64,000 nucleotides of DNA, taken from the NCBI GenBank assembly GCA_037833965.1, contig AP031355.1:19679501-19743500 (forward strand), written 5' to 3'. The notes under the pieces were generated by a model. The model did not search any database and was not told the origin of the DNA. It saw nothing but the letters and a program-made list of their open reading frames with translations. This DNA comes from Marchantia polymorpha subsp. ruderalis. Its lineage: Eukaryota > Streptophyta > Marchantiopsida > Marchantiales > Marchantiaceae. Shown here piece by piece: positions 1 to 64,000 of this stretch (position 1 is its first letter; each line of letters begins with the position of its first letter). A program made the translations under genes and the position numbers.

Positions 1-555
1 AAAGGCGCTTCCGACTCTGAGTTGGTTTCCTCCTATGAGCGCGTGATTCCACCGAATGCGCATCGCCGAGGGCGTACGGGAATCCTTTCCGGCTGTGAAC
101 CCTAGCGCGAACGGCGCATGTCCGGCTACGAGTTTTCCGACGCTCATAACTTCTCCGTCCCTGATCCATCTCCGACGCTCTTGGGCTCGTTAGGGCGAGC
201 GTCCCGAGCTCTTTCTAATGCGACTTCAACCAACTGGATCTACTGTGTATTCTGATCGTTATGAAGGTTTTCCCCTTCCGTGCCAACGGCGCATCGCCGA
301 AGGCGCACTCATGGTCGGACGCCTTCAGAGGTCCGGGCCCTTCTCCTGACGTCTTTAGCAAAACCTCCTCCTGAGGTGTCTGCGCCGGAAGCGTAGCTTC
401 CTTATACGCTGGAAGCGCGTGAGTAGAGACACCTCAGAAAAGGAGCTTTTGCCGAAGGCGCCGAAGACATTGGCGTTGGTACATCCGACTACGTGATTCT
501 TCTTGTCCTCGTGACGATCTCATCAATCCACTCTTTTCAACGTACCCTTTTCTAA
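1..555. other. GC-rich degenerate repeat tract, no gene seen
   Basis: The stretch is unusually GC- and CpG-rich, with many scattered copies of CGAAGGCG and CCTTCGG-like words and a partly inverted pair of segments around 365-445 containing ACACCTC. No reading frame of useful length is open. It lies just downstream (minus strand) of the broken coiled-coil family fragment and probably belongs to the same repeat. Confidence 0.4.
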
Positions 556-1079
556 CTACAAACACTGCTTCGGTACTAGTTTTCTAAAATTGTTTAAATT
601 CTGCAAAAAAACAAAAAGTGTGTTACCACAGTAAATCACTAACTCCTTCGGTTCCTCCTCCGTAGCCTTCTTCTCCACTTTGGGTCTTACCTCTTCCTCG
701 GGTGATGGTGGCGATGGAATCTCAAGAGACTCTACCATCGTCTCTCCAACCTGCGCAACTACCTGCTCGAGTATCTCTTCACTCAATGTGAGCTTCTTTG
801 CCAGCTCTTCACTTGTCTTCGGCTGAAACACTTCCTCGCTCTCCATAGATCGCATCTGTTCCGAAGGTGGAGACTTAGACTTACTGTCGCCGTCCTCTCC
901 TCCAAAGGTTCTACTTCTACCTCCATCAGAATCTTGTTCTGCACTTCTGATGAACCTCCCTCTTCTGCCCGAAGAGTCGGCTCCTCCCTCATCTCTTTGT
1001 CCGTCGTAGAGGCAGCTGCCTCCAACTTCGTCACACTACTCTCCTTCAACACTTGTACCACCAATTCGCACGCGTTCAC
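556..1079 (-). pseudogene. Broken copy of a coiled-coil repeat-family protein, fragment 1
   Basis: Two minus-strand frames, 1079-783 and 855-556, together read as one acidic, Glu/Lys-rich protein whose frame changes near 855-900. The first part carries EVQNKILMEVEVEPLEER, the second EELAKKLTLSEEILEQVV followed by a Pro/Ser-rich PSPPSPEEEV stretch. After EEEPKEL, near position 630, the similarity stops and AT-rich unrelated codons run to the stop. The LEQVVAxV core matches the plus-strand fragment at 2828-3780, so both are copies of one family. I recall similar predicted proteins in Marchantia; that attribution is from memory. No function is known to me. The frameshift and truncated C-terminus make it a pseudogene. 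Confidence 0.6.
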
Positions 1080-1458
1080 GATGTGATTAGGATGTCAAAG
1101 AACATTAGCGGAAACGGTTGTTCGCGCCGACATTTTGCGAGAGTGCATCTTTGAATTGGAAGTTCAATGAGGATCGCGAGTGAGAAATTAAGAGCACAAC
1201 AATGAGGAAAGCTTCATGACTTCATGTGGTAACCCACTTTTTGTTTTTTTCAGAATTAAAACATTTTTGAATAGTAAGTACCGCGGTAGCAGTTGTAAAT
1301 AATAATCGGCATGCAAAAACACAGTAAAAAGTGAATCTCGGGATCTAGGAGTACCGAGGGCAGTTTAGGGGTTTTGGGCTTAAGCCACAGTCGGGCGCCT
1401 AGGACGGAATGAGCGGTTCATGCGGCAGGAACCGCTTCAAGCACCTTTGGCGGTAGAT

Positions 1459-1955
1459 CCCTCATAACTTTCTCAATTTGTAACGCCTGGACTTAGTTAG
1501 TATCTTGATGGGAAAAGCTCAACACGCTCGTTCTAACGAGCCCAATAAATCTTCGAACGGATAAGGTATCACTCAGTTATGAGTGTCAAAAATGACTTCG
1601 GCGGAAGAGTGACTTTGGCGGAAGAGTGAATACCTCATAACTTTTTCAATTCGTAACGCCTTGACTTACTTAGGGTCTTGATGAAAAGAGCTCAACACGT
1701 TCGTTCCAACGAGCCCAAGAACTCTTGAAAAAAATTAGGTATCACTTAGTTATGAGTGTCAAAAGTATCTTTGGCAAAAGAGGGACTTCGGCGGTACAGT
1801 GCCTTCTTTGGAAGAGTAAATCCCTCATAACTTTCTCAATTCGTAACGCCTTGACTTACTTAGGGTCTTGATGGAAAGAGCTAAACACGCTCGTTCTAAC
1901 AGGCCCAAGAACTTTTGAAACGAATAAGGTATCATTGAGTTATAAGTGTTGAAAG
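1459..1955. repeat. Tandem repeat, three units of about 174-190 bp
   Basis: Units begin at about 1459, 1633 and 1823, each with CCTCATAACTTT followed by a segment ending in GTTATGAGTGTCAAA or a close variant. The first two units are complete (174 and 190 bp) and the third is cut off near 1955. They differ by scattered substitutions and by short GGCGGAAGAGTG-like duplications at their ends. No coding content. Confidence 0.75.
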
Positions 1956-2227
1956 TGACTGATATGGATAGGCAAAGACGCGGAAGGGTGCCTTCGGCGC
2001 AAGGGCCTTCGGGGCAAGGCCCTTCGGCGGTAGACGCCTTCGGCAGTACACGGAAGAAGATTCCCGACAGCGGAAATTGGCGTGATTATGTCGCGTGTGA
2101 GAAGCAGAACGGTGGGGCGTGAAGTCGCACGTGGGAAGCATGCCGTTACCCATAATCGCGGGAACGGCATTCAAGCTGCCTATGGGTACCCCAGACCTCG
2201 GATTTTGGAGAAGGAATTTTGGCCTTG

Positions 2228-2570
2228 GATAAGAAATCTTGCGGGGCTCATATCTCCGCTCTAGACTGTTGGATGAAGCTGAAATTTGATGGAGCCGTTA
2301 GTTTCAACCCGCCACGCATGCTTGCAAATTTTTAGCCTCAGATCTTGGATCTAAAGCTGTTAAAGACGCTGGCGGCTCAGTGTAGTAGGTTTAGGGTTTA
2401 GAGATCTTGCGGAGCCCATATCTTTGCGATGGAGGGTCGGATGGAGCTGAAATTTGATGGGGCCGTTGATCTTAGCCGGCCGCGCATGCTTGCAAATTTT
2501 CAGCCTCAGATCTTGGATGTAAAGCTGTTAAAGACGCTGGCGGCTCTATATAGTAGGGTTAGACTCAGAT
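2228..2570. repeat. Direct repeat, two units of about 170 bp
   Basis: Two adjacent copies begin near 2230 and 2401. Both contain AGCTGAAATTTGATGG, a CGCATGCTTGCAAATTTT segment and CTGTTAAAGACGCTGGCGGC. The second is followed by TTAGGGTTAG-like words. They lie upstream of the plus-strand coiled-coil fragment and may be part of the same element's leader. Confidence 0.65.
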
Positions 2571-2827
2571 TAAGGGTTAGGGTTAGATTTAGGTCGTAAG
2601 TTAGAGGGGAAGGCAGCCGCCGACTCCTCAGGTGTAGGATCTGTTTGCGGCTTGAGGATTTTCCAGTTTCGGAAGTGTAGTTCATGAACTCATTTTCTCT
2701 GCGTGTTTGTGTCCTTAGTTCTGTCACCGCGCAAGAGGAGCTACAGCTTGACGAAGTTACCGCATTTTGTAGCTGAAGGTCTTCGACCAAATGCTCAGAG
2801 CTAGTGTAGTATGGTTAGTGGACTACT

Positions 2828-3780
2828 ATGGTATGTGGACTACCACAAGTGTCTTCGGCCGATGATCTTCAACATTTGGGTAAGACAACCTCGGATGTGC
2901 CTACAGAGTTGCAAGAGCCGGCGGTGGAGCCAATTTTGGGCGAGACACTTTTGGAACAAGTGGTGGCGAAAGTGGAGAGAATTGTCGCGAAGCATTCGAC
3001 GATGTCTTTGTGTAAGATGTCTTCGGTTACAATCAAATTTGACTACGACGGAGGGTCTTCGGCCGAGGAGCCGAAGACGTTGGAGTTTAGTTTAGTTGAT
3101 CTTTTGAGTGATGGGATAGTTCCCTTAGTCAAATATTTAGATGGAAAGATGGCAAAGTACTTGGAGCCAGAGTGAGCAGGATCTTATGTCGAGTTAGTGT
3201 GTATGGGGACTAAGGCGAAGGTGTCAGCAAATGTGAAGGTAGCAGAAAGAGTTGCGAGCTTAACTTCTGAGTGCGAGACCATGACAGTTATCTTGCAAGA
3301 GCGGGAAGAGCAACTTCGGGTGAAAGAGTTGGAGTGTGCAGAATTTTGACGAAAGCTAGCAACTGAGGAGAGCTTTCGTACGCAGAAGGAGCTAGAGTGC
3401 AAGTACCTTCGGGTTGACATTAGCAATGTGCAAAAGTTGACGGTGGAGCTTCGCGACAAATTGGAATTGTTTTGAGAAGGATTTGAGAAGAAATCTCGTT
3501 GCATGGAGGAGTTGACGGCAACTCTGGTGGCACGGGATCAATTGCAGGCTACCGAATTGGCTCGTTGGGCGTAAAAATTGGCTGATTGCAAAGCTGCCCA
3601 AACTTCGGAGTTAGAGCGTGGGAAGTAATTGGGTGCAGATTGCAATCTCAACTGTCGGCAGTTGAGTGGCAATTGGTCGCGGCTCGAGCAAAATTGGTGG
3701 AAACTAAGGCGATTGTCCAATGATTGTAACAGTAGACGGATGCTGGTTTGCGTGCAATGATAGAAAGATGTTTTCGCCCT
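2828..3780 (+). pseudogene. Broken copy of a coiled-coil repeat-family protein, fragment 2
   Basis: An open frame from 2828 to the TGA at 3173-3175 encodes about 115 residues with LGETLLEQVVAKVERIV and DGIVPLVKYLDGKMAKYLEP. The same frame continues past the stop for another 450 bases as Glu/Lys/Leu-rich coiled-coil protein (ECETMTVILQEREEQLRV, VARDQLQATELARW). In-frame stops interrupt it near 3347, 3472, 3571 and 3626, then the frame is lost. It is homologous to the minus-strand fragment at 556-1079 through the LEQVVAxV core. Similar long coiled-coil predictions are, to my recollection, abundant in Marchantia. The multiple stops make this a pseudogene. Confidence 0.65.
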
Positions 3781-4099
3781 TACGTGAATCGGAAGATTCA
3801 AACTACGAAGTGGACAAAATTAGGTTCACTAGAGCGATGATTGAAGCAATTGGGAGCTAGCGGAGCCGTAGAACATTGGCAATTAGGTAGGATGGTTTGT
3901 TTTTTCATTTTTGATTTAGAGGAGACGAAGGAGAATCTAGAGTTAGAGCTTTCAGCAGTTTTGAGTAGGATAGGAGTTCTGAGGATGTGGCAATTGCTGC
4001 ATCTGCGGAAGTCGCACATGATGGGGGCTCGCAGCTAGCGAGTGATGCCTCAAGGTGTTTGTTGTGAATAAAGAGACACGAGGCTTTGCCTTCGGGAGA

Positions 4100-4615
4100 C
4101 TTTTTCATGAGTAAGTTTTGAGTCTTAGCCTGCATTCATCTGCACGTTCGGGAGTTATGTGTTTTGTCACAGTGCACGAGTTGCTTCAGTTTGTCACATC
4201 TGAAGTAGAGATTTAGGGTTTAGGGTTTGAGTGGGTTCAATTCGGATGTTCTGAGTGCTGCATATTGTAACTCAAGATTTAAGCAAATCTATACATTGAA
4301 AGCTCAGTGCAGTCGGCTAAATGTGTAATCTTGGAAAATTTTCGCTCAATATCAATTATAGAGTTGCTTGCAATTTCTGTGGGGTGTATTGGATGAATTT
4401 CATGATTTGGATGTGATTTCACCCTACACATGTATCGCTTTTGGCCTTAGCAATTGCAGATGCTTATGGGAGTGACATGTGCTTGAGAAGTAAAAATCTT
4501 CAATAGAACGTTAATTCGTGATAGTTTTTGAATCTCTGGTGTTCATTTTGTCCTTGTGGGAACGGATCTTTACCATTATGCTCCATTTTGATATTTATAT
4601 GTTATTACAACGCGA
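4100..4615. other. Intergenic or decayed repeat sequence, no gene seen
   Basis: Between the coiled-coil fragment and the LTR there is no open frame with recognisable protein. A plant telomere-like TTTAGGGTTTAGGG run occurs near 4211-4226. No Copia RNase H or integrase sequence precedes the LTR here. Confidence 0.4.
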
Positions 4616-4878
4616 ATTAAGGAGGAGATTGTTAGGGTTAACTTCGGTTAAGAAGTAACCTCATGTGCAATTATTTATAGCTAAGATCGGTCGTCTATGT
4701 TGGATATATATACCTTGATGCTTCTGTGAGCATGTCATGTTTTTCACCTGAAGTAGTAAACTCTCTTGAGTTTATTCCTCTGTGGACATAGCCCTTGAGG
4801 GTGAACCACGTTATACTTGTGTCTTTTTTGTCTCGTGTTGTTGGCTTGCTAAGTGTGATTTTGAGTTTTACTAATAGA
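4616..4878 (+). mobile_element. Solo or 3' Copia LTR with upstream polypurine tract
   Basis: The LTR runs from TGTTAGGGTTAAC at 4630 to ACTAATAGA at 4878 (249 bp), preceded by a polypurine stretch AAGGAGGAGAT at 4619-4629. It contains a TATATATACC box and the conserved block CCCTTGAGGGTGAACCACGT. The same sequence, reverse complemented, forms both LTRs of the Copia element at 53,453-57,734. The polypurine tract marks this as a 3' LTR of a plus-oriented element, but no pol sequence remains upstream. No 5-bp target duplication was established. Confidence 0.8.
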
Positions 4879-7800
4879 TCATTGTATGCCAGAAAGATTT
4901 TGACAAGACTCAGCCTGCTTGAAAATTGACTTTTATAATTTAGTAAAAGCAATAGTTTGGCAAAATACCTACAAATCCACACTTATTAGTTTATTAGACC
5001 CTCCATATCCAAACACTTATCAGTTTTTGAAATAAAAATTGGGTTGCATAAAGACAATGGGGACAGCAATCACTAAAAAAAGATACTGATAAGAGGTTGT
5101 TGGAAGAGATGTTTTTGAAAATGTTGAGTATAAAAACTACTTGCTTCAAATAAATGAGTTTGAAACATCCATGTCTTTCCGTTACAAGGAAATGGTATCT
5201 AACGATTCAAGCATGATGATGATTTATCAAAAATCATATCTTGCTTGAGTTTACATTGGAGGGCTTGAGCTCCAGCGATTAGTGTATCAATAATTTTCTT
5301 CTTTGAAATTTGAAAACGAGTTTGATGATTGTTGAGATTATCTTTATTCTCTTCTTTAAGACTAGTGAATGTGAATCACATACAATTTATCGAGTTTGTA
5401 CTAAGCATAGAGCTACGTTTGTATGAGTGTACCATTTTGATATAGAGAGAGTGACATACCTTCTACAGAAGTCTGCTACATAGAGAGTTTTATACCTTCA
5501 ATAGAACTGAAACGAGTATAGTACTTTCTTAATGCAGAAATGATACATATCTTCTACAATAACTTACATAATGAGTTGAAAGAAAAACACCCAATATCTG
5601 TCATAGTGTGATATGTATTGCGATCAGACAAATGTCATAATAAACATGCGTATACTTAAAGAAGTTCAAATTTAGAGAGAACAAAGATAGAACGTCTGTT
5701 CATATCACAATACATAGAAACATTGGTGATACACGTGATGCTCCATTGGACGCCTGTCCAGTCCTGAAGGTATAAAGTTTCTCCCAAGTCGTGTGTAGGA
5801 ATTGCAACGCCTCTCATAAATCTGTCAAGTCAAAATCATAAGTGTTTATCTAAGATTTTAGTAATTTTCAGTAATTGGAGTCACTCATAGACCACCAGAT
5901 AGACCACAAATAACCATCAGAATTACAGCCCTGCCAAGAATCCATTCCACCGACGTGGTTAGTTGCATCAATTTTTGTTGTCCTTACTGGTCGAGCTACT
6001 GTATCACTACAGGACACAGCTGCGACTCATTTACGGAGGCCTACGGGGTGTTCACGACGAAAGAGTTTGGAAACTATCAATAGTTTTCTGAGAAACTCTA
6101 GTTCGTGTGGAAGCTGGTGAAGACAAACTTGCAAACAAACAGAGGAGAACATCTCAAGTCTCCCACGCTGAACCTTGTCGATTCATTACGGTCAAGTTGT
6201 CACGACGGACTCGCCGCTAAAGTATAAAAAATAAAAGATGATAAGAATAAAAGTTTTGAGCAAAGAGACGCTTTGCCAACGAGACCTACAGAAACCTGCT
6301 CTCACCCATAGGATCAGCACGCTTACCAACGTTGCTTACATGTGAGATCGGTATCTCATTCCAGTGCAAAGAATCATGCTCCGAATCCAAAGAACCAACA
6401 AGTTATATGGATCGATGTTGAATTCACTTATAAGTATAACAGATGTCTGTAGAGGTGCATCAACCCAATATAGAGCCTAACGTTTGATGCTAACTACCAA
6501 AAAAATGTGCATGAAAAATCTTGAGCGTGCAACGCGAAGTGACTCGGAATGTTCATCAGAGAAAGTCCAGCTCATGGCTCGAGGGAAGGAAGCAGGAGCC
6601 GAAGAATCAAAATCTGAATGATACGGTTTGAAACTAAAAGACAAAAAGTTTCTCATGTTTCCTTTCTGCCCGGCCAAGAATACAGGCTATCGCCTAATAC
6701 TTCAGATGCTTCGAAACAGCACATTGTTAACAGAGGATGTGAAGGTGATTAGACTTCCACTCTTGCACTACAGAAATTCTTCCTGTAGTGCAACTGAAGA
6801 CGAAGAGCTTAATGCCTCGATCATCCTACCCTGACAGTAAGACCTCATAATTCCTACCTACTGTTCGAAAACTTTCGAGAAAGAAAGAATCGCCCTCAGA
6901 TTCTGAGCCCTGCTGCACACTGACAGAAGGCTGCCTCGAGAATCAGAAGAACAGTCAGAGGATCTAGTATCCGCCAAAAGCTCGCGCACCGTACAAATCA
7001 AAAGGTAACATGTAATCCATGTACATTTCTCTCAGCGATGAAAGACATCCATACACTGCACTCTCTCCTTTCCAACTCCCCATCAACCTACAAATAAGTC
7101 CAGCAATTATTGTCAAGAAAAGGCTTTAGCAACCAAACAAGCAATTGAATATGTGATAGAGCATCAGATGCACCAAAATCTAAATGATGATTGGAGATAA
7201 CGAGTAATACACCCAAAAATCTAACCTGTTAGGTGTGATACTCCTAACAGTCCACCTTTTCTCTCTTCTATTGCCGTGCTCCCATCTTCTATTGCAGCGG
7301 TCTCGTATCGTCTATTCCTCTGCCGGTACCATCGCCCAGACCTTCTACAACATACGGTCGAGAACCCTGCAGCGTCCAGTACGCGAGGTCGTACCTTTCG
7401 TAAGTTTGGGCACAGGCATTCTCGGCATCGACTGGTTGCTGAACGCAGGACATTCGGTCGTTATGTCATGTCCTTAATGCTGATCATGGAGGGTCGCCCT
7501 GACGATGGAAGGCTCTAAGAGCCGACTCGCATGGCGGCCATAAAAGCTTGCAGCATCTGGAGGGGATTCACAGTTTCGGGTTCACCTCCAGCAAGTAGAG
7601 TACACGAGTACTTGGCTGTGGCAGGAGCGCACGATATGACAGCGGTGAGGTGATGAAGTCGCTGGTCGACCTCACTGAGTTTCTACTCGAACAAGGCGCA
7701 TCCTGCTGCAAGCCATCTTCATGTTAGAGTCCGGCCAATATGCCTACCGAAAAGTAGGGACGGATGCTTAGTGAGGTTAGTGACCAATTGTTCTTCGTAT

Positions 7801-8256
7801 TGTTGTTTTTCCCTTTCAAGCTCCCTCATTTGCTCGTGCACAATTTTTGTTATAAAATAGAGGTATGCACATGTGCATATCGGAATTCTTTGCAAGCTTA
7901 CAAGGTAAAATTTGAAGCTTGCCTCTCCGGCTCTTTTGCAACAAAATTAGGACCATATAATGTGTAAAGGTTGGATAAAGAAAAACTTAATCCTGGTAAC
8001 TCACGATATTTGATCATTGTGATGCACGAGGCTGGTCCCCATTATTAGTCAGTTCAAGAGCTAATTGCACCTTCTAGGCTTTGAAAATTTTGTAGAAGAG
8101 ATGCTAAAATAGGCTGCTGGAAATTATGTATCTGTCGTGGCATCGTAATGTAGCCTGAGTTGAAAAGAAGAACTGTTTACCCTGGGAGGTAAGATATTTC
8201 CATTTTGTTATTGAGCGTCTTGAAGTTTCTCATGGATCTTAACGATTTTCCGATTT
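4879..8256. other. 3.4 kb without a confident gene
   Basis: No frame above about 80 codons looks protein-like on either strand. A short perfect inverted repeat, TTGCACTACAG and its complement around a 9-base loop, sits near 6765-6800. A TATAAAATAG word at about 7852 could belong to a promoter but lies roughly 500 bases from the next start codon. The 7,230-7,760 stretch is more GC-rich, with overlapping short frames in several phases, and may be leader or decayed sequence. Confidence 0.35.
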
Positions 8257-8356
8257 CATGCAGCCCTTGAGGTTATGCTGTCAACTGAATTCGAAGCCCA
8301 GTCATTGGTATTTCGTTTGGACCTTCAAGCAACGCCCAGCCTTAACGGAGAGAAGG

Positions 8357-11300
8357 ATGAAGTCTCACGTACTGGTAACTGCAGTGCTGCTGTTAATCCA
8401 GCACCTGCTGGCTCAAAAAACGAATGGAGATTCCTCAAGATCATCCTATGCTTGTACTAGCAGAGAGTCCAAATCGTATTCATTTTGCGATAAGGCTCTT
8501 TCGATCGACGAGCGCGTTGCAGATTTAATCTCCCGACTCAGCTTGGAAGAGAAGATCTCTCAATTGGGGAATGGAGCTGACGCGATATCCAGTGTCGACG
8601 TTCCTGCTTACCAGTGGTGGGGTGAAGCGTTGCATGGAGTGGCATACTGTCCTTCCGTGCACTGGGATGGTCCTGTGAAAGGAGCCACAAGCTTCCCAAT
8701 GCCCATTTCATTGGCTGCATCTTTCAACAAATCTTTATGGAACAAGATTGGTCAGGTTTGCGCCCTTAAATTTCACTATCCGCCGGAGATTGTAGTTATT
8801 CTTCCTAAAAGTAAGTTCAACACGAGCCTGTCAATTTCGCCAACTGGGAGCTTTGCAAGCATGCATCACACGAGGGGAGGAGAACTCTGCATATTGGTAG
8901 AGCATAAATGCTGGATAGAACTGATCCTCATGAGATTGCTTTTGAAGATATCAGACGAGAACAAAGGCTGGCTGAAGCAAAAACCATGTACTTCTCATGC
9001 TACGAGAAAGAACTCCACAGACAGAATGATGGAAATACTTAAATACCTATCGGGGACCAACCTGCAAGCACACTAGTGTCAATTGAATTTCCCTTCTTGC
9101 TTTTGACCAGATGGACCTCTAATTCCATTCCTAAATCATAGGTCATATCAACCGAAGGCCGAGCGATGCACAACTTAGGGCAATCAGGATTGACTTTCTG
9201 GTCTCCAGTGATCAATCTGGTCCGAGACCCCCGATGGGGAAGAGTGCAAGAAACTCCTGGAGAGGACCCATATCTCATAGGACAATATTCAGTTTATTTC
9301 GTGAGAGGGATGCAAGAGGCGAAGGATTACGACCCTTCGAACGAAGACGACAACGAAAATGAGAATTTCGCGCTGAAAACGTCTGCTTGCTGCAAGCACT
9401 ACACAGCTTATGATCTGGACAACTGGCAAGGCGTCGAGCGCTACGACTTCGATGCTAAGGTACAGCAATCGTGATTGCAATTTCACTCGAGCCTCGGCTC
9501 GACAAAAAAACACATCTCAGTGAGTACGGTCCGCTTTTGCAGGCCAGCAACTACCAGTAGATGTACACGATGCCCATTGCTGTCAATGTGCGCACTGAGC
9601 TCAGACAGATACACCACTCGCTCACTCGTGAACGACTGACTGGATGTGCCGACTCTTTGTGAAGGTGACCATACAAGACTTGGCCGACACGTACAATCCA
9701 CCATTCCAGAGCTGTGTCGAAGAAGGAAGAGCTAGTTGTTTGATGTGCTCCTACAATAAAGTCAACGGCGTTCCGACATGCGCTGATCCGGAGCTTCTGA
9801 AAGGGACTGTGAGGGAGAAATGGGGCCTTCGAGGGTAAGTCCTGGAGCCGAGCTGACCTCCGAACAACCGCCACGTGGATTGCTTCCGGCTGACGTGACG
9901 CTGACTTGTGCTTGCATTGGATGACGTGTGGCAGCTACATCGTCACCGACTGCGACTCGTTGCTCGTCATGTACGACGAGTCCCGATATTCCAAAGGTCC
10001 TGCGGAGGCGATCGCGACTGCCATGCTAGCAGGTACCGAAATGATTTCCCTGCTTTACGACTAGCATGCTGACTACTAGCTCAGATCGTCACCGATCCGT
10101 CGATGATCTGTCTGCTCGACTGTTGACATGGATCATCATGCATCGGGGAGCCAAGACTACTACTTATGGCAGGGAAAATCCTGTGGTGTGAGCAGGGCTT
10201 GATCTGAATTGCGGTGCTACGATTAAAACCTATGGAGCTTCTGCTGTACAGCAAAGACTGATATCCGAAGCCGACATCGATCGAGCTCTGAATAATACTT
10301 TCACCGTTCTCATGAGGCTGGGAATCTTCGATGGAAACCCCCTCGATCAGCCTTACGGACGCCTGGGAGACGATCATATATGTAGTGAGGAACATCAAGA
10401 CTTGGCTACAGAGGCAGCTGTTCAAGGCATGGTGCTTCTGAAGAATGACGAGGACACCTTGCCGCTTTCTTCCCGTCATATCAAAACCTTGGCAATCATA
10501 GGGCCGAATGCAGATGATACGAAATACACAATGCTCGGAAACTATGCAGGTGAGTCGGTTCTCATGGAGACATAACGATCGGAGGTTATCGATGAACCTG
10601 CTTTTCTCCGTGCGAAACATCAGTTTCCTTTCTAGAATCGAAGTGAGCTGTGCATGAATGGAAATATATATAGCCCACTGTCATGGACCTGAAGCTCTCT
10701 ATAGGCTCTGCAGTGAAGCATGCAACATAATTGACAGGTGTCAGCATTTCTTGCCCCTTCAATGTGCAGGTCGACCATGCACGTATATCACTCCACTTCA
10801 AGGCTTATCGACCTACGAGATCAATAATGTTATCTTCGAACCTGGTTGCTCCAGTATAGATTGCAGCTCAGATGAGAAGATCGAAGATGCGTTGTCTGCT
10901 GCAAAGAAGGCGGACGTAGTGATTCTTGTGATGGGACTCGACCAGGACCTTGAGAGAGAAACATTCGACCGAAACAGCTTGAAATTGCCTGGAAAACAAG
11001 AGCTGCTCGTCTCATCCGTCGCAAATGTCTCAAATGGTCCAGTTGTGTTAGTGCTAATTTGTGGAGGACCCCTGGACATATCATGGGCAAAAAACGACTC
11101 CAGAATACAGAGCATTTTGTGGATGGGTTACCCTGGCCAGGCCGGTGGTCTAGCTTTAGCCCAAATAGTATTCGGTGACAGAAATCCAGGTGGGTTAACA
11201 AATGTTTCAGTGAGACTCACAGATGAAGCTCAGAACAAAAGCTGTAGGTCAAAGCCACATTTGAAACTTCAAATAATGCCCGTGAATTAACAATTTACAA

Positions 11301-11966
11301 CAGCGTAGGACCTATGCTGACCTCCGTTTAATCTCTTGTTTCTTTCTGGTTCCAGTTGGGAGGCTGCCAGTGACATGGTACCCTGAATCTATAACGGACT
11401 GGCCAATGACATGTATGAACATGCGACCGGACCCTCACACTGGCTATCCTGGACGGACACACCGCTTCTACAATGGACCTACGGTTTACGAGTTCGGGTA
11501 TGGCATGACCTACTCGAAGTCCACGACCATGGAAGTCACTGGACCCACCAATTTCACAGCACCTGCTTTGTTCCAACAGGCCTGTTATCACAAACGCTTC
11601 ACAGCAGAACAAAACGACTCTACTGGATGCTCGCCATCAGATCTAGTTGCTTGTTTGGAAGCAAGCCTTCCGATAAACATCACTGTTAAGAACAGAGGAC
11701 CCAGAGCTGTTACAGAGGTAGCGCTTGTGTACCATGTTCCCCCTAGAGCAGGTGAAAATGGCACCCAATTGAAAGAGCTGATTGCCTTCGAGCGAACCGA
11801 AGTGCAGCCCTTCTCGTCAAAGAAGATTCATTTGATCATTAATCTGTGCCATCACACAAGCACGGTTAAGTCAGACGGGAAGCGATCTCTTCAGTTAGGA
11901 ACTCATAAGGTTGTCGTAAGTCCAGGATCAGGAACATCTGCAGAACATAGGTTCTATGTACACTGA
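8357..11966 (+). CDS. Secreted GH3 beta-D-xylosidase, seven exons
   Basis: The spliced product is 789 residues, the normal length for plant beta-xylosidase/alpha-arabinofuranosidase. These apoplastic enzymes release xylose (and arabinose) from cell-wall xylans. Exons inferred from GT/AG sites and frame: 8357-8755, 9142-9459, 9665-9834, 9935-10032, 10196-10549, 10770-11189, 11356-11966. The start was set at 8357 because it begins a hydrophobic signal peptide ending near residue 20; an in-frame ATG at 8258 would bury it. Visible GH3 motifs: WWGEALHGV at 87-95, [15 protein letters not shown] at 162-176, Lys218-His219, [14 protein letters not shown] near 265-278, and VTDCDS with the likely nucleophile Asp301. 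PGQAGG and a C-terminal FnIII-like domain follow. Joining exons 6 and 7 with the best sites gives NPVGRLP where the family usually has NPGG(K/R)LP. The gene appears intact. Confidence 0.92.
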
Positions 11967-14934
11967 GCTTATGGTCTTCCTGATTTTCAAAATACCTCGG
12001 AATTTAGTACTCTCTGCTTGTTTCTGGAATTTGAACCGGCAACTTCCTCTAACACCGTTAGTGTTTGAATTTGCTTCATATCGATGTACGTCGCAGTACA
12101 TCGAGCAACCTTCTTAAACCTTTGCGGACTTCGATGTCAAGGGTTTAGGATTTAAGCTTAACCCTAAACGCTTAACGTAAACTTTAGCACATGAAAAGCT
12201 CGTGTTCTATTGAACTCTTAGAAATCTGAATCATATGCATAAACTTGAGCAAGAAAACGATTTTTAAGCTCTTAATGCGTTGATTTTGAGTTTTTTTATG
12301 TTGCTCAAAATCTAATCTACATGTATATGAACGCTGATTTTAGGATTTTGTTTTCATAGTCAAAACTCATTCATATCTAAACAAACATTTGAAGTCCCCA
12401 GATTTTATTTTTTCAGGGTAAGATCACAGTAAGTGCCGATCGGCTTGCAAGGAAACTTTTCTTATAAGAGAACTAAATCAGGGAGAATTTCTAACGGTAC
12501 ATTGAGTGCAATAGCAATTTTAAGAAACTTTGGCGTTCACCCAAATGCTAAGACTTGGGACTGAAGTCTTGACCTTGGATAATTTTTAATGTGTACCAAG
12601 TTTCTTGGTGAGCGATCAAAACCTCATGCATTATCCACGGGTAGTTCAAGGGTAGAGTTTTTCCTGGTTTCTCATTCTCCATATACTGAATACCTTATGT
12701 GCGCGTTAACTTCAAAGCTATTGTATAATTCCAATAGATTCTTGAAAATCGGCCACTGTTTTATTATAGTGTACTTGAGTGACAACCATACGTACACAAG
12801 ACCCATGTCCCTGTATACCAGGTGAAGTTGTCGACATTACATGACTTGTATCTCATGGGACCGGACTCTATTAACTCTTCATATCATGCCAAATCACGAC
12901 TGCGTCGATAGAGTTCAAGTGCGTCGATCTCAATGTATCGTCTTATATTGGCCGACAAAGCTGTGAAGTTCCTGCTAACGAGTTCAAGATTTTTGCCATG
13001 TAGATGCTTTCTGAGTTTGGAACCACACACTTCCTTTATTAGATTTACACTCATACTCTCAGGAAGAGCGCTTTATTGAGGGGTGGCAAACTTGGGGCTT
13101 GCAAGACATTTGAACTCTAAATTATCATAACTAGATCTGCTGTAGGGAACTTTCATCTTCATCATGTCATCTATCACTTCGATTTCTTATAGACGTTATG
13201 GGTTTCATCACCAGCTAGGTAATTAAGCCTTCATGTATATATTGACATTCCACTGATGGATCTAGACAATACAACTTTGAGCGAATGTTGGAAATTCCGT
13301 CAGTCATTCCAGTTTTTTCGTGGACCCCAATTTATTCTATTAAAAGTAATACATTCAAACTCAAGCTTACACGGAACCCGTTCAGCATTAGAATAGCTTT
13401 GTTTCTCGCGGTGGAAGTTTTTCCCTCCAGAATGTCAACGGATCTCAGGTTCAACCTTGTACTTTGATCAAACATCTAGCAATAATCGTACAATGGAATC
13501 CCGCAGTGAAGGATTATCTGCAAATGCAAGAATGTAAAATTCTGGCTCACAGTACGTGGTCAATTCTCTTTAATTCTGCTCCATAGTTCACCGAGCCTAG
13601 ACGCTGATCAGACTTTAAGCAAAGCTTTCAGTAATTGCAATCGATTTCTGTTAGAAGAAGAACCTTGATTGAAATTTTTCAGCTGTAACTTGGTTTCCAC
13701 TCAACTGTTCATGAATCAACTCTTGAAATTTGATGTGAAATTACAGTACATTCCTGCACGTTTCATCTGAATAGTGATATACCATGTTTTAGACGACTGC
13801 ACACACAAGCAACGCAAATACGAATGACTTACTTCTGAAATGTGAAAATATTCCTAACTTTCCGCTCTCTAGAAAATATACCCCATATTTCATCAGATGA
13901 AATCTTAGACTTATCTCAACCTTGAATGATTAATTAGCACCGGAACCACGGTTGACCGAAGACTGATGCTCAACTTTTCTGGAGTAGCTATCTCGATCCT
14001 GCATGGCCTAGTGATGAGAATACTAACTGAAGCAACTAATTTCGTGAAATGAAATATTTCCTCGAGATATGCATAAATAAATAAATAAATAAATAAATAT
14101 ATATATATATATATATATATATTACCTCGAGACCTGACCTGGAACTGCATCGATGGCCTTAAAATTATCAAGATAATTTATTACTCAAGAGTACTGCTAG
14201 AGGAATTTACTTATCCAATCATGGAAAATTTTGCGAGCTACCAAAAGTCTTAACATTTGCTAAGTCTTACTAAGCTACCTTATTCCATTGCAAAGAACGT
14301 TCTTCTTTCTTTTCAGATCTGATTACCAAGATCTGAATTAGCAATTCAGTTTGCTGATTAGCAAACTGAATGTCTTCACTTATTTCTGATAGTCTCTGTT
14401 GATTTTCAGATTAATTTTCCAGATGAAAACTGATAATATGAGAAAGCAACTCTTCAGCACACCTATCAGAGAGGAAATCTTTATTAACTACTCTTGAGCT
14501 ATCCTGATGGTTTGCTAACACAGTTCTTGAAATTGTTCTCTGCTCTATAAAAATTAAGACATCCGTGACGAGAATCCCAAGGCCATCCCAATGACTGGCT
14601 CACTTTCATCTAAAAGCTGTAAACCTACTCTACGCCATACTTATGAAGGTACTTGACTCAAATATTAGGAACCAAACTGGTGGCATATGTAGACAATCAA
14701 AGCTACGGTAACGCTGATCTGTGCCAGTTCATAACTGCCTTGTTATACACCTGGGCATGAACTGAAACAAGAACACAGTAAGTTCTATTTTCCACGTCTC
14801 CGCATGGACAATCTGTTATTGTTAGTCACATGAAGGCACAGTTTGAGCAGATCCTTATCGGTAGATTCAGTTGATTCAATTGTCAGTCAGAACTACTCAA
14901 CATCTGGGGAAGGTAGGGAGGCGTTCAAGGGCGG
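11967..14934. other. 3.0 kb intergenic, no gene seen
   Basis: AT-rich sequence with no protein-like frame on either strand. It holds a TAAA/TA microsatellite (listed separately) and a perfect 11-bp inverted repeat ATTCAGTTTGC near 14,345-14,372 with a six-base loop. It should contain the xylosidase 3' UTR and the 3' UTR of the convergent cysteine-rich gene. Confidence 0.4.
14077..14122. repeat. (TAAA)n(TA)n microsatellite
   Basis: About six TAAA units are followed directly by about eleven TA units. Confidence 0.9.
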
Positions 14935-15621
14935 TTAGTTTGCCACGAATGCTCGGCAAGAGCATGAGCAATTTCCTCTCGCGGGCGCAGGAACCTCAGC
15001 CGTCGAGTTTGAATCCACAGAATCCAAATGTTTCTCGAGGCAATTGCATTGTTCATTTAGCCTACAAGTAAAGCCGTCGCAAGGACATACCGTCCTGGCC
15101 AGTTGATTCACCGGACTCGGTGTCGCGCAGCCGCAAGAGCAGCATCCATTCTCCAGGGTGCAATTTGGCGAAGAGGGCTCCCGGGCCACACAAGTGCAAA
15201 TCTCACCGCTCTTACAAGCAACGTCCAGAGCTTCGCAGGAACAGCCTTCTTGAGGGTCGTCCGCGATCTCGGACCTGACGCAAGAACACGAGCAGGTGTC
15301 CTCATCTTGTGGCCATAGCACTCGCTTCACACAGAGGCAACTCTCGGACTGACTGCAGGTGTAGCCTTCGCACTTGCACTGCAGCCTCGGCACTGGCTTC
15401 TCAGGAATGTTCATCATTCTCTCATGGCACGAGCAAGAGCATGTCCCGTTGGACTCGTCTTCAAGACAAGCACAGTTTTGGGTCTGTGAACAAGTAAAGG
15501 CCTTGCACGGGCACTGAATTCTCTGCTGGAAATACTCCTCTGCTTGAACCTGCCACCGCAATCGCGAGCTTGTAACGAGGACGACCAGAATGAGCATCGG
15601 CAACCTCATCTGCTGGCCCAT
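14935..15621 (-). CDS. Secreted protein of four eight-cysteine tandem repeats, family unknown
   Basis: A single uninterrupted frame of 228 residues, reading 15621 to 14935. Residues 1-27 form a hydrophobic signal peptide (core LPMLILVVLV, likely cleavage after VQA). The mature part has 34 cysteines in four repeats with the pattern C-x-C-x(4 or 6)-C-x5-C-x-C-x(8 to 23)-C-x-C-x-C. Cysteines lie at 37/39/44/50/52/61/63/65, 82/84/89/95/97/110/112/114, 127/129/136/142/144/161/163/165 and 179/181/186/192/194/218/220/222; repeat 3 has two extra (154, 160). Each repeat ends in CSCSC or CSCGC. Four N-glycosylation sequons fall in or beside the variable loop (Asn58, 153, 205, 217). I do not recognise the family. 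A disulfide-rich apoplastic protein fits the signal peptide; metal binding is also possible. It is convergent with the xylosidase gene and has no visible introns. Confidence 0.75.
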   Translation of the reverse strand: MGQQMRLPMLILVVLVTSSRLRWQVQAEEYFQQRIQCPCKAFTCSQTQNCACLEDESNGTCSCSCHERMMNIPEKPVPRLQCKCEGYTCSQSESCLCVKRVLWPQDEDTCSCSCVRSEIADDPQEGCSCEALDVACKSGEICTCVAREPSSPNCTLENGCCSCGCATPSPVNQLARTVCPCDGFTCRLNEQCNCLEKHLDSVDSNSTAEVPAPARGNCSCSCRAFVAN

Positions 15622-16725
15622 CCTTACTGTGTAGAAGACGTCCAGATTTCTAGGCCGATGTCAATGAAGCCTCTATCGGGATCTGGTATAAGAATAACAA
15701 ACATGGCGAGCGCAGCAGTATACGACTACGAGATGAAGTCAACGAATACGACTCTGCTGTGTGACAGAGACGAGACCCACAAGAAGATCGCTTAGAGGAG
15801 CACAGGGCTGATGTTGACTACCAACGAGCTCAGAAGGCCGTCGTGCGACAAGATCTGCACGTAGCGAGTGTGCGTTGGAAACATGACGCACGAAAGCTGG
15901 AGCTTCGGTTGAGCTTTTCGATGAACCGTTCTGCGCGCATTTGATCATGTGATCGTGTTTCGCTGGACGACCATCTGGCGAACCCGCAACATGCACCTAC
16001 TCGCGTCTCTCACAACCTTCATATGCACCGGCTCCAGGTTTGAGTGATCGTTCATGATCACATGTTTCCAAGTCTACGCTACCAAGATCGAGTCATATTT
16101 ACCACTTTCCTCGCATCTAGTACAAATTTCGTCAACGCAATCAGCAGCCGCCCGAATGAATGACGCGAGACAACTTCACTGGACCAAAAATTTTCTCATC
16201 ATTCTGTGAAGAATGCCAATGTAGTAGGTTGAATCTGACGGTTGATGTTACTAGTATGGCATTGCTGGAGTATTGCACCAAAGAGTTAAGTGTAGGTCGC
16301 GCATGTCATGTGGTAGTGTGATCGATCTCATGAGGGGTTCAATAAGAAAGTATCGCACCTTATCACCAAGTACTTATGTTCTACATATGTGTATATATAT
16401 AACTTCCAGATTCAAAGAGAATGTTTCAATTTATGTATAGCGCAAAGGAACGGTTAGTTATTACTCACTTAGCGCTAATTAACCCTGACTCTAGTAGAAA
16501 CAGTTTTTTTTATTGGTCGATGGAAAATAGTAGCAAATGCAATAGCAACTTTAAGATTTTCGATCAATCAGATAAGACTAATTAGCCCTCTAAGTGAGGG
16601 ATAACTAGCCCCTGTAGCGTAATTATATTAGTGCTATATCAGTCACCAAGATATATTTAGTCGAAATGATTGAAAACTACTTCATGTAGGGAACAGGGTT
16701 GCAATGAGGCCGAAGGTGCAACAAG

Positions 16726-16727
<2 letters not shown>

Positions 16728-16768
<41 letters not shown>
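16728..16768. repeat. (TA)n microsatellite
   Basis: An uninterrupted run of about twenty TA units. Confidence 0.9.
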
Positions 16769-16770
<2 letters not shown>

Positions 16771-19700
16771 GAAAGTAAGTGTTAGTCTCCTCAAGATACT
16801 CAAAATTTCTTCTTAATTCACTGTAAAGTCAAAAGTGAAGCAATATGTGATTGGCATAAGTAGAGAAAAAGAGTAGAAAGTTGTCGAAATGTTGAGGGAG
16901 TACCAATATTGAACTAAACCTTTCTAACTCGTATTGATTAGACCGATAAGTCTTTCACCCCATATCTTATACTAATAGCCAAAGATATCATTTTTTTAAG
17001 TGTTTTATGCTTGCCACTCAAAAAAAAAGAAAAAAGGAAGTCAATTTGAGGGGCATGTTCGCCAAATAACCTCGTGAGTGAGTGATCACTTGAGACTGGA
17101 GAAAATCTATCGTGGAATATCATTAGTTTATAATGGAAAGCCATTTGGTAAAGTTACATAGTGGCATGACTTTTAGGGTGATGTTCTTCACTATCCACTC
17201 GCTTGTTTCTCCAAACAAGCGCAACATGACCTTTTTATGGCTTTACAGGTTCGTCTTTTCTACACCACTAGTAGATAGAGAGTTCCGTGCTAAAAGGAGG
17301 CATCTGGTTGTGATTGAGTCACAGAAGGGCAAAATGAGAAGGTAATGAACTAATAATTTGTTGATACATTGAGAAATTTCTACTTCCTTTTAGGACAAGA
17401 TTCACATAATTACTTCATATTTTTGCTACTCCCATGGCATGCCGTACTGATACTAGGTGCAATTGTTGTGCCAAACAATGTCAACGTAAGCATCATACAT
17501 GAAAACACCTAACAAAGTAACAAAGGAAATGACCAAATCACCATAAGTGAATTCCACGTATCTTATCAATCTTTACTCCCTGAATCAGTTTATCCAATAT
17601 AATACAAAAAATTTTCAGGCAATAATTGATTCATACCGCATTTCCGTCAACATGATTGGAGAACAGGACGTAGTATTGAATTTTTGAGTCAAAGTTAGCA
17701 TCCATAAACAAAACAACGAGATAATCTGATGCCTCTCACTCACTAACCACTTCAACAATAAAAGAAAGCCTACAAAATCAGCTACCTACTGCACTCTACG
17801 CAGCTAGCTTAATGACAACTAGCAGACGTCTTCAGCAACTCATCCATACGCTCTCATATCACACTTATAAAGCTTTTTTGGTTTATAAGATGCGGGGTCA
17901 ACTCCTACCAAGTGCACTTCATTTACTAATCCAATCATCATCTTCATGAGAGCTTGGGAGCAGGTTTTATTTGATCAGACCCTTTGACGGATTTCCTTGT
18001 TGACCAGACCCCAGACTTTGTATTGCTCATGCGTCCTTTCAATGAGTTCCAGGCTTGATCTTTAGACATGGAGAAGAACCTGATCTGTGAAGGTTGCTAT
18101 AGTACTGTACATCAAGCATTCGCTTATTGCATTGTCGTCCTTGAATAATAAAGCTCCTGGAATCTAGAATCTGAAACAGCTACAACTTGCTTATGTCCTT
18201 TTCGTATGTAAAACAACGATGGTACCCAGTCTTGTGAAAGTTATAAATGCAGGACTTTGCAAATGCTCTCACCCATCAAATCATCGAACACAAGCAAGCG
18301 CAAATATGGCTTTCCACAGCGGCTAGAGTTTTGACCGTTCCGGCCAATACAACCATGACCAGATGGGGTATGACCCTAAACCCATGCATGACCAATATAT
18401 ATCTATATATTTCAAGGGAAGAAACTTTGTAGGCCTTGCAGTCAACTCGTTGCTACAAAGAAGATATATCCGTGGTTCTATACAAAAATATTACTGGTGC
18501 ATGTGCTACTATTCCAAGAGTCATACTGTTTACTCTTGCACATGAAGGGGATTTTAATGACATGATCAGAATTTTTGATATTCGAATTATAAAGAGTTAA
18601 ATATCGTAGAAATTATGACATACCCATATAAAATTATGAGGAAAATGATGTATTTGATTTGATTTAATATATTATTGGAGCCACTTTCTACAATCTTTAT
18701 ATATTGTAGTCTTTAATTTGTATAAATTAGTACCACTGGAAACAACTATTTGAATTTTTTTTGTCATCCTCGTAATTTTCAGAAAATACGAAGATTAATT
18801 CTCAGAAATTTCAAATAAGGATGGGATTACAAGTAAAAAACGGAAAAGAAGCCAGTGGGAAGTCCCATTTGTGAAAAAGTGGTTAAATATGTCCACAAGA
18901 TTCGCAGAAATTCTTTGTGCGGAGGTACGACCGAAAGGTGGAATTCATCGGAAAAAGATGTACCTGAAATTGATGGTGATTCGTGAATTTATGAGTGCGG
19001 GGCTTTAGATATTACCCCTGGAGGTACGAGTCCGTCCATGAGTACACCCGCGAGGAATCAACGGCCACTGCAGATTTTTCGGTGAATGTTGAACTCCAGG
19101 AGATTTCAGCCTCATCTCTGTAGCTACAACCTTGTACGGTACAGAACATACCACTTTCTAAAGCTCACCTCGTCCACACCCAAGCAACTGGTTAGGCACT
19201 CCTCGATTGCTTCACTTGACAGGCTTATATTTATTGACATAGATGCCGAAGTCCTATCCATCTTTCAAAGTTGACTTCAAGATCATGAAGATAAACTCTG
19301 CACGATAATGTGATGGAGTCCCATGAATTGTTTACACTTCTTTCTCACAAAATCGATGCTGCAAGTGCTCAGGACTGTAAAGCAACACTTTGCAATTATC
19401 ACTTTGTATGCATTCTTTTACAACGCAAGTTCATGTGCAGCAATTGCGAACTTTGGACTCCTTCAGCGAGCGGAAAGTAGTTTCAAAAGTGAGTGATTGT
19501 TCAAGTTCTTCAAATTCGGTTTATCCTCATGATCGTTCTGAAGTGGAGATTAGATATGTAGTCGTGAAATAGTGGCTTATCATAAGAGATTCGTTCTTCA
19601 CGTTTTATTTTGAAATAGAGCCTTGACTTTTCGATCTAGGTTAGTCTTTCACTTTAACTTCAGTGGATTGATTTTCTAGCCAATTTTCCCATGTCTCTCC

Positions 19701-21985
19701 TGTTGCACGTGTTTCGAATAGAGTTATTTATAAGTACATAATCTCCAGGTTTTTTAAAGATGTGGTGAAGAATATAGAGTCCACTGAACTTAGACGCCAA
19801 TCTTGTATGGCTTGCTACTTCTGGCTTCGGTCAATATCTCCAACGCTCTCAAGAACACGGACGAGATTACCATATTCTAATTCTGTTCCTGCAAGCTTCA
19901 ATCTTGCCATGATGTAAGATGACAAAAAGAATGCTTCCTGGTCAAACACGATGATGAAATACCAATCACAACATATTACACAACGACTGACAATATTGAG
20001 CGAAGGTGAGCTATCAAGATAGCAAGGGATTTGAGGTTCATTTCATCTGCTTGGGCTTCTAGTAGATCTGGCTTCAAGTATTATGAAAAATTCATAAATA
20101 TTGGGTTAGTTTATGGTGGTGAGAGAGAAGCTTGATCTATTTAGAGACATGTAAAACCAGGACACTCTACATATCTAGTAGATGCTTGTAAATCTATCTG
20201 GAAATATATGGAGGTCATACTATGGCTAAACAGTGATGCATGAGCTGTGTATATAACTTGAGATCATTCAATTCAGATGCAGTGCATTAATTGGCTATGC
20301 ATAAATCTGAAAATGTATAGCCTGACGGGTCCATGCTCAGAGTGTTCGCGTAGGTGGCCCTCTCCTTGCATGCTTGACAGTGCCATGCTCTTCAGCTAGG
20401 GCCTCTAGGACCGTAGCTGCATGTATCGATCCTACGTCGTCTACACCAGCGGACTTTCATCTTTCCTCGCCCGACCCGCGAACAGTTCGTCATGGGTATC
20501 CGCAATCTATCTCCATTGAAATCCGTAATATCTCTCTAAATCTTTCAGAAGAGCATGGGATCCTGGAGCAGGGTTTGGACGAAACGTTTTACTTCATTTC
20601 ATGTCGCTCTCACACAGAGAACATAGAACATAGTTAATTAGAACGTATTAGGCCATGTGATTCTATCATAGCTTTGGTTTTACTATCCCTATGTTCTCAG
20701 TACCTACACACTCGATTATATTGGAACACTCAACTCAAATTGATTCGAAACAAGTTTAGTTGACAGAAGCCTGAATTTATCGAACTTTCATTTCCTGATT
20801 CCCCATCTGCGAGCTTCTGATATTCTGAACAGGGGCACACCAAATGATCTCACAGGATACAGATCTAATGAAACTCGAAGTCATGTATGTAGGTTCTTCT
20901 TTGTATGTTCTGCACCAGCGTTGATCTCTAAAAATACATGCGTCTTCTGCCAAATGTGTGGCGCTACATGGAACTACTTTATCTTACTTGAAAATAGACA
21001 TCGGAGTACACAATTTTGTGGAAACTGGTTGTGCATATTAGTAATTAAACTAGCTTGATGAGGTCAGGGCTCCACTCCTTAGCACGGAAAAATGAGAGCA
21101 GGAGAGCATGTAGAGTATGAACGGAGTAAAAGTGACGGGGGTAGAAAATCAAAGAATGATAAAGGAGGACGATTTAAATCTCTGAGAGTTATATTTGCTG
21201 CAACGAGCAGCCGGTCATTTACGTGTGTCGCCTTTTGAGAACAGTATAATTTTATGCATCCATCAAAGACTGATGTGGATGTCAGTTCCGATTGTTGTAA
21301 GTTGTTCTAACGTTGTGCATCACAATCTCTCCTGGGTCAACATCTTCGTGGACGACTTGCTGCTATTGCAATGATCAGAGGCTTTGAATGCAAATTCTCT
21401 GCCACATTCGGGCTTCCTTTATGTATCAATAAGTGGCTTCCGTCAGCTGGCACGATGTTTCATAGTCTTGTATGAGTCTTTCTTGATCTGTCGATCTGTC
21501 TGTGTATGATCTGTAGTACTGTGATGAAAAAGGAGACACTGAGAATAGCTCTGATGAACATTTTACACCATAAATATATATTGTATGGCCATGTGAGACA
21601 ACGGTCTTCAGCCTATGTCAAATGTCTACTTAATTCTTCTCACGAGGCTTTGGGGTTGTCTTGATATTCGAGGGCTCTTCTCTATGTCTCTGTCTGTGAT
21701 TGCTAAAACATCTGTGCACATAATCGAAATTTAAATACTTATGAGAGTTCAGAGTTGGATCATCGTCAAGGCTACATATAACCAGAGTAGGCACTACACA
21801 TCTTCGATGTTATTCATCCTTCTCATATAGAATAACGCGGAGAACTATATAAAGGAGTGAGATGGGATGGTACATTCGAGTTCCATGTTCTGGCTCAATA
21901 TTGAATCCTCTTTAGATACTTCTGCCCATCGTACCCCTTTGGCTACCCACACGGTTTCCGCTTCATTTAGACTCATATTCAGAGC

Positions 21986-22543
21986 GTGCTCAAGTATCAG
22001 ATCAAGGATGCGATGGAAGTTTTTATAAAAGTTCAAAAACGTACGCCTTACGGGCCAAGTGCCAGAAGTCCGATGCACCGTATCAAACATGTCCTCGAGT
22101 TCCACATGCAAGTCAGAAACAGACTACGCTCTCCACAGCAAAGATTCAGAAGAGACGAGGGCGTCCGGCAGCACATGTGTCTTGCTGCTGGCAGCATTGA
22201 TTGGATTAAATCCATAAGATATTCTCGAGAAGTGTGCAGATTCAACGTTGGATCTCGAGCTGACGCGACCAGCGAGCACCTGACAATTCCTCGATCCTGG
22301 GATTCAGACATGAGTGGCCAGTCTACAGAAACTTACTACGGTATAGTACTGTCCTTTCCTTTGACTTGGACACACTTACCTAGTCTTGGAAACTTGACAC
22401 TTCGTTCACTTGGCTGGTGCACTGTCGACTTTCAAGTAAGGAAGCATCAGGAATATGGTGATTTGTACCCGTTCTCTGTCCCTTGTAAATGCTCTCGGAC
22501 TTTTTCAGCAAGATTCGTATTTCCTACAATTTCGTTCAGTTAG
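21986..22543 (+). CDS. Unassigned 185-codon frame, doubtful
   Basis: The longest frame in the 15.6-29 kb gap encodes 185 residues without a recognised domain, signal peptide or repeat. The minus strand is also open here in two frames (22311-22048 and 22111-21845) that overlap by about 60 bases. Either strand could hold a small gene or none. I see no splice structure or motif that decides it. Confidence 0.15.
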   Translation: MLKYQIKDAMEVFIKVQKRTPYGPSARSPMHRIKHVLEFHMQVRNRLRSPQQRFRRDEGVRQHMCLAAGSIDWIKSIRYSREVCRFNVGSRADATSEHLTIPRSWDSDMSGQSTETYYGIVLSFPLTWTHLPSLGNLTLRSLGWCTVDFQVRKHQEYGDLYPFSVPCKCSRTFSARFVFPTISFS

Positions 22544-25500
22544 CTTACTCACGAGGATTGTATGCATAAGACTAGCTATCAAAGTTAAAGTATAATATTG
22601 AACTTGAACTCTATGAACTTTACTAAAATCTCTGAAACCTTGTATGCACAGGTGGATTCCCACAAGCAAGCTTACACCTAAGAGATTGAAAAACAATGTT
22701 CATAAGCTTCCACTTGCGAAAGAATATGTAATGTTGAGAGCAACCTAGTTGACAAAGTCATCTTTCCGATCTATCGCAGTAGCAATGTAACTTCCTAATC
22801 TCCAGACCTAGAATACGGTAAATCAATCAACCAATTTCCAGAACCTCTCTTTCATTGTTTGTGTAGTCGTTCAAGCTGGAAGCATTCATCTTCCGGTGTT
22901 ATGAAATGTACATTGTATATCACCGATGCACTTTCTGTTTCTTTTCATGTTACATGCCAAGTTCATGTTAATCCTTTCTGAGAATCATGTATGTGACTTA
23001 CGAAGGGAAACAAGCATATCACCAATGGGTTTGGTGTTGTTTGGTAAAATCATGAACCCACATACGTGAGGAATGATGATGACAACTGACCAATTATTGT
23101 ATAGTATATGATGTGTCTATTTTCACACACACTATCACGAATAGAAAGTGATATTGAAAGTGAATGCTTCTGTAGTTTTCATTCAGATAAGATAAACTTT
23201 TACATGAAATTGGTTCAAACCAACCTTTTGCGTAGCGGTTTGTAGAAGTAATTAGTAACATTTACATGTAGAGGTTTAAACTTAGAATTTTTTCATGATA
23301 AAAAACTCTTCATAATTCAATCCTTTCACATTATGCATGTGGTATAGTATGTTGTAATGATCAGTTTCTGAACTACATCCAAATAACATATATTAAAGGG
23401 TTGCTCAATCGAAAGAATTTTTGATAGTTTTATCTTATAGATGTTTTTATAGGTGTACACCATTCAAGAAAAACATATTGATTTTGAATTTACGTTCTAT
23501 CAAATGTAGCTAAACTTTCATAAATCGTCACCTCATTGCCATCTAAAATTATCATGAATTGCTTGTACGTGCATAATTTTTCATTCATTGAGAAAAGTCA
23601 CCTCATAAATATAAAAGATCACCTAAAAATTTTTCATAAGATAAATTTTTTTTTATTTATAACTTAATGAAATGTTTAAGCCAATTTATGACGAAATTTT
23701 CAATAACTAAGTTTCTTCAAACTTTAGTTTTTTCACATTTAATAACATCAAAATTGATGTATTTTTCAGATATATGCATATATATGAAAGATTTGACGTA
23801 TGGAGCGGTAAAAATTGTGAGAAAGTTTGTGTATTCGAGGAAGACAACATTGTGAATTTGGTGAAGATGAAGATTTTTCATATTTCATGGGTTTTGACGA
23901 AGACTTCAGTTACAACCTGCGCTGTGCACGAGTTTCAAGTGAGAAAAGAAAGATACTGTACACCTCGGTACGTAACAGTCCTGTTACCGCATACTGTACT
24001 GGAGTGTGATTTTGGTTGGTATGGTGAATCTGCCAGATTGAAGGTGCAAGTACACTTATTATGCAACCGTAGTTTGTTCCGTATCACGATGAAAACTACT
24101 TGATCAAGGCAGCGTTTCTATGGGCACTGAGGACGAGTAGGTTCAGTCTGTACTTGTTTTTCCTGATGCCATTCCGGCTTGAGACGATCCAATGCAAGTG
24201 TTGTGTGTCTTCGCTGATGCAGATAAACGATTCACTTTCGTTCTCATCGACTTTTGTAAAAGTCAGACCCTCCCAATCTTCTGGGACAGGATTAAAATCA
24301 TGCTAAAACCACAGGAGTGTGACACTTGTCCAACTTCAGATCCGTTCTTTCATCATTACGACAAATATCAGGAGGAAGATCCTTCTCTTTATGGCACAAA
24401 AGTACTCGAGCTCCAATGACTGAAAGTCTCACGTTAAAGGATGAAGATGCATTTGCTTTAGATTTCTTCTTTAGATGCATGAATCTCATACCAGAGTGGA
24501 TGATGTATCACTCTAGCTCAAGTGTACAAGTAATAAAGTAAACTCCAAACGCTCCAGCTGTCAAAAAATCCTCTTAGATTTCCACTAGCTTGGTAACGTT
24601 GCAGTTCTCCAATAGTGCCAAAGGCGGAGAATATTTCTCCTGAAACCAGGTGTCATTGTAAAATGTTCTTTTGTTTGTGTGCGGTTTTAACCAGACATTT
24701 CGTATCTGTTAGATGCACTTGTATTAAAAATATATACATTTTTTTCATTTGGATGCTATTGGTGCCGTGTCATACGTTTGGTTTCACTATCTAGGTCCTG
24801 ATTGAGATTTCTCATCCTTTTTTCAGTTATTTTTTCAGAAATACTTGGTCATTCTTTTCAGGTTTGTTTTCAACCGCGATGCATGTATGTTAAGTTTTTT
24901 ATGACCTGCTACTTTCCAGTGAATATTCAGAATCTTAGAATTAGTTAGAATCTTCCCACATTCTCAGCAGAATCAGTGAGGAGAGAATGAGTATCAGTGT
25001 ATTTGAGATGGATTCTGGTTTCTGCATAAACTGCGAACCAGTCGTTGAGACAGTAATTAAGTAATGTTCGGTCCTTTTATAGAAAGAGACAGAGGTGCTT
25101 ACTGCAAAGACCAAAGTTGCATGAGATGTGCCCTTGGTCTTGGGAATCCAATCTAAATGTGATAGTTCCGTCAACTTGGCAAGCTCAAGCGGGCACATGC
25201 TTCGTCTTTTCCTTCATGGACTTGTATTAATAGTGCGCACAAAGATTGCATCCCTCAACTTTAGGCACAATTATCTCCTTTACGATTTGGTAATTAAGGG
25301 CCGACATTGCTCCAAATCGGTGAGTCTAATGGGTGGGTGCGTTGCACGAATTCATTGAAGGATGATACACAATCCTTTGACGGATCTAGAAGAATGCCAA
25401 TTGCCCAATAATAGTGGTTGGTGTAGGTAATACGCTTTGAGGGTATAGGGATGGTCACCTTAGGTACAAATAACCATCAATGCTTAAGCTTTGCCAATTT

Positions 25501-28500
25501 CTTGGTCAATTTGATGTTGGTCAAGTTCATGATGTTGGTATGCTCAACTTCACTTGCTTTCGCTTCCCGCAGTTTTCTCCCATGTCAAGCCTGAGAAAAG
25601 CTAAATCTTGTGGAGACGGTCAAAATGTCATTTGCCTTTCTTTTCTCATGTTGTCACCCGGATCACGCTCATGGCCAAGCCGAAGTATATATTTCTCTAC
25701 AGGGTTTAGATTCTTATATCGCATGCAGTCAGAAACAGTTGGGAGGATTTCTCAGTTGTACATGTATTTAGGTATTGGGAAGAGTATATCCATTTCAGAG
25801 CTTGTATAGTTTAAAAGTGTCCAAGATCCAATCAACTTGAAACTTGATCGGTGTAACAATTTATGTGCAAGGTTCAAGTTCGATGTATCGAACATCATAC
25901 TTCAACATGTCACTGCTGTCAATGACATGCACATCGGATTCTCATGCCACAAAGCGGGGCCGAGTAATAAAGCGAAGACCCATCAAGTCATTCAGGGGTA
26001 ACATGGCGCGAGGCACCAATAGCATTATTGTGACCTCTTGACATGAACATAGATGGAATACTCTGAAATCAGTCGAACTAGTGGAGAAACCCAAGCATGC
26101 AAGATAAGACACCACTAGATACCACACCATGTGGGTGTGAATTTTCTTGATAAAAGTTCCTAGTATTGATCCATTTAGTAAGTCAGCAGCTTAGTTCAGT
26201 TAGAATGATTTGGCCATGCAGTTATCGTTAATTCTCCAGTGAATCTCCACCCTTGCTGGGCAGGACTTAGTTTAGTACTCGTACATGTGCTAGCAGCTGT
26301 CCTCGAGTTCTGTCAACAGAGGCCAAATCACTGGATTTAGATGGCCAAGTTGCTAAATGAGGGAACTGAAATCTCACTGAAGACACTGAGGAGTTGGATG
26401 AACATATGATACCGGTTCACTCATATGATCCCAGTACTATAAACATGTGACATATTTACAAATAGACATATCTATCTGCACTCTACTAGCAACACTTTCT
26501 AGATGAAGAATTTCAACGAATTTGGAAAGTCACGTCCGGATTGGGAAGGTCTCAAGTATGTTTGTCTGGGACGCAGACCAAGACATGTGACCAGGCTCAG
26601 ACTGTGCATCTTGCAAATTTCTAGCTCTTGTTGGTGAGCGGTGTTGGATTCCAATTAGAGTATGTTAGCATTGACGGGTTGAAAGAAAGGGGAAGGCAAT
26701 ATTTGTCTCCGTTATGCTCAATCACGTGGGCAAGTGCTCCTTCCAGTGGCTCCCACCAGTCACGAGCAAATTTGTGCATGACCCTTCACTTTCCCCGCAC
26801 ATGCAGCCGGAGCCAACATGAAATTATTCCTCACTTGCCCTCTTACCAACACGATAAAACATAGATCGCGACCTCGTAATCGTCCTTTCAATGTTCCCAG
26901 CCACTGATGAACAAGATCCTGTTTATTGCTTCAGAGGAGTCGCAAGACGCCCAAAGAAGATTCACCTGCACCAAAAAAAACCAATCATTTAACTTTAACT
27001 GCTCTTTTAAAAACTAATTCCGGAACTGCTAATGAGCACATATTTCGTGCATCTATGAGTAAATATCATAACATGTGGATGAAAACGTAGAAAATCTTAT
27101 CCATTCTTGGTGAGATGAACTCATCGTTCTAGCAAAAGAGCAAGAGAATAAAAAAAATAGAGCTTATTCCTCCGGGTCTCGGGTTTACCCCTGGACCGAC
27201 CGACGTGAGCCTTACTGGTCGAAAATTATATACTTATTCTTGCAATCCAAATTTTCCAGACAACAAACTTTCATGCATTGGCGCATGTTTTGCGAGAAGA
27301 GAAAAGGCCCGCCACTTTTCACCCGTTGTATGCAGTACTTCACTGGTCAGAACCTCGTTTCCCTGGCGGAGGCGGGTTTAAAATCCGTCACATGATCGCA
27401 GTGCTGTTACTCGAGTGCTGTTATGCCATCGACGTTTCCTCTGGAGCTCGCCTCCAGAGAACAGTGTTGTACGACCGGATATCCTCTCCAGATCCGGATA
27501 AACTCCGCAGGTTTAACTGCTGGTCGTCGCAAATAGTATGCTGAGAAAAGAACCGTGCTCCCGCAGATCTTGACCCAATCTATCCTTGCAGCCCTTGGAT
27601 GGCATCGACGGCTCTCGGGCTCTCGGGATCGGGTTGGGTAGCTTTAGTCGCAGGCCGTCGATGGGACCGATGCTTCTAGACTTTTACCGTCGATGTGTCA
27701 CTTCCAGTTCGAGCCAGCCTTCGATCTTGAGAATGTGGAATCTGGAGAAGAGATTCTGCGGCGAGGGATAGAAAAATGTGGTTTTGGCTGGTAGGTGGAC
27801 GTCAGCAGCTAGCCATCGATCGGTCCCGTGACCATCACACGAAGGGATGGGTCACGGGACTGATGCGCACGTGGGACTTGCCAGGTGCTGCCCTGACTTA
27901 TTGGAGGTGTCGGCTGACACGGATGTCGAGGGGTACACCTTTTAGTTAGAAGAATATCTCGGGTACTGGCGGGTACCGTACTTACCGTATGAAAAGGATA
28001 CGGTACTACGGTCGGTGTTCGGGTTGCGAGATCAAGTCTTCGAAACTGTGGAGTTCGTCCGATCTGGCATCCGAAGGTCTGTATTGGGTGAGGAGAGTTC
28101 TGGGGTATAGTAACCGCGTAAAGGAAGTCTCATCGTTTTTGTACGCAGTCCCTTAGCAGGGAAGAAAGTTGCCCCGTCACGCTGGAGCGCAGAGATCATG
28201 GTGCAAAGACTTTGACGTGGCCAGCACGTAGTTTTTGTGTAACTCGAGCACTTACGTCGCAACTTCTACCGCTGCTAAGTAATTCAGAGCGGCATTTCCA
28301 CGTCTGCGAAGAAAAACATTGTGGCCGTCGATGAACGGCCGACGATCGACAAATCTTCAGCCTCATCCACGGCTACAACGATTAATGAGAAGTGGTGCAA
28401 TTTCCTACATTAGAAAACTGTACACGCTTGCGTGCTTGCCTTTCGGCAGGCCAACTTAGAGTTGTACCAGAGCCGTGACAGATTACGGGATGCGGTGTAT

Positions 28501-29037
28501 TCGGGTTGAAAGCTTGACATATCACTAGGTACAGCTCCATTGAAGTCTCATTACCTGCAAAAGTGTGTATCCACTACTCATCCCACAGAAATGGCATACG
28601 GTCGGGGTTGTTCTAGCCTGCGGTACAGAAAGAGCCACAATGGAACGTTTCCTTCTTCGAGACTGGAAGTTTTCCAATGTTGGGCACAGAGTTTTCCTCT
28701 GGCAAACTACGGTAGTCCTAACGCAGTAGGTACATGCACAAATCAGACCACATATGTTGGTCGCTCACGCTAAAGAAGGATGTACTGCCTTGTATTGATC
28801 GATCGCAGCCCTCTTCTTACTCCACTCCTTCACGAAGGAAGGTCAAGTTATAGTGTCGGTGAACGAGTCTTCACTCGGAAACTACTCTTGGACTCCAATT
28901 GGCCACGAGGAGACGACCGAAATTCAGATTGCAAGTTCATTCAAAACAAGCCGGTGGCTGAAACCACGTAGAAGGTAAAAGTAAACGTAATACACAAAAC
29001 TTGCTTATTGACTTGATATAGTGTACATTGACAGTCT

Positions 29038-29481
29038 TCACTGCACTTCCTCATCACTCGGTTCATGATATAGCTCTTCCACCGTCTCGACATACTCCTT
29101 ATAGGTGGCAAGCGGCTCACTGAAACTAACTCTCCTCCCTGTAGCTCTTTTCTCCTTTCTTTTTGTAAGTTGATCTTCTGTAACATTATAGGTATAAACT
29201 TTCGAGATAGCTCGCACTTTCTCTTCCACAGACTTGAATGGGGGGGCGACCATCTGCTGCTGCAGTGTCGGCCCCCGCTTCAACGAAAGCTCGTGACAAG
29301 CGTCCCGTATATCCTCCACAACCTTCTCTTCATCTTCTTCATCCTCCAGATGAGGAAGATTCACCGGTATCGAAGGCCGCACAAGTTGCTTCCTTTGCAT
29401 CCTTGCCAGTCGGACCTTCCGACATTGTTCCCTCACAGCCTCCATTTCATCATCGATGTTCTCGAACTCCATGATTTTCAT
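29038..29481 (-). CDS. Acidic hypothetical protein with an RVSF motif, or the last exon of a larger gene
   Basis: The frame from 29481 to the TGA at 29038 encodes 147 residues with even, protein-like composition: a basic helix (REQCRKVRLARMQRKQL, 17-33), an acidic stretch (EDEEDEEKVVED, 46-57), and GRRVSFSEPL at 115-124. RVSF preceded by basic residues matches the RVxF docking motif of protein phosphatase 1 regulators; that role is only inferred. The frame stays open upstream of the ATG for about 20 codons (CPELFDSKLVPVRVSSM), and an AG acceptor could precede it, so this may be the 3' exon of a longer gene. I do not recognise the protein. Confidence 0.45.
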   Translation of the reverse strand: MKIMEFENIDDEMEAVREQCRKVRLARMQRKQLVRPSIPVNLPHLEDEEDEEKVVEDIRDACHELSLKRGPTLQQQMVAPPFKSVEEKVRAISKVYTYNVTEDQLTKRKEKRATGRRVSFSEPLATYKEYVETVEELYHEPSDEEVQ

Positions 29482-31439
29482 GGAGCTGACCCTTACTGGT
29501 ACAAGCTTTGAATCAAACAGCTCTGGACAGATCGACCCCGCCGCTCACGCTTCAACCAGGTCGTCTGTGACAGTGCTGTGATTATGACAACACTACCCTT
29601 GAAATCGGTCTCGGTCTGTCTGAATCTCCTACACCTACAGTAAATTCTGGTCTAGGCACCTTGAAGAACGAACCTTGAAGCAGAAAAAAGAGCAGTATTC
29701 GGAACGTGTATCGCCTAAGCCTAATTTACTTCTACGCTTCTGTATCTGTGAAAAAGTGAGCCACTAAGAAAAATCGGTCGAAGACGAAAATCCTGGATTG
29801 CAAATATCAGTCAGGTCCTGCGTTCTTCCCCGAATCTACCCTAATCACCTGGAAGTTTCTCTACAATTGGAAATCTGTCAAACACAAGGACACTATCGTG
29901 CACCTTCCCGTGCTTTGGAAAGCGAGTGCCTGATGAAGTCTTATACTGTGAACAAGTAATGGCGAGTTACTCGATCCTGATCTTGGTTGGTATCCGCTTG
30001 TAAATTCCCACAGGTTCGAAGTAAAGTCATGCCAATATGAACAAAGCACCTTCGGAACTCATGCACGTTCGTGCCCAACGCCTATCCGCTGCAATAGCTC
30101 CACCTGAATAAATAACAAAAACCCAACCGCCATCGAATCAGTCCAGATCATTCCAACCTTCTGAACATGTTCGAACAAAGCTGACGTCCTAGATCGCCCC
30201 ACAATTGAAAGCTATCAAAGACATGAAATCTGTCAGATTGGTACGATACTTCGTTATTGATAGAACTAAACTAGAGCTCAGATATACTAAGATAAAGTTG
30301 ACACCAGAGCGGGTACAAAGATCTCGATTTAGCGATCCTGAATCTTGTTTCCAAGGATTCCCATGGGTGTTTCACTCCCTGGATTTTCAAGGTTCAGTGG
30401 GACCAGAACAACTTCCTGCTGTACAGGGCTTCTCGCACATAGAACCGAATCGGCACGCCGACAATGGCAGTCAATTCTTTCAGGAGAGCAAAATTCATGC
30501 ATGACAATCATTCTACATAAATTTATGCGAAGAAAATGTGGCAGGCGTCCAAAATTCTCATACTAGATGCAATCCTGGATGTCCCAAAACTCTCAGAAGT
30601 CCGGCAACCGACAATGGGATTCTTGAGCGGACGAGAAGACTACAGTATCCTCATTGGATCGTTCGACTTGGGTTGGAAAGAGTGGGTCTACAGTCAAGTG
30701 ACAAGCCAAAGCTCAGATCTGGAAAGAAAGAGGAGGATAGACGGCGTACAAAAGAGATGAGTACCTGAATACGCTCGGTGTGAAAGACCTTGGAATCAGG
30801 TCAGTCTTGCTTGGAGTGGCCGAAGGCCTGCAGTCGAAATTGTGCGCTTAACAAACTCGTCCGTCTCCCGTCCGCTTTGCAGAGGGCTCAGCGGAGCCTA
30901 CTCGCGCCTCCTAATGAAAATTCAGCCAGAAGTCCCCATCCTGGACTCGGAAGAGTGTCTCTTCACATGCAGTTTGGGCGTCCAGAGAAGCTGCAATCGA
31001 TAAGTCGGTTCTTTGTACCCGGAACTAGCACAACAGCATTGCAGACTAGCAGCCTAGCGCTGCTCGTCGAATCGGACATATGGTACGTCATGAGAAAGGT
31101 TGTATGAGACGACATGATCCGGCCTGAGCTGGGGCGCATCGATACCGATGCACATTCCCGCACTCGACCCAATTGCTCAAGGCTTTTAGTCCAGAAGGCT
31201 TCGAGCCCAACCAAAAAACAGAACCCACCCACCCGCTCACCACAATCGAAATCTTCCCAATCTATGCGTGGAGGTCGCTTCCTCTCCGTCTACGAAGTCA
31301 TGCGTCTGTCTCTCGCGCCAAGATGAGAGTTACTGCCTACCACTGCACGCGTGCGTGTCTCGCCCGATGCCCCAGAAGCAGCCAACGACGCATACAAGAG
31401 AGCCTCGAGTAAGAGGAATGGGCTCTGCCCAGGATCCTT

Positions 31440-33030
31440 AAGACAGCGGACGAGCCAGAGCGAGCGAGGGAGAGGGAGAGGGAGTGAGAGAGAGGCCGAG
31501 GGCGAGTGAGTTGAAGACTGGGAGCGGTCGGGGCGGCCTGGCGCTCTATGAGCGAGCGAGCGAGGCAGGGCGGAAGGAAGGAAGGAAGGACGACGTGAAC
31601 CAACGCAGGACGGACGGAGAGTGGTGCAGCTCCGCCCTTGGACTGAAGCCGGTGTACCACGCATCCTTTCGGGGATATGCTGCCTAATTGAAGATAGAAG
31701 ATGCCAAAACTGGGCAAAAATAGCTCGCGCTTGGAGGTTCCTCCCGCTTAGCTGAGAACTCATCGCGGCTCCTTCCTGCGGCAGGCGCGCCACAGTGCCA
31801 CGATCGATCGCCTCCGTGATTCACACGCGGCACATCCCACACGGCTCTGCGACGCACGGGTGCCGCAAACGTACTTTCCTTTCGCCCCACACCATTACGT
31901 CTCGGACGCATTTCTTCCCCCGCCCTCCATCATTCTCCTTTCCGAGACTGATTTTCGGGCAAAAGTATAATGCTGACAGATATATGACAGTTTGGTCCTT
32001 CCGGGACATCAACATCAATGATTACGTTCGATCGAAGTGGACCATTATTATCGGGCACAAAATCAAAGCTAAAAGATGACGGAAGCAATTTGCGTTATTT
32101 TACATCGAGGTCGACTATTTAACTGTATTTATCAATTTCACATTTTTTTATTGGTTTTGAACTCTTCAAAAGTGAATTGAATTGAATTTCCCTTTCAGGA
32201 CCATCGGGATTCAATTACTTTCTCCGCGAGATGATTCTAACGGTTTTCTAGAAAGGTCTTTTCTTTACCTCGCGACCGGTTTACCTCACGATCCGTTGGT
32301 TAGTCACAGTTTGGAGTGGATTTATGTCACGGGCTACGGATGCGTTCTGCGGCAGGGAACGGTTTCGGGAGACCGGACCGAAGGGCTCGGAAGGTTGCCG
32401 GCTGCGGCCTTGCGGCTGCGATTTGTAGCCATGTGAGGGCGGCACGGGTAACGATCGCAGCAGGTCAGAGCAGCTGCAACCTGTCGCCGGAGCAAAAGGT
32501 GCCCTCGGGCTCTCGGGGAGAGCGTCATGAGCACAGGTTAAGATTTTGTCGCCGGGGCTACAGAGAATCCAAACTCCCGAGGGATACTCGAGGAAGGCGA
32601 CAAAGCGCGAGCATGGGTGTCGTGACCGGGTTCGGAGAAGGCCCTAGACACAGTAGAAACAGTGCTCGGGACTCCGGAGGTCGGACCCTCCCGCGATCTG
32701 CCTCCCTCGCTCTATGCGCGCAGCCGGGCATCGATCCGTCCGTCCGTCCGTCCATCTATCCATCCATCATCCATCGCCATGCTGGGCCACGACCTCGATT
32801 GGCTACGCAGTCAAAGCGCAACGCAACGCGGTACGACGAGTGACTTCAGAATGGCTCCGGCGGATGACGGTACGGCCTTGCAAGCTGGAGTTCCGGAGGC
32901 CCGCTTCGTCGCGCATCGGTTGGAGGGCCTGGGGCGACGAGACCGTTCGTCAGCACCCCCGGGTCTCGAACAGGGGGGATCCATTTTCAACGCAATGTTG
33001 TCCTGAATCTGACTCCACCTCTTATCCATA
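31440..33030. promoter_or_regulatory. GC-rich leader- or promoter-like tract
   Basis: A CpG-rich island of about 1.6 kb with a polypurine GA tract (31,455-31,500), GGAAGGAAGGAAGGA near 31,570 and CCGT/CCAT runs near 32,738. Similar pyrimidine/purine tracts occur in the leader of the L12 gene in this window. No confident coding sequence lies next to it on either side, so the assignment is compositional only. Confidence 0.25.
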
Positions 33031-34717
33031 ACGGCCACCCCCTCCCCCCGTTGCCTGCCTTCTTCACCGTCCAGTTTGGACGCGAGACAAATTTAATGTA
33101 AATATTCGAGTCCTTGTCGAGGGGATGATTACTTGCAGGGCAAAAGCAGGTGCCGTCTGGCTGAGTCGTTTGCGAGCTAGCCCTCACCAACTTGGCACTT
33201 TTCTGTAGCTCTTTTCGCTTGCTTTAGCTCCTGCCTTCTCATGCTTGCTTCGCCGTTCGTAGTAGGTGATGGATGATGGCCCCTTACATCATCCAGTTAG
33301 TGACTTTTGCAAGGAACATCTCGGATCCTCGCGGAAGCTTTCTTGGATAAAATCCAGTTCGCAGGAGCACGCCATTCGGAGTAGGCCACGACTGAAGAGA
33401 ACATCTGCAAGTAAAGTTGGGTCGACCCTCTGCATATTCCCGGCTCCAGTCCGTTTGCTGCCAGGTCTTTTATGAATCACGCTACAGTAGTATTTGTCAC
33501 TTCGAATGTCCTGAGTCTTCAGAGCAACTTTTCTCCCTTTCTGCACTTTGCTGCGTTTGGGTTCTCACCCGCTCTATTTGAAGATAACAACTTCTCCATG
33601 TTCAGCCAAATATGAACATGAAGCATCAAATATCATGCAACATTTATTGAGAATGTCAATGGATGGGACTGGCTGTGTGCATGACTACTCAACATCCTGT
33701 TGCTTTTTTGTGTCATCTACGAAACTCGTAGCCTCCGGTTTAAGCAACTTGGATCAGTTGGATGCTTGAGAATGGTTGTCATGCAACCTCGGGAAGTTGT
33801 TATCTGTCTTAATTAATCAGATTGAATCTGACATCCTCTCATCAATTCAGCATGTAGAGAGAGAGCTTCATCTATTCCTAGATTTCCAACATCGCTGTAC
33901 GTCCTTGTCCGGAATGTGAAACGGATCAGAAGGCCTCGACTCTTTACGTTTCCCAAAGACCTCTCAGTTCACAGTCGGCCAAGATCTTCGACGAATGTGG
34001 CAATGGAAGACTCAGAAGTAATCTGACCTCTTAAACTTGACCGTCACACATCTACAATGATGTCTTTTCACGCAGCTCTATCTCTTCAATCTGTCAAAAG
34101 ACGTCCTAAACGTTCACTTCCTGGCTGAAGCATGAAGATAGGTCAGATCAGGCGGCTGAAGCGTCCAATACCCCGGAGGAGAAAATACCAGAGGCCAATT
34201 GTGTATACCGGTCACCAGGACCATATTTGCAGCAACCCGATTTAGAGAAAGGTCGACCCGTTTCATCTTTCTCCCGGTATGAAAAGCCGTCTATCCACTT
34301 TGAAGGGGGGGAATTTTCTATTTACCTCAGGGTGATTACCAGTGTATATATCTTAGAGGGAAGATATCACTTCACCCTGTAGCGAGATAGGATGGAGCTT
34401 ACTGTTAGGAGACTAGTTCTCGGCGATTCTGATACTACTTGCCCCTTGGACCTTCGAGAGATTACAAGAGTTCAGCGTACGCGCAAACTCGTCGATCGTA
34501 TGTCTTTTATTTTCTGCTGTAAGAGCACTTTTTGAGTATTTTGTCGTCCATAGAAGTTCTGATTGGTGAGGCCAGTACTGCGGGGTCCATTGCAAAAATG
34601 CGCCTGGTCTATCGTATCTACATATCCTTCGACATCTGCAAACTAATCGGCTTTCTGCGGTCTGCTCCGGCTCCGCATGCTCAAAAGCAGAGGAAGTACA
34701 GAGTGCGAGTCTGCGTT

Positions 34718-34744
34718 GCTCGGCGCTCGGCGCTCGGCGCTCGG
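34718..34744. repeat. GCTCGGC heptamer repeat
   Basis: Nearly four tandem copies of GCTCGGC. Confidence 0.8.
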
Positions 34745-37074
34745 TAATGGAATTCATGTGGGAAAGGACCAAGAAAAGCTGGCGATCAGCAGGTCGTTGA
34801 ATTCATATCTGAATATGTGATCGTTTGTTGTTCTCGGGCTGAGTTCTAAATCGACTCAGTTGCGAATGTTGTAGAACCATTCAGAACGCAAACTGTCCCA
34901 CAGAATACGAATAAACTCTGATACTCGCCGTAAACGCATCGGTCGTGTCAACAATTTCCGAATTCAACCATGTGCACCGACTGTAAGTTTGTATACTGTC
35001 TTATTTGTATAAACAGCTCGGGTCTGGGCTCAAGAGAACTCTGGTTGACTTGCGGATAACACCATATATCAAACGTCTTAAGCATTTGATTCTCTCTGTC
35101 CACGTGACTGCGAATCGTTTACAGCAAAGTCAAAGTGAGATGAAATGACACATAATACTTCTTGGCAACTAGAACCTACTTCTCTGGTAGGCCTTGCAGG
35201 CTAACCGCGTTCTGGAGACAAAAAGACTTTCAGAATGAATTCCGTGCTGACTTCAGCTGACTCGTCGTCGACGTCCTAATTGTCTATTAGACAGTGAAGG
35301 CGTATTGCATGATTTCATGCCGGAAGCAATCTTTTCCCACACCGGTTGCCTCCCTTTGCTGACTTACGATAGTTCTAAATCACCGAAAGTAGACTACTTG
35401 CACGTCGATAGTTGTTGAGTACGCTCAGTCGTCTCTGCTGACTCCGATCTAATGTTATTATGTGCAGTAAAATAAATATATCACTTTCTTATTGACTGCT
35501 GCTCCCCCTAATCCGTCGCTGACAGTCAAATTCGCAAAATTTTGCTCTGCAAGCTAGTTAGCGGGAATTCCAAGAAGTTGTCCGTCTGAATTAATCCGTC
35601 TCGTTCGAGCTGCTTGTCCTATCTTCAAGACTCGAATCTGCCTCCTCCCTTACAAAATCACCATCCTAAAGAACGCTATGTAGACCCTCAGAGAAGTCAT
35701 TCATCGACTTTGTGACTTCAATATTTCACAGCGTAGTTCAAGATAATATCTACAACGGTTGGTCTACTTTCGAGTCTAGGATTGAGGCTAGTTCACACCG
35801 AGGAGCAACAGGATTGCGAGGTGAACATGTGCTTTCTAACAGGCCTAACCTTGTTTCGAGATCTGACGAAATATAAATTTTATTCCGACAGAGTACCCCC
35901 GAAAGACAGCTGTCTACAAGAATCTTCCGAGTTGCTTTCTAGTTCACTGGTGCGACCATGACATTATATAGTTAGAGCCTATTTTATGAGCAAACGGAGT
36001 ACAAGGTTAGTGTCACATCAAAATATCTCTTGCTCTGTTCGAATGAATGCCGAAGGATATCAAATTGCATGATACCCTTTCGGAATAGGAATCTTAAAAA
36101 AATACATCAAACGCGGTCTGGCTTTATAGGGCTGTTTCCTTACAGCACATTCTGCTTGAAGCACTGCAGTTTAGATCCTTTGCAATATATTCTTCGGTTT
36201 GCAAGCAAGGAGCGTAGCAAACGAATGCTCTTACGCACGATGAACAAGTATGACGAGCCGATTGAATAAAGTCTTCATCACAATAAAGTCTCGCTTCATC
36301 ACATGATGGAAGTCAAATATCGCATCAAGTCTATAAGTTTAGGTAGGGTGCAAGCTTGCCAATGACGTTTATTCTCAGTCCACAATGCAAGCTCTGCAGC
36401 CACCAAGACTGCCACCCATACCACAAACAAATGCATTTGTACAACGAGGACATCCACCGTCGTCCGCGAGAAGCTCATTACTTAAGACCGTCCCGGCGGA
36501 ATAGAGCAACTTTCGTACCTTCCGTGGTACAGAGAGAAGATGACATTCGGACGCTTCAAGGGATTCTCGTTTAAGTTCAGGAGCTGTGCGACAATTGGGT
36601 GAAACAACGAGCTGTCCCGAAGAGACTTGTTTGTTTGCAATGTGTGCAGCAGAGGAAGACTCCTATCAAGTGTCTTCATCGGAGCACGATCTAGAGATTT
36701 CGTATACAATCTACAAACCTGACTCTATGTTGTTTTCTATTCAGAGATTGGTTGGGACAAAGTGTTGGGCAATTCATGAACGTGTTTATCATAATACAAG
36801 GAGATTACTCAGCAATAGTTGGTCCACTCCTGTGCGAACCTGGCTAATTTACAATTCACAGCTTCTGTAATGCTGCTTAATGTGCCAACTAGGGGCTGTA
36901 CGAGGACTTCTTCCACTTCCCAGTCCAAAAGGCAAATTTAACGAACCGAAGGCTCCATGACCGCAAAGTTGAAAATTCTCATGCAAGATAATTCTGCTCT
37001 GTAGTCTGGTATATTCAAGTCTGACCCGGAGCATCGACCGGTGGTGGTGGACCGACCAAAACTAGCCCACAGAC

Positions 37075-37686
37075 TCAGAAGGAGCACACAGAAACTCCGC
37101 CTGGCCTGTTCGTTGGCACATTGACATGTACAAGATGAGACAGAACTATCGTCAGGATGTCGTTTACGTTCAAAGGAGAGCCAGGGGCGCTGCGATCATG
37201 TCCGCAATACTCCCAGCCTCCGGGAAACTGTGCATCAGCCTGGCGCATGGATACTGCTCGTGCTTGCAGACCTACACAGGATCGGCTGCGGGTACCAGGC
37301 TTTGACAGGTCGCAAGTCGCGACTGCTGTCTGACTTCGGTTCTCGCCGTCGCACAGTCGGACCTGACGGCAAATCAAGGGGCCCCACTCCCGACTTGCAA
37401 CGTGGCTGCCTCCCGACCTCGTGGCGGCAACCTGGCACTCGTTTCCACTACGTAGTCGCTTCGGTTCCTGCTGGCTGTGCCGACGAGGAACAGGATGTCC
37501 GACATAACCGGTGTGTCGAAATGGCGATCTCTGATTCCCGGGGAGTCCCCGTGACCGTTTTGCGAGAGGCGCTCGACGCGTCTTGAGGAATCGTTCAAAT
37601 TCGTCGACGGAAGTAGGACGCTCCTTTCCGGGATCCGGAGCGCCGAAATTCCGCCGATTTTCCCGCTGGGAGTTGCGACGAGGCAA
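37075..37686 (-). CDS. Hypothetical 203-residue frame divergent from the DNA glycosylase gene
   Basis: The frame runs from 37686 to 37075. Its N-terminal part is basic and reads plausibly (RRNFGAPDPGKERPTSVDEF, then ERFLKTRR), but nothing is recognised. It would be head to head with the glycosylase gene, 316 bases apart, sharing a promoter region. A second minus-strand frame (38090-37374) overlaps it and the region is GC-rich, so chance openness is possible. Confidence 0.25.
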   Translation of the reverse strand: MPRRNSQRENRRNFGAPDPGKERPTSVDEFERFLKTRRAPLAKRSRGLPGNQRSPFRHTGYVGHPVPRRHSQQEPKRLRSGNECQVAATRSGGSHVASREWGPLICRQVRLCDGENRSQTAVATCDLSKPGTRSRSCVGLQARAVSMRQADAQFPGGWEYCGHDRSAPGSPLNVNDILTIVLSHLVHVNVPTNRPGGVSVCSF

Positions 37687-38002
37687 TTTGCGGTCGAAAA
37701 GAGGCGAACTTGCATCCTCGTTCCAATTTGCAGTTCTTGGAACTCCATTGACGTGATTGCGTCGGCAATTTGGCTCGGGGGCAGGACAGAATTTCGGAAT
37801 TCGACGTCAGTGTTTGGGTTCAGGGTTTTCGTCGAATGTTCGATTCGAGAGCAACAGACGAGAGTGAGACGGTCTTTCAGTCGCAATGGATTTAGCCTGT
37901 AGGCGGTGAGAGTTGCCGAAGAGAGAACTTTGACGACGGGAGGTGCGAGGGAGGAGACGAGCGTGGAGACGAGCGAAGGAGCTGAATTGTGACGGCTCTG
38001 AA

Positions 38003-41000
38003 ATGGTGGAAGGTCCCGGTGTTCACCGTGTGGCCATTGCCCATAGACGGGTGCTTCTTGGGCGGGTCGGTCTTCTGTCCAAATTTGCATTCTATGGTTG
38101 ATGGAAGATGTGGAGAATTACTCAAGTGTTAGTAAATTTGTGCATTATTCTTTTTAATTTGAAGCTCTTTCTGAGCTGCATATTCTTTAATCGAATTAGT
38201 GGTTGCTCTTCCGTTTACCGTTTAGCTAAAATATGACTAGGGGGTTAACTACATTTTTTGAATTTCAGGCTTTTGTCTGTACATCACCAAGCGGCAGATT
38301 TGCAGAAGGTGCAGAAAACATCAATGGAATGTATTTGTCTTTGATCGAAGCCCATGGAAAGAATATTTTTTACGTACGGTACAACCTGCAAACATTGACC
38401 AACTTTCCAATGCCGTTTGAATTCTAGAAGATGAAACTGAACTTATGGGGTTTACGAAACCGGAATCCCTATGATAATGAGCTTCATCTTATATATTTGA
38501 CCACTGTGCATGTATGTAGAAGCTAGCAGTTGAAATTACTCTTGCGAGAAGGGGCAAAAATGTTTTTTATCGAGTGAATTTAAAGTGCCGAGCAAGCAAG
38601 AAAGTGTCAGCTTTTTATGTTCTTTTGCAGTTCTTCACAAATCATCGATTAGAAAATGCGGCGTTGGAAAAACTTCCAGAAGACGTCATCGTGGTCCATA
38701 TTCACTTCGGAATGTCAGGGTCTTTTCGTACCTTCAAGTTTCCAGGTTCGCCCATGTACCTCATCACCAAATCATCAAGTAGTGTATATACGAAATGCCG
38801 TAGAGGAAGAACAGGAGACCAGTATAGAATCATCCTTCAAAGCCGGATCTCCAGTATTTATGGGGTAGGAAGTACTTCATTTGGCTGCAAGAAGCTCAAA
38901 TCTCTTCCTCCAAGCATTTAAGTGGGTCGTGGTTTACGGAGGGCTTATTTTGCATTTGCCTGCAGGACCAGAACCGAGGGAAAAAACCCGTTTGAGACTG
39001 GAGAACGAAGCAGAAGACGTAGTGGCCCACTTGAGTTCCTCAGTGTGCGTTCATGGTGGAATGGAACTATACAGGTACTTGGATTTTATACATGTAACTG
39101 TTGGCCAAGTTCTGTATGCACTACAGCATAGATAGTAGGCTAGGCACCAGGTATGTGTCATGCTCGACAAGGTGAAAAGCATGTAAAAAATAAACAGCGT
39201 GAAAGCTTCCAACGCTGTTTATCTCTTAACAAAGTCTAGATTACTTTATATGTATCATCGTAAAAAGTGCTTTAATCTTTGACTAAAACCAACATTGCAC
39301 ATAGAATCCTAACAAGTGCTGAACAAATTCTGTAAATTTTGTTCAACACTTCTTAATTACAACATCCCAACAATTTTGTCAGTGATCTTAAAGAATCTGT
39401 CGTTGACAAGTTTCCAAAGCCTCCCTTGCAAATTTTGCTAGCAGAACTCTCGATTGATACCTAATTTTTTATGAAGATGCTGTGTGTAAAACCAGAAAGA
39501 GGCTTACAGAACTGGGACCCGATCCTCTGCGAGACGATGCAGACAAGGAGATAGCCTGGAACAAGATGCAAGTGAGTATTTGTTTCATGAAGTGACGATA
39601 TAAATTTGTATGTGGACGTCATAACCACCTGACCTGAGTTCCTCGACCAAGCTCATGCTTTGCAATAAACTGTGCTAGCGTTGTGTGGGCTGACAGAAAA
39701 CTAAGAAATCAATTGGTGCTTTTCTTATGGATCAATCCATGATTGCCGGCATTGGCAACATATACAGAGCCGGTACGTACCATACGCTATACTATAGCCG
39801 AACTGAACGCCCCATTATTTAGTTCTAAGTACAGTAGGTTCAAAATATTGCTTAGCATGATCTTGTCTTTATTCCAGATTATATATCATTTTCGTACATG
39901 GCCTCTGCATCGTACACTATAGGCTGATCAACTGCTTTTCTTGGACATTTGCAGAGATTCTTTTTGTATGTGGAGTCCACCCTAATCAGCGGTCTTCTTC
40001 TATCAGTCGCTCAACCTTCGAAGACATATGGAACCAAGTAATGCCGATGGATAGCTTGCATATATAGTCACTTATTCAAAGCCTTATCTCCCGCGATAAA
40101 TAAGAGATACCCGCCATACCAACAACCATCCTTCGCCTTTCCGCTTCCCTTTTCACCTTGTGTTGTATACTTCTTAGTCTTCCCAGTCTGTCATTACAAG
40201 CACCGCTCTGCCAGCGTAGGGTCTATTGTGTTCAGGAACGTAGTAGTAAGTACAGTATTAAGCTTTTATAGTCACTCGGTTCAAGGTTGACGTGGTATTA
40301 TGCTGTAGAGAGTCTATTCATCCAGATGTGCCTGATCTTTATAATCTTGATAAGTTTCTCACTGGGTAGTGTATGAGAAACATTATCATGAACAGCAGTC
40401 ATGTGTCGGTTTTGCAGTACACAGTCGTCTTCTCCATATCGATCTAATACATACGTTTTGACTTGACTCCTATAATGGGGTGATACAGAGTACGAGGCTA
40501 CTACATGTCGGTGTTATCGCAGGATCTATCATCACTGTGTCGCCAGAGGAAGCAGGCAAGTCCACATCTGTTGCCTCTTTCTATCCGGTTGATAATTTTA
40601 CCTGGTCGCATGAATCGTCTTGAATTCACCGCAGGATTGTTTGTTTCACCTATACGAGAGTGTATCTACCGATAGTATTATCCAACTTTTGTCGCTTTAT
40701 GTATGGTGAAGTGACTAGTACTTGGATGAAGTTATGGTTTCCTATTTTCAACTGTGAAATGACACCGTTTTACGACAGGGAAACCATTTTCGAAACTGAA
40801 ATCTGGAGAGAGGCGCTACGTTTACAATCACAAATCTTGTAGAAGGTGTGGGGGGCCAGTAATAAATTGGACAATAGCTGCCAGGTTGGACTCCTGAAAA
40901 ATAGCACCCTTCATAGCTCATCAATTAGCTTCGTCGTCACGCTTGGGCCTCTTAAAACCACTAACTTCTGTCCGTTGTCACAGAACTTGTTATGCTTGTG

Positions 41001-41917
41001 ATGCATGTCAACCTCTCATAGATGGCGTTGAACCACGGAGAAAGACATTTGTAGACGCTGTTAGAAGCAAGGGACACGAGGAAGAGGACGACGGACCAGC
41101 TGATACTGATACATTGAACGAGAGCCCTGTAAAGCATGGAGATGAATCTGTTCCTAAACGCTTTGAGAATAAGAAGGCACCTGCGAAGAAAGCGAAGACA
41201 TCTACAATAGCTTTCAGGTTCCTCCTGTTCTCAACGAAGTCTTCCTCACTATTTCTACGTGAACTGTATGGGGTGTATATTAAGACTCCTGTATTTATGA
41301 CTGTGGCGTAAGAGCATCTATGCAAGATCTACTGATTTTGTTATTCCCTCTAAGTTTTGGACAATATTTTATTTTATGTACGTATATAAAATAAAATATT
41401 ATCTATGTCATACACAGTTTCTTCAAGTGCTTTACCATACGTCACTTGAAGATGATTAAATCAAAAATACATTTATGCTTCCGTGTTCAAGCAGGTGGTT
41501 TGTCGATGTTATTTTTCAGAAAAGAAAGCACAATTATTTTGAGATTCCTCCATGATTTTGTCAAGCTCTTTTTAAGAAATGCGCTCTTAATTTGACATAT
41601 TTGATTCGAATAATTACAGGAAGAGGAAGGTAATGGATGGAAAAATAGTGGAGCACCAAGCTTTGAAAGATATCCCTACTGGTGGTCTAGTTGACTTCCC
41701 AGGGAGCTTGGACGACTTGATCTGGCCAAGTGCTGATCCTGCATCGTTGAAAGGAAGTAAGTTGTCCAACGCAGTCCACGTCCAGAGCAAGCGCTCTAAT
41801 ACAACGATTGCGAATCATAATGCCGCTGTCAGTTCAAGAATTGAAGTGGATAAGAAGTTCTCGACACGACCTAGAACTCGTGCTGCTAGGAAGAAAGTAG
41901 ACACGCAAGATCAGTAG
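38003..41917 (+). CDS. Fpg/Nei-family DNA glycosylase/AP lyase with Val2 and a long basic tail, eleven exons
   Basis: The spliced product is 443 residues. Exons: 38003-38065, 38269-38373, 38631-38745, 38966-39074, 39496-39571, 39697-39772, 39955-40037, 40489-40555, 40779-40884, 40984-41217, 41620-41917; all phases agree. The family removes oxidised bases and cleaves the abasic site (base excision repair). The N-terminus is MVEGPGVHRV, with Val where most members have the Pro nucleophile; vertebrate NEIL3 also has Val there. Conserved features: SPSGRFAEG 27-35, AHGKN with catalytic-type Lys52, HIHFGMSGSFRTF 79-91, the H2TH region with GPDPL 138-142 and IAGIGNIYRAEILF (Asn177), and a zinc finger C252-x2-C255-x16-C272-x2-C275 with Arg267. 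Residues 277-443 are an extra acidic then Lys/Arg-rich tail with likely nuclear signals (KKAPAKKAK, RKRK). Intron 8 uses a GC donor. It differs from angiosperm FPG1, which begins MPELPEVE. Confidence 0.88.
39203..39236. repeat. Short inverted repeat in glycosylase intron 4
   Basis: ATAAACAGCGT pairs with ACGCTGTTTAT across about 11 bases. A second imperfect pair (AAGTGCTGAACAAA with TTTTGTTCAACACTT) follows near 39,315-39,353 in the same intron. Confidence 0.7.
41355..41398. repeat. Perfect AT-rich inverted repeat in glycosylase intron 10
   Basis: AATATTTTATTTTAT and its complement flank a loop of about eight bases. A second pair, CTTCAAGTG with CACTTGAAG, lies close by at about 41,422-41,453. 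Confidence 0.75.
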
Positions 41918-41994
41918 ATCAAGCAGAAGACTTTGACCGTTGTTCGTTGGTTAATAATGACACAATTTTGTGAGAAAGTGGATCACTTGTATCC

Positions 41995-42046
41995 TCAAGT
42001 GATTCGATAAGGCTCTCAAACATGAGAGCCTTATCGAATCGCTTGA
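41995..42046. repeat. Long inverted repeat with six-base loop
   Basis: A 23-bp arm beginning TCAAGTGATTCGATAAGG pairs with its downstream complement, one mismatch, around the loop AAACAT. It lies about 80 bases past the glycosylase stop codon, so it is probably in the 3' UTR. Confidence 0.9.
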
Positions 42047-43110
42047 TACTTGCTCATAGGTTTGATGTACCAAGAAGTCTTTGGCCACTGTTATCTGCTT
42101 GTTTTTCCTCATCTTACTTATAATCGTTACTTCTGGTCGTCCTTTATGTTCCACCACAAGGAAATCGTCAGGTCAACCCCGTAAGACAGTTTCCATCCCT
42201 TTGTGGTGCTCCTGACTTTTTGACGCCCGTCTAGACAATTGTTCTCTTCCTCAAAGAGATTTTGTCCAGTAGTCCACCGATCTGTTGGAATTGCTTTGCC
42301 TCATATCGATGTTCTTCAGCACGTTGAGTTATCAGCTTTTCGTAGTATGAGAATTTTCTTACTGGCCTTTAGCTCACGGTACTCTCGCTGTCGTTATTGT
42401 CTAGGTCCTTTTATAAACAAGTCAGCTGAGGCTTTTTCTTTCATGAGACTACCACGTTCAGTTGCTGCTCAGTATGGACGAGTTAATCAGCGGAAGACAG
42501 TCGGACATGTTGCTCAGACTGCTGAGTACCTTTTACCTTCGATAACTACTGTTGGTCAAGGTACTAAGTATCGGTTACCGGTAGCCAGACCTCATTCAGC
42601 GTTAGGTTTGACTTTGTATCCAATTGGATATGTTTTTCCTTTGTGCAGGTTGTTTTCTAGAGTGTTAATGCTTTGACCTTCGTGTATCTTCTTTATTGCG
42701 AGAATGAATACATGATCTTACGACACTCATCTTACTTCTTCTCATAGTGTTTATTTTTTTTATGTCTGACCACCCTTTAAACCAACTTTCGAATGTACAT
42801 TGAAGTAATAGAAGTTCTTCTGAAAACAGCGAGAGCTTCGTGATCATAAAGTATTGAGTACGAAATTCCTCCCTATGATTGTCTCTTTGCGAAGAATAAG
42901 CTCTTAATTCTTGCGAAAACCTTAGTTTGTAAATGTTGAGTCTTCAGATGATAAGTATCATCTTGTACATGCTCAATCTTCTGCCTCTGAACCATACTTA
43001 CACTCCAATGAAATAGTTTCTTATAAACAGCCAGTTTTTTAACACATTAAACCACTGGACACTTTGCAAGCCTCTACTTGCAAAAGTTTTGAACTTCATA
43101 AATTTTGCGA

Positions 43111-43182
43111 CCTCACTTCACGCTTGCTGAAAGGTAGTACGTGAAGTGCCACGTACTACCTTTCAGCAAGCGTGAAGTGAGG
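43111..43182. repeat. Perfect 33-bp palindrome with six-base loop
   Basis: The arm at 43111-43143 (starting CCTCACTTCACGCTTGC) is exactly complementary to 43150-43182. The loop is AAGTGC. Confidence 0.95.
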
Positions 43183-43235
43183 TGCGTTCACAGTGAACAG
43201 CGCTCGACACTGTGAACGCACTTCACAGAGTCGAG
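43182..43235. repeat. Overlapping second and third hairpins
   Basis: GTGCGTTCACAGTG pairs perfectly with CACTGTGAACGCAC around a 12-base loop, starting immediately after the 33-bp palindrome. Part of its loop and flank (GCTCGAC with GTCGAGC) can form an alternative stem. Confidence 0.85.
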
Positions 43236-46200
43236 CATCACCGAAAGTATTTAGTATAGCTTATTTAAACCGACATGGTCATCATTATGTACGCGTTAGT
43301 CTGCCTACATAGTGTGATGGAGGAGGCAGATTGCATCCTGATGTAAATTTGCATCTGTCTTGTCATATCTATGCGGGATTGCTAGACATCAAGACATGCA
43401 GACGATGGAAGAAAAATGGAGCGAAGTTGCAGCAAGGCCAAAGAAAAACCTTGTTTGTGAACATACGTTAGACGTATGCTAATTATTAACCTCCAGCGCA
43501 TAAGTATTTAATTTATCCTATGGAAGAGGTTTAAAGATAAAGGTTCAAATATCATCTGATCTGATTCTTGTCATCTTGATCAAGATATCATAGCTATGTT
43601 GTCTTCAAAAGGATCAAAGTTTGCATCTTCTCGAAGACTGCGTAGCGCACCATTTCCAAACACTTTTGCGAGACTCTAGTTAGCTGAAAGCCAAAACTAT
43701 CGTTCTCTGCTGTTGTTAGCACTGCAGTAAGCCCGTAGATCACAACTCAGGAACTGCTATTCTATGGATAGCGAGTTGATAATAGGATCGAGACGGACAT
43801 GTCAACAGAATTCTTGTTTCGGTTGCAAGGAAGACCTGTCAAGCTTGCAATTGTAGTGATCGATCTACAAGCATCCTGATAATCATGGGTTTGGAGGATC
43901 GTCATCATTAGGATACGACATACTAGTGAGCAACATGAGAGAGTGGCGACCCAAGTCTTTGTGGAAGAGTAGGTAATGTACCAGGTTCGTAAGGAGTGGA
44001 TAATATACTAAGGGTACAAGGCTAATTACCAGTAGATAATGAACCCAAAGTAATGGCAGAGTCGCTCGTACATTTCAAATTTCGTTTGTATAATAAGAAA
44101 AGTCTCTCTTTACATCGTTGTATGGGCAATTGAGTACATCAAAGATTTAAGAATGAAAACTAGAGGAGGTTTTTTTGTTTTGTTTTGTCATTTTATGTCC
44201 ATTCATAGCTTCATAACTTCATACTGATGATTTGCAGTGGAATATATATATAAACTGTGAAAATTGTGTTCAAGCGGTTGATATTGTGCTTTGTTTTTCC
44301 TTAAAGAATACAGTCATATGATTTATCGGCATTGTGAAATTTAATTGCACAATGTTAGTCTTACCGCTGTCTTGTACAATCTTTTCCACTTCAAGTAAGA
44401 TCTTTATCTAAATTAGAGTCGATATATCCAAAGATTAAGAGCATCGTCAGGCATGAGAGCATTCCTCGATATTTATCAAGATTATATAATATTGAATTAA
44501 CATATAATTAATAATAATATATTAATTTGAATATGATGTTGAACAGTATATCAATCGCATACCCGGTTGAACTTCATTTCTTATGTATACTTGACTTTAC
44601 GTCACTTTATTTGTTCTGGTAAAATGGTTTTTCACATGATGTATAAAAACAACAAACAATCAAAATAAACAACAATCTTGATCTCTAAATATTTATCAAG
44701 TTGTAAATTTGTTTTCATACAAAGATTTTCAGTAATCATCATGTACATAGTCAATCAATTATTTGACATTATAAAAAATTACACTAAACACAAGATAAGA
44801 TCTAGTTTGACTTTGAAACATCTAAAATTTTACTTCAAGATCATCAAAGTGTTATTTATTTTGAATATAATGTTAATCTATCAGTTATTTTATACCAAAA
44901 CTAATTTCAAACTCATTGCAAACCTTTAAAATTTGACATTTTCACCAGCTTATGATATAAAATGTTGAACATCAAACTTTTCTCTAAGTCATTTGTTGCA
45001 TAAAGATTTCAAAAAGTTTAAATGATGAATCAAAGTAGTATTTACATGCTTGTGATTTTTCAATTCAAATCTTTCAGGTAAGTTTTGAATAAATATAACT
45101 CAAATTCATAATTTTTTTAATATTTTACTTGTTTTTAAAAAATCTAATACTAAGAATTTTTATAGTGCATCAAGATTATTGTAAAAAAAAAATATATATA
45201 TATTAATTTAAACTTGTGATCATCAAAAGTTTTTAAGCTGCAGTAAACATATTTTCCACATAAAATTATTAACCTACATCACTGGAGACAGGGAACTAAA
45301 AGACATCTCGTGGCGACACGGCCTATCGGTGAGATCTCAGCGTGGTCACACGTCCTCGGAAGTCAGAGGATCCATATGACCTGCCTACTATTCACAAAAG
45401 TTAAATTCGTCTTTTAACATAACTCCAAGGATCCCAAATACTTAGTGTAGTTTTTGAAATGTAAACAATTCATCAAATTGTTTGTTTCATTGTCTACTCC
45501 TTGCTTTTATCCATACAAAAATTTTAAAAACTTGTAAAATATATTTTCTTGATTGCTTTACAATCTTTTAGATTGAGTTTGATCTAAAGTATTTATGAAA
45601 ATTTAATATCAATTTTTATATCCAAAAAATATTTCAAAAAATAAAATTACACACATGAGATTTTAACATATCTAGCTATTAGAAAATGTCTCTTATTGTA
45701 TTCAACAAGTTTTTTGTAGACATTATGGAAATTCTTTATTGAAATTACTTTGTAAATTCACTAAATGTTCATCAAATGTTAAATTTTTGAAACTTTCAAT
45801 CAATGATTCAATTCACCTTTACATTACTGCATTTATTTCAAATTTATGTAATAAAACATAAGTCTCATTGTATGAAAAAGCTTAAACCTCTTATAAGATC
45901 ATTATCAAATCATTGTTATTAAAAATATGTTTGTTAACTTAAAAATTTGATTAAATCTATTCATATTTTAATTTAATAAAAAATGTTCAAATGAAATTCT
46001 TGAACTTATCTGAACCTTGAAATTTTCTGCTTGAATTTAATGTGTTTGAATGTGTATAATTTGTATTCATGTTTTTAAACTTTTTTGTATTAAAATTTAG
46101 TCTAAAAACACAATAATCTAGTTTTTCTATGAAATAATAATAAGAAAATAATCTTCAACAATATATGAAATAATAAAAATTTATTTGAAAATGATAATTT

Positions 46201-46439
46201 TTCAATAAATATTTGATGATCTAGATTCATTGAACAAAAAAATTCTTACAAACAATCAATACATAAAAGATTGAATTTATGATTTTTATAATTTCACTTT
46301 TTTAAAAGTCAAATATAATTTTTTCTACAAAATGAAAATTTTAGTTTCAATATATTATTCTTATGAATGAATAAATATGCGTTACATAAAATACATGAAC
46401 AAACAATCAATCAATTGTTCATACTTTAATCCAAAAAAT

Positions 46440-46443
<4 letters not shown>

Positions 46444-46477
<34 letters not shown>
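46444..46477. repeat. (TA)n microsatellite
   Basis: About seventeen TA units. Confidence 0.9.
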
Positions 46478-46479
<2 letters not shown>

Positions 46480-48551
46480 GTTCATCATTTTTGGTCCAAA
46501 CTTGTGTGCTAAACATGATTGGTTCAACAAATTTTTGTTAGCCAATCATCTTTGATCACTAAATTTAATAATTTATTTATTTAAACCATTTTTTTAATTA
46601 CTTTAATTTAATTTTTATTATGTTTTAGAGTGAAATAAAAGATTTGCATTTTAATTGCTGATTGTTCGCAGAATTTTTATGTTTGTGTCGATCTAAATTT
46701 AAAATTTAATTTTTTTTCAATTTTGAAAATGACAAAAATCAAACTTTATAAAAAATATGTATGTAAAAAATAAAACATTTTAATTTTTTATTTCAATATT
46801 TTAATCATTTTTTATTTTAATAATCATCAATGAATAGTATATAATATGAGCATTCAAAATGTTATACTTTATGACGTTATTATTTGACTATCTCTTTCTA
46901 ACTTTGATATTCAACACTAGAACTACAAGTTTGAAATATGTTAATTTTCCAAACTATGTTAATTTTATCAAATATAAAATATTTTTTTTATTTTTTTATG
47001 ATATTAATAATTTTCAATTATATTGTAAATTTGAAAATAAATTATTTGTGATTAATAATTACATGATTTTCACATATCAAAAAATTTCAAATTTTTAATA
47101 TATTATACTAAATATTTAATTTTTGCTAGTGTGCAGAAAAAAAACATTACATATATAAATCTTCACAAATACAATATTTAGAATTTGACAATGATGATTA
47201 TTTCGCATAAACCATCCACTATCAAGTAAAAGTTCAAAAAAAAAATTAAATATATATAATAACAAAATGCAGAATCAAAAGTAAATTTAAACCTTTTACA
47301 CTGAGATAAAGTGCAAATTTCATATCATTGAGATCAAGCAATGTATACATTAACTCAAATTTTAATTTGGATAGTTTAACCTTGCTCAGCATTTAAATTA
47401 TGTTGTCATTAAATTAAAGCTAGTCAAAACTCTAGAAAAAAAAATATTATTTTTCATCAAGAGAAATTTTCTGAGTTTATGTGGACATAATCCATAATAG
47501 CAAATCACGTATTTATGTGTTGACATTTCTATGTAGAATTGTGAATTATCATTTTTTGTTTGTGCAATGTTTATACATTGATATCAAAGCAATATACTTG
47601 CTTAGCTCTCTAGCTTCATGGGCGTGAAACATTATGTGCATACATCTTTTGATTTGAAGATGGATTGTGAAAACAAGGAGAGTGCAAAAAAGAATAAAAA
47701 AAAAAGAAGTAAGGGAATAAGCACATGTAATCAAGTATTTTTCATCCATCATCATGAACATCTAGCTAGTTAATTGGTTTTAGTGAATTCAACTGCGTAT
47801 GGAAAAAAGTAAGTAAGTATTAATCATGAATGTGCATAGTACTTTAACCTATAGAAGTAACAAAAGAAAGTTAATTTGTATGGAGTTCAAAGAAAAAAAA
47901 AGGTGGATGCATGATTTATTTGCCTATTTAAAACAACACTAATCCTGAAAAACTTAAAAAGTTGAGTTGTTTACTTATATGCTTATTTTAAATCATGCTT
48001 GGAACATTGCAATGATACCAAAGAAGAATAATTAGCAAGTCAATTCTCCAGTTTGTTTGATCTAAAAATAGTATAAGGCTTAAAAAAATGACTAATTTAA
48101 TATTAAAATCAAATTTTTATTTACCCAATCTCGTGGTTTAAACGTCAAGCTTTGTGAAATTATTTTTTTGTTGTAGTCCAGAAGAAGTACATAAAACATA
48201 TGATTTACAAGTTTAACATAGAATATTCTAAAGGAGTATGCACTTTAAATTTTAAGGAATGTGACAAAATTGATTTTAAAAAAAAATGTAAAATACAATA
48301 AAAGAAAAGATGCAAAAATCAATTTGATAAGCATGTGAAAATGAAACAAGAATCCACAAGAATACATAATACAAAACACATCAAAATTCCAATACAAGCA
48401 GCACATTTCATACAATGCAACAATCTTAAGAGACTTTTGCAACAAATATGATATTAATGACATTTTCACTAACAAATAATGTTATGATTTTGAAATATTC
48501 ACTTGATATAGATTTAATTTCAAATAATATTCATGTTAGATTTAATATAAT

Positions 48552-48597
48552 AATATTCATAATTGTGAAGAGATCTCTCTTCACAATTATGAATATT
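48552..48597. repeat. Near-perfect 46-bp palindrome
   Basis: A 22-bp arm starting AATATTCATAATTGTGAAG pairs exactly with its complement across only two bases (TC). Confidence 0.95.
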
Positions 48598-50848
48598 TTC
48601 AATGTACATTAAAAAATATGATTAATAAAGTTCATGTATGCAAACTTTATGATTGCATTTCAAAGATCACTTATGAATAAAAATTACAATAGGTGATGAA
48701 ATTTTTATCACGATAAAATAACATTTGTAACATTTTTATAACATTTATTATAAAAAATATTTTGCAGTGTGAAAAAAATTTGAATCATTAATATATTTTT
48801 TTCATTAATAAATTCCTTATCAAAATTTTGCAAATCTTCAAGCTCATCATTGAGATCATCATTGTTTGCATTTTTAACTAATTACCAATTCATGGATTTT
48901 ATAAAAAATTGTAAAATATGATTTGAAAATTCTTTTAAAAAAATATTATTACAAAATATTTATTTATAATAACAATCTTATGCTTATAAAATTATTTGAT
49001 AACATGAAAGAGTAAATTTCACAAAATTTTATTTTCAATTATTTTTTCCATGTCTTTGATCTGATTTTTGATAACTATTCATATTTTGAAATCAAAATCA
49101 GAATATCTATTGTATATTGCACAATAAATTTTTTTATATTTATTTTAAACTTTATTTTTTCAAATTAATATTTTTTCAAAAATATTTGTTACCAAATTAA
49201 ATACAAATATTTCAAAAAATTGGCAATAAAATTTGTGTCAAATATTTTTCAATTTGTAAAAAAATTTATTCTTCATATTTTTATCATGAATATATTTATA
49301 TTTTAATTTATAGATGAAATGTCAAAAAATTTCAATTGTTTGCACTTTTTTCAATTTTTTTCTGATTTTTATTTTGTTCAACTGCCAACTCTCTGAAATA
49401 TTTGAATATCACAATAATTTTTTTTTTAAAATTTGATAGTTTAGATATTTTGTGACAAACAAGTTTATACTAAACAAAAAAAAGTTTCCACTATTGTTCC
49501 CTCATAGAATTTTTTGGTCTCTAATGGAAATCTAGACGCCTAAACTCAAAGAAAATTCTGCAAGTAATTTTTGCAACAAATGATTCCGCTGTGAAAAATG
49601 ATTTTGTAGATATTTTCAAAAATTTATGAGGATAAATGATAAAAAACACAATTAAAATAAACATATAAAAGCAAAAGATAAATATTATTACTATTTTTAA
49701 AACTGATATGATATTGTAATAAAAAATATTAAGCAATAAAAAAATCATATGATAAGAAAAAATTATTTATTTTTCAAATTTAAAAACCAATTCCAATTTC
49801 AAAATTTTAGGAATTTTTGAAATAATTAATTTTGAGAAATTTAAATTTAAAAATCTTTCCCTTTTTCCTGGGTGGAAGTGGCTCACTTAACTTCAAAATT
49901 GTATGATATTCTTGGCAAGCAACACCATTCATAACTATACAAACAGTAGTGATCGGCATCCATCCCTTCCCGCCAGATTGTTCAATCAAGAAGCCCGATA
50001 TCCACATGATTCATTATATTTATCTTTATACTAAAGTTTAATATTTAAAAAAAAGTTATATTTCAATTTGAGATCATTTTAATTGAAAATAAACTTAATT
50101 ATCATCATATTTACAGAAAATTTGGAAAAAATTAATTTAATTAAAAATAATAATTTTTCTTTTTTAAATAAAATTATTCAAAAAAATGTCAAATTTATTT
50201 GTAAAAATCATATAAAATTTACATTTATGTCATTTTGATTTTTTTATTTGAAATAATAAAAAAAAATCATCTTAAATCATATTTTTTAAAATTTTTTAAA
50301 ATTTTTCAATCATAAGTAAACTTAGCATTCCATATGTTAAGTTCTTGTAATATTAATTTTTCAAATTACAAAAAAATATATAAATATTGCTTTCTCATGA
50401 GTATTAATATTAGGTTATTTATAACAATATATATCTATGCATTAAAGCTTAAAAAATTCAATAAGGAACCATAATAAACTTTCACTAATTTTATGATTTG
50501 TTGTTAATTTTTAGTGACATTAAACATTACAAAAAAATTTATTTTATTTTTCAAATTTTAGCAAAATTTGAATTTTTACAAAATCTTTAAGATATTATAA
50601 CTATTTGCTTTGTTATTGAATGTATATTTCATATTTTGCATAACTATTCAATGATTAATTTTTAACGGATTAAAAGATTCCAGACATATGCACACAATAT
50701 AAAATAGATATTAACCTAATAAAAAATCATAAATCAAAATAAAATTATTTTATTTATTTATTATTTTATTTTAATAAAATAATTATTATTTTGGTTTTTT
50801 ATTTTTTATTAATGTACTCATGATGCTTTCGACCTTCAACGACGAGGA

Positions 50849-50886
50849 TGTCATCGCCAAATGTTATTTTACATTTGGCGATGACA
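50849..50886. repeat. Perfect 16-bp inverted repeat, six-base loop
   Basis: TGTCATCGCCAAATGT pairs with its exact complement around TATTTT. It lies in one of the GC-normal islands and inside a minus-strand frame of 77 codons that is otherwise unassigned. Confidence 0.9.
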
Positions 50887-52939
50887 ATTTTGTCTTTGTG
50901 TGCTTCATTTATACAAGTCAAAATAGTCGTTTGGAGATTGGTGTAAGCGGTTGCATGTGAAGAGCACATCTTAGAAACATTGCCATGCATCTCGATGCAT
51001 GCACCTCGTGAACTAAAGCTCACTGTATACATGTTTGTGCCACAGACACTCTTGTTCTCTTATTTTTATTTTCATCAAATAACTCAGACAATGAGTTCCA
51101 AAGTTGGAAACATCGCTCTTATAATACAAATCAATCACACAACATGAAAAAAAAATAAAAATTCAAATTATTTTATCAAACACTTGAAATAAAATTCAAA
51201 TAAAAATAATTTAACAGGTCTTACTATAAAAATTATAAAATGATAAAAATTTATAAAATGATGTTATCAAGTTTTAAAATTGACATTGAATTCTATATTT
51301 ATTAAAGTGAAAAATATTTCATAAAGCATGTTAGAGCTAATTAATTGGCAAAAATGTTGTATATTATTTGAGATAAATTTAAATTTATATTATATAAAAA
51401 ATTTAATCTATAAAAAAAGTATGAAAATATTAGTTATTAATAAAATTTTCATATAATACACAATGTAATGAATATATAAATAATTTTTAATTTTTTTGAA
51501 TTGATTGCATAAAATAGTAATCATTTATTCTATCGCAAAAATAATAAAATCATCACAAAATATAGATTTTTTTTCAAAACATAATTATTAGAAAGCAACA
51601 ATTGAATAATATTTTTGTTGAATTTTGATTTTTTTGATTATTTATTGTTCAAACACATATATATTCAACTTTATCATTTTTGTCGCGAGAATGTGTGATT
51701 CAGCAATACAGGCAGAAGTTAAACTTCAGCGTGGCAATGCGCCGTGCAAGAAAAAAATTCAAAATGGACAATGTTTCATATGTCAACAATATGTGATTAC
51801 CATGCTACATACTCATAGTCTCTCCTCAAGGAACAAATAGGGTTAAAATTGAACCGCCAAAAGTCGGCTGAAACTACACTTTGACATAAAGATCACGCAC
51901 TCCAGCGTGGTGTGTTCTGAAAATAAATCATCAAAAACATTAACAAACAAACATAATGATATGATAACAATAATTTTAAGAAAGATTTTTTGTGAAAAAT
52001 AAAAAATAAAAAATAAACTTCATAAATTTTTTTGTAAAAAATCATTTTTCTATTTAAGTGATTATCAAAATTGATAATCTAAAAATAATTATTTATTGTT
52101 AAAAAATAAATATTACAAAAATGTGTCAATCAATTGTTGTTTGAAACACATAAGCCTAACAATCAATTAAAAGAATCAAAAAATTGATGTTTGTTTAAAA
52201 GAATTTGATTGAAAAAATTTTGATTTGAAAATTTTATTGTTTATAATTTATTTTCTTGATGATAAATCAAGCTTGATTATAAAAAAATATTTGATAATAT
52301 ATGAGAGTTATAAAATTTGTCTTCAATATCATGTTAAAATTTTTGGTTTTAAAATTAGACATCTAAAAAATTAAAAAAATTGACATCAAAATTAATGATG
52401 AAGTTGTATGAGTTGAATTTCATGCATATGTCTAGAATAAAATATTAAAAGAAATAGATTCGTGCATTTTTTTTTGTACAATGAAATTTCAAACATTGAA
52501 TACATTTTCAATGTTTGACAAATAGACATTTTAACGATTGGACAAATAATTGATTCTGAATAAGATTGTACAAAGAAAAAAATTAGAGAAAGTTAAATCT
52601 TCACTACTGAATTGTGTTGAAGAGTAAGATTAAACATTATGAGATTAATGATGTAACATAAACTTCCTCTATATATGGAGCAAATTCTTGAAACGCAAAT
52701 ATTAAAGTAAGATGTTATCAATGGTGCACATCAACAATAAATGATAGATATCAATCAGAATTGTCTACAATGATATCAAAAAAATGTATTAGTAAATTAT
52801 TTATGAGGTATGGATTATAAGCTCATTAATCTATTCATGAAGATCATAATATTGATACTTAGTATGGTGATGACATTGACTTAATCTTAGAAAAAGTAAA
52901 AAAAATTTCTTATGGAAAAGTTCAAGCACTATCAATCAA

Positions 52940-53452
52940 CTTAAGTGAAATTATGCTACGGAATGTGAGATGTAATTGCTAATGCATAACAAGCTTTAAT
53001 ATTTAATGAAGCTTCTTTAGAAAAAACTTTGATTGATTGAAAGTTAATTTACAAGTTGAAATATAATCTAGCAATATATAAGAGTTTCAAAGTCAAGTTT
53101 ATGGCTAGAGATTTCACAGAAATAAAAGATGTTGCCAAAAATAATAAAAATTTCACATGTAGCAAAACATGATACAACTTGACACTTATATGCACTATTT
53201 AATGTTGCAATATTTGATCTAGTTATGAATGTAGTTACGACATTTTTATGGTTTTTTAGGAGAAAATTGACATAAATTAACTAGTTGGCTTCAAAGAGAA
53301 AGTTCGAAAAAAGTTGGTGTGTAGATTGTTGAAATCATTATATTAATTGGAACACATTCATACTTTATAGATTGTGAGATTTTATGAGTTCATAAAAGCA
53401 ATTGATTTTTTGCAAAATGTATATGATATATGCTAATACATGAACAACATAA
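52940..53452 (+). mobile_element. Left part of an old plus-strand Copia element, reverse transcriptase
   Basis: Plus-strand translation gives a stop-riddled Copia RT: KSFKVKFMARDFTEIKDVA, then LVGFKEKVRKKLVCRLLKSLY and FYEFIKAIDFLQ. These are the family's RT blocks, and VCRLLKSLY is identical to the minus-strand copy at about 56,100. The reading stops at 53,452, where the younger element begins, and resumes at 57,735. Heavy AT bias and many stops indicate an old copy. Confidence 0.75.
53448..53452. repeat. Target-site duplication, left copy
   Basis: CATAA immediately before the left LTR is repeated at 57735-57739 after the right LTR. Confidence 0.75.
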
Positions 53453-53706
53453 TTTAAGGATAAAACTCGAAATCACACCGAGCAAGCCAACAACATGAGA
53501 GACACAGAAGACACACGCATAATGTGGTTCACTTTCAAGGGCTACGTTCATGGAGAAATACACTCGAGAGAGTCTAATACTACTTGAAATGAAAACTTAA
53601 CATTATTCGCAGAAGCATTAGGATATATATATCCAAGGTAAGCAACTAATCTCAACTATAAATAACTACACATGAGGTTACTCCTTAACCAAAGTTAACC
53701 TCAACA
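53453..53706 (-). repeat. Copia 3' LTR
   Basis: 254 bp, homologous to 57484-57734 and to the lone LTR at 4630-4878. Confidence 0.85.
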
Positions 53707-54460
53707 ATCTCCCCATTAGCTCGCGTTAAGAGTATCATTAACCTCTCTAACCTATATTATTACTCAAACGGACGGAAAGTTCTGGACGGAAATCTAACAC
53801 AAGGTACCTCTTTAAACAAGAGTTAACTAGAACCAAGCCGTAACCATATTAGGATAGAGTAATAATATATAGAGGTAACTTAACAGTCTCCCTTATCTCG
53901 TGTTAAGGAATCTCAGTAACCTCTCTAACCTATATAATTACTTCCATAACATGATAGAGTAATAACATAGAGAGATAACTTAACAATCTTCCCTTAACTT
54001 GTGTCAAAGAATCTCAGTAATCTCTCTAACCTATATTATTACTTCCATAATATAATAGAGTAATAATATACAGAGGTAACTCAACAATCTCTCCTTAACT
54101 CGTGTTAAATAATCTTAGTAACCTCTAAAACCTATATTATTACTCTCATAACATGATATAGTAATAACATACAGAGGTAATCCAACAATCTCCCCCTTAA
54201 CTCATGTTAAAGAATCTCAATCATCTCTCTAACTATATTATTATTCCCATAACATGATAGAGTAAAAACATACAGAGATAATCCAAAAATCTCATCCTTA
54301 AGTCGTGTTAAGGAATCTCAATCAACTCTTTAACCTATACTATTACTCCGCGTGAAGTTCTAGAAGTAAACCTACCACAATGTCCCTCTTTAAACAATCA
54401 TTAAGTAGAACTAAGCCGTAGTCATAACATAATAGAGTGATAATATACAAAGATAACTAA
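53702..54460. repeat. Tandem array of about 100-bp units between RNase H and the 3' LTR
   Basis: Six units begin near 53702, 53881, 53981, 54081, 54182 and 54283. Each opens with CAACAATCTCCCCTTAACTCG or a variant (the polypurine tract in reverse) and contains CTCTCTAACCTATATTATTACT. The four inner units are 100-101 bp. The outer two are about 178 bp because they keep a 78-bp segment (TCTTTAAACAA, AAGCCGTA) lost from the inner ones. Confidence 0.85.
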
Positions 54461-55017
54461 AATTCATATTTCTCGTGCTCTCGATGCACAACTTGCATAG
54501 TAGCACAGTGTTGCCTGAAACTCTTCAAAAAAATAACTTTGGTCAACACATCAATTGGATTGAGTTTACCGTTGATCTTCACTAACTCAATTGTTTTCTC
54601 AGACATTGCTTGTCCAATAAAGTGATACTTGATGTCGATGTGATTCACTCTACCATCCATGACTTGGTTTGCAATCAAATGTAAAACACTTTGGCTATCA
54701 CAATGAAGATTGATCACGCCATGTGTGAATTTCATCTTCATGATAATATTATTCAACCAAATAGCTTCCTTTATTGCTTCTGTTGCCGCCACATATTCAG
54801 CTTCCATTGTTGATTGAGTTACACACTTCTGCAAGGTAAATCTCCAACTAATGCTTCCACTGCCAAGTGTAAACACATATCCAATTGTAAATTTACTTTT
54901 GTCTAAATCTTGTTCAAAGTCAGCATTAACGTAGTCAAACAAGGACTTGGCATTGTCTAATAATCCATCAAACAATAAGCCATAATCCATAGTACTCTTC
55001 AGATATCTCAAAATCAA
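54457..55017 (-). pseudogene. Copia RNase H fragment
   Basis: An open frame of 186 codons with all main Copia RNase H blocks: FDYVNADFEQDLDKSKFTIGYVF, STMEAEYVAA, NLHCDSQSVLHL and HIDIKYHFI. The acidic residues of the active site appear present. It is the only long intact frame left in the element and lies just upstream of the ~100-bp array. The rest of the polyprotein is broken, so no functional product is expected. Confidence 0.85.
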
Positions 55018-55594
55018 TTTTGCTACTTCTCAATGAACTTTCCAAGGATTCAACATGTACCTGTTCACCTTCCCCAATGCCAGAATAATATATATATGCC
55101 AGAACTATGCCTAGTGCACATCATTAAATACATGAGGTTGCATACAACTTGTTCATTGGAAACATATGACATTCTTACATTCTTTACATCAGTTGTAGTA
55201 CATTGAGTTGCAGAGTTTAAAATGTGATGGCAAAGGAGTCTACGCTACTTTTGAATCGGCCATATTGAACCTTTCAAGTATACGACAAACATACTTGCCC
55301 TAACTCAATCATATCTATTCAAAATTCATATAGATAATCATGACTAATATACTCTTTGATTCTCCCATATCCTTCATCTTAAATATAGACTTTAGTTAAC
55401 TCTTGCATTCATCAATATCAGATTGATTCTTTGACAAGATGAGCATGTCGTCAACGTAGACTACTAAAATGATGAGATTGAACGTCTCATCATTCATCTT
55501 CTTCATGTAGACACAAGGATCATACACGCTTCATAGAAAATCTTGTGCCTTCATAAACTCATCAAATCGTGTATTTCACTGCTTAAGAGCTTGT

Positions 55595-56056
55595 TGTAAC
55601 CATCTTTAATTAGTTAGAATTAAAGTAGAGGTTACTCTAAATGTTGATATAGACACTTTAGAGTACACTAGTTGTAATTGCCACATCAGCGATCTGCGCG
55701 CTTGGTAGACAAAGAGTAGTTGTGATAGTTGACAGCGACACGTCAACGATCCGTGTGCATGTTAGGTAAGGATTGAATGTGTTAGTTGACATCGACACGT
55801 CAACGATCCGTGTGCTTGTTAGGTAAGGATTGAGTGTGTTGGAAGCGCCATGTAAGCGATCCGTGTGATTGTTAGGGTTATCTGCCACATCATCCATCCA
55901 CTAGGACTGAAATGGATGGTGGGGATAAGATTTTATCTCCTTGTACTTGTTGGTGAGAGCTATATAAGGGAGAGTAGAACCATTGTTGGTATCTCTCATC
56001 TTTAGAATTTATGTTTTCATCTTCGAATGAACTTCTCTCTAAACCCTAGTGTTACC
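55595..56056 (+). mobile_element. Solo LTR of a different family inserted in the Copia RT
   Basis: The 462-bp insert starts TGTAACCATC and ends GTGTTACC, has a TATATAAGGG box at 55961-55970, and is flanked by CTTGT (55590-55594) and TTTGT (56057-56061), a 5-bp duplication with one mismatch. Removing it would restore continuous RT sequence, since LKQ is followed by ALKQ. The TGTAAC...GTTAC ends are typical of plant LTRs. It contains a 57-bp tandem repeat. Confidence 0.75.
55691..55880. repeat. About 57-bp tandem repeat inside the solo LTR
   Basis: Four units start at about 55691, 55748, 55805 and 55858, each with CGATCCGTGTG (CGATCTGCGCG in the first) followed by TGTTAGG or a variant. Confidence 0.8.
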
Positions 56057-56542
56057 TTTGTTTAAGTTCATACAATGATTTCAACAATCTACAAACCAAC
56101 CTCTCCTTGCCTTTGACCTCAAAGCTAAATGATTGTTTCATGTAGATCTACTCATATAAATATCCATGAAGAAAGGTTGTAATCACATTCATATGATTCA
56201 TAACAAGACTTAATATTGCGGCCAATGCACATATTAGACGAATTGTAGCATACTTTGCTACATGACAAAAAAAAATTGTTGTAATTCACACTCTTCTTCT
56301 ATGTGAAACCTCTTGTCATCACCTGGCTTTGAAGATTCTTGTTTTATCTCCTGCTCGATTGTCTTTCAGCTTTTACACTCACTTAGAGTCAATCAATGTT
56401 TGATTTTTAAGAAGCTCAACCAACTCGCAAGTTTTGTTATCAATCAGTAACTACATGTCCCGCTCCATAGCAACATTTTACTCAAGCTTGTTGACCGAAG
56501 CTTGAGCTTTCTTGTATGAAGAAGATTCACTTTCTTCCAAGA

Positions 56543-56816
56543 TCAACGCCATACCGTATTCATCCTAAAAATCAAGGTCACAATATTTGAGAATGGATGA
56601 ATGGGCCCATACATCAAATCTCTCAAGAGCTCTATTAGTACGTTGTGATCTTTTAGTAGACGTTTCCATTTGATCTCTATCGTCTGGTACTGTTGTAATA
56701 TGCTTATCATCGATAATCTGCTCCTGTAGTTCATGCTCTTCAAGAATTTGCTCCACATGCATTGATGCTTCTTTTTGTGACAGATCATTAATGATAGAAG
56801 TATCAATCACCTCCAC
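56543..56816 (-). pseudogene. Copia integrase-RT linker fragment
   Basis: The frame 56816-56565 includes RSQRTNRALERFD, resembling the RRSxRxxxPxxRY block that precedes Copia RT. It continues in a shifted frame into DEYGMALILEE. It lies between the integrase and RT pieces as expected. Confidence 0.55.
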
Positions 56817-56880
56817 AACAACATCCGTGAGTAAAGATTTCTCCTTGTAAGTAAGGAAAGCCTCAAAATTTTCCCTGCTT

Positions 56881-57475
56881 TCAATATGTCAGCTCATTGA
56901 AAGAAACATATTTACTAACAACCATCTTACGGGCAACTTGATCCCATAGCCTGTAACCTTTCAGTCCACTAGCATATCCAAGAAAACGATATTTTTTGGA
57001 TGTATGATCTAATTTAATCTTGTGCTTCTTAGTTGTGAGAGTATAAGCATTACAACCAAAAATTCTCAAATGACTATATTACGCCTTCGTTTATGACTCA
57101 GTTCAAACGGTGTTAAGAAACTGATTGCACTAAAAGAGGAAAGGTTTATCAAATAAATTGCGATGTTGACAGCTTTGGCAAATTTCACGGTAAACCTTAT
57201 TCGCTAAACATACTCTGCACCTTCTTCAACATTGTTCGACTGAGTCGTTCAAAAATAGAGTTTTGTTGTGGAGTATAAACCTTCGTGAAATGGCGAGTGA
57301 TTCCCTCCTCTGTAGAATACATCTGAAATTTCTCACTAGTATACTCGTCACCATTATCTGATCGTAGATATCTCATATTGTGTCCAGTCTAAGTCTCAAA
57401 TTGTATGCGCCAACTTTTGAAGGTTGAAAACACTTCAGACTTGTGGAAAAAAATATATACTCACACATACCTCTG
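56881..57475 (-). pseudogene. Copia integrase fragment
   Basis: In the minus direction: RYLRSDNGDEYTSEKFQMY, EEGITRHFTKVYTPQQNS and RTMLKKVQSMF (integrase core with its catalytic Asp region), then, after stops, RIFGCNAYTLTTKKHKIKLD and RFLGYASGLKGYRLWD at 57069-56881. The N-terminal HHCC finger is absent. The fragment abuts the 5' LTR and primer-binding remnant, showing a large internal deletion. Confidence 0.8.
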
Positions 57476-57483
57476 ATTTCAAT

Positions 57484-57734
57484 TCTAATGGTAAAACTCG
57501 AGATCACACTAAGCAAGCCAATAACACAAGAGACATAGAAGACACATGTATAACGTGGTTCACCCTCAAGGGCTACGTCCACAAAGTAATACACTCGAAA
57601 GAGTTTACCACTTGAAATGAAAACATAACATTATCCGCAGAAGCATCAGGGTATATATATCCAAGATAGGCGATCAATCTTAGCTTTAAATAACTACACA
57701 TGAAATTACTGCTTAATCAGAGTTAACCTCAACA
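57484..57734 (-). repeat. Copia 5' LTR
   Basis: 251 bp. Its conserved block matches the other two LTRs, and it is followed on the minus strand by the primer-binding-site remnant at about 57,472-57,486. Confidence 0.85.
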
Positions 57735-57739
57735 CATAA
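57735..57739. repeat. Target-site duplication, right copy
   Basis: CATAA, matching 53448-53452. Confidence 0.75.
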
Positions 57740-58640
57740 TAGTGAAAATTTTAATTTGATTATTCTATTTTTTTAAGTACATGCATGCTCATTTTAGCAA
57801 ATTATCAATCCGACATTGAAAAATATAATTCTAGTTGAAATTTGCATTGAAGATGAAATATTTGATTAAGTCTAAGAAAATATTAGAAATGAAGATTCAT
57901 AGAAATTTGAAGAAAAAAAGATTTTGATTGAGTCAAGGTAAATAAGTTGAACTTATGTATAACATGTTAAGCATAAAAAACTCTAAAGGAGTTGGATTTC
58001 TTTGACATGATACTCTAAATATGTTGCAACTTGATGTCCAATTAATGCTTTTGAAAAGAAAAAGATGTCATCGATTTTATATGACAAAGTTGTGAACGAC
58101 TTTATGTATTTGATGATCTTCACAAGATCTGATAATTCTCTAGCTATAAACAAAATGAGCATGTATACGTTGAATTCAAGAAAGATGTAGTGAAATGAAT
58201 TATATGTATCTAAAAAGTACTAAGGATTATGATCTATTGTTTCATAAACTATTAAACAATGTCAAAGTCTTGTTTAATTAAGTTAATGATGAGTATGGAC
58301 AAGATTTGAAAAATAGTAAATCACAACTAAACATATATTTATACTTGATGAAGAATGCATTAGTTAGAAATTTTTTGTGCAAAAGTATGTAGCTGAGTTC
58401 ACAATGTATGCTATATATATAGCAAAAGCAACAGAAACACTACTTAATTGAATAGATTTCTTGTCAAGTCAAGATTAAAACATGAGGTTGTTAATCTTCA
58501 TTGTGATAATCAAAGTGTGTTACATCTTGCTACAAATCCAGTGATGGATAGTACAGTGAAGCACATCCACATTATGTATCATTTTATCATATATGCAGTT
58601 TACATTAAAACATTATTACTATGCAGGTAAACTCATTCCA
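57740..58640 (+). mobile_element. Right part of the old plus-strand Copia element, RT end and RNase H
   Basis: The plus-strand sequence resumes with ENFNLIILFF, aligning to ETFNLIILVVYVDDM of the younger copy, and ends with RNase H residues HEVVNLHCDNQSVLHLATN and HIHIMYHFI at 58,470-58,600. Together with 52,940-53,452 it forms one element split by the minus-strand insertion. It is stop-riddled and AT-rich. Its own LTRs were not clearly identified; 58,900-59,170 contains TATATAAGGAG and may be part of one. Confidence 0.75.
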
Positions 58641-60668
58641 CCTGATTTGTTGAACAAAATTATTACTTTAGAGAATAACAAAACAATAGAACTATGCATT
58701 TAAACTCATTCCGCCTAATTTGTTGAAAAAAGTTATTACTTTACAGAATAAAAAAAAAACGTTATAACTATACAAAGTTTGCATGAGGAGCATCATCATA
58801 GTTTACTTGCATATTTTTTACCTCTTTATATTTGTATTCTTTCATGGTTCAGCTATGGCTTAATTATAGTTAGCTTTAGTTTTAAAAAGAATCAATGTTT
58901 GATTTTTAAAAAAATTCTTGTACATTAATTATATGAATTATACAGATTATTTTCTCCACAACATTATATAAGGAGTAAATTTTTAATATTTATACAATTA
59001 GTAGGTTAATTAGAGTTAATTCATTTTAATTTGGATTGGTTTTTGGCTTAATCCTAGTTAAAGTAAGATTCAAGATCTTGTCACCCATTATATATAGTAA
59101 GAAAATCATAGTTGAGAATTTTCTTTACCAAAGTTTGAGTAAATAATTTCTTGTTCTTGTGAATGTAGTCAGAGACCGACTAACCACATATGTCGATTTG
59201 TGTGTGTCTTTCTATGTTTGTTGATTTTTTGTTTTTTTATAGTACTTCACCTTTTTATTATAGCATCAAATGCTCTAATTGCAAGAATTTAAACTTTTGC
59301 TATGTAGTTTTCATTGTTGCATGAGAGACTTTCATATTTGTAATAACAAAATCTATCTTTCCCTTAGTAATCTAGTCACAAATCCAATCCTATCCTACAT
59401 GCAAGAATTACACTAATAGATTTATCATTTTTATATAACATTATATATGAACTCAATATTATATATGTTAACATCATATAGATTATTTAAGTTGTGAATG
59501 GCTTATCAATTTCGCCTACTCACATTCCAAAGATAGTGATTGATATGTTGCATTTGTACAAACTCCATGTTTCAACATTTTAGAGTATATATCTTATATA
59601 TGTCAAATATTTTGATCTATCTATTCTAAAATAAGTAGATCAAAATATTTCTAGAATCTTTAAGAGAAAACATGTCACATGTCATTACACTAGAAGCTAA
59701 CTCTCTCATGATATAGTGTTCATCTTCATAAGATGAACTTAAACATAGTTGGGTAACAACTGACAGATTAGGGTTAGTTCTGCGTGGAATGGGCTCTTCG
59801 GCGTCATTTTCTCCTTGCACTATTTTTGGTGTTTCCATTTTGTGACATAAAGTCAAAACTTTGGTTCATTATCATATTATGAATCGATGTATTAGTTAGA
59901 GTGGATTCCATGGTATACCTACCATATGGAGCTCATTGAAAATCATCACCATAAGGTGTCCTTTGACGGCTGTATAATTCCTTAAAGGAAGAACCTCAGG
60001 CATTTTATCAGTCCATTCTTCCTACACTTCTTGACCCAATGTGCTCTGATGTCGTAAAAGTTGCAAGAACCAGTCTTGTACCTTCCTGCTCTACCACAGA
60101 AGTTATAATCTACTGCACCTTGACTTACTTCGGCGCCACATGAACATGCATGATCACATCTAGCAACTTCTTATGTCCAATGCCTAGCATGATTATGCTA
60201 AATGTTAAAAGATATGGGAGCAGCTTTGTAAATTTATTGTAAGCCATTTTGAGCACATGAATTCCGAAACTCAATGTGAACAAGATAATCATACATGAGA
60301 AATAAGCCACAACTTATTACATTTTCATCTGTCACGACATAGTTTTGTTAGGAAGAGTACAAGATCCTATAACGATCAGAAACATGTAAAACTTCTATAC
60401 TTCTAGTTTTGTACTCTTAATGTCAATTAGATACTGGTTATTCGTTCAAGAAATAATAATAAAAAGTCAAATGATTATTATCCCATAATTTCATATTACC
60501 CATTGCATGAAGAGGTATCGGAGGAGCTGCTGGTGAAACAGCCTTGCCTTCCGTATGTCTATGGTTGCTTATTGCCATGCCGCATTTTTTATTCTATGCA
60601 TCCCCTATATCCTCCATACAAAAGCCCATGGTAAAAAATCTCGCTCAAAATCTTAAGTGGATTATTAG
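58641..60668. other. 2.0 kb AT-rich, no gene seen
   Basis: No recognised protein on either strand. A perfect 15-bp inverted repeat (AAATATTTTGATCTA) with a loop of about 15 bases lies near 59,605-59,650. A 76-codon minus-strand frame at 59,626-59,856 is unassigned. Confidence 0.4.
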
Positions 60669-61244
60669 AAGGAAAAATGCTTGGCTAAGGGTCGCACTTC
60701 TGAAGATAGACTTGTCCGTCGTCGGTCAGCCTCCAACCCTAAGGCCTTGGGAACTCCGGATAGCAATCAATCATTCGCAGGTGTGGAAGACTTCGGATCA
60801 GTCAGATTTGATGGAGACAATTTGGAGATAAAGCACAAGAAAAACAAAAAAGAAAAGTCGGGAAAAAGCAGCTATGGCGCCGAGACTAGCCACCCAGTCC
60901 GGTTCGGCTCAGAATGTCCGCGGCCGGGGAAGGAGGAGAAGGTGGACACTGAGGCCATTGCCAAACTGACATCGCCATTAGAGAAACGGAAGGCTTCGTT
61001 TGGGCCACCTTCTCCTCCTCCCTTCGTTCGCTTGGCAATCTTATCCCCTTTTCGTTTGGCAAAACCTTATCCCCTATCTGCCAAAGCCCAGGGGCTTCTT
61101 CTGCCCTGCCCTCCTCGCCTGCAGAGCTCTCTCGCTCTCTCTCACTCCAAACCTTCTGCTCGAGCTCGAGGCATTTCTCTCACTCGCACATTCAGCCCCG
61201 AGCTCTCCCTGCCGCTGTCGAGGTCGCGGAGAATTGTACATTAG
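60669..61244 (+). other. Open frame overlapping the L12 leader, uncertain
   Basis: The frame is open from 60669, after a TAG, to 61244, but has no ATG near its start. The first part is basic and hydrophilic (EDRLVRRRSASNPKALGTPD, KHKKNKKEKSGKS) and reads like real protein. The second half (PPSPPPFVRLAILSPFRL) reads through the pyrimidine-rich leader of L12 and is probably noncoding. It may be a captured exon fragment or chance openness. No family recognised. Confidence 0.25.
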
Positions 61245-61259
61245 ATCACCACAGAGATT
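61000..61259 (+). promoter_or_regulatory. Pyrimidine-rich 5' leader of the plastid L12 gene
   Basis: CT-rich runs (CTCTCTCGCTCTCTCTCACTCC at 61,125-61,146) directly precede the start codon. Such tracts are common in leaders of highly expressed plant genes. The transcription start cannot be placed by eye. Confidence 0.4.
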
Positions 61260-61841
61260 ATGGCAATGGCGGCCGTCGCATCCACCAGCGTCATCGGAGT
61301 GGCAGCAGCCCCAAGGGCTGTGGCAATCTCCGCCCCCAAGACCGTGTCGTTGAGGCAGAATGGAATGATGGGAGCTCCCCTGAGGAAGTCCGCAGGAGTG
61401 CGAGCCGTGAGGAGAGCGGGAGCCAGAGCCGTCGTCACTGCGCAAGTCGCCGAAGCTGTGGATTTGGACCAGCTCGTGAGCACCATCAAGAATTTGACCT
61501 TGGCCCAGGCCCGGACTTTGGTCGACACCCTGCAAGAGGAGTTGGGAGTCACCGCCGCTGCCTTCGCCCCTGCTGCTGCCGCGGGCGGTGCTGCACCCGC
61601 CGAGGCTGCCGCAGTCGTGGAGGAGAAGACCGAGTTCGATGTCGTTCTGGAAGAGGTTCCCACCGCTGCTCGTATCGCCGTGATTAAGGTCATCCGGTCG
61701 CTCACTGCTCTCGGTTTGAAGGAGGCCAAGGACCTAATTGACGGCCTGCCCAAGAATGTTAAGGAGGCCGCAGGAAAGGAGGACGCCGAAGACGCCAAGA
61801 AGCAGCTCGAGGCTGCCGGAGCCAAGTGCAGCCTCAAGTGA
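61260..61841 (+). CDS. RPL12: Plastid 50S ribosomal protein L12 (bL12c), nucleus-encoded
   Basis: An intact single-exon frame of 193 residues. L7/L12 forms the flexible stalk of the large ribosomal subunit and recruits translation GTPases; here it serves plastid ribosomes. Residues 1 to about 62 are an Ala/Arg/Ser-rich transit peptide with almost no acidic residues. Then come the dimerising N-terminal domain ([20 protein letters not shown]), an Ala-rich hinge ([14 protein letters not shown]), and the C-terminal domain from TEFDVVLEE through [20 protein letters not shown] to [11 protein letters not shown]. Length and order match plant plastid L12. The ATG at 61260 was chosen; a second Met two codons later would also serve. 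Codon use is GC-rich, unlike the AT-rich surroundings. Confidence 0.95.
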
Positions 61842-64000
61842 GGTGACTTCGTGGGATCGATGAGTTGAGAATGTAACTCATTTTGTAGTGCAGTGTAAGA
61901 AACACACGATTATTCGCTGTTAGGATTACAGCTGAGCTTTTCGTCCTCGTCTTCGTAACAATTGTTGCTTTTGCAGTCTTAAAAATTAGCTCTGCTCTTA
62001 GGCGTAGTTAGACACTTACTACCCTTCCTCCTTTGCTGAGGAAGGAATGGAGGTTGGAAGAGTATCCTCATGTGCTGAAAGAACTCATTTGTATATTTTC
62101 TTTCACATTATTTAACGCCGAACCGAATGGTTCTCTTTCATATTGTGTTTCACACATTCCTCTTTCTGACCTATTACTTGCTCTCTGGTAATGGTCGTTT
62201 TCTAGACGTAGTTCAACAGTAATGCATCTGCGCATACGCTCATTTGACCTGAATACTTCCAGGGTCGCACCGGCCCCATGAAATGCTACTTGTTCTGATT
62301 AACAGGAATGTCAGGTTTGAATGTTTGGAAGGAGGTCAGGAGAAATATAATGAATCGACAAAACAAAAGGCTGTGTGCCCCGTCACTATAATGTAAGAAG
62401 ACACGGTCTGTCGTTCCGAATATAGCTGGACTGCGCGGAGCCCTATTATCTGAATGTCCTCTAGATTGCGATCATGGATCTATCTTCCGACTTCCATCGC
62501 GAAAGACAGATGAACTAACTCATTCGAAGCTGTCGAGGGTTCACTTACTCTCTGTGCACTCTTCGGTCGACTAAAAAATGGCCACAGTTCCCCAGATACA
62601 GTCGAACATGAAGGGTTTTAGCGACTGTAAGTGCACGTGTAACATGATATCCTGAAACGATGTAAGTACACAAACCTGTAACACATCATTTCTTATGCTA
62701 GAAAAAAATATGTGCAGTACATGAACGGTTGTGGACTGAAAGAATGCTTACAAGATCGGATTAGATATTCGAATCATACAGACAGCGTCCGACCTCTGGG
62801 CGAACAAAAATTAGTAGCGCACCGCATTAAGACTCGAGCGTTACAACATGAAATATGTTATACCAGTAAAGCCACCACACTAGCGAAAATTACACACGTC
62901 CAAATCTTCCACTCACCGTAACGTTGGATCGAGGGATGTGAAGCCTGCACCTGTTGCAAATGTTACTTGTCAAGTAATCAACCTTCTACCTGGTGCTCTC
63001 GTTACAGTATGAAGTAAAATCCATAGAAGTAGAATCCATCCCAGCCCTTGAAATGTGGATGGATGACTTAACCCACTACTCTGTGACACAGGAGCGAACA
63101 TCTACAGTGCCATGCCTCCAAACACCATGTACTCATGTTCACCTCAAACGCCTAGAGCGGCGAATATCTGGGGGTCAATTCTGAGTTCATAATCACATCG
63201 GCACAGATAATGAATTTGCTACGTAGATTTCACGGCGCAGGTCCTTGTCCTGTGTCGCGGAAGATAGGGCTGTAGCTTCAAACCCTACATGTCGAGGGCC
63301 AACGTCCGGTGAGAGAAAAGAGCCAAGGTTAAACTATGTAGCAGCTGCGCGACTATACCCTCGCGTGAACATCATCGAGCATTGCAAGTTTGAAGATTTT
63401 GTTTCTTCTCATGTGGTGACATAACGTCCTCATGCATTTCGCTCATGAAGCTCTTAAAAAATCAACTTCCAGGGCAGCTTCAAAATCTCGCTGAGTTCAT
63501 CACATGATCAGCATATACCCAATACGCATGCAATAGCCATTCACATGTAACTTGCCAGCATGAGCACTCAATCCCAGTCCTGCTACTTTGAGATAGGGTT
63601 TAGCACGATGTAGGACAAATCATAATTCTTGTTTCAATCCTTGGATATTATGCATATTGTGTCTTACACTTAAATACCATAAATATGTATTTTACTCATG
63701 TGACATACTTAGCCTCAGTTTTTATTTTGCATGATATTGTATGCTGACACTTTAATATCATGTTTTCTCATATAAAATTATGTCAAGTTGAGACATATAT
63801 GTAGTGATATATGTATGTATGTATGTATATTGTAATGTGTTTCATTCGATTTGATACTCTCATCTTTTTTTCCTCTTCGTGAACGTTTTCTCATAAACTT
63901 AAGTAAAAAAAAGTTTCACTTTACATTTGTGATACACACAAACTATCTACATTACATATTGTGTTCAAATTTACATAAATTGTAAGAATAAATTTATAAC
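61842..64000. other. 2.2 kb downstream of L12, no gene seen
   Basis: Short frames at 62,712-62,921 and 62,993-63,184 have no recognised content. A GTAT microsatellite lies near 63,810-63,830. The sequence becomes AT-rich toward the window end. Confidence 0.4.

Follow-up and report, generated by a model that had tools for sequence, protein, structure and literature searches.

The open reading frame (ORF) at 14935-15621 of the window, the 64,000-nucleotide stretch of the Marchantia polymorpha subsp. ruderalis genome analysed here, raises the question of what kind of protein four copies of one eight-cysteine pattern make up, and whether it belongs to any catalogued family. Much of plant defence and peptide signalling depends on secreted cysteine-rich proteins, and to our knowledge those of non-vascular plants are poorly catalogued. 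A sequence-only reading of the window had described a secreted protein of 228 residues and 34 cysteines, built from four eight-cysteine modules and belonging to no family that it recognised. Below we ask whether the gene has relatives in the same genome, what the module might look like and do, and how it compares with known systems.

A four-module gene in a family of four

The length, the cysteine count and the four modules were all found as described, and the strand, which the sequence-only reading left unstated, is the minus strand (Table 1). The coding sequence is a single intact ORF with an in-frame stop 42 nt upstream of its ATG, and the plus-strand frame of the same interval is interrupted by stops. 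The modules follow the pattern C-x-C-x4/6-C-x5-C-x-C-x(8-23)-C-x-C-x-C, which occurs four times in the mature protein; in 20,000 composition-preserving shuffles it occurred once in 55 and not at all in 19,945. The signal peptide that had been claimed is matched by a signal-peptide-like N-terminus, in which the hydrophobic stretch LPMLILVVLV (best 10-residue hydropathy 3.26) is present and VQA precedes the likely cleavage site after residue 27, where one of three sites obeying the -3,-1 rule ends. Hydropathy analysis found a strongly hydrophobic core in the N-termini of all four genes of the family described below. The window protein is probably secreted, and for all four proteins such N-termini suggest a route through an oxidising compartment.

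Whole-genome protein searches with the window protein and each paralogue as query linked four intact ORFs, which all lie on contig 6. The window protein found the five-module protein at E 9.7e-21 and was found by it at E 6.5e-23. The two-module query reached the five-module protein at E 2.3e-5, the five-module query reached the one-module protein at E 3.1e-4, and the one-module query reached the two-module protein at E 3.5e-4 and the window protein at E 5.0e-4. Weaker links were obtained from the window query to the one-module (E 0.0175) and two-module (E 0.284) proteins, from the five-module query to the two-module protein (E 0.011), from the one-module query to the five-module protein (E 0.0039), and from the two-module query to the window (E 0.0088) and one-module (E 0.018) proteins. 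A hand-made consensus module searched against the genome matched seven places, all within these four genes. Five of the 12 known modules escaped this query, and those of the window gene that it did detect scored only E 0.44 and 0.60, which makes four genes a lower bound; a divergent one-module gene may have been missed. The reversed mature window protein (201 aa) gave nothing at E<=10 in the same genome, which is a coarse control because it produced no first-look candidates. Three weak genome rows (L012, L013 and L022; E 0.40, 0.84 and 2.46) were dropped, as they hold two to four cysteines and no module.

Aligned, the 12 modules give the consensus C-P-C-x-G-[YF]-x-C-x-x-G-[EQ]-x-C-x-C, a loop, and C-S-C-S-C. 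Frame position 12 is E or Q in every module, position 6 is Y or F in 10 of 12, position 5 is G in nine and position 11 is G in eight; inserts in two modules (one residue in gap 1, two residues in gap 2) were trimmed before these residues were counted. The eight frame cysteines are present in all 12 modules by construction, since the module-finding pattern demands them. With the additional pair in the window gene's module 3 as the one exception, however, the mature proteins have no cysteine outside the modules (34=4x8+2, 40=5x8, 16=2x8 and 8), so no broken module escaped the pattern. Modules measure about 30-45 residues, occur in one, two, four or five copies per protein and are separated by spacers of 6-16 residues (eight spacers). 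With mature parts cut at a signal-peptide end judged by eye, the net charge is -11 for the window protein, +7 for the five-module, +6 for the one-module and +4 for the two-module protein. The eight-cysteine frame, the consensus residues and the protein-search links together place the window gene in this four-gene module family.

The loop before the closing motif had been said to grow from 8 to 23 residues along the window protein, and its measured lengths of 8, 12, 16 and 23 in modules 1 to 4 agree; in the five-module protein the loops measure 8, 10, 8, 14 and 12 residues, in the one-module protein 10, and in the two-module protein 13 and 21. The sequence-only reading had named the loop as the only strongly variable part; in addition, the second gap of module 3 has six residues, and the spacers of the window protein vary in length (16, 12 and 13 aa). 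Sequons had been reported for three of the four repeats, and modules 1, 3 and 4 do have them in their loops (N58, N153, N205 and N217). The window gene thus has four sequons and the one-module gene two, but the five-module and two-module genes have none, so a glycosylated loop as a design feature of the family is not supported. Of the idea of a fixed cysteine frame with one variable, glycosylated loop, the repeated frame and the loop as the part of greatest length variation hold across 12 modules in four genes, and glycosylation as a shared feature is not supported.

Table 1. Positions of the window gene, its parts and its paralogues. Numbers without a contig are window positions.
Feature	Position	Strand	Remarks
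Window gene	contig 6, 19.69 Mb		four modules, 228 aa
Intact single-ORF coding sequence	14935..15621	minus	228 aa + stop, 34 Cys
Signal-peptide-like N-terminus, aa 1-27	15541..15621	minus	predicted from hydropathy and cleavage-site rule
Module 1, aa 37-65	15427..15513	minus	8 Cys, loop of 8
Variable loop, module 1	15442..15465	minus	sequon N58
Spacer between modules 1 and 2, HERMMNIPEKPVPRLQ	15379..15426	minus	7/16 identities to same spacer of five-module paralogue
Module 2, aa 82-114	15280..15378	minus	8 Cys, loop of 12
Variable loop, module 2	15295..15330	minus	no sequon; LWP in common with module 2 of five-module paralogue
Module 3, aa 127-165	15127..15243	minus	10 Cys (extra pair in loop), loop of 16
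Variable loop, module 3	15142..15189	minus	sequon N153 and two extra Cys
Module 4, aa 179-222	14956..15087	minus	8 Cys, loop of 23
Variable loop, module 4	14971..15039	minus	sequons N205 and N217
Five-module paralogue	C6:16175359		253 aa
Two-module paralogue	C6:13799322		122 aa from first ATG; 111 or 112 aa from internal ATG
One-module paralogue (L043)	C6:28218667		81 aa

That no family could be recognised held up in searches of Pfam, NCBIfam and the PDB. Pfam scans of the window protein, its three paralogues and the 12 modules gave no significant match to any family; at E<=10 the whole proteins drew PF21559 (E 0.23, window protein) and PF06155 (E 6.1, two-module protein), both below the cut-off, and the modules drew PF14554 alone (E 0.48, one of 12). 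Pfam includes models of Bowman-Birk, Pin-II, nsLTP, GASA, defensin, hevein, EGF and metallothionein families, and the first seven of these gave no row at E<=10 with the four proteins or the 12 modules. Significant matches were likewise absent from NCBIfam (window protein), PHROGs (window and five-module proteins) and the PDB searched by sequence (window protein, module profile and mature five-module protein). The window protein gave 39 pattern stretches in prokaryote contigs and one in viral contigs, none of them a relative by tblastn, and the five-module protein gave no pattern match in viral contigs and no tblastn match to phages and plasmids. These collections are not known to include plant genomes, and their empty results therefore say little on other liverworts. 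Among the open-licence PMC articles listed by literature searches, no title or start of an abstract describes the family, and the available parts of PMC9901580 and PMC12890914 do not mention it, the term "cysteine-rich" being absent from the text of the latter. Secreted tandem disulfide-rich proteins are a well-known kind, to which the frame seems to add a new family.

Predicted module structure and possible function

The sequence-only reading had suggested that the structure of one repeat be predicted and searched with Foldseek. A model of module 2, built from a four-row alignment of window sequences only, has a mean pLDDT of 61 and strands at residues 18-24 and 35-41, which fall on C4xC5 and C6xC7xC8. 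The full-length single-sequence model has a mean pLDDT of 49, higher in modules 1-2 than in modules 3-4 (mostly <50), and places strands on CxC and CxCxC in all four modules. The models, which are of low confidence, list strands, not their pairing; on our reading the strands probably form a hairpin with the variable loop as its tip. In a strand every second residue points to the same side, which would set five of the eight cysteines on one face. Searched against the PDB, the one-module model gave no Foldseek match and the full-length model gave eight, none significant (best E 0.81, probability 0.03); VIA-align, with one chain to compare, reported none.

We tentatively favour a functional gene of a small, secreted, disulfide-rich modular family whose product is a multivalent, protease-resistant binder, likeliest in apoplastic defence, a reading that we hold to be possible but short of even chances. 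Each module would most likely be a small, covalently pinned beta-hairpin, with C4xC5 and C6xC7xC8 on its two strands and their cysteines toward one face. The N-terminal C1xC2x4C3 segment may fold back over this face, and the length-variable loop would protrude as the hairpin tip. Several such modules in one chain could yield a protease-resistant, multivalent extracellular binder, and its likeliest use would be apoplastic defence of the protease-inhibitor or antimicrobial type, with the tip loop touching the target. The additional cysteines of module 3 number two, which is what a further disulfide would need. Nothing among the features points specifically to an inhibitor or to an antimicrobial: no fixed loop sequence of the inhibitor kind was seen in the 12 modules, and since the mature window protein is acidic and its paralogues are basic, the four are unlikely to share a single membrane-active mode. 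A more far-reaching version, in which this is an undescribed liverwort disulfide fold, a cysteine-faced hairpin with tip loops of 8-23 residues that is used in one to five copies as an extracellular recognition or inhibitor repertoire in immunity, seems to us improbable.

The proteins might instead be precursors of signalling or effector peptides, the spacers being cut and single modules acting as ligands, which we consider unlikely. The gene L043 implies that a single module can stand alone, the modules are set apart by spacers, and in progranulin modules are set free by proteolysis, according to the available part of PMC4527844; inspection of the eight spacers by eye, however, revealed no cleavage motif common to them.

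The abundance of CxC steps brings to mind a secreted metallothionein-like protein whose CxC and CxCxC thiolate clusters would bind Cu, Zn or Cd in the cell wall or the apoplast. Every module contains three or more CxC steps and closes with CxCxC, the cysteine content is 14-16% in three of the four proteins (8 of 81 residues in the one-module protein), and aromatic residues are few, two to seven per mature protein. The signal-peptide-like N-termini of all four genes nevertheless speak for an oxidising route, the extra cysteines of module 3 are paired, and no metallothionein model of Pfam gave a row at E<=10 with the four proteins or the 12 modules. Metallothioneins also differ from these proteins with their conserved Y/F and E/Q positions and long loop insertions, and we regard metal binding of this kind as distinctly unlikely.

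A third alternative, which appears highly doubtful, sees in the module a paragranulin-like descendant of a plant granulin domain's N-terminal half that keeps part of the hairpin stack. Granulin domains above the Pfam cut-off were found in this genome at L037, L038 and L039 (contigs 6, 9 and 6), and a fourth row, L040, lies below it. With the module profile, the PDB sequence search returned a granulin peptide as its top row, not significant at E 0.54 over 15 positions. Aligned with hhalign against the genome's granulin domains (the three of four rows above the cut-off), the module places Y-S-C-x5-C-x-C of its first half on Y-S-C-x5-C-C-C over only 15 columns with a probability of 7-8%, and two of 300 column-shuffled granulin profiles score as high; neither score is significant, and granulin was picked after the PDB rows had been seen. 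Natural half-granulins do occur in animals, as stated in the available parts of PMC4527844 and PMC7463432. The granulin model PF00396, however, gave no row at E<=10 with the four proteins or the 12 modules. Granulins show successive CC pairs, and 11 of the 12 modules have none, the single CC being in module 3 of the window gene; filing the family as granulin was rejected on the late choice of granulin and the missing pairs.

With four known genes, a clear frame and one member cut to a single module in an 81-aa protein, the family is suited to a complete knockout and to structure determination by NMR. If the loop-tolerant hairpin is true, the module would be a natural scaffold for displayed loops; if it is false, the genes would be one more lineage-restricted secreted family.

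Descent, constraint and surroundings

Modules 1 and 2 of the window gene find those of the five-module gene as reciprocal best matches, and the intervening spacer aligns ungapped. Together these indicate that both genes probably descend from one multi-module ancestor. In the module 1 pair, one of eight loop residues is kept versus four of 11 non-cysteine residues in the first segment of the frame; the module 2 pair keeps five of 11 frame residues, and LWP is found in both of its loops. On these small numbers the loop is perhaps more variable than the frame.

Of the 24 cysteine codons aligned in the module pairs 1/1, 2/2 and 4/5 (4/5 is not a reciprocal best match), 10 differ, all by silent TGT/TGC changes. 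Over a 61-codon ungapped block, the two genes differ at 38 third positions and at 25 first and 21 second positions. The silent cysteine-codon changes and the excess at position 3 fit constraint on the cysteines and the protein. The two genes are so diverged that dN/dS between them is uninformative: by NG86, dN is 0.44 and dS is saturated; YN00 disagrees with dN 0.86 and dS 0.70, an excess of dN that does not speak for constraint. When window positions 9501-21000 were compared by blastn with the 9.9 kb surrounding each paralogue, no match reached E<=1e-3, coding parts included, which argues against a recent segmental copy.

Upstream of three of the four genes (L003, L005 and L006) a TATA motif, TATATAAG or TATAAAAG, lies 67, 134 and 117 nt before the ATG, the internal ATG being used for the two-module gene. 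In the 400 nt upstream of the window gene TATA[AT]A is absent, and only TATACC was seen by eye, at about -69. That its ORF is a decayed or non-expressed copy is very improbable, for although it is without the exact TATA motif that its three paralogues have and shows dN > dS by YN00, its frame is intact, all 32 frame cysteines are kept and its cysteine-codon differences to the paralogue are all silent.

Elsewhere in the window, two plus-strand ORFs at 10658-11966 match the glycoside hydrolase family 3 C-terminal (E 2.9e-32) and Fn3-like (E 2.3e-6) domains, and the ORF upstream of them at 8258-9076 has no Pfam match alone; together they look like exons of one gene adjoining the cysteine-rich gene, presumably of beta-xylosidase type. 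A plus-strand ORF at 61260-61841 combines an N-terminal extension with the two ribosomal L7/L12 domains, the N-terminal dimerisation domain and the C-terminal one, and is probably the plastid protein. The minus-strand ORF at 54457-54990 has no Pfam match at E<=0.001 and resembles, from a motif recognised by eye, the end of a copia-type polyprotein. Around the paralogues, a repeat lies upstream of the five-module gene (L041 2447-3836) and downstream of the one-module gene (L043 6497-8536), 12 Mb apart and oppositely oriented with respect to the two genes; the copies are 96% identical over 666 bp at best, and this is probably a dispersed repeat.

Comparison with known systems

The VEGF heparin-binding domain (PF14554) has the same C-x(n)-CxCxC closing motif, and was rejected as a relative, its E-values in Pfam and in the PDB (1.2) being at chance level. 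Metallothioneins are alike in being CxC-rich, but differ from the Marchantia proteins, which have a signal-peptide-like N-terminus, a conserved aromatic position, long loops and no row for the Pfam model. Granulin modules (PF00396), natural half-granulins included, are also extracellular, often tandem and cysteine-rich, and share the local Y-S-C-x5-C-x-C match, whereas the Marchantia modules are shorter, mostly without CC and without a significant profile score.

Bowman-Birk and potato type II (Pin-II) inhibitors are plant proteins that are likewise secreted, disulfide-rich and made of one or several units. In Bowman-Birk inhibitors the loop between CxC steps has a fixed length and a recognisable sequence, whereas the Marchantia loops range from 8 to 23 residues and the proteins draw no Pfam row for that family. 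The secreted cysteine-rich repeat peptides (SCREPs; PMC6262176) are a data-mined class rather than a homologous family; their members are also secreted tandem disulfide-rich domains, and the available part of that article emphasises bivalent, high-avidity binding.
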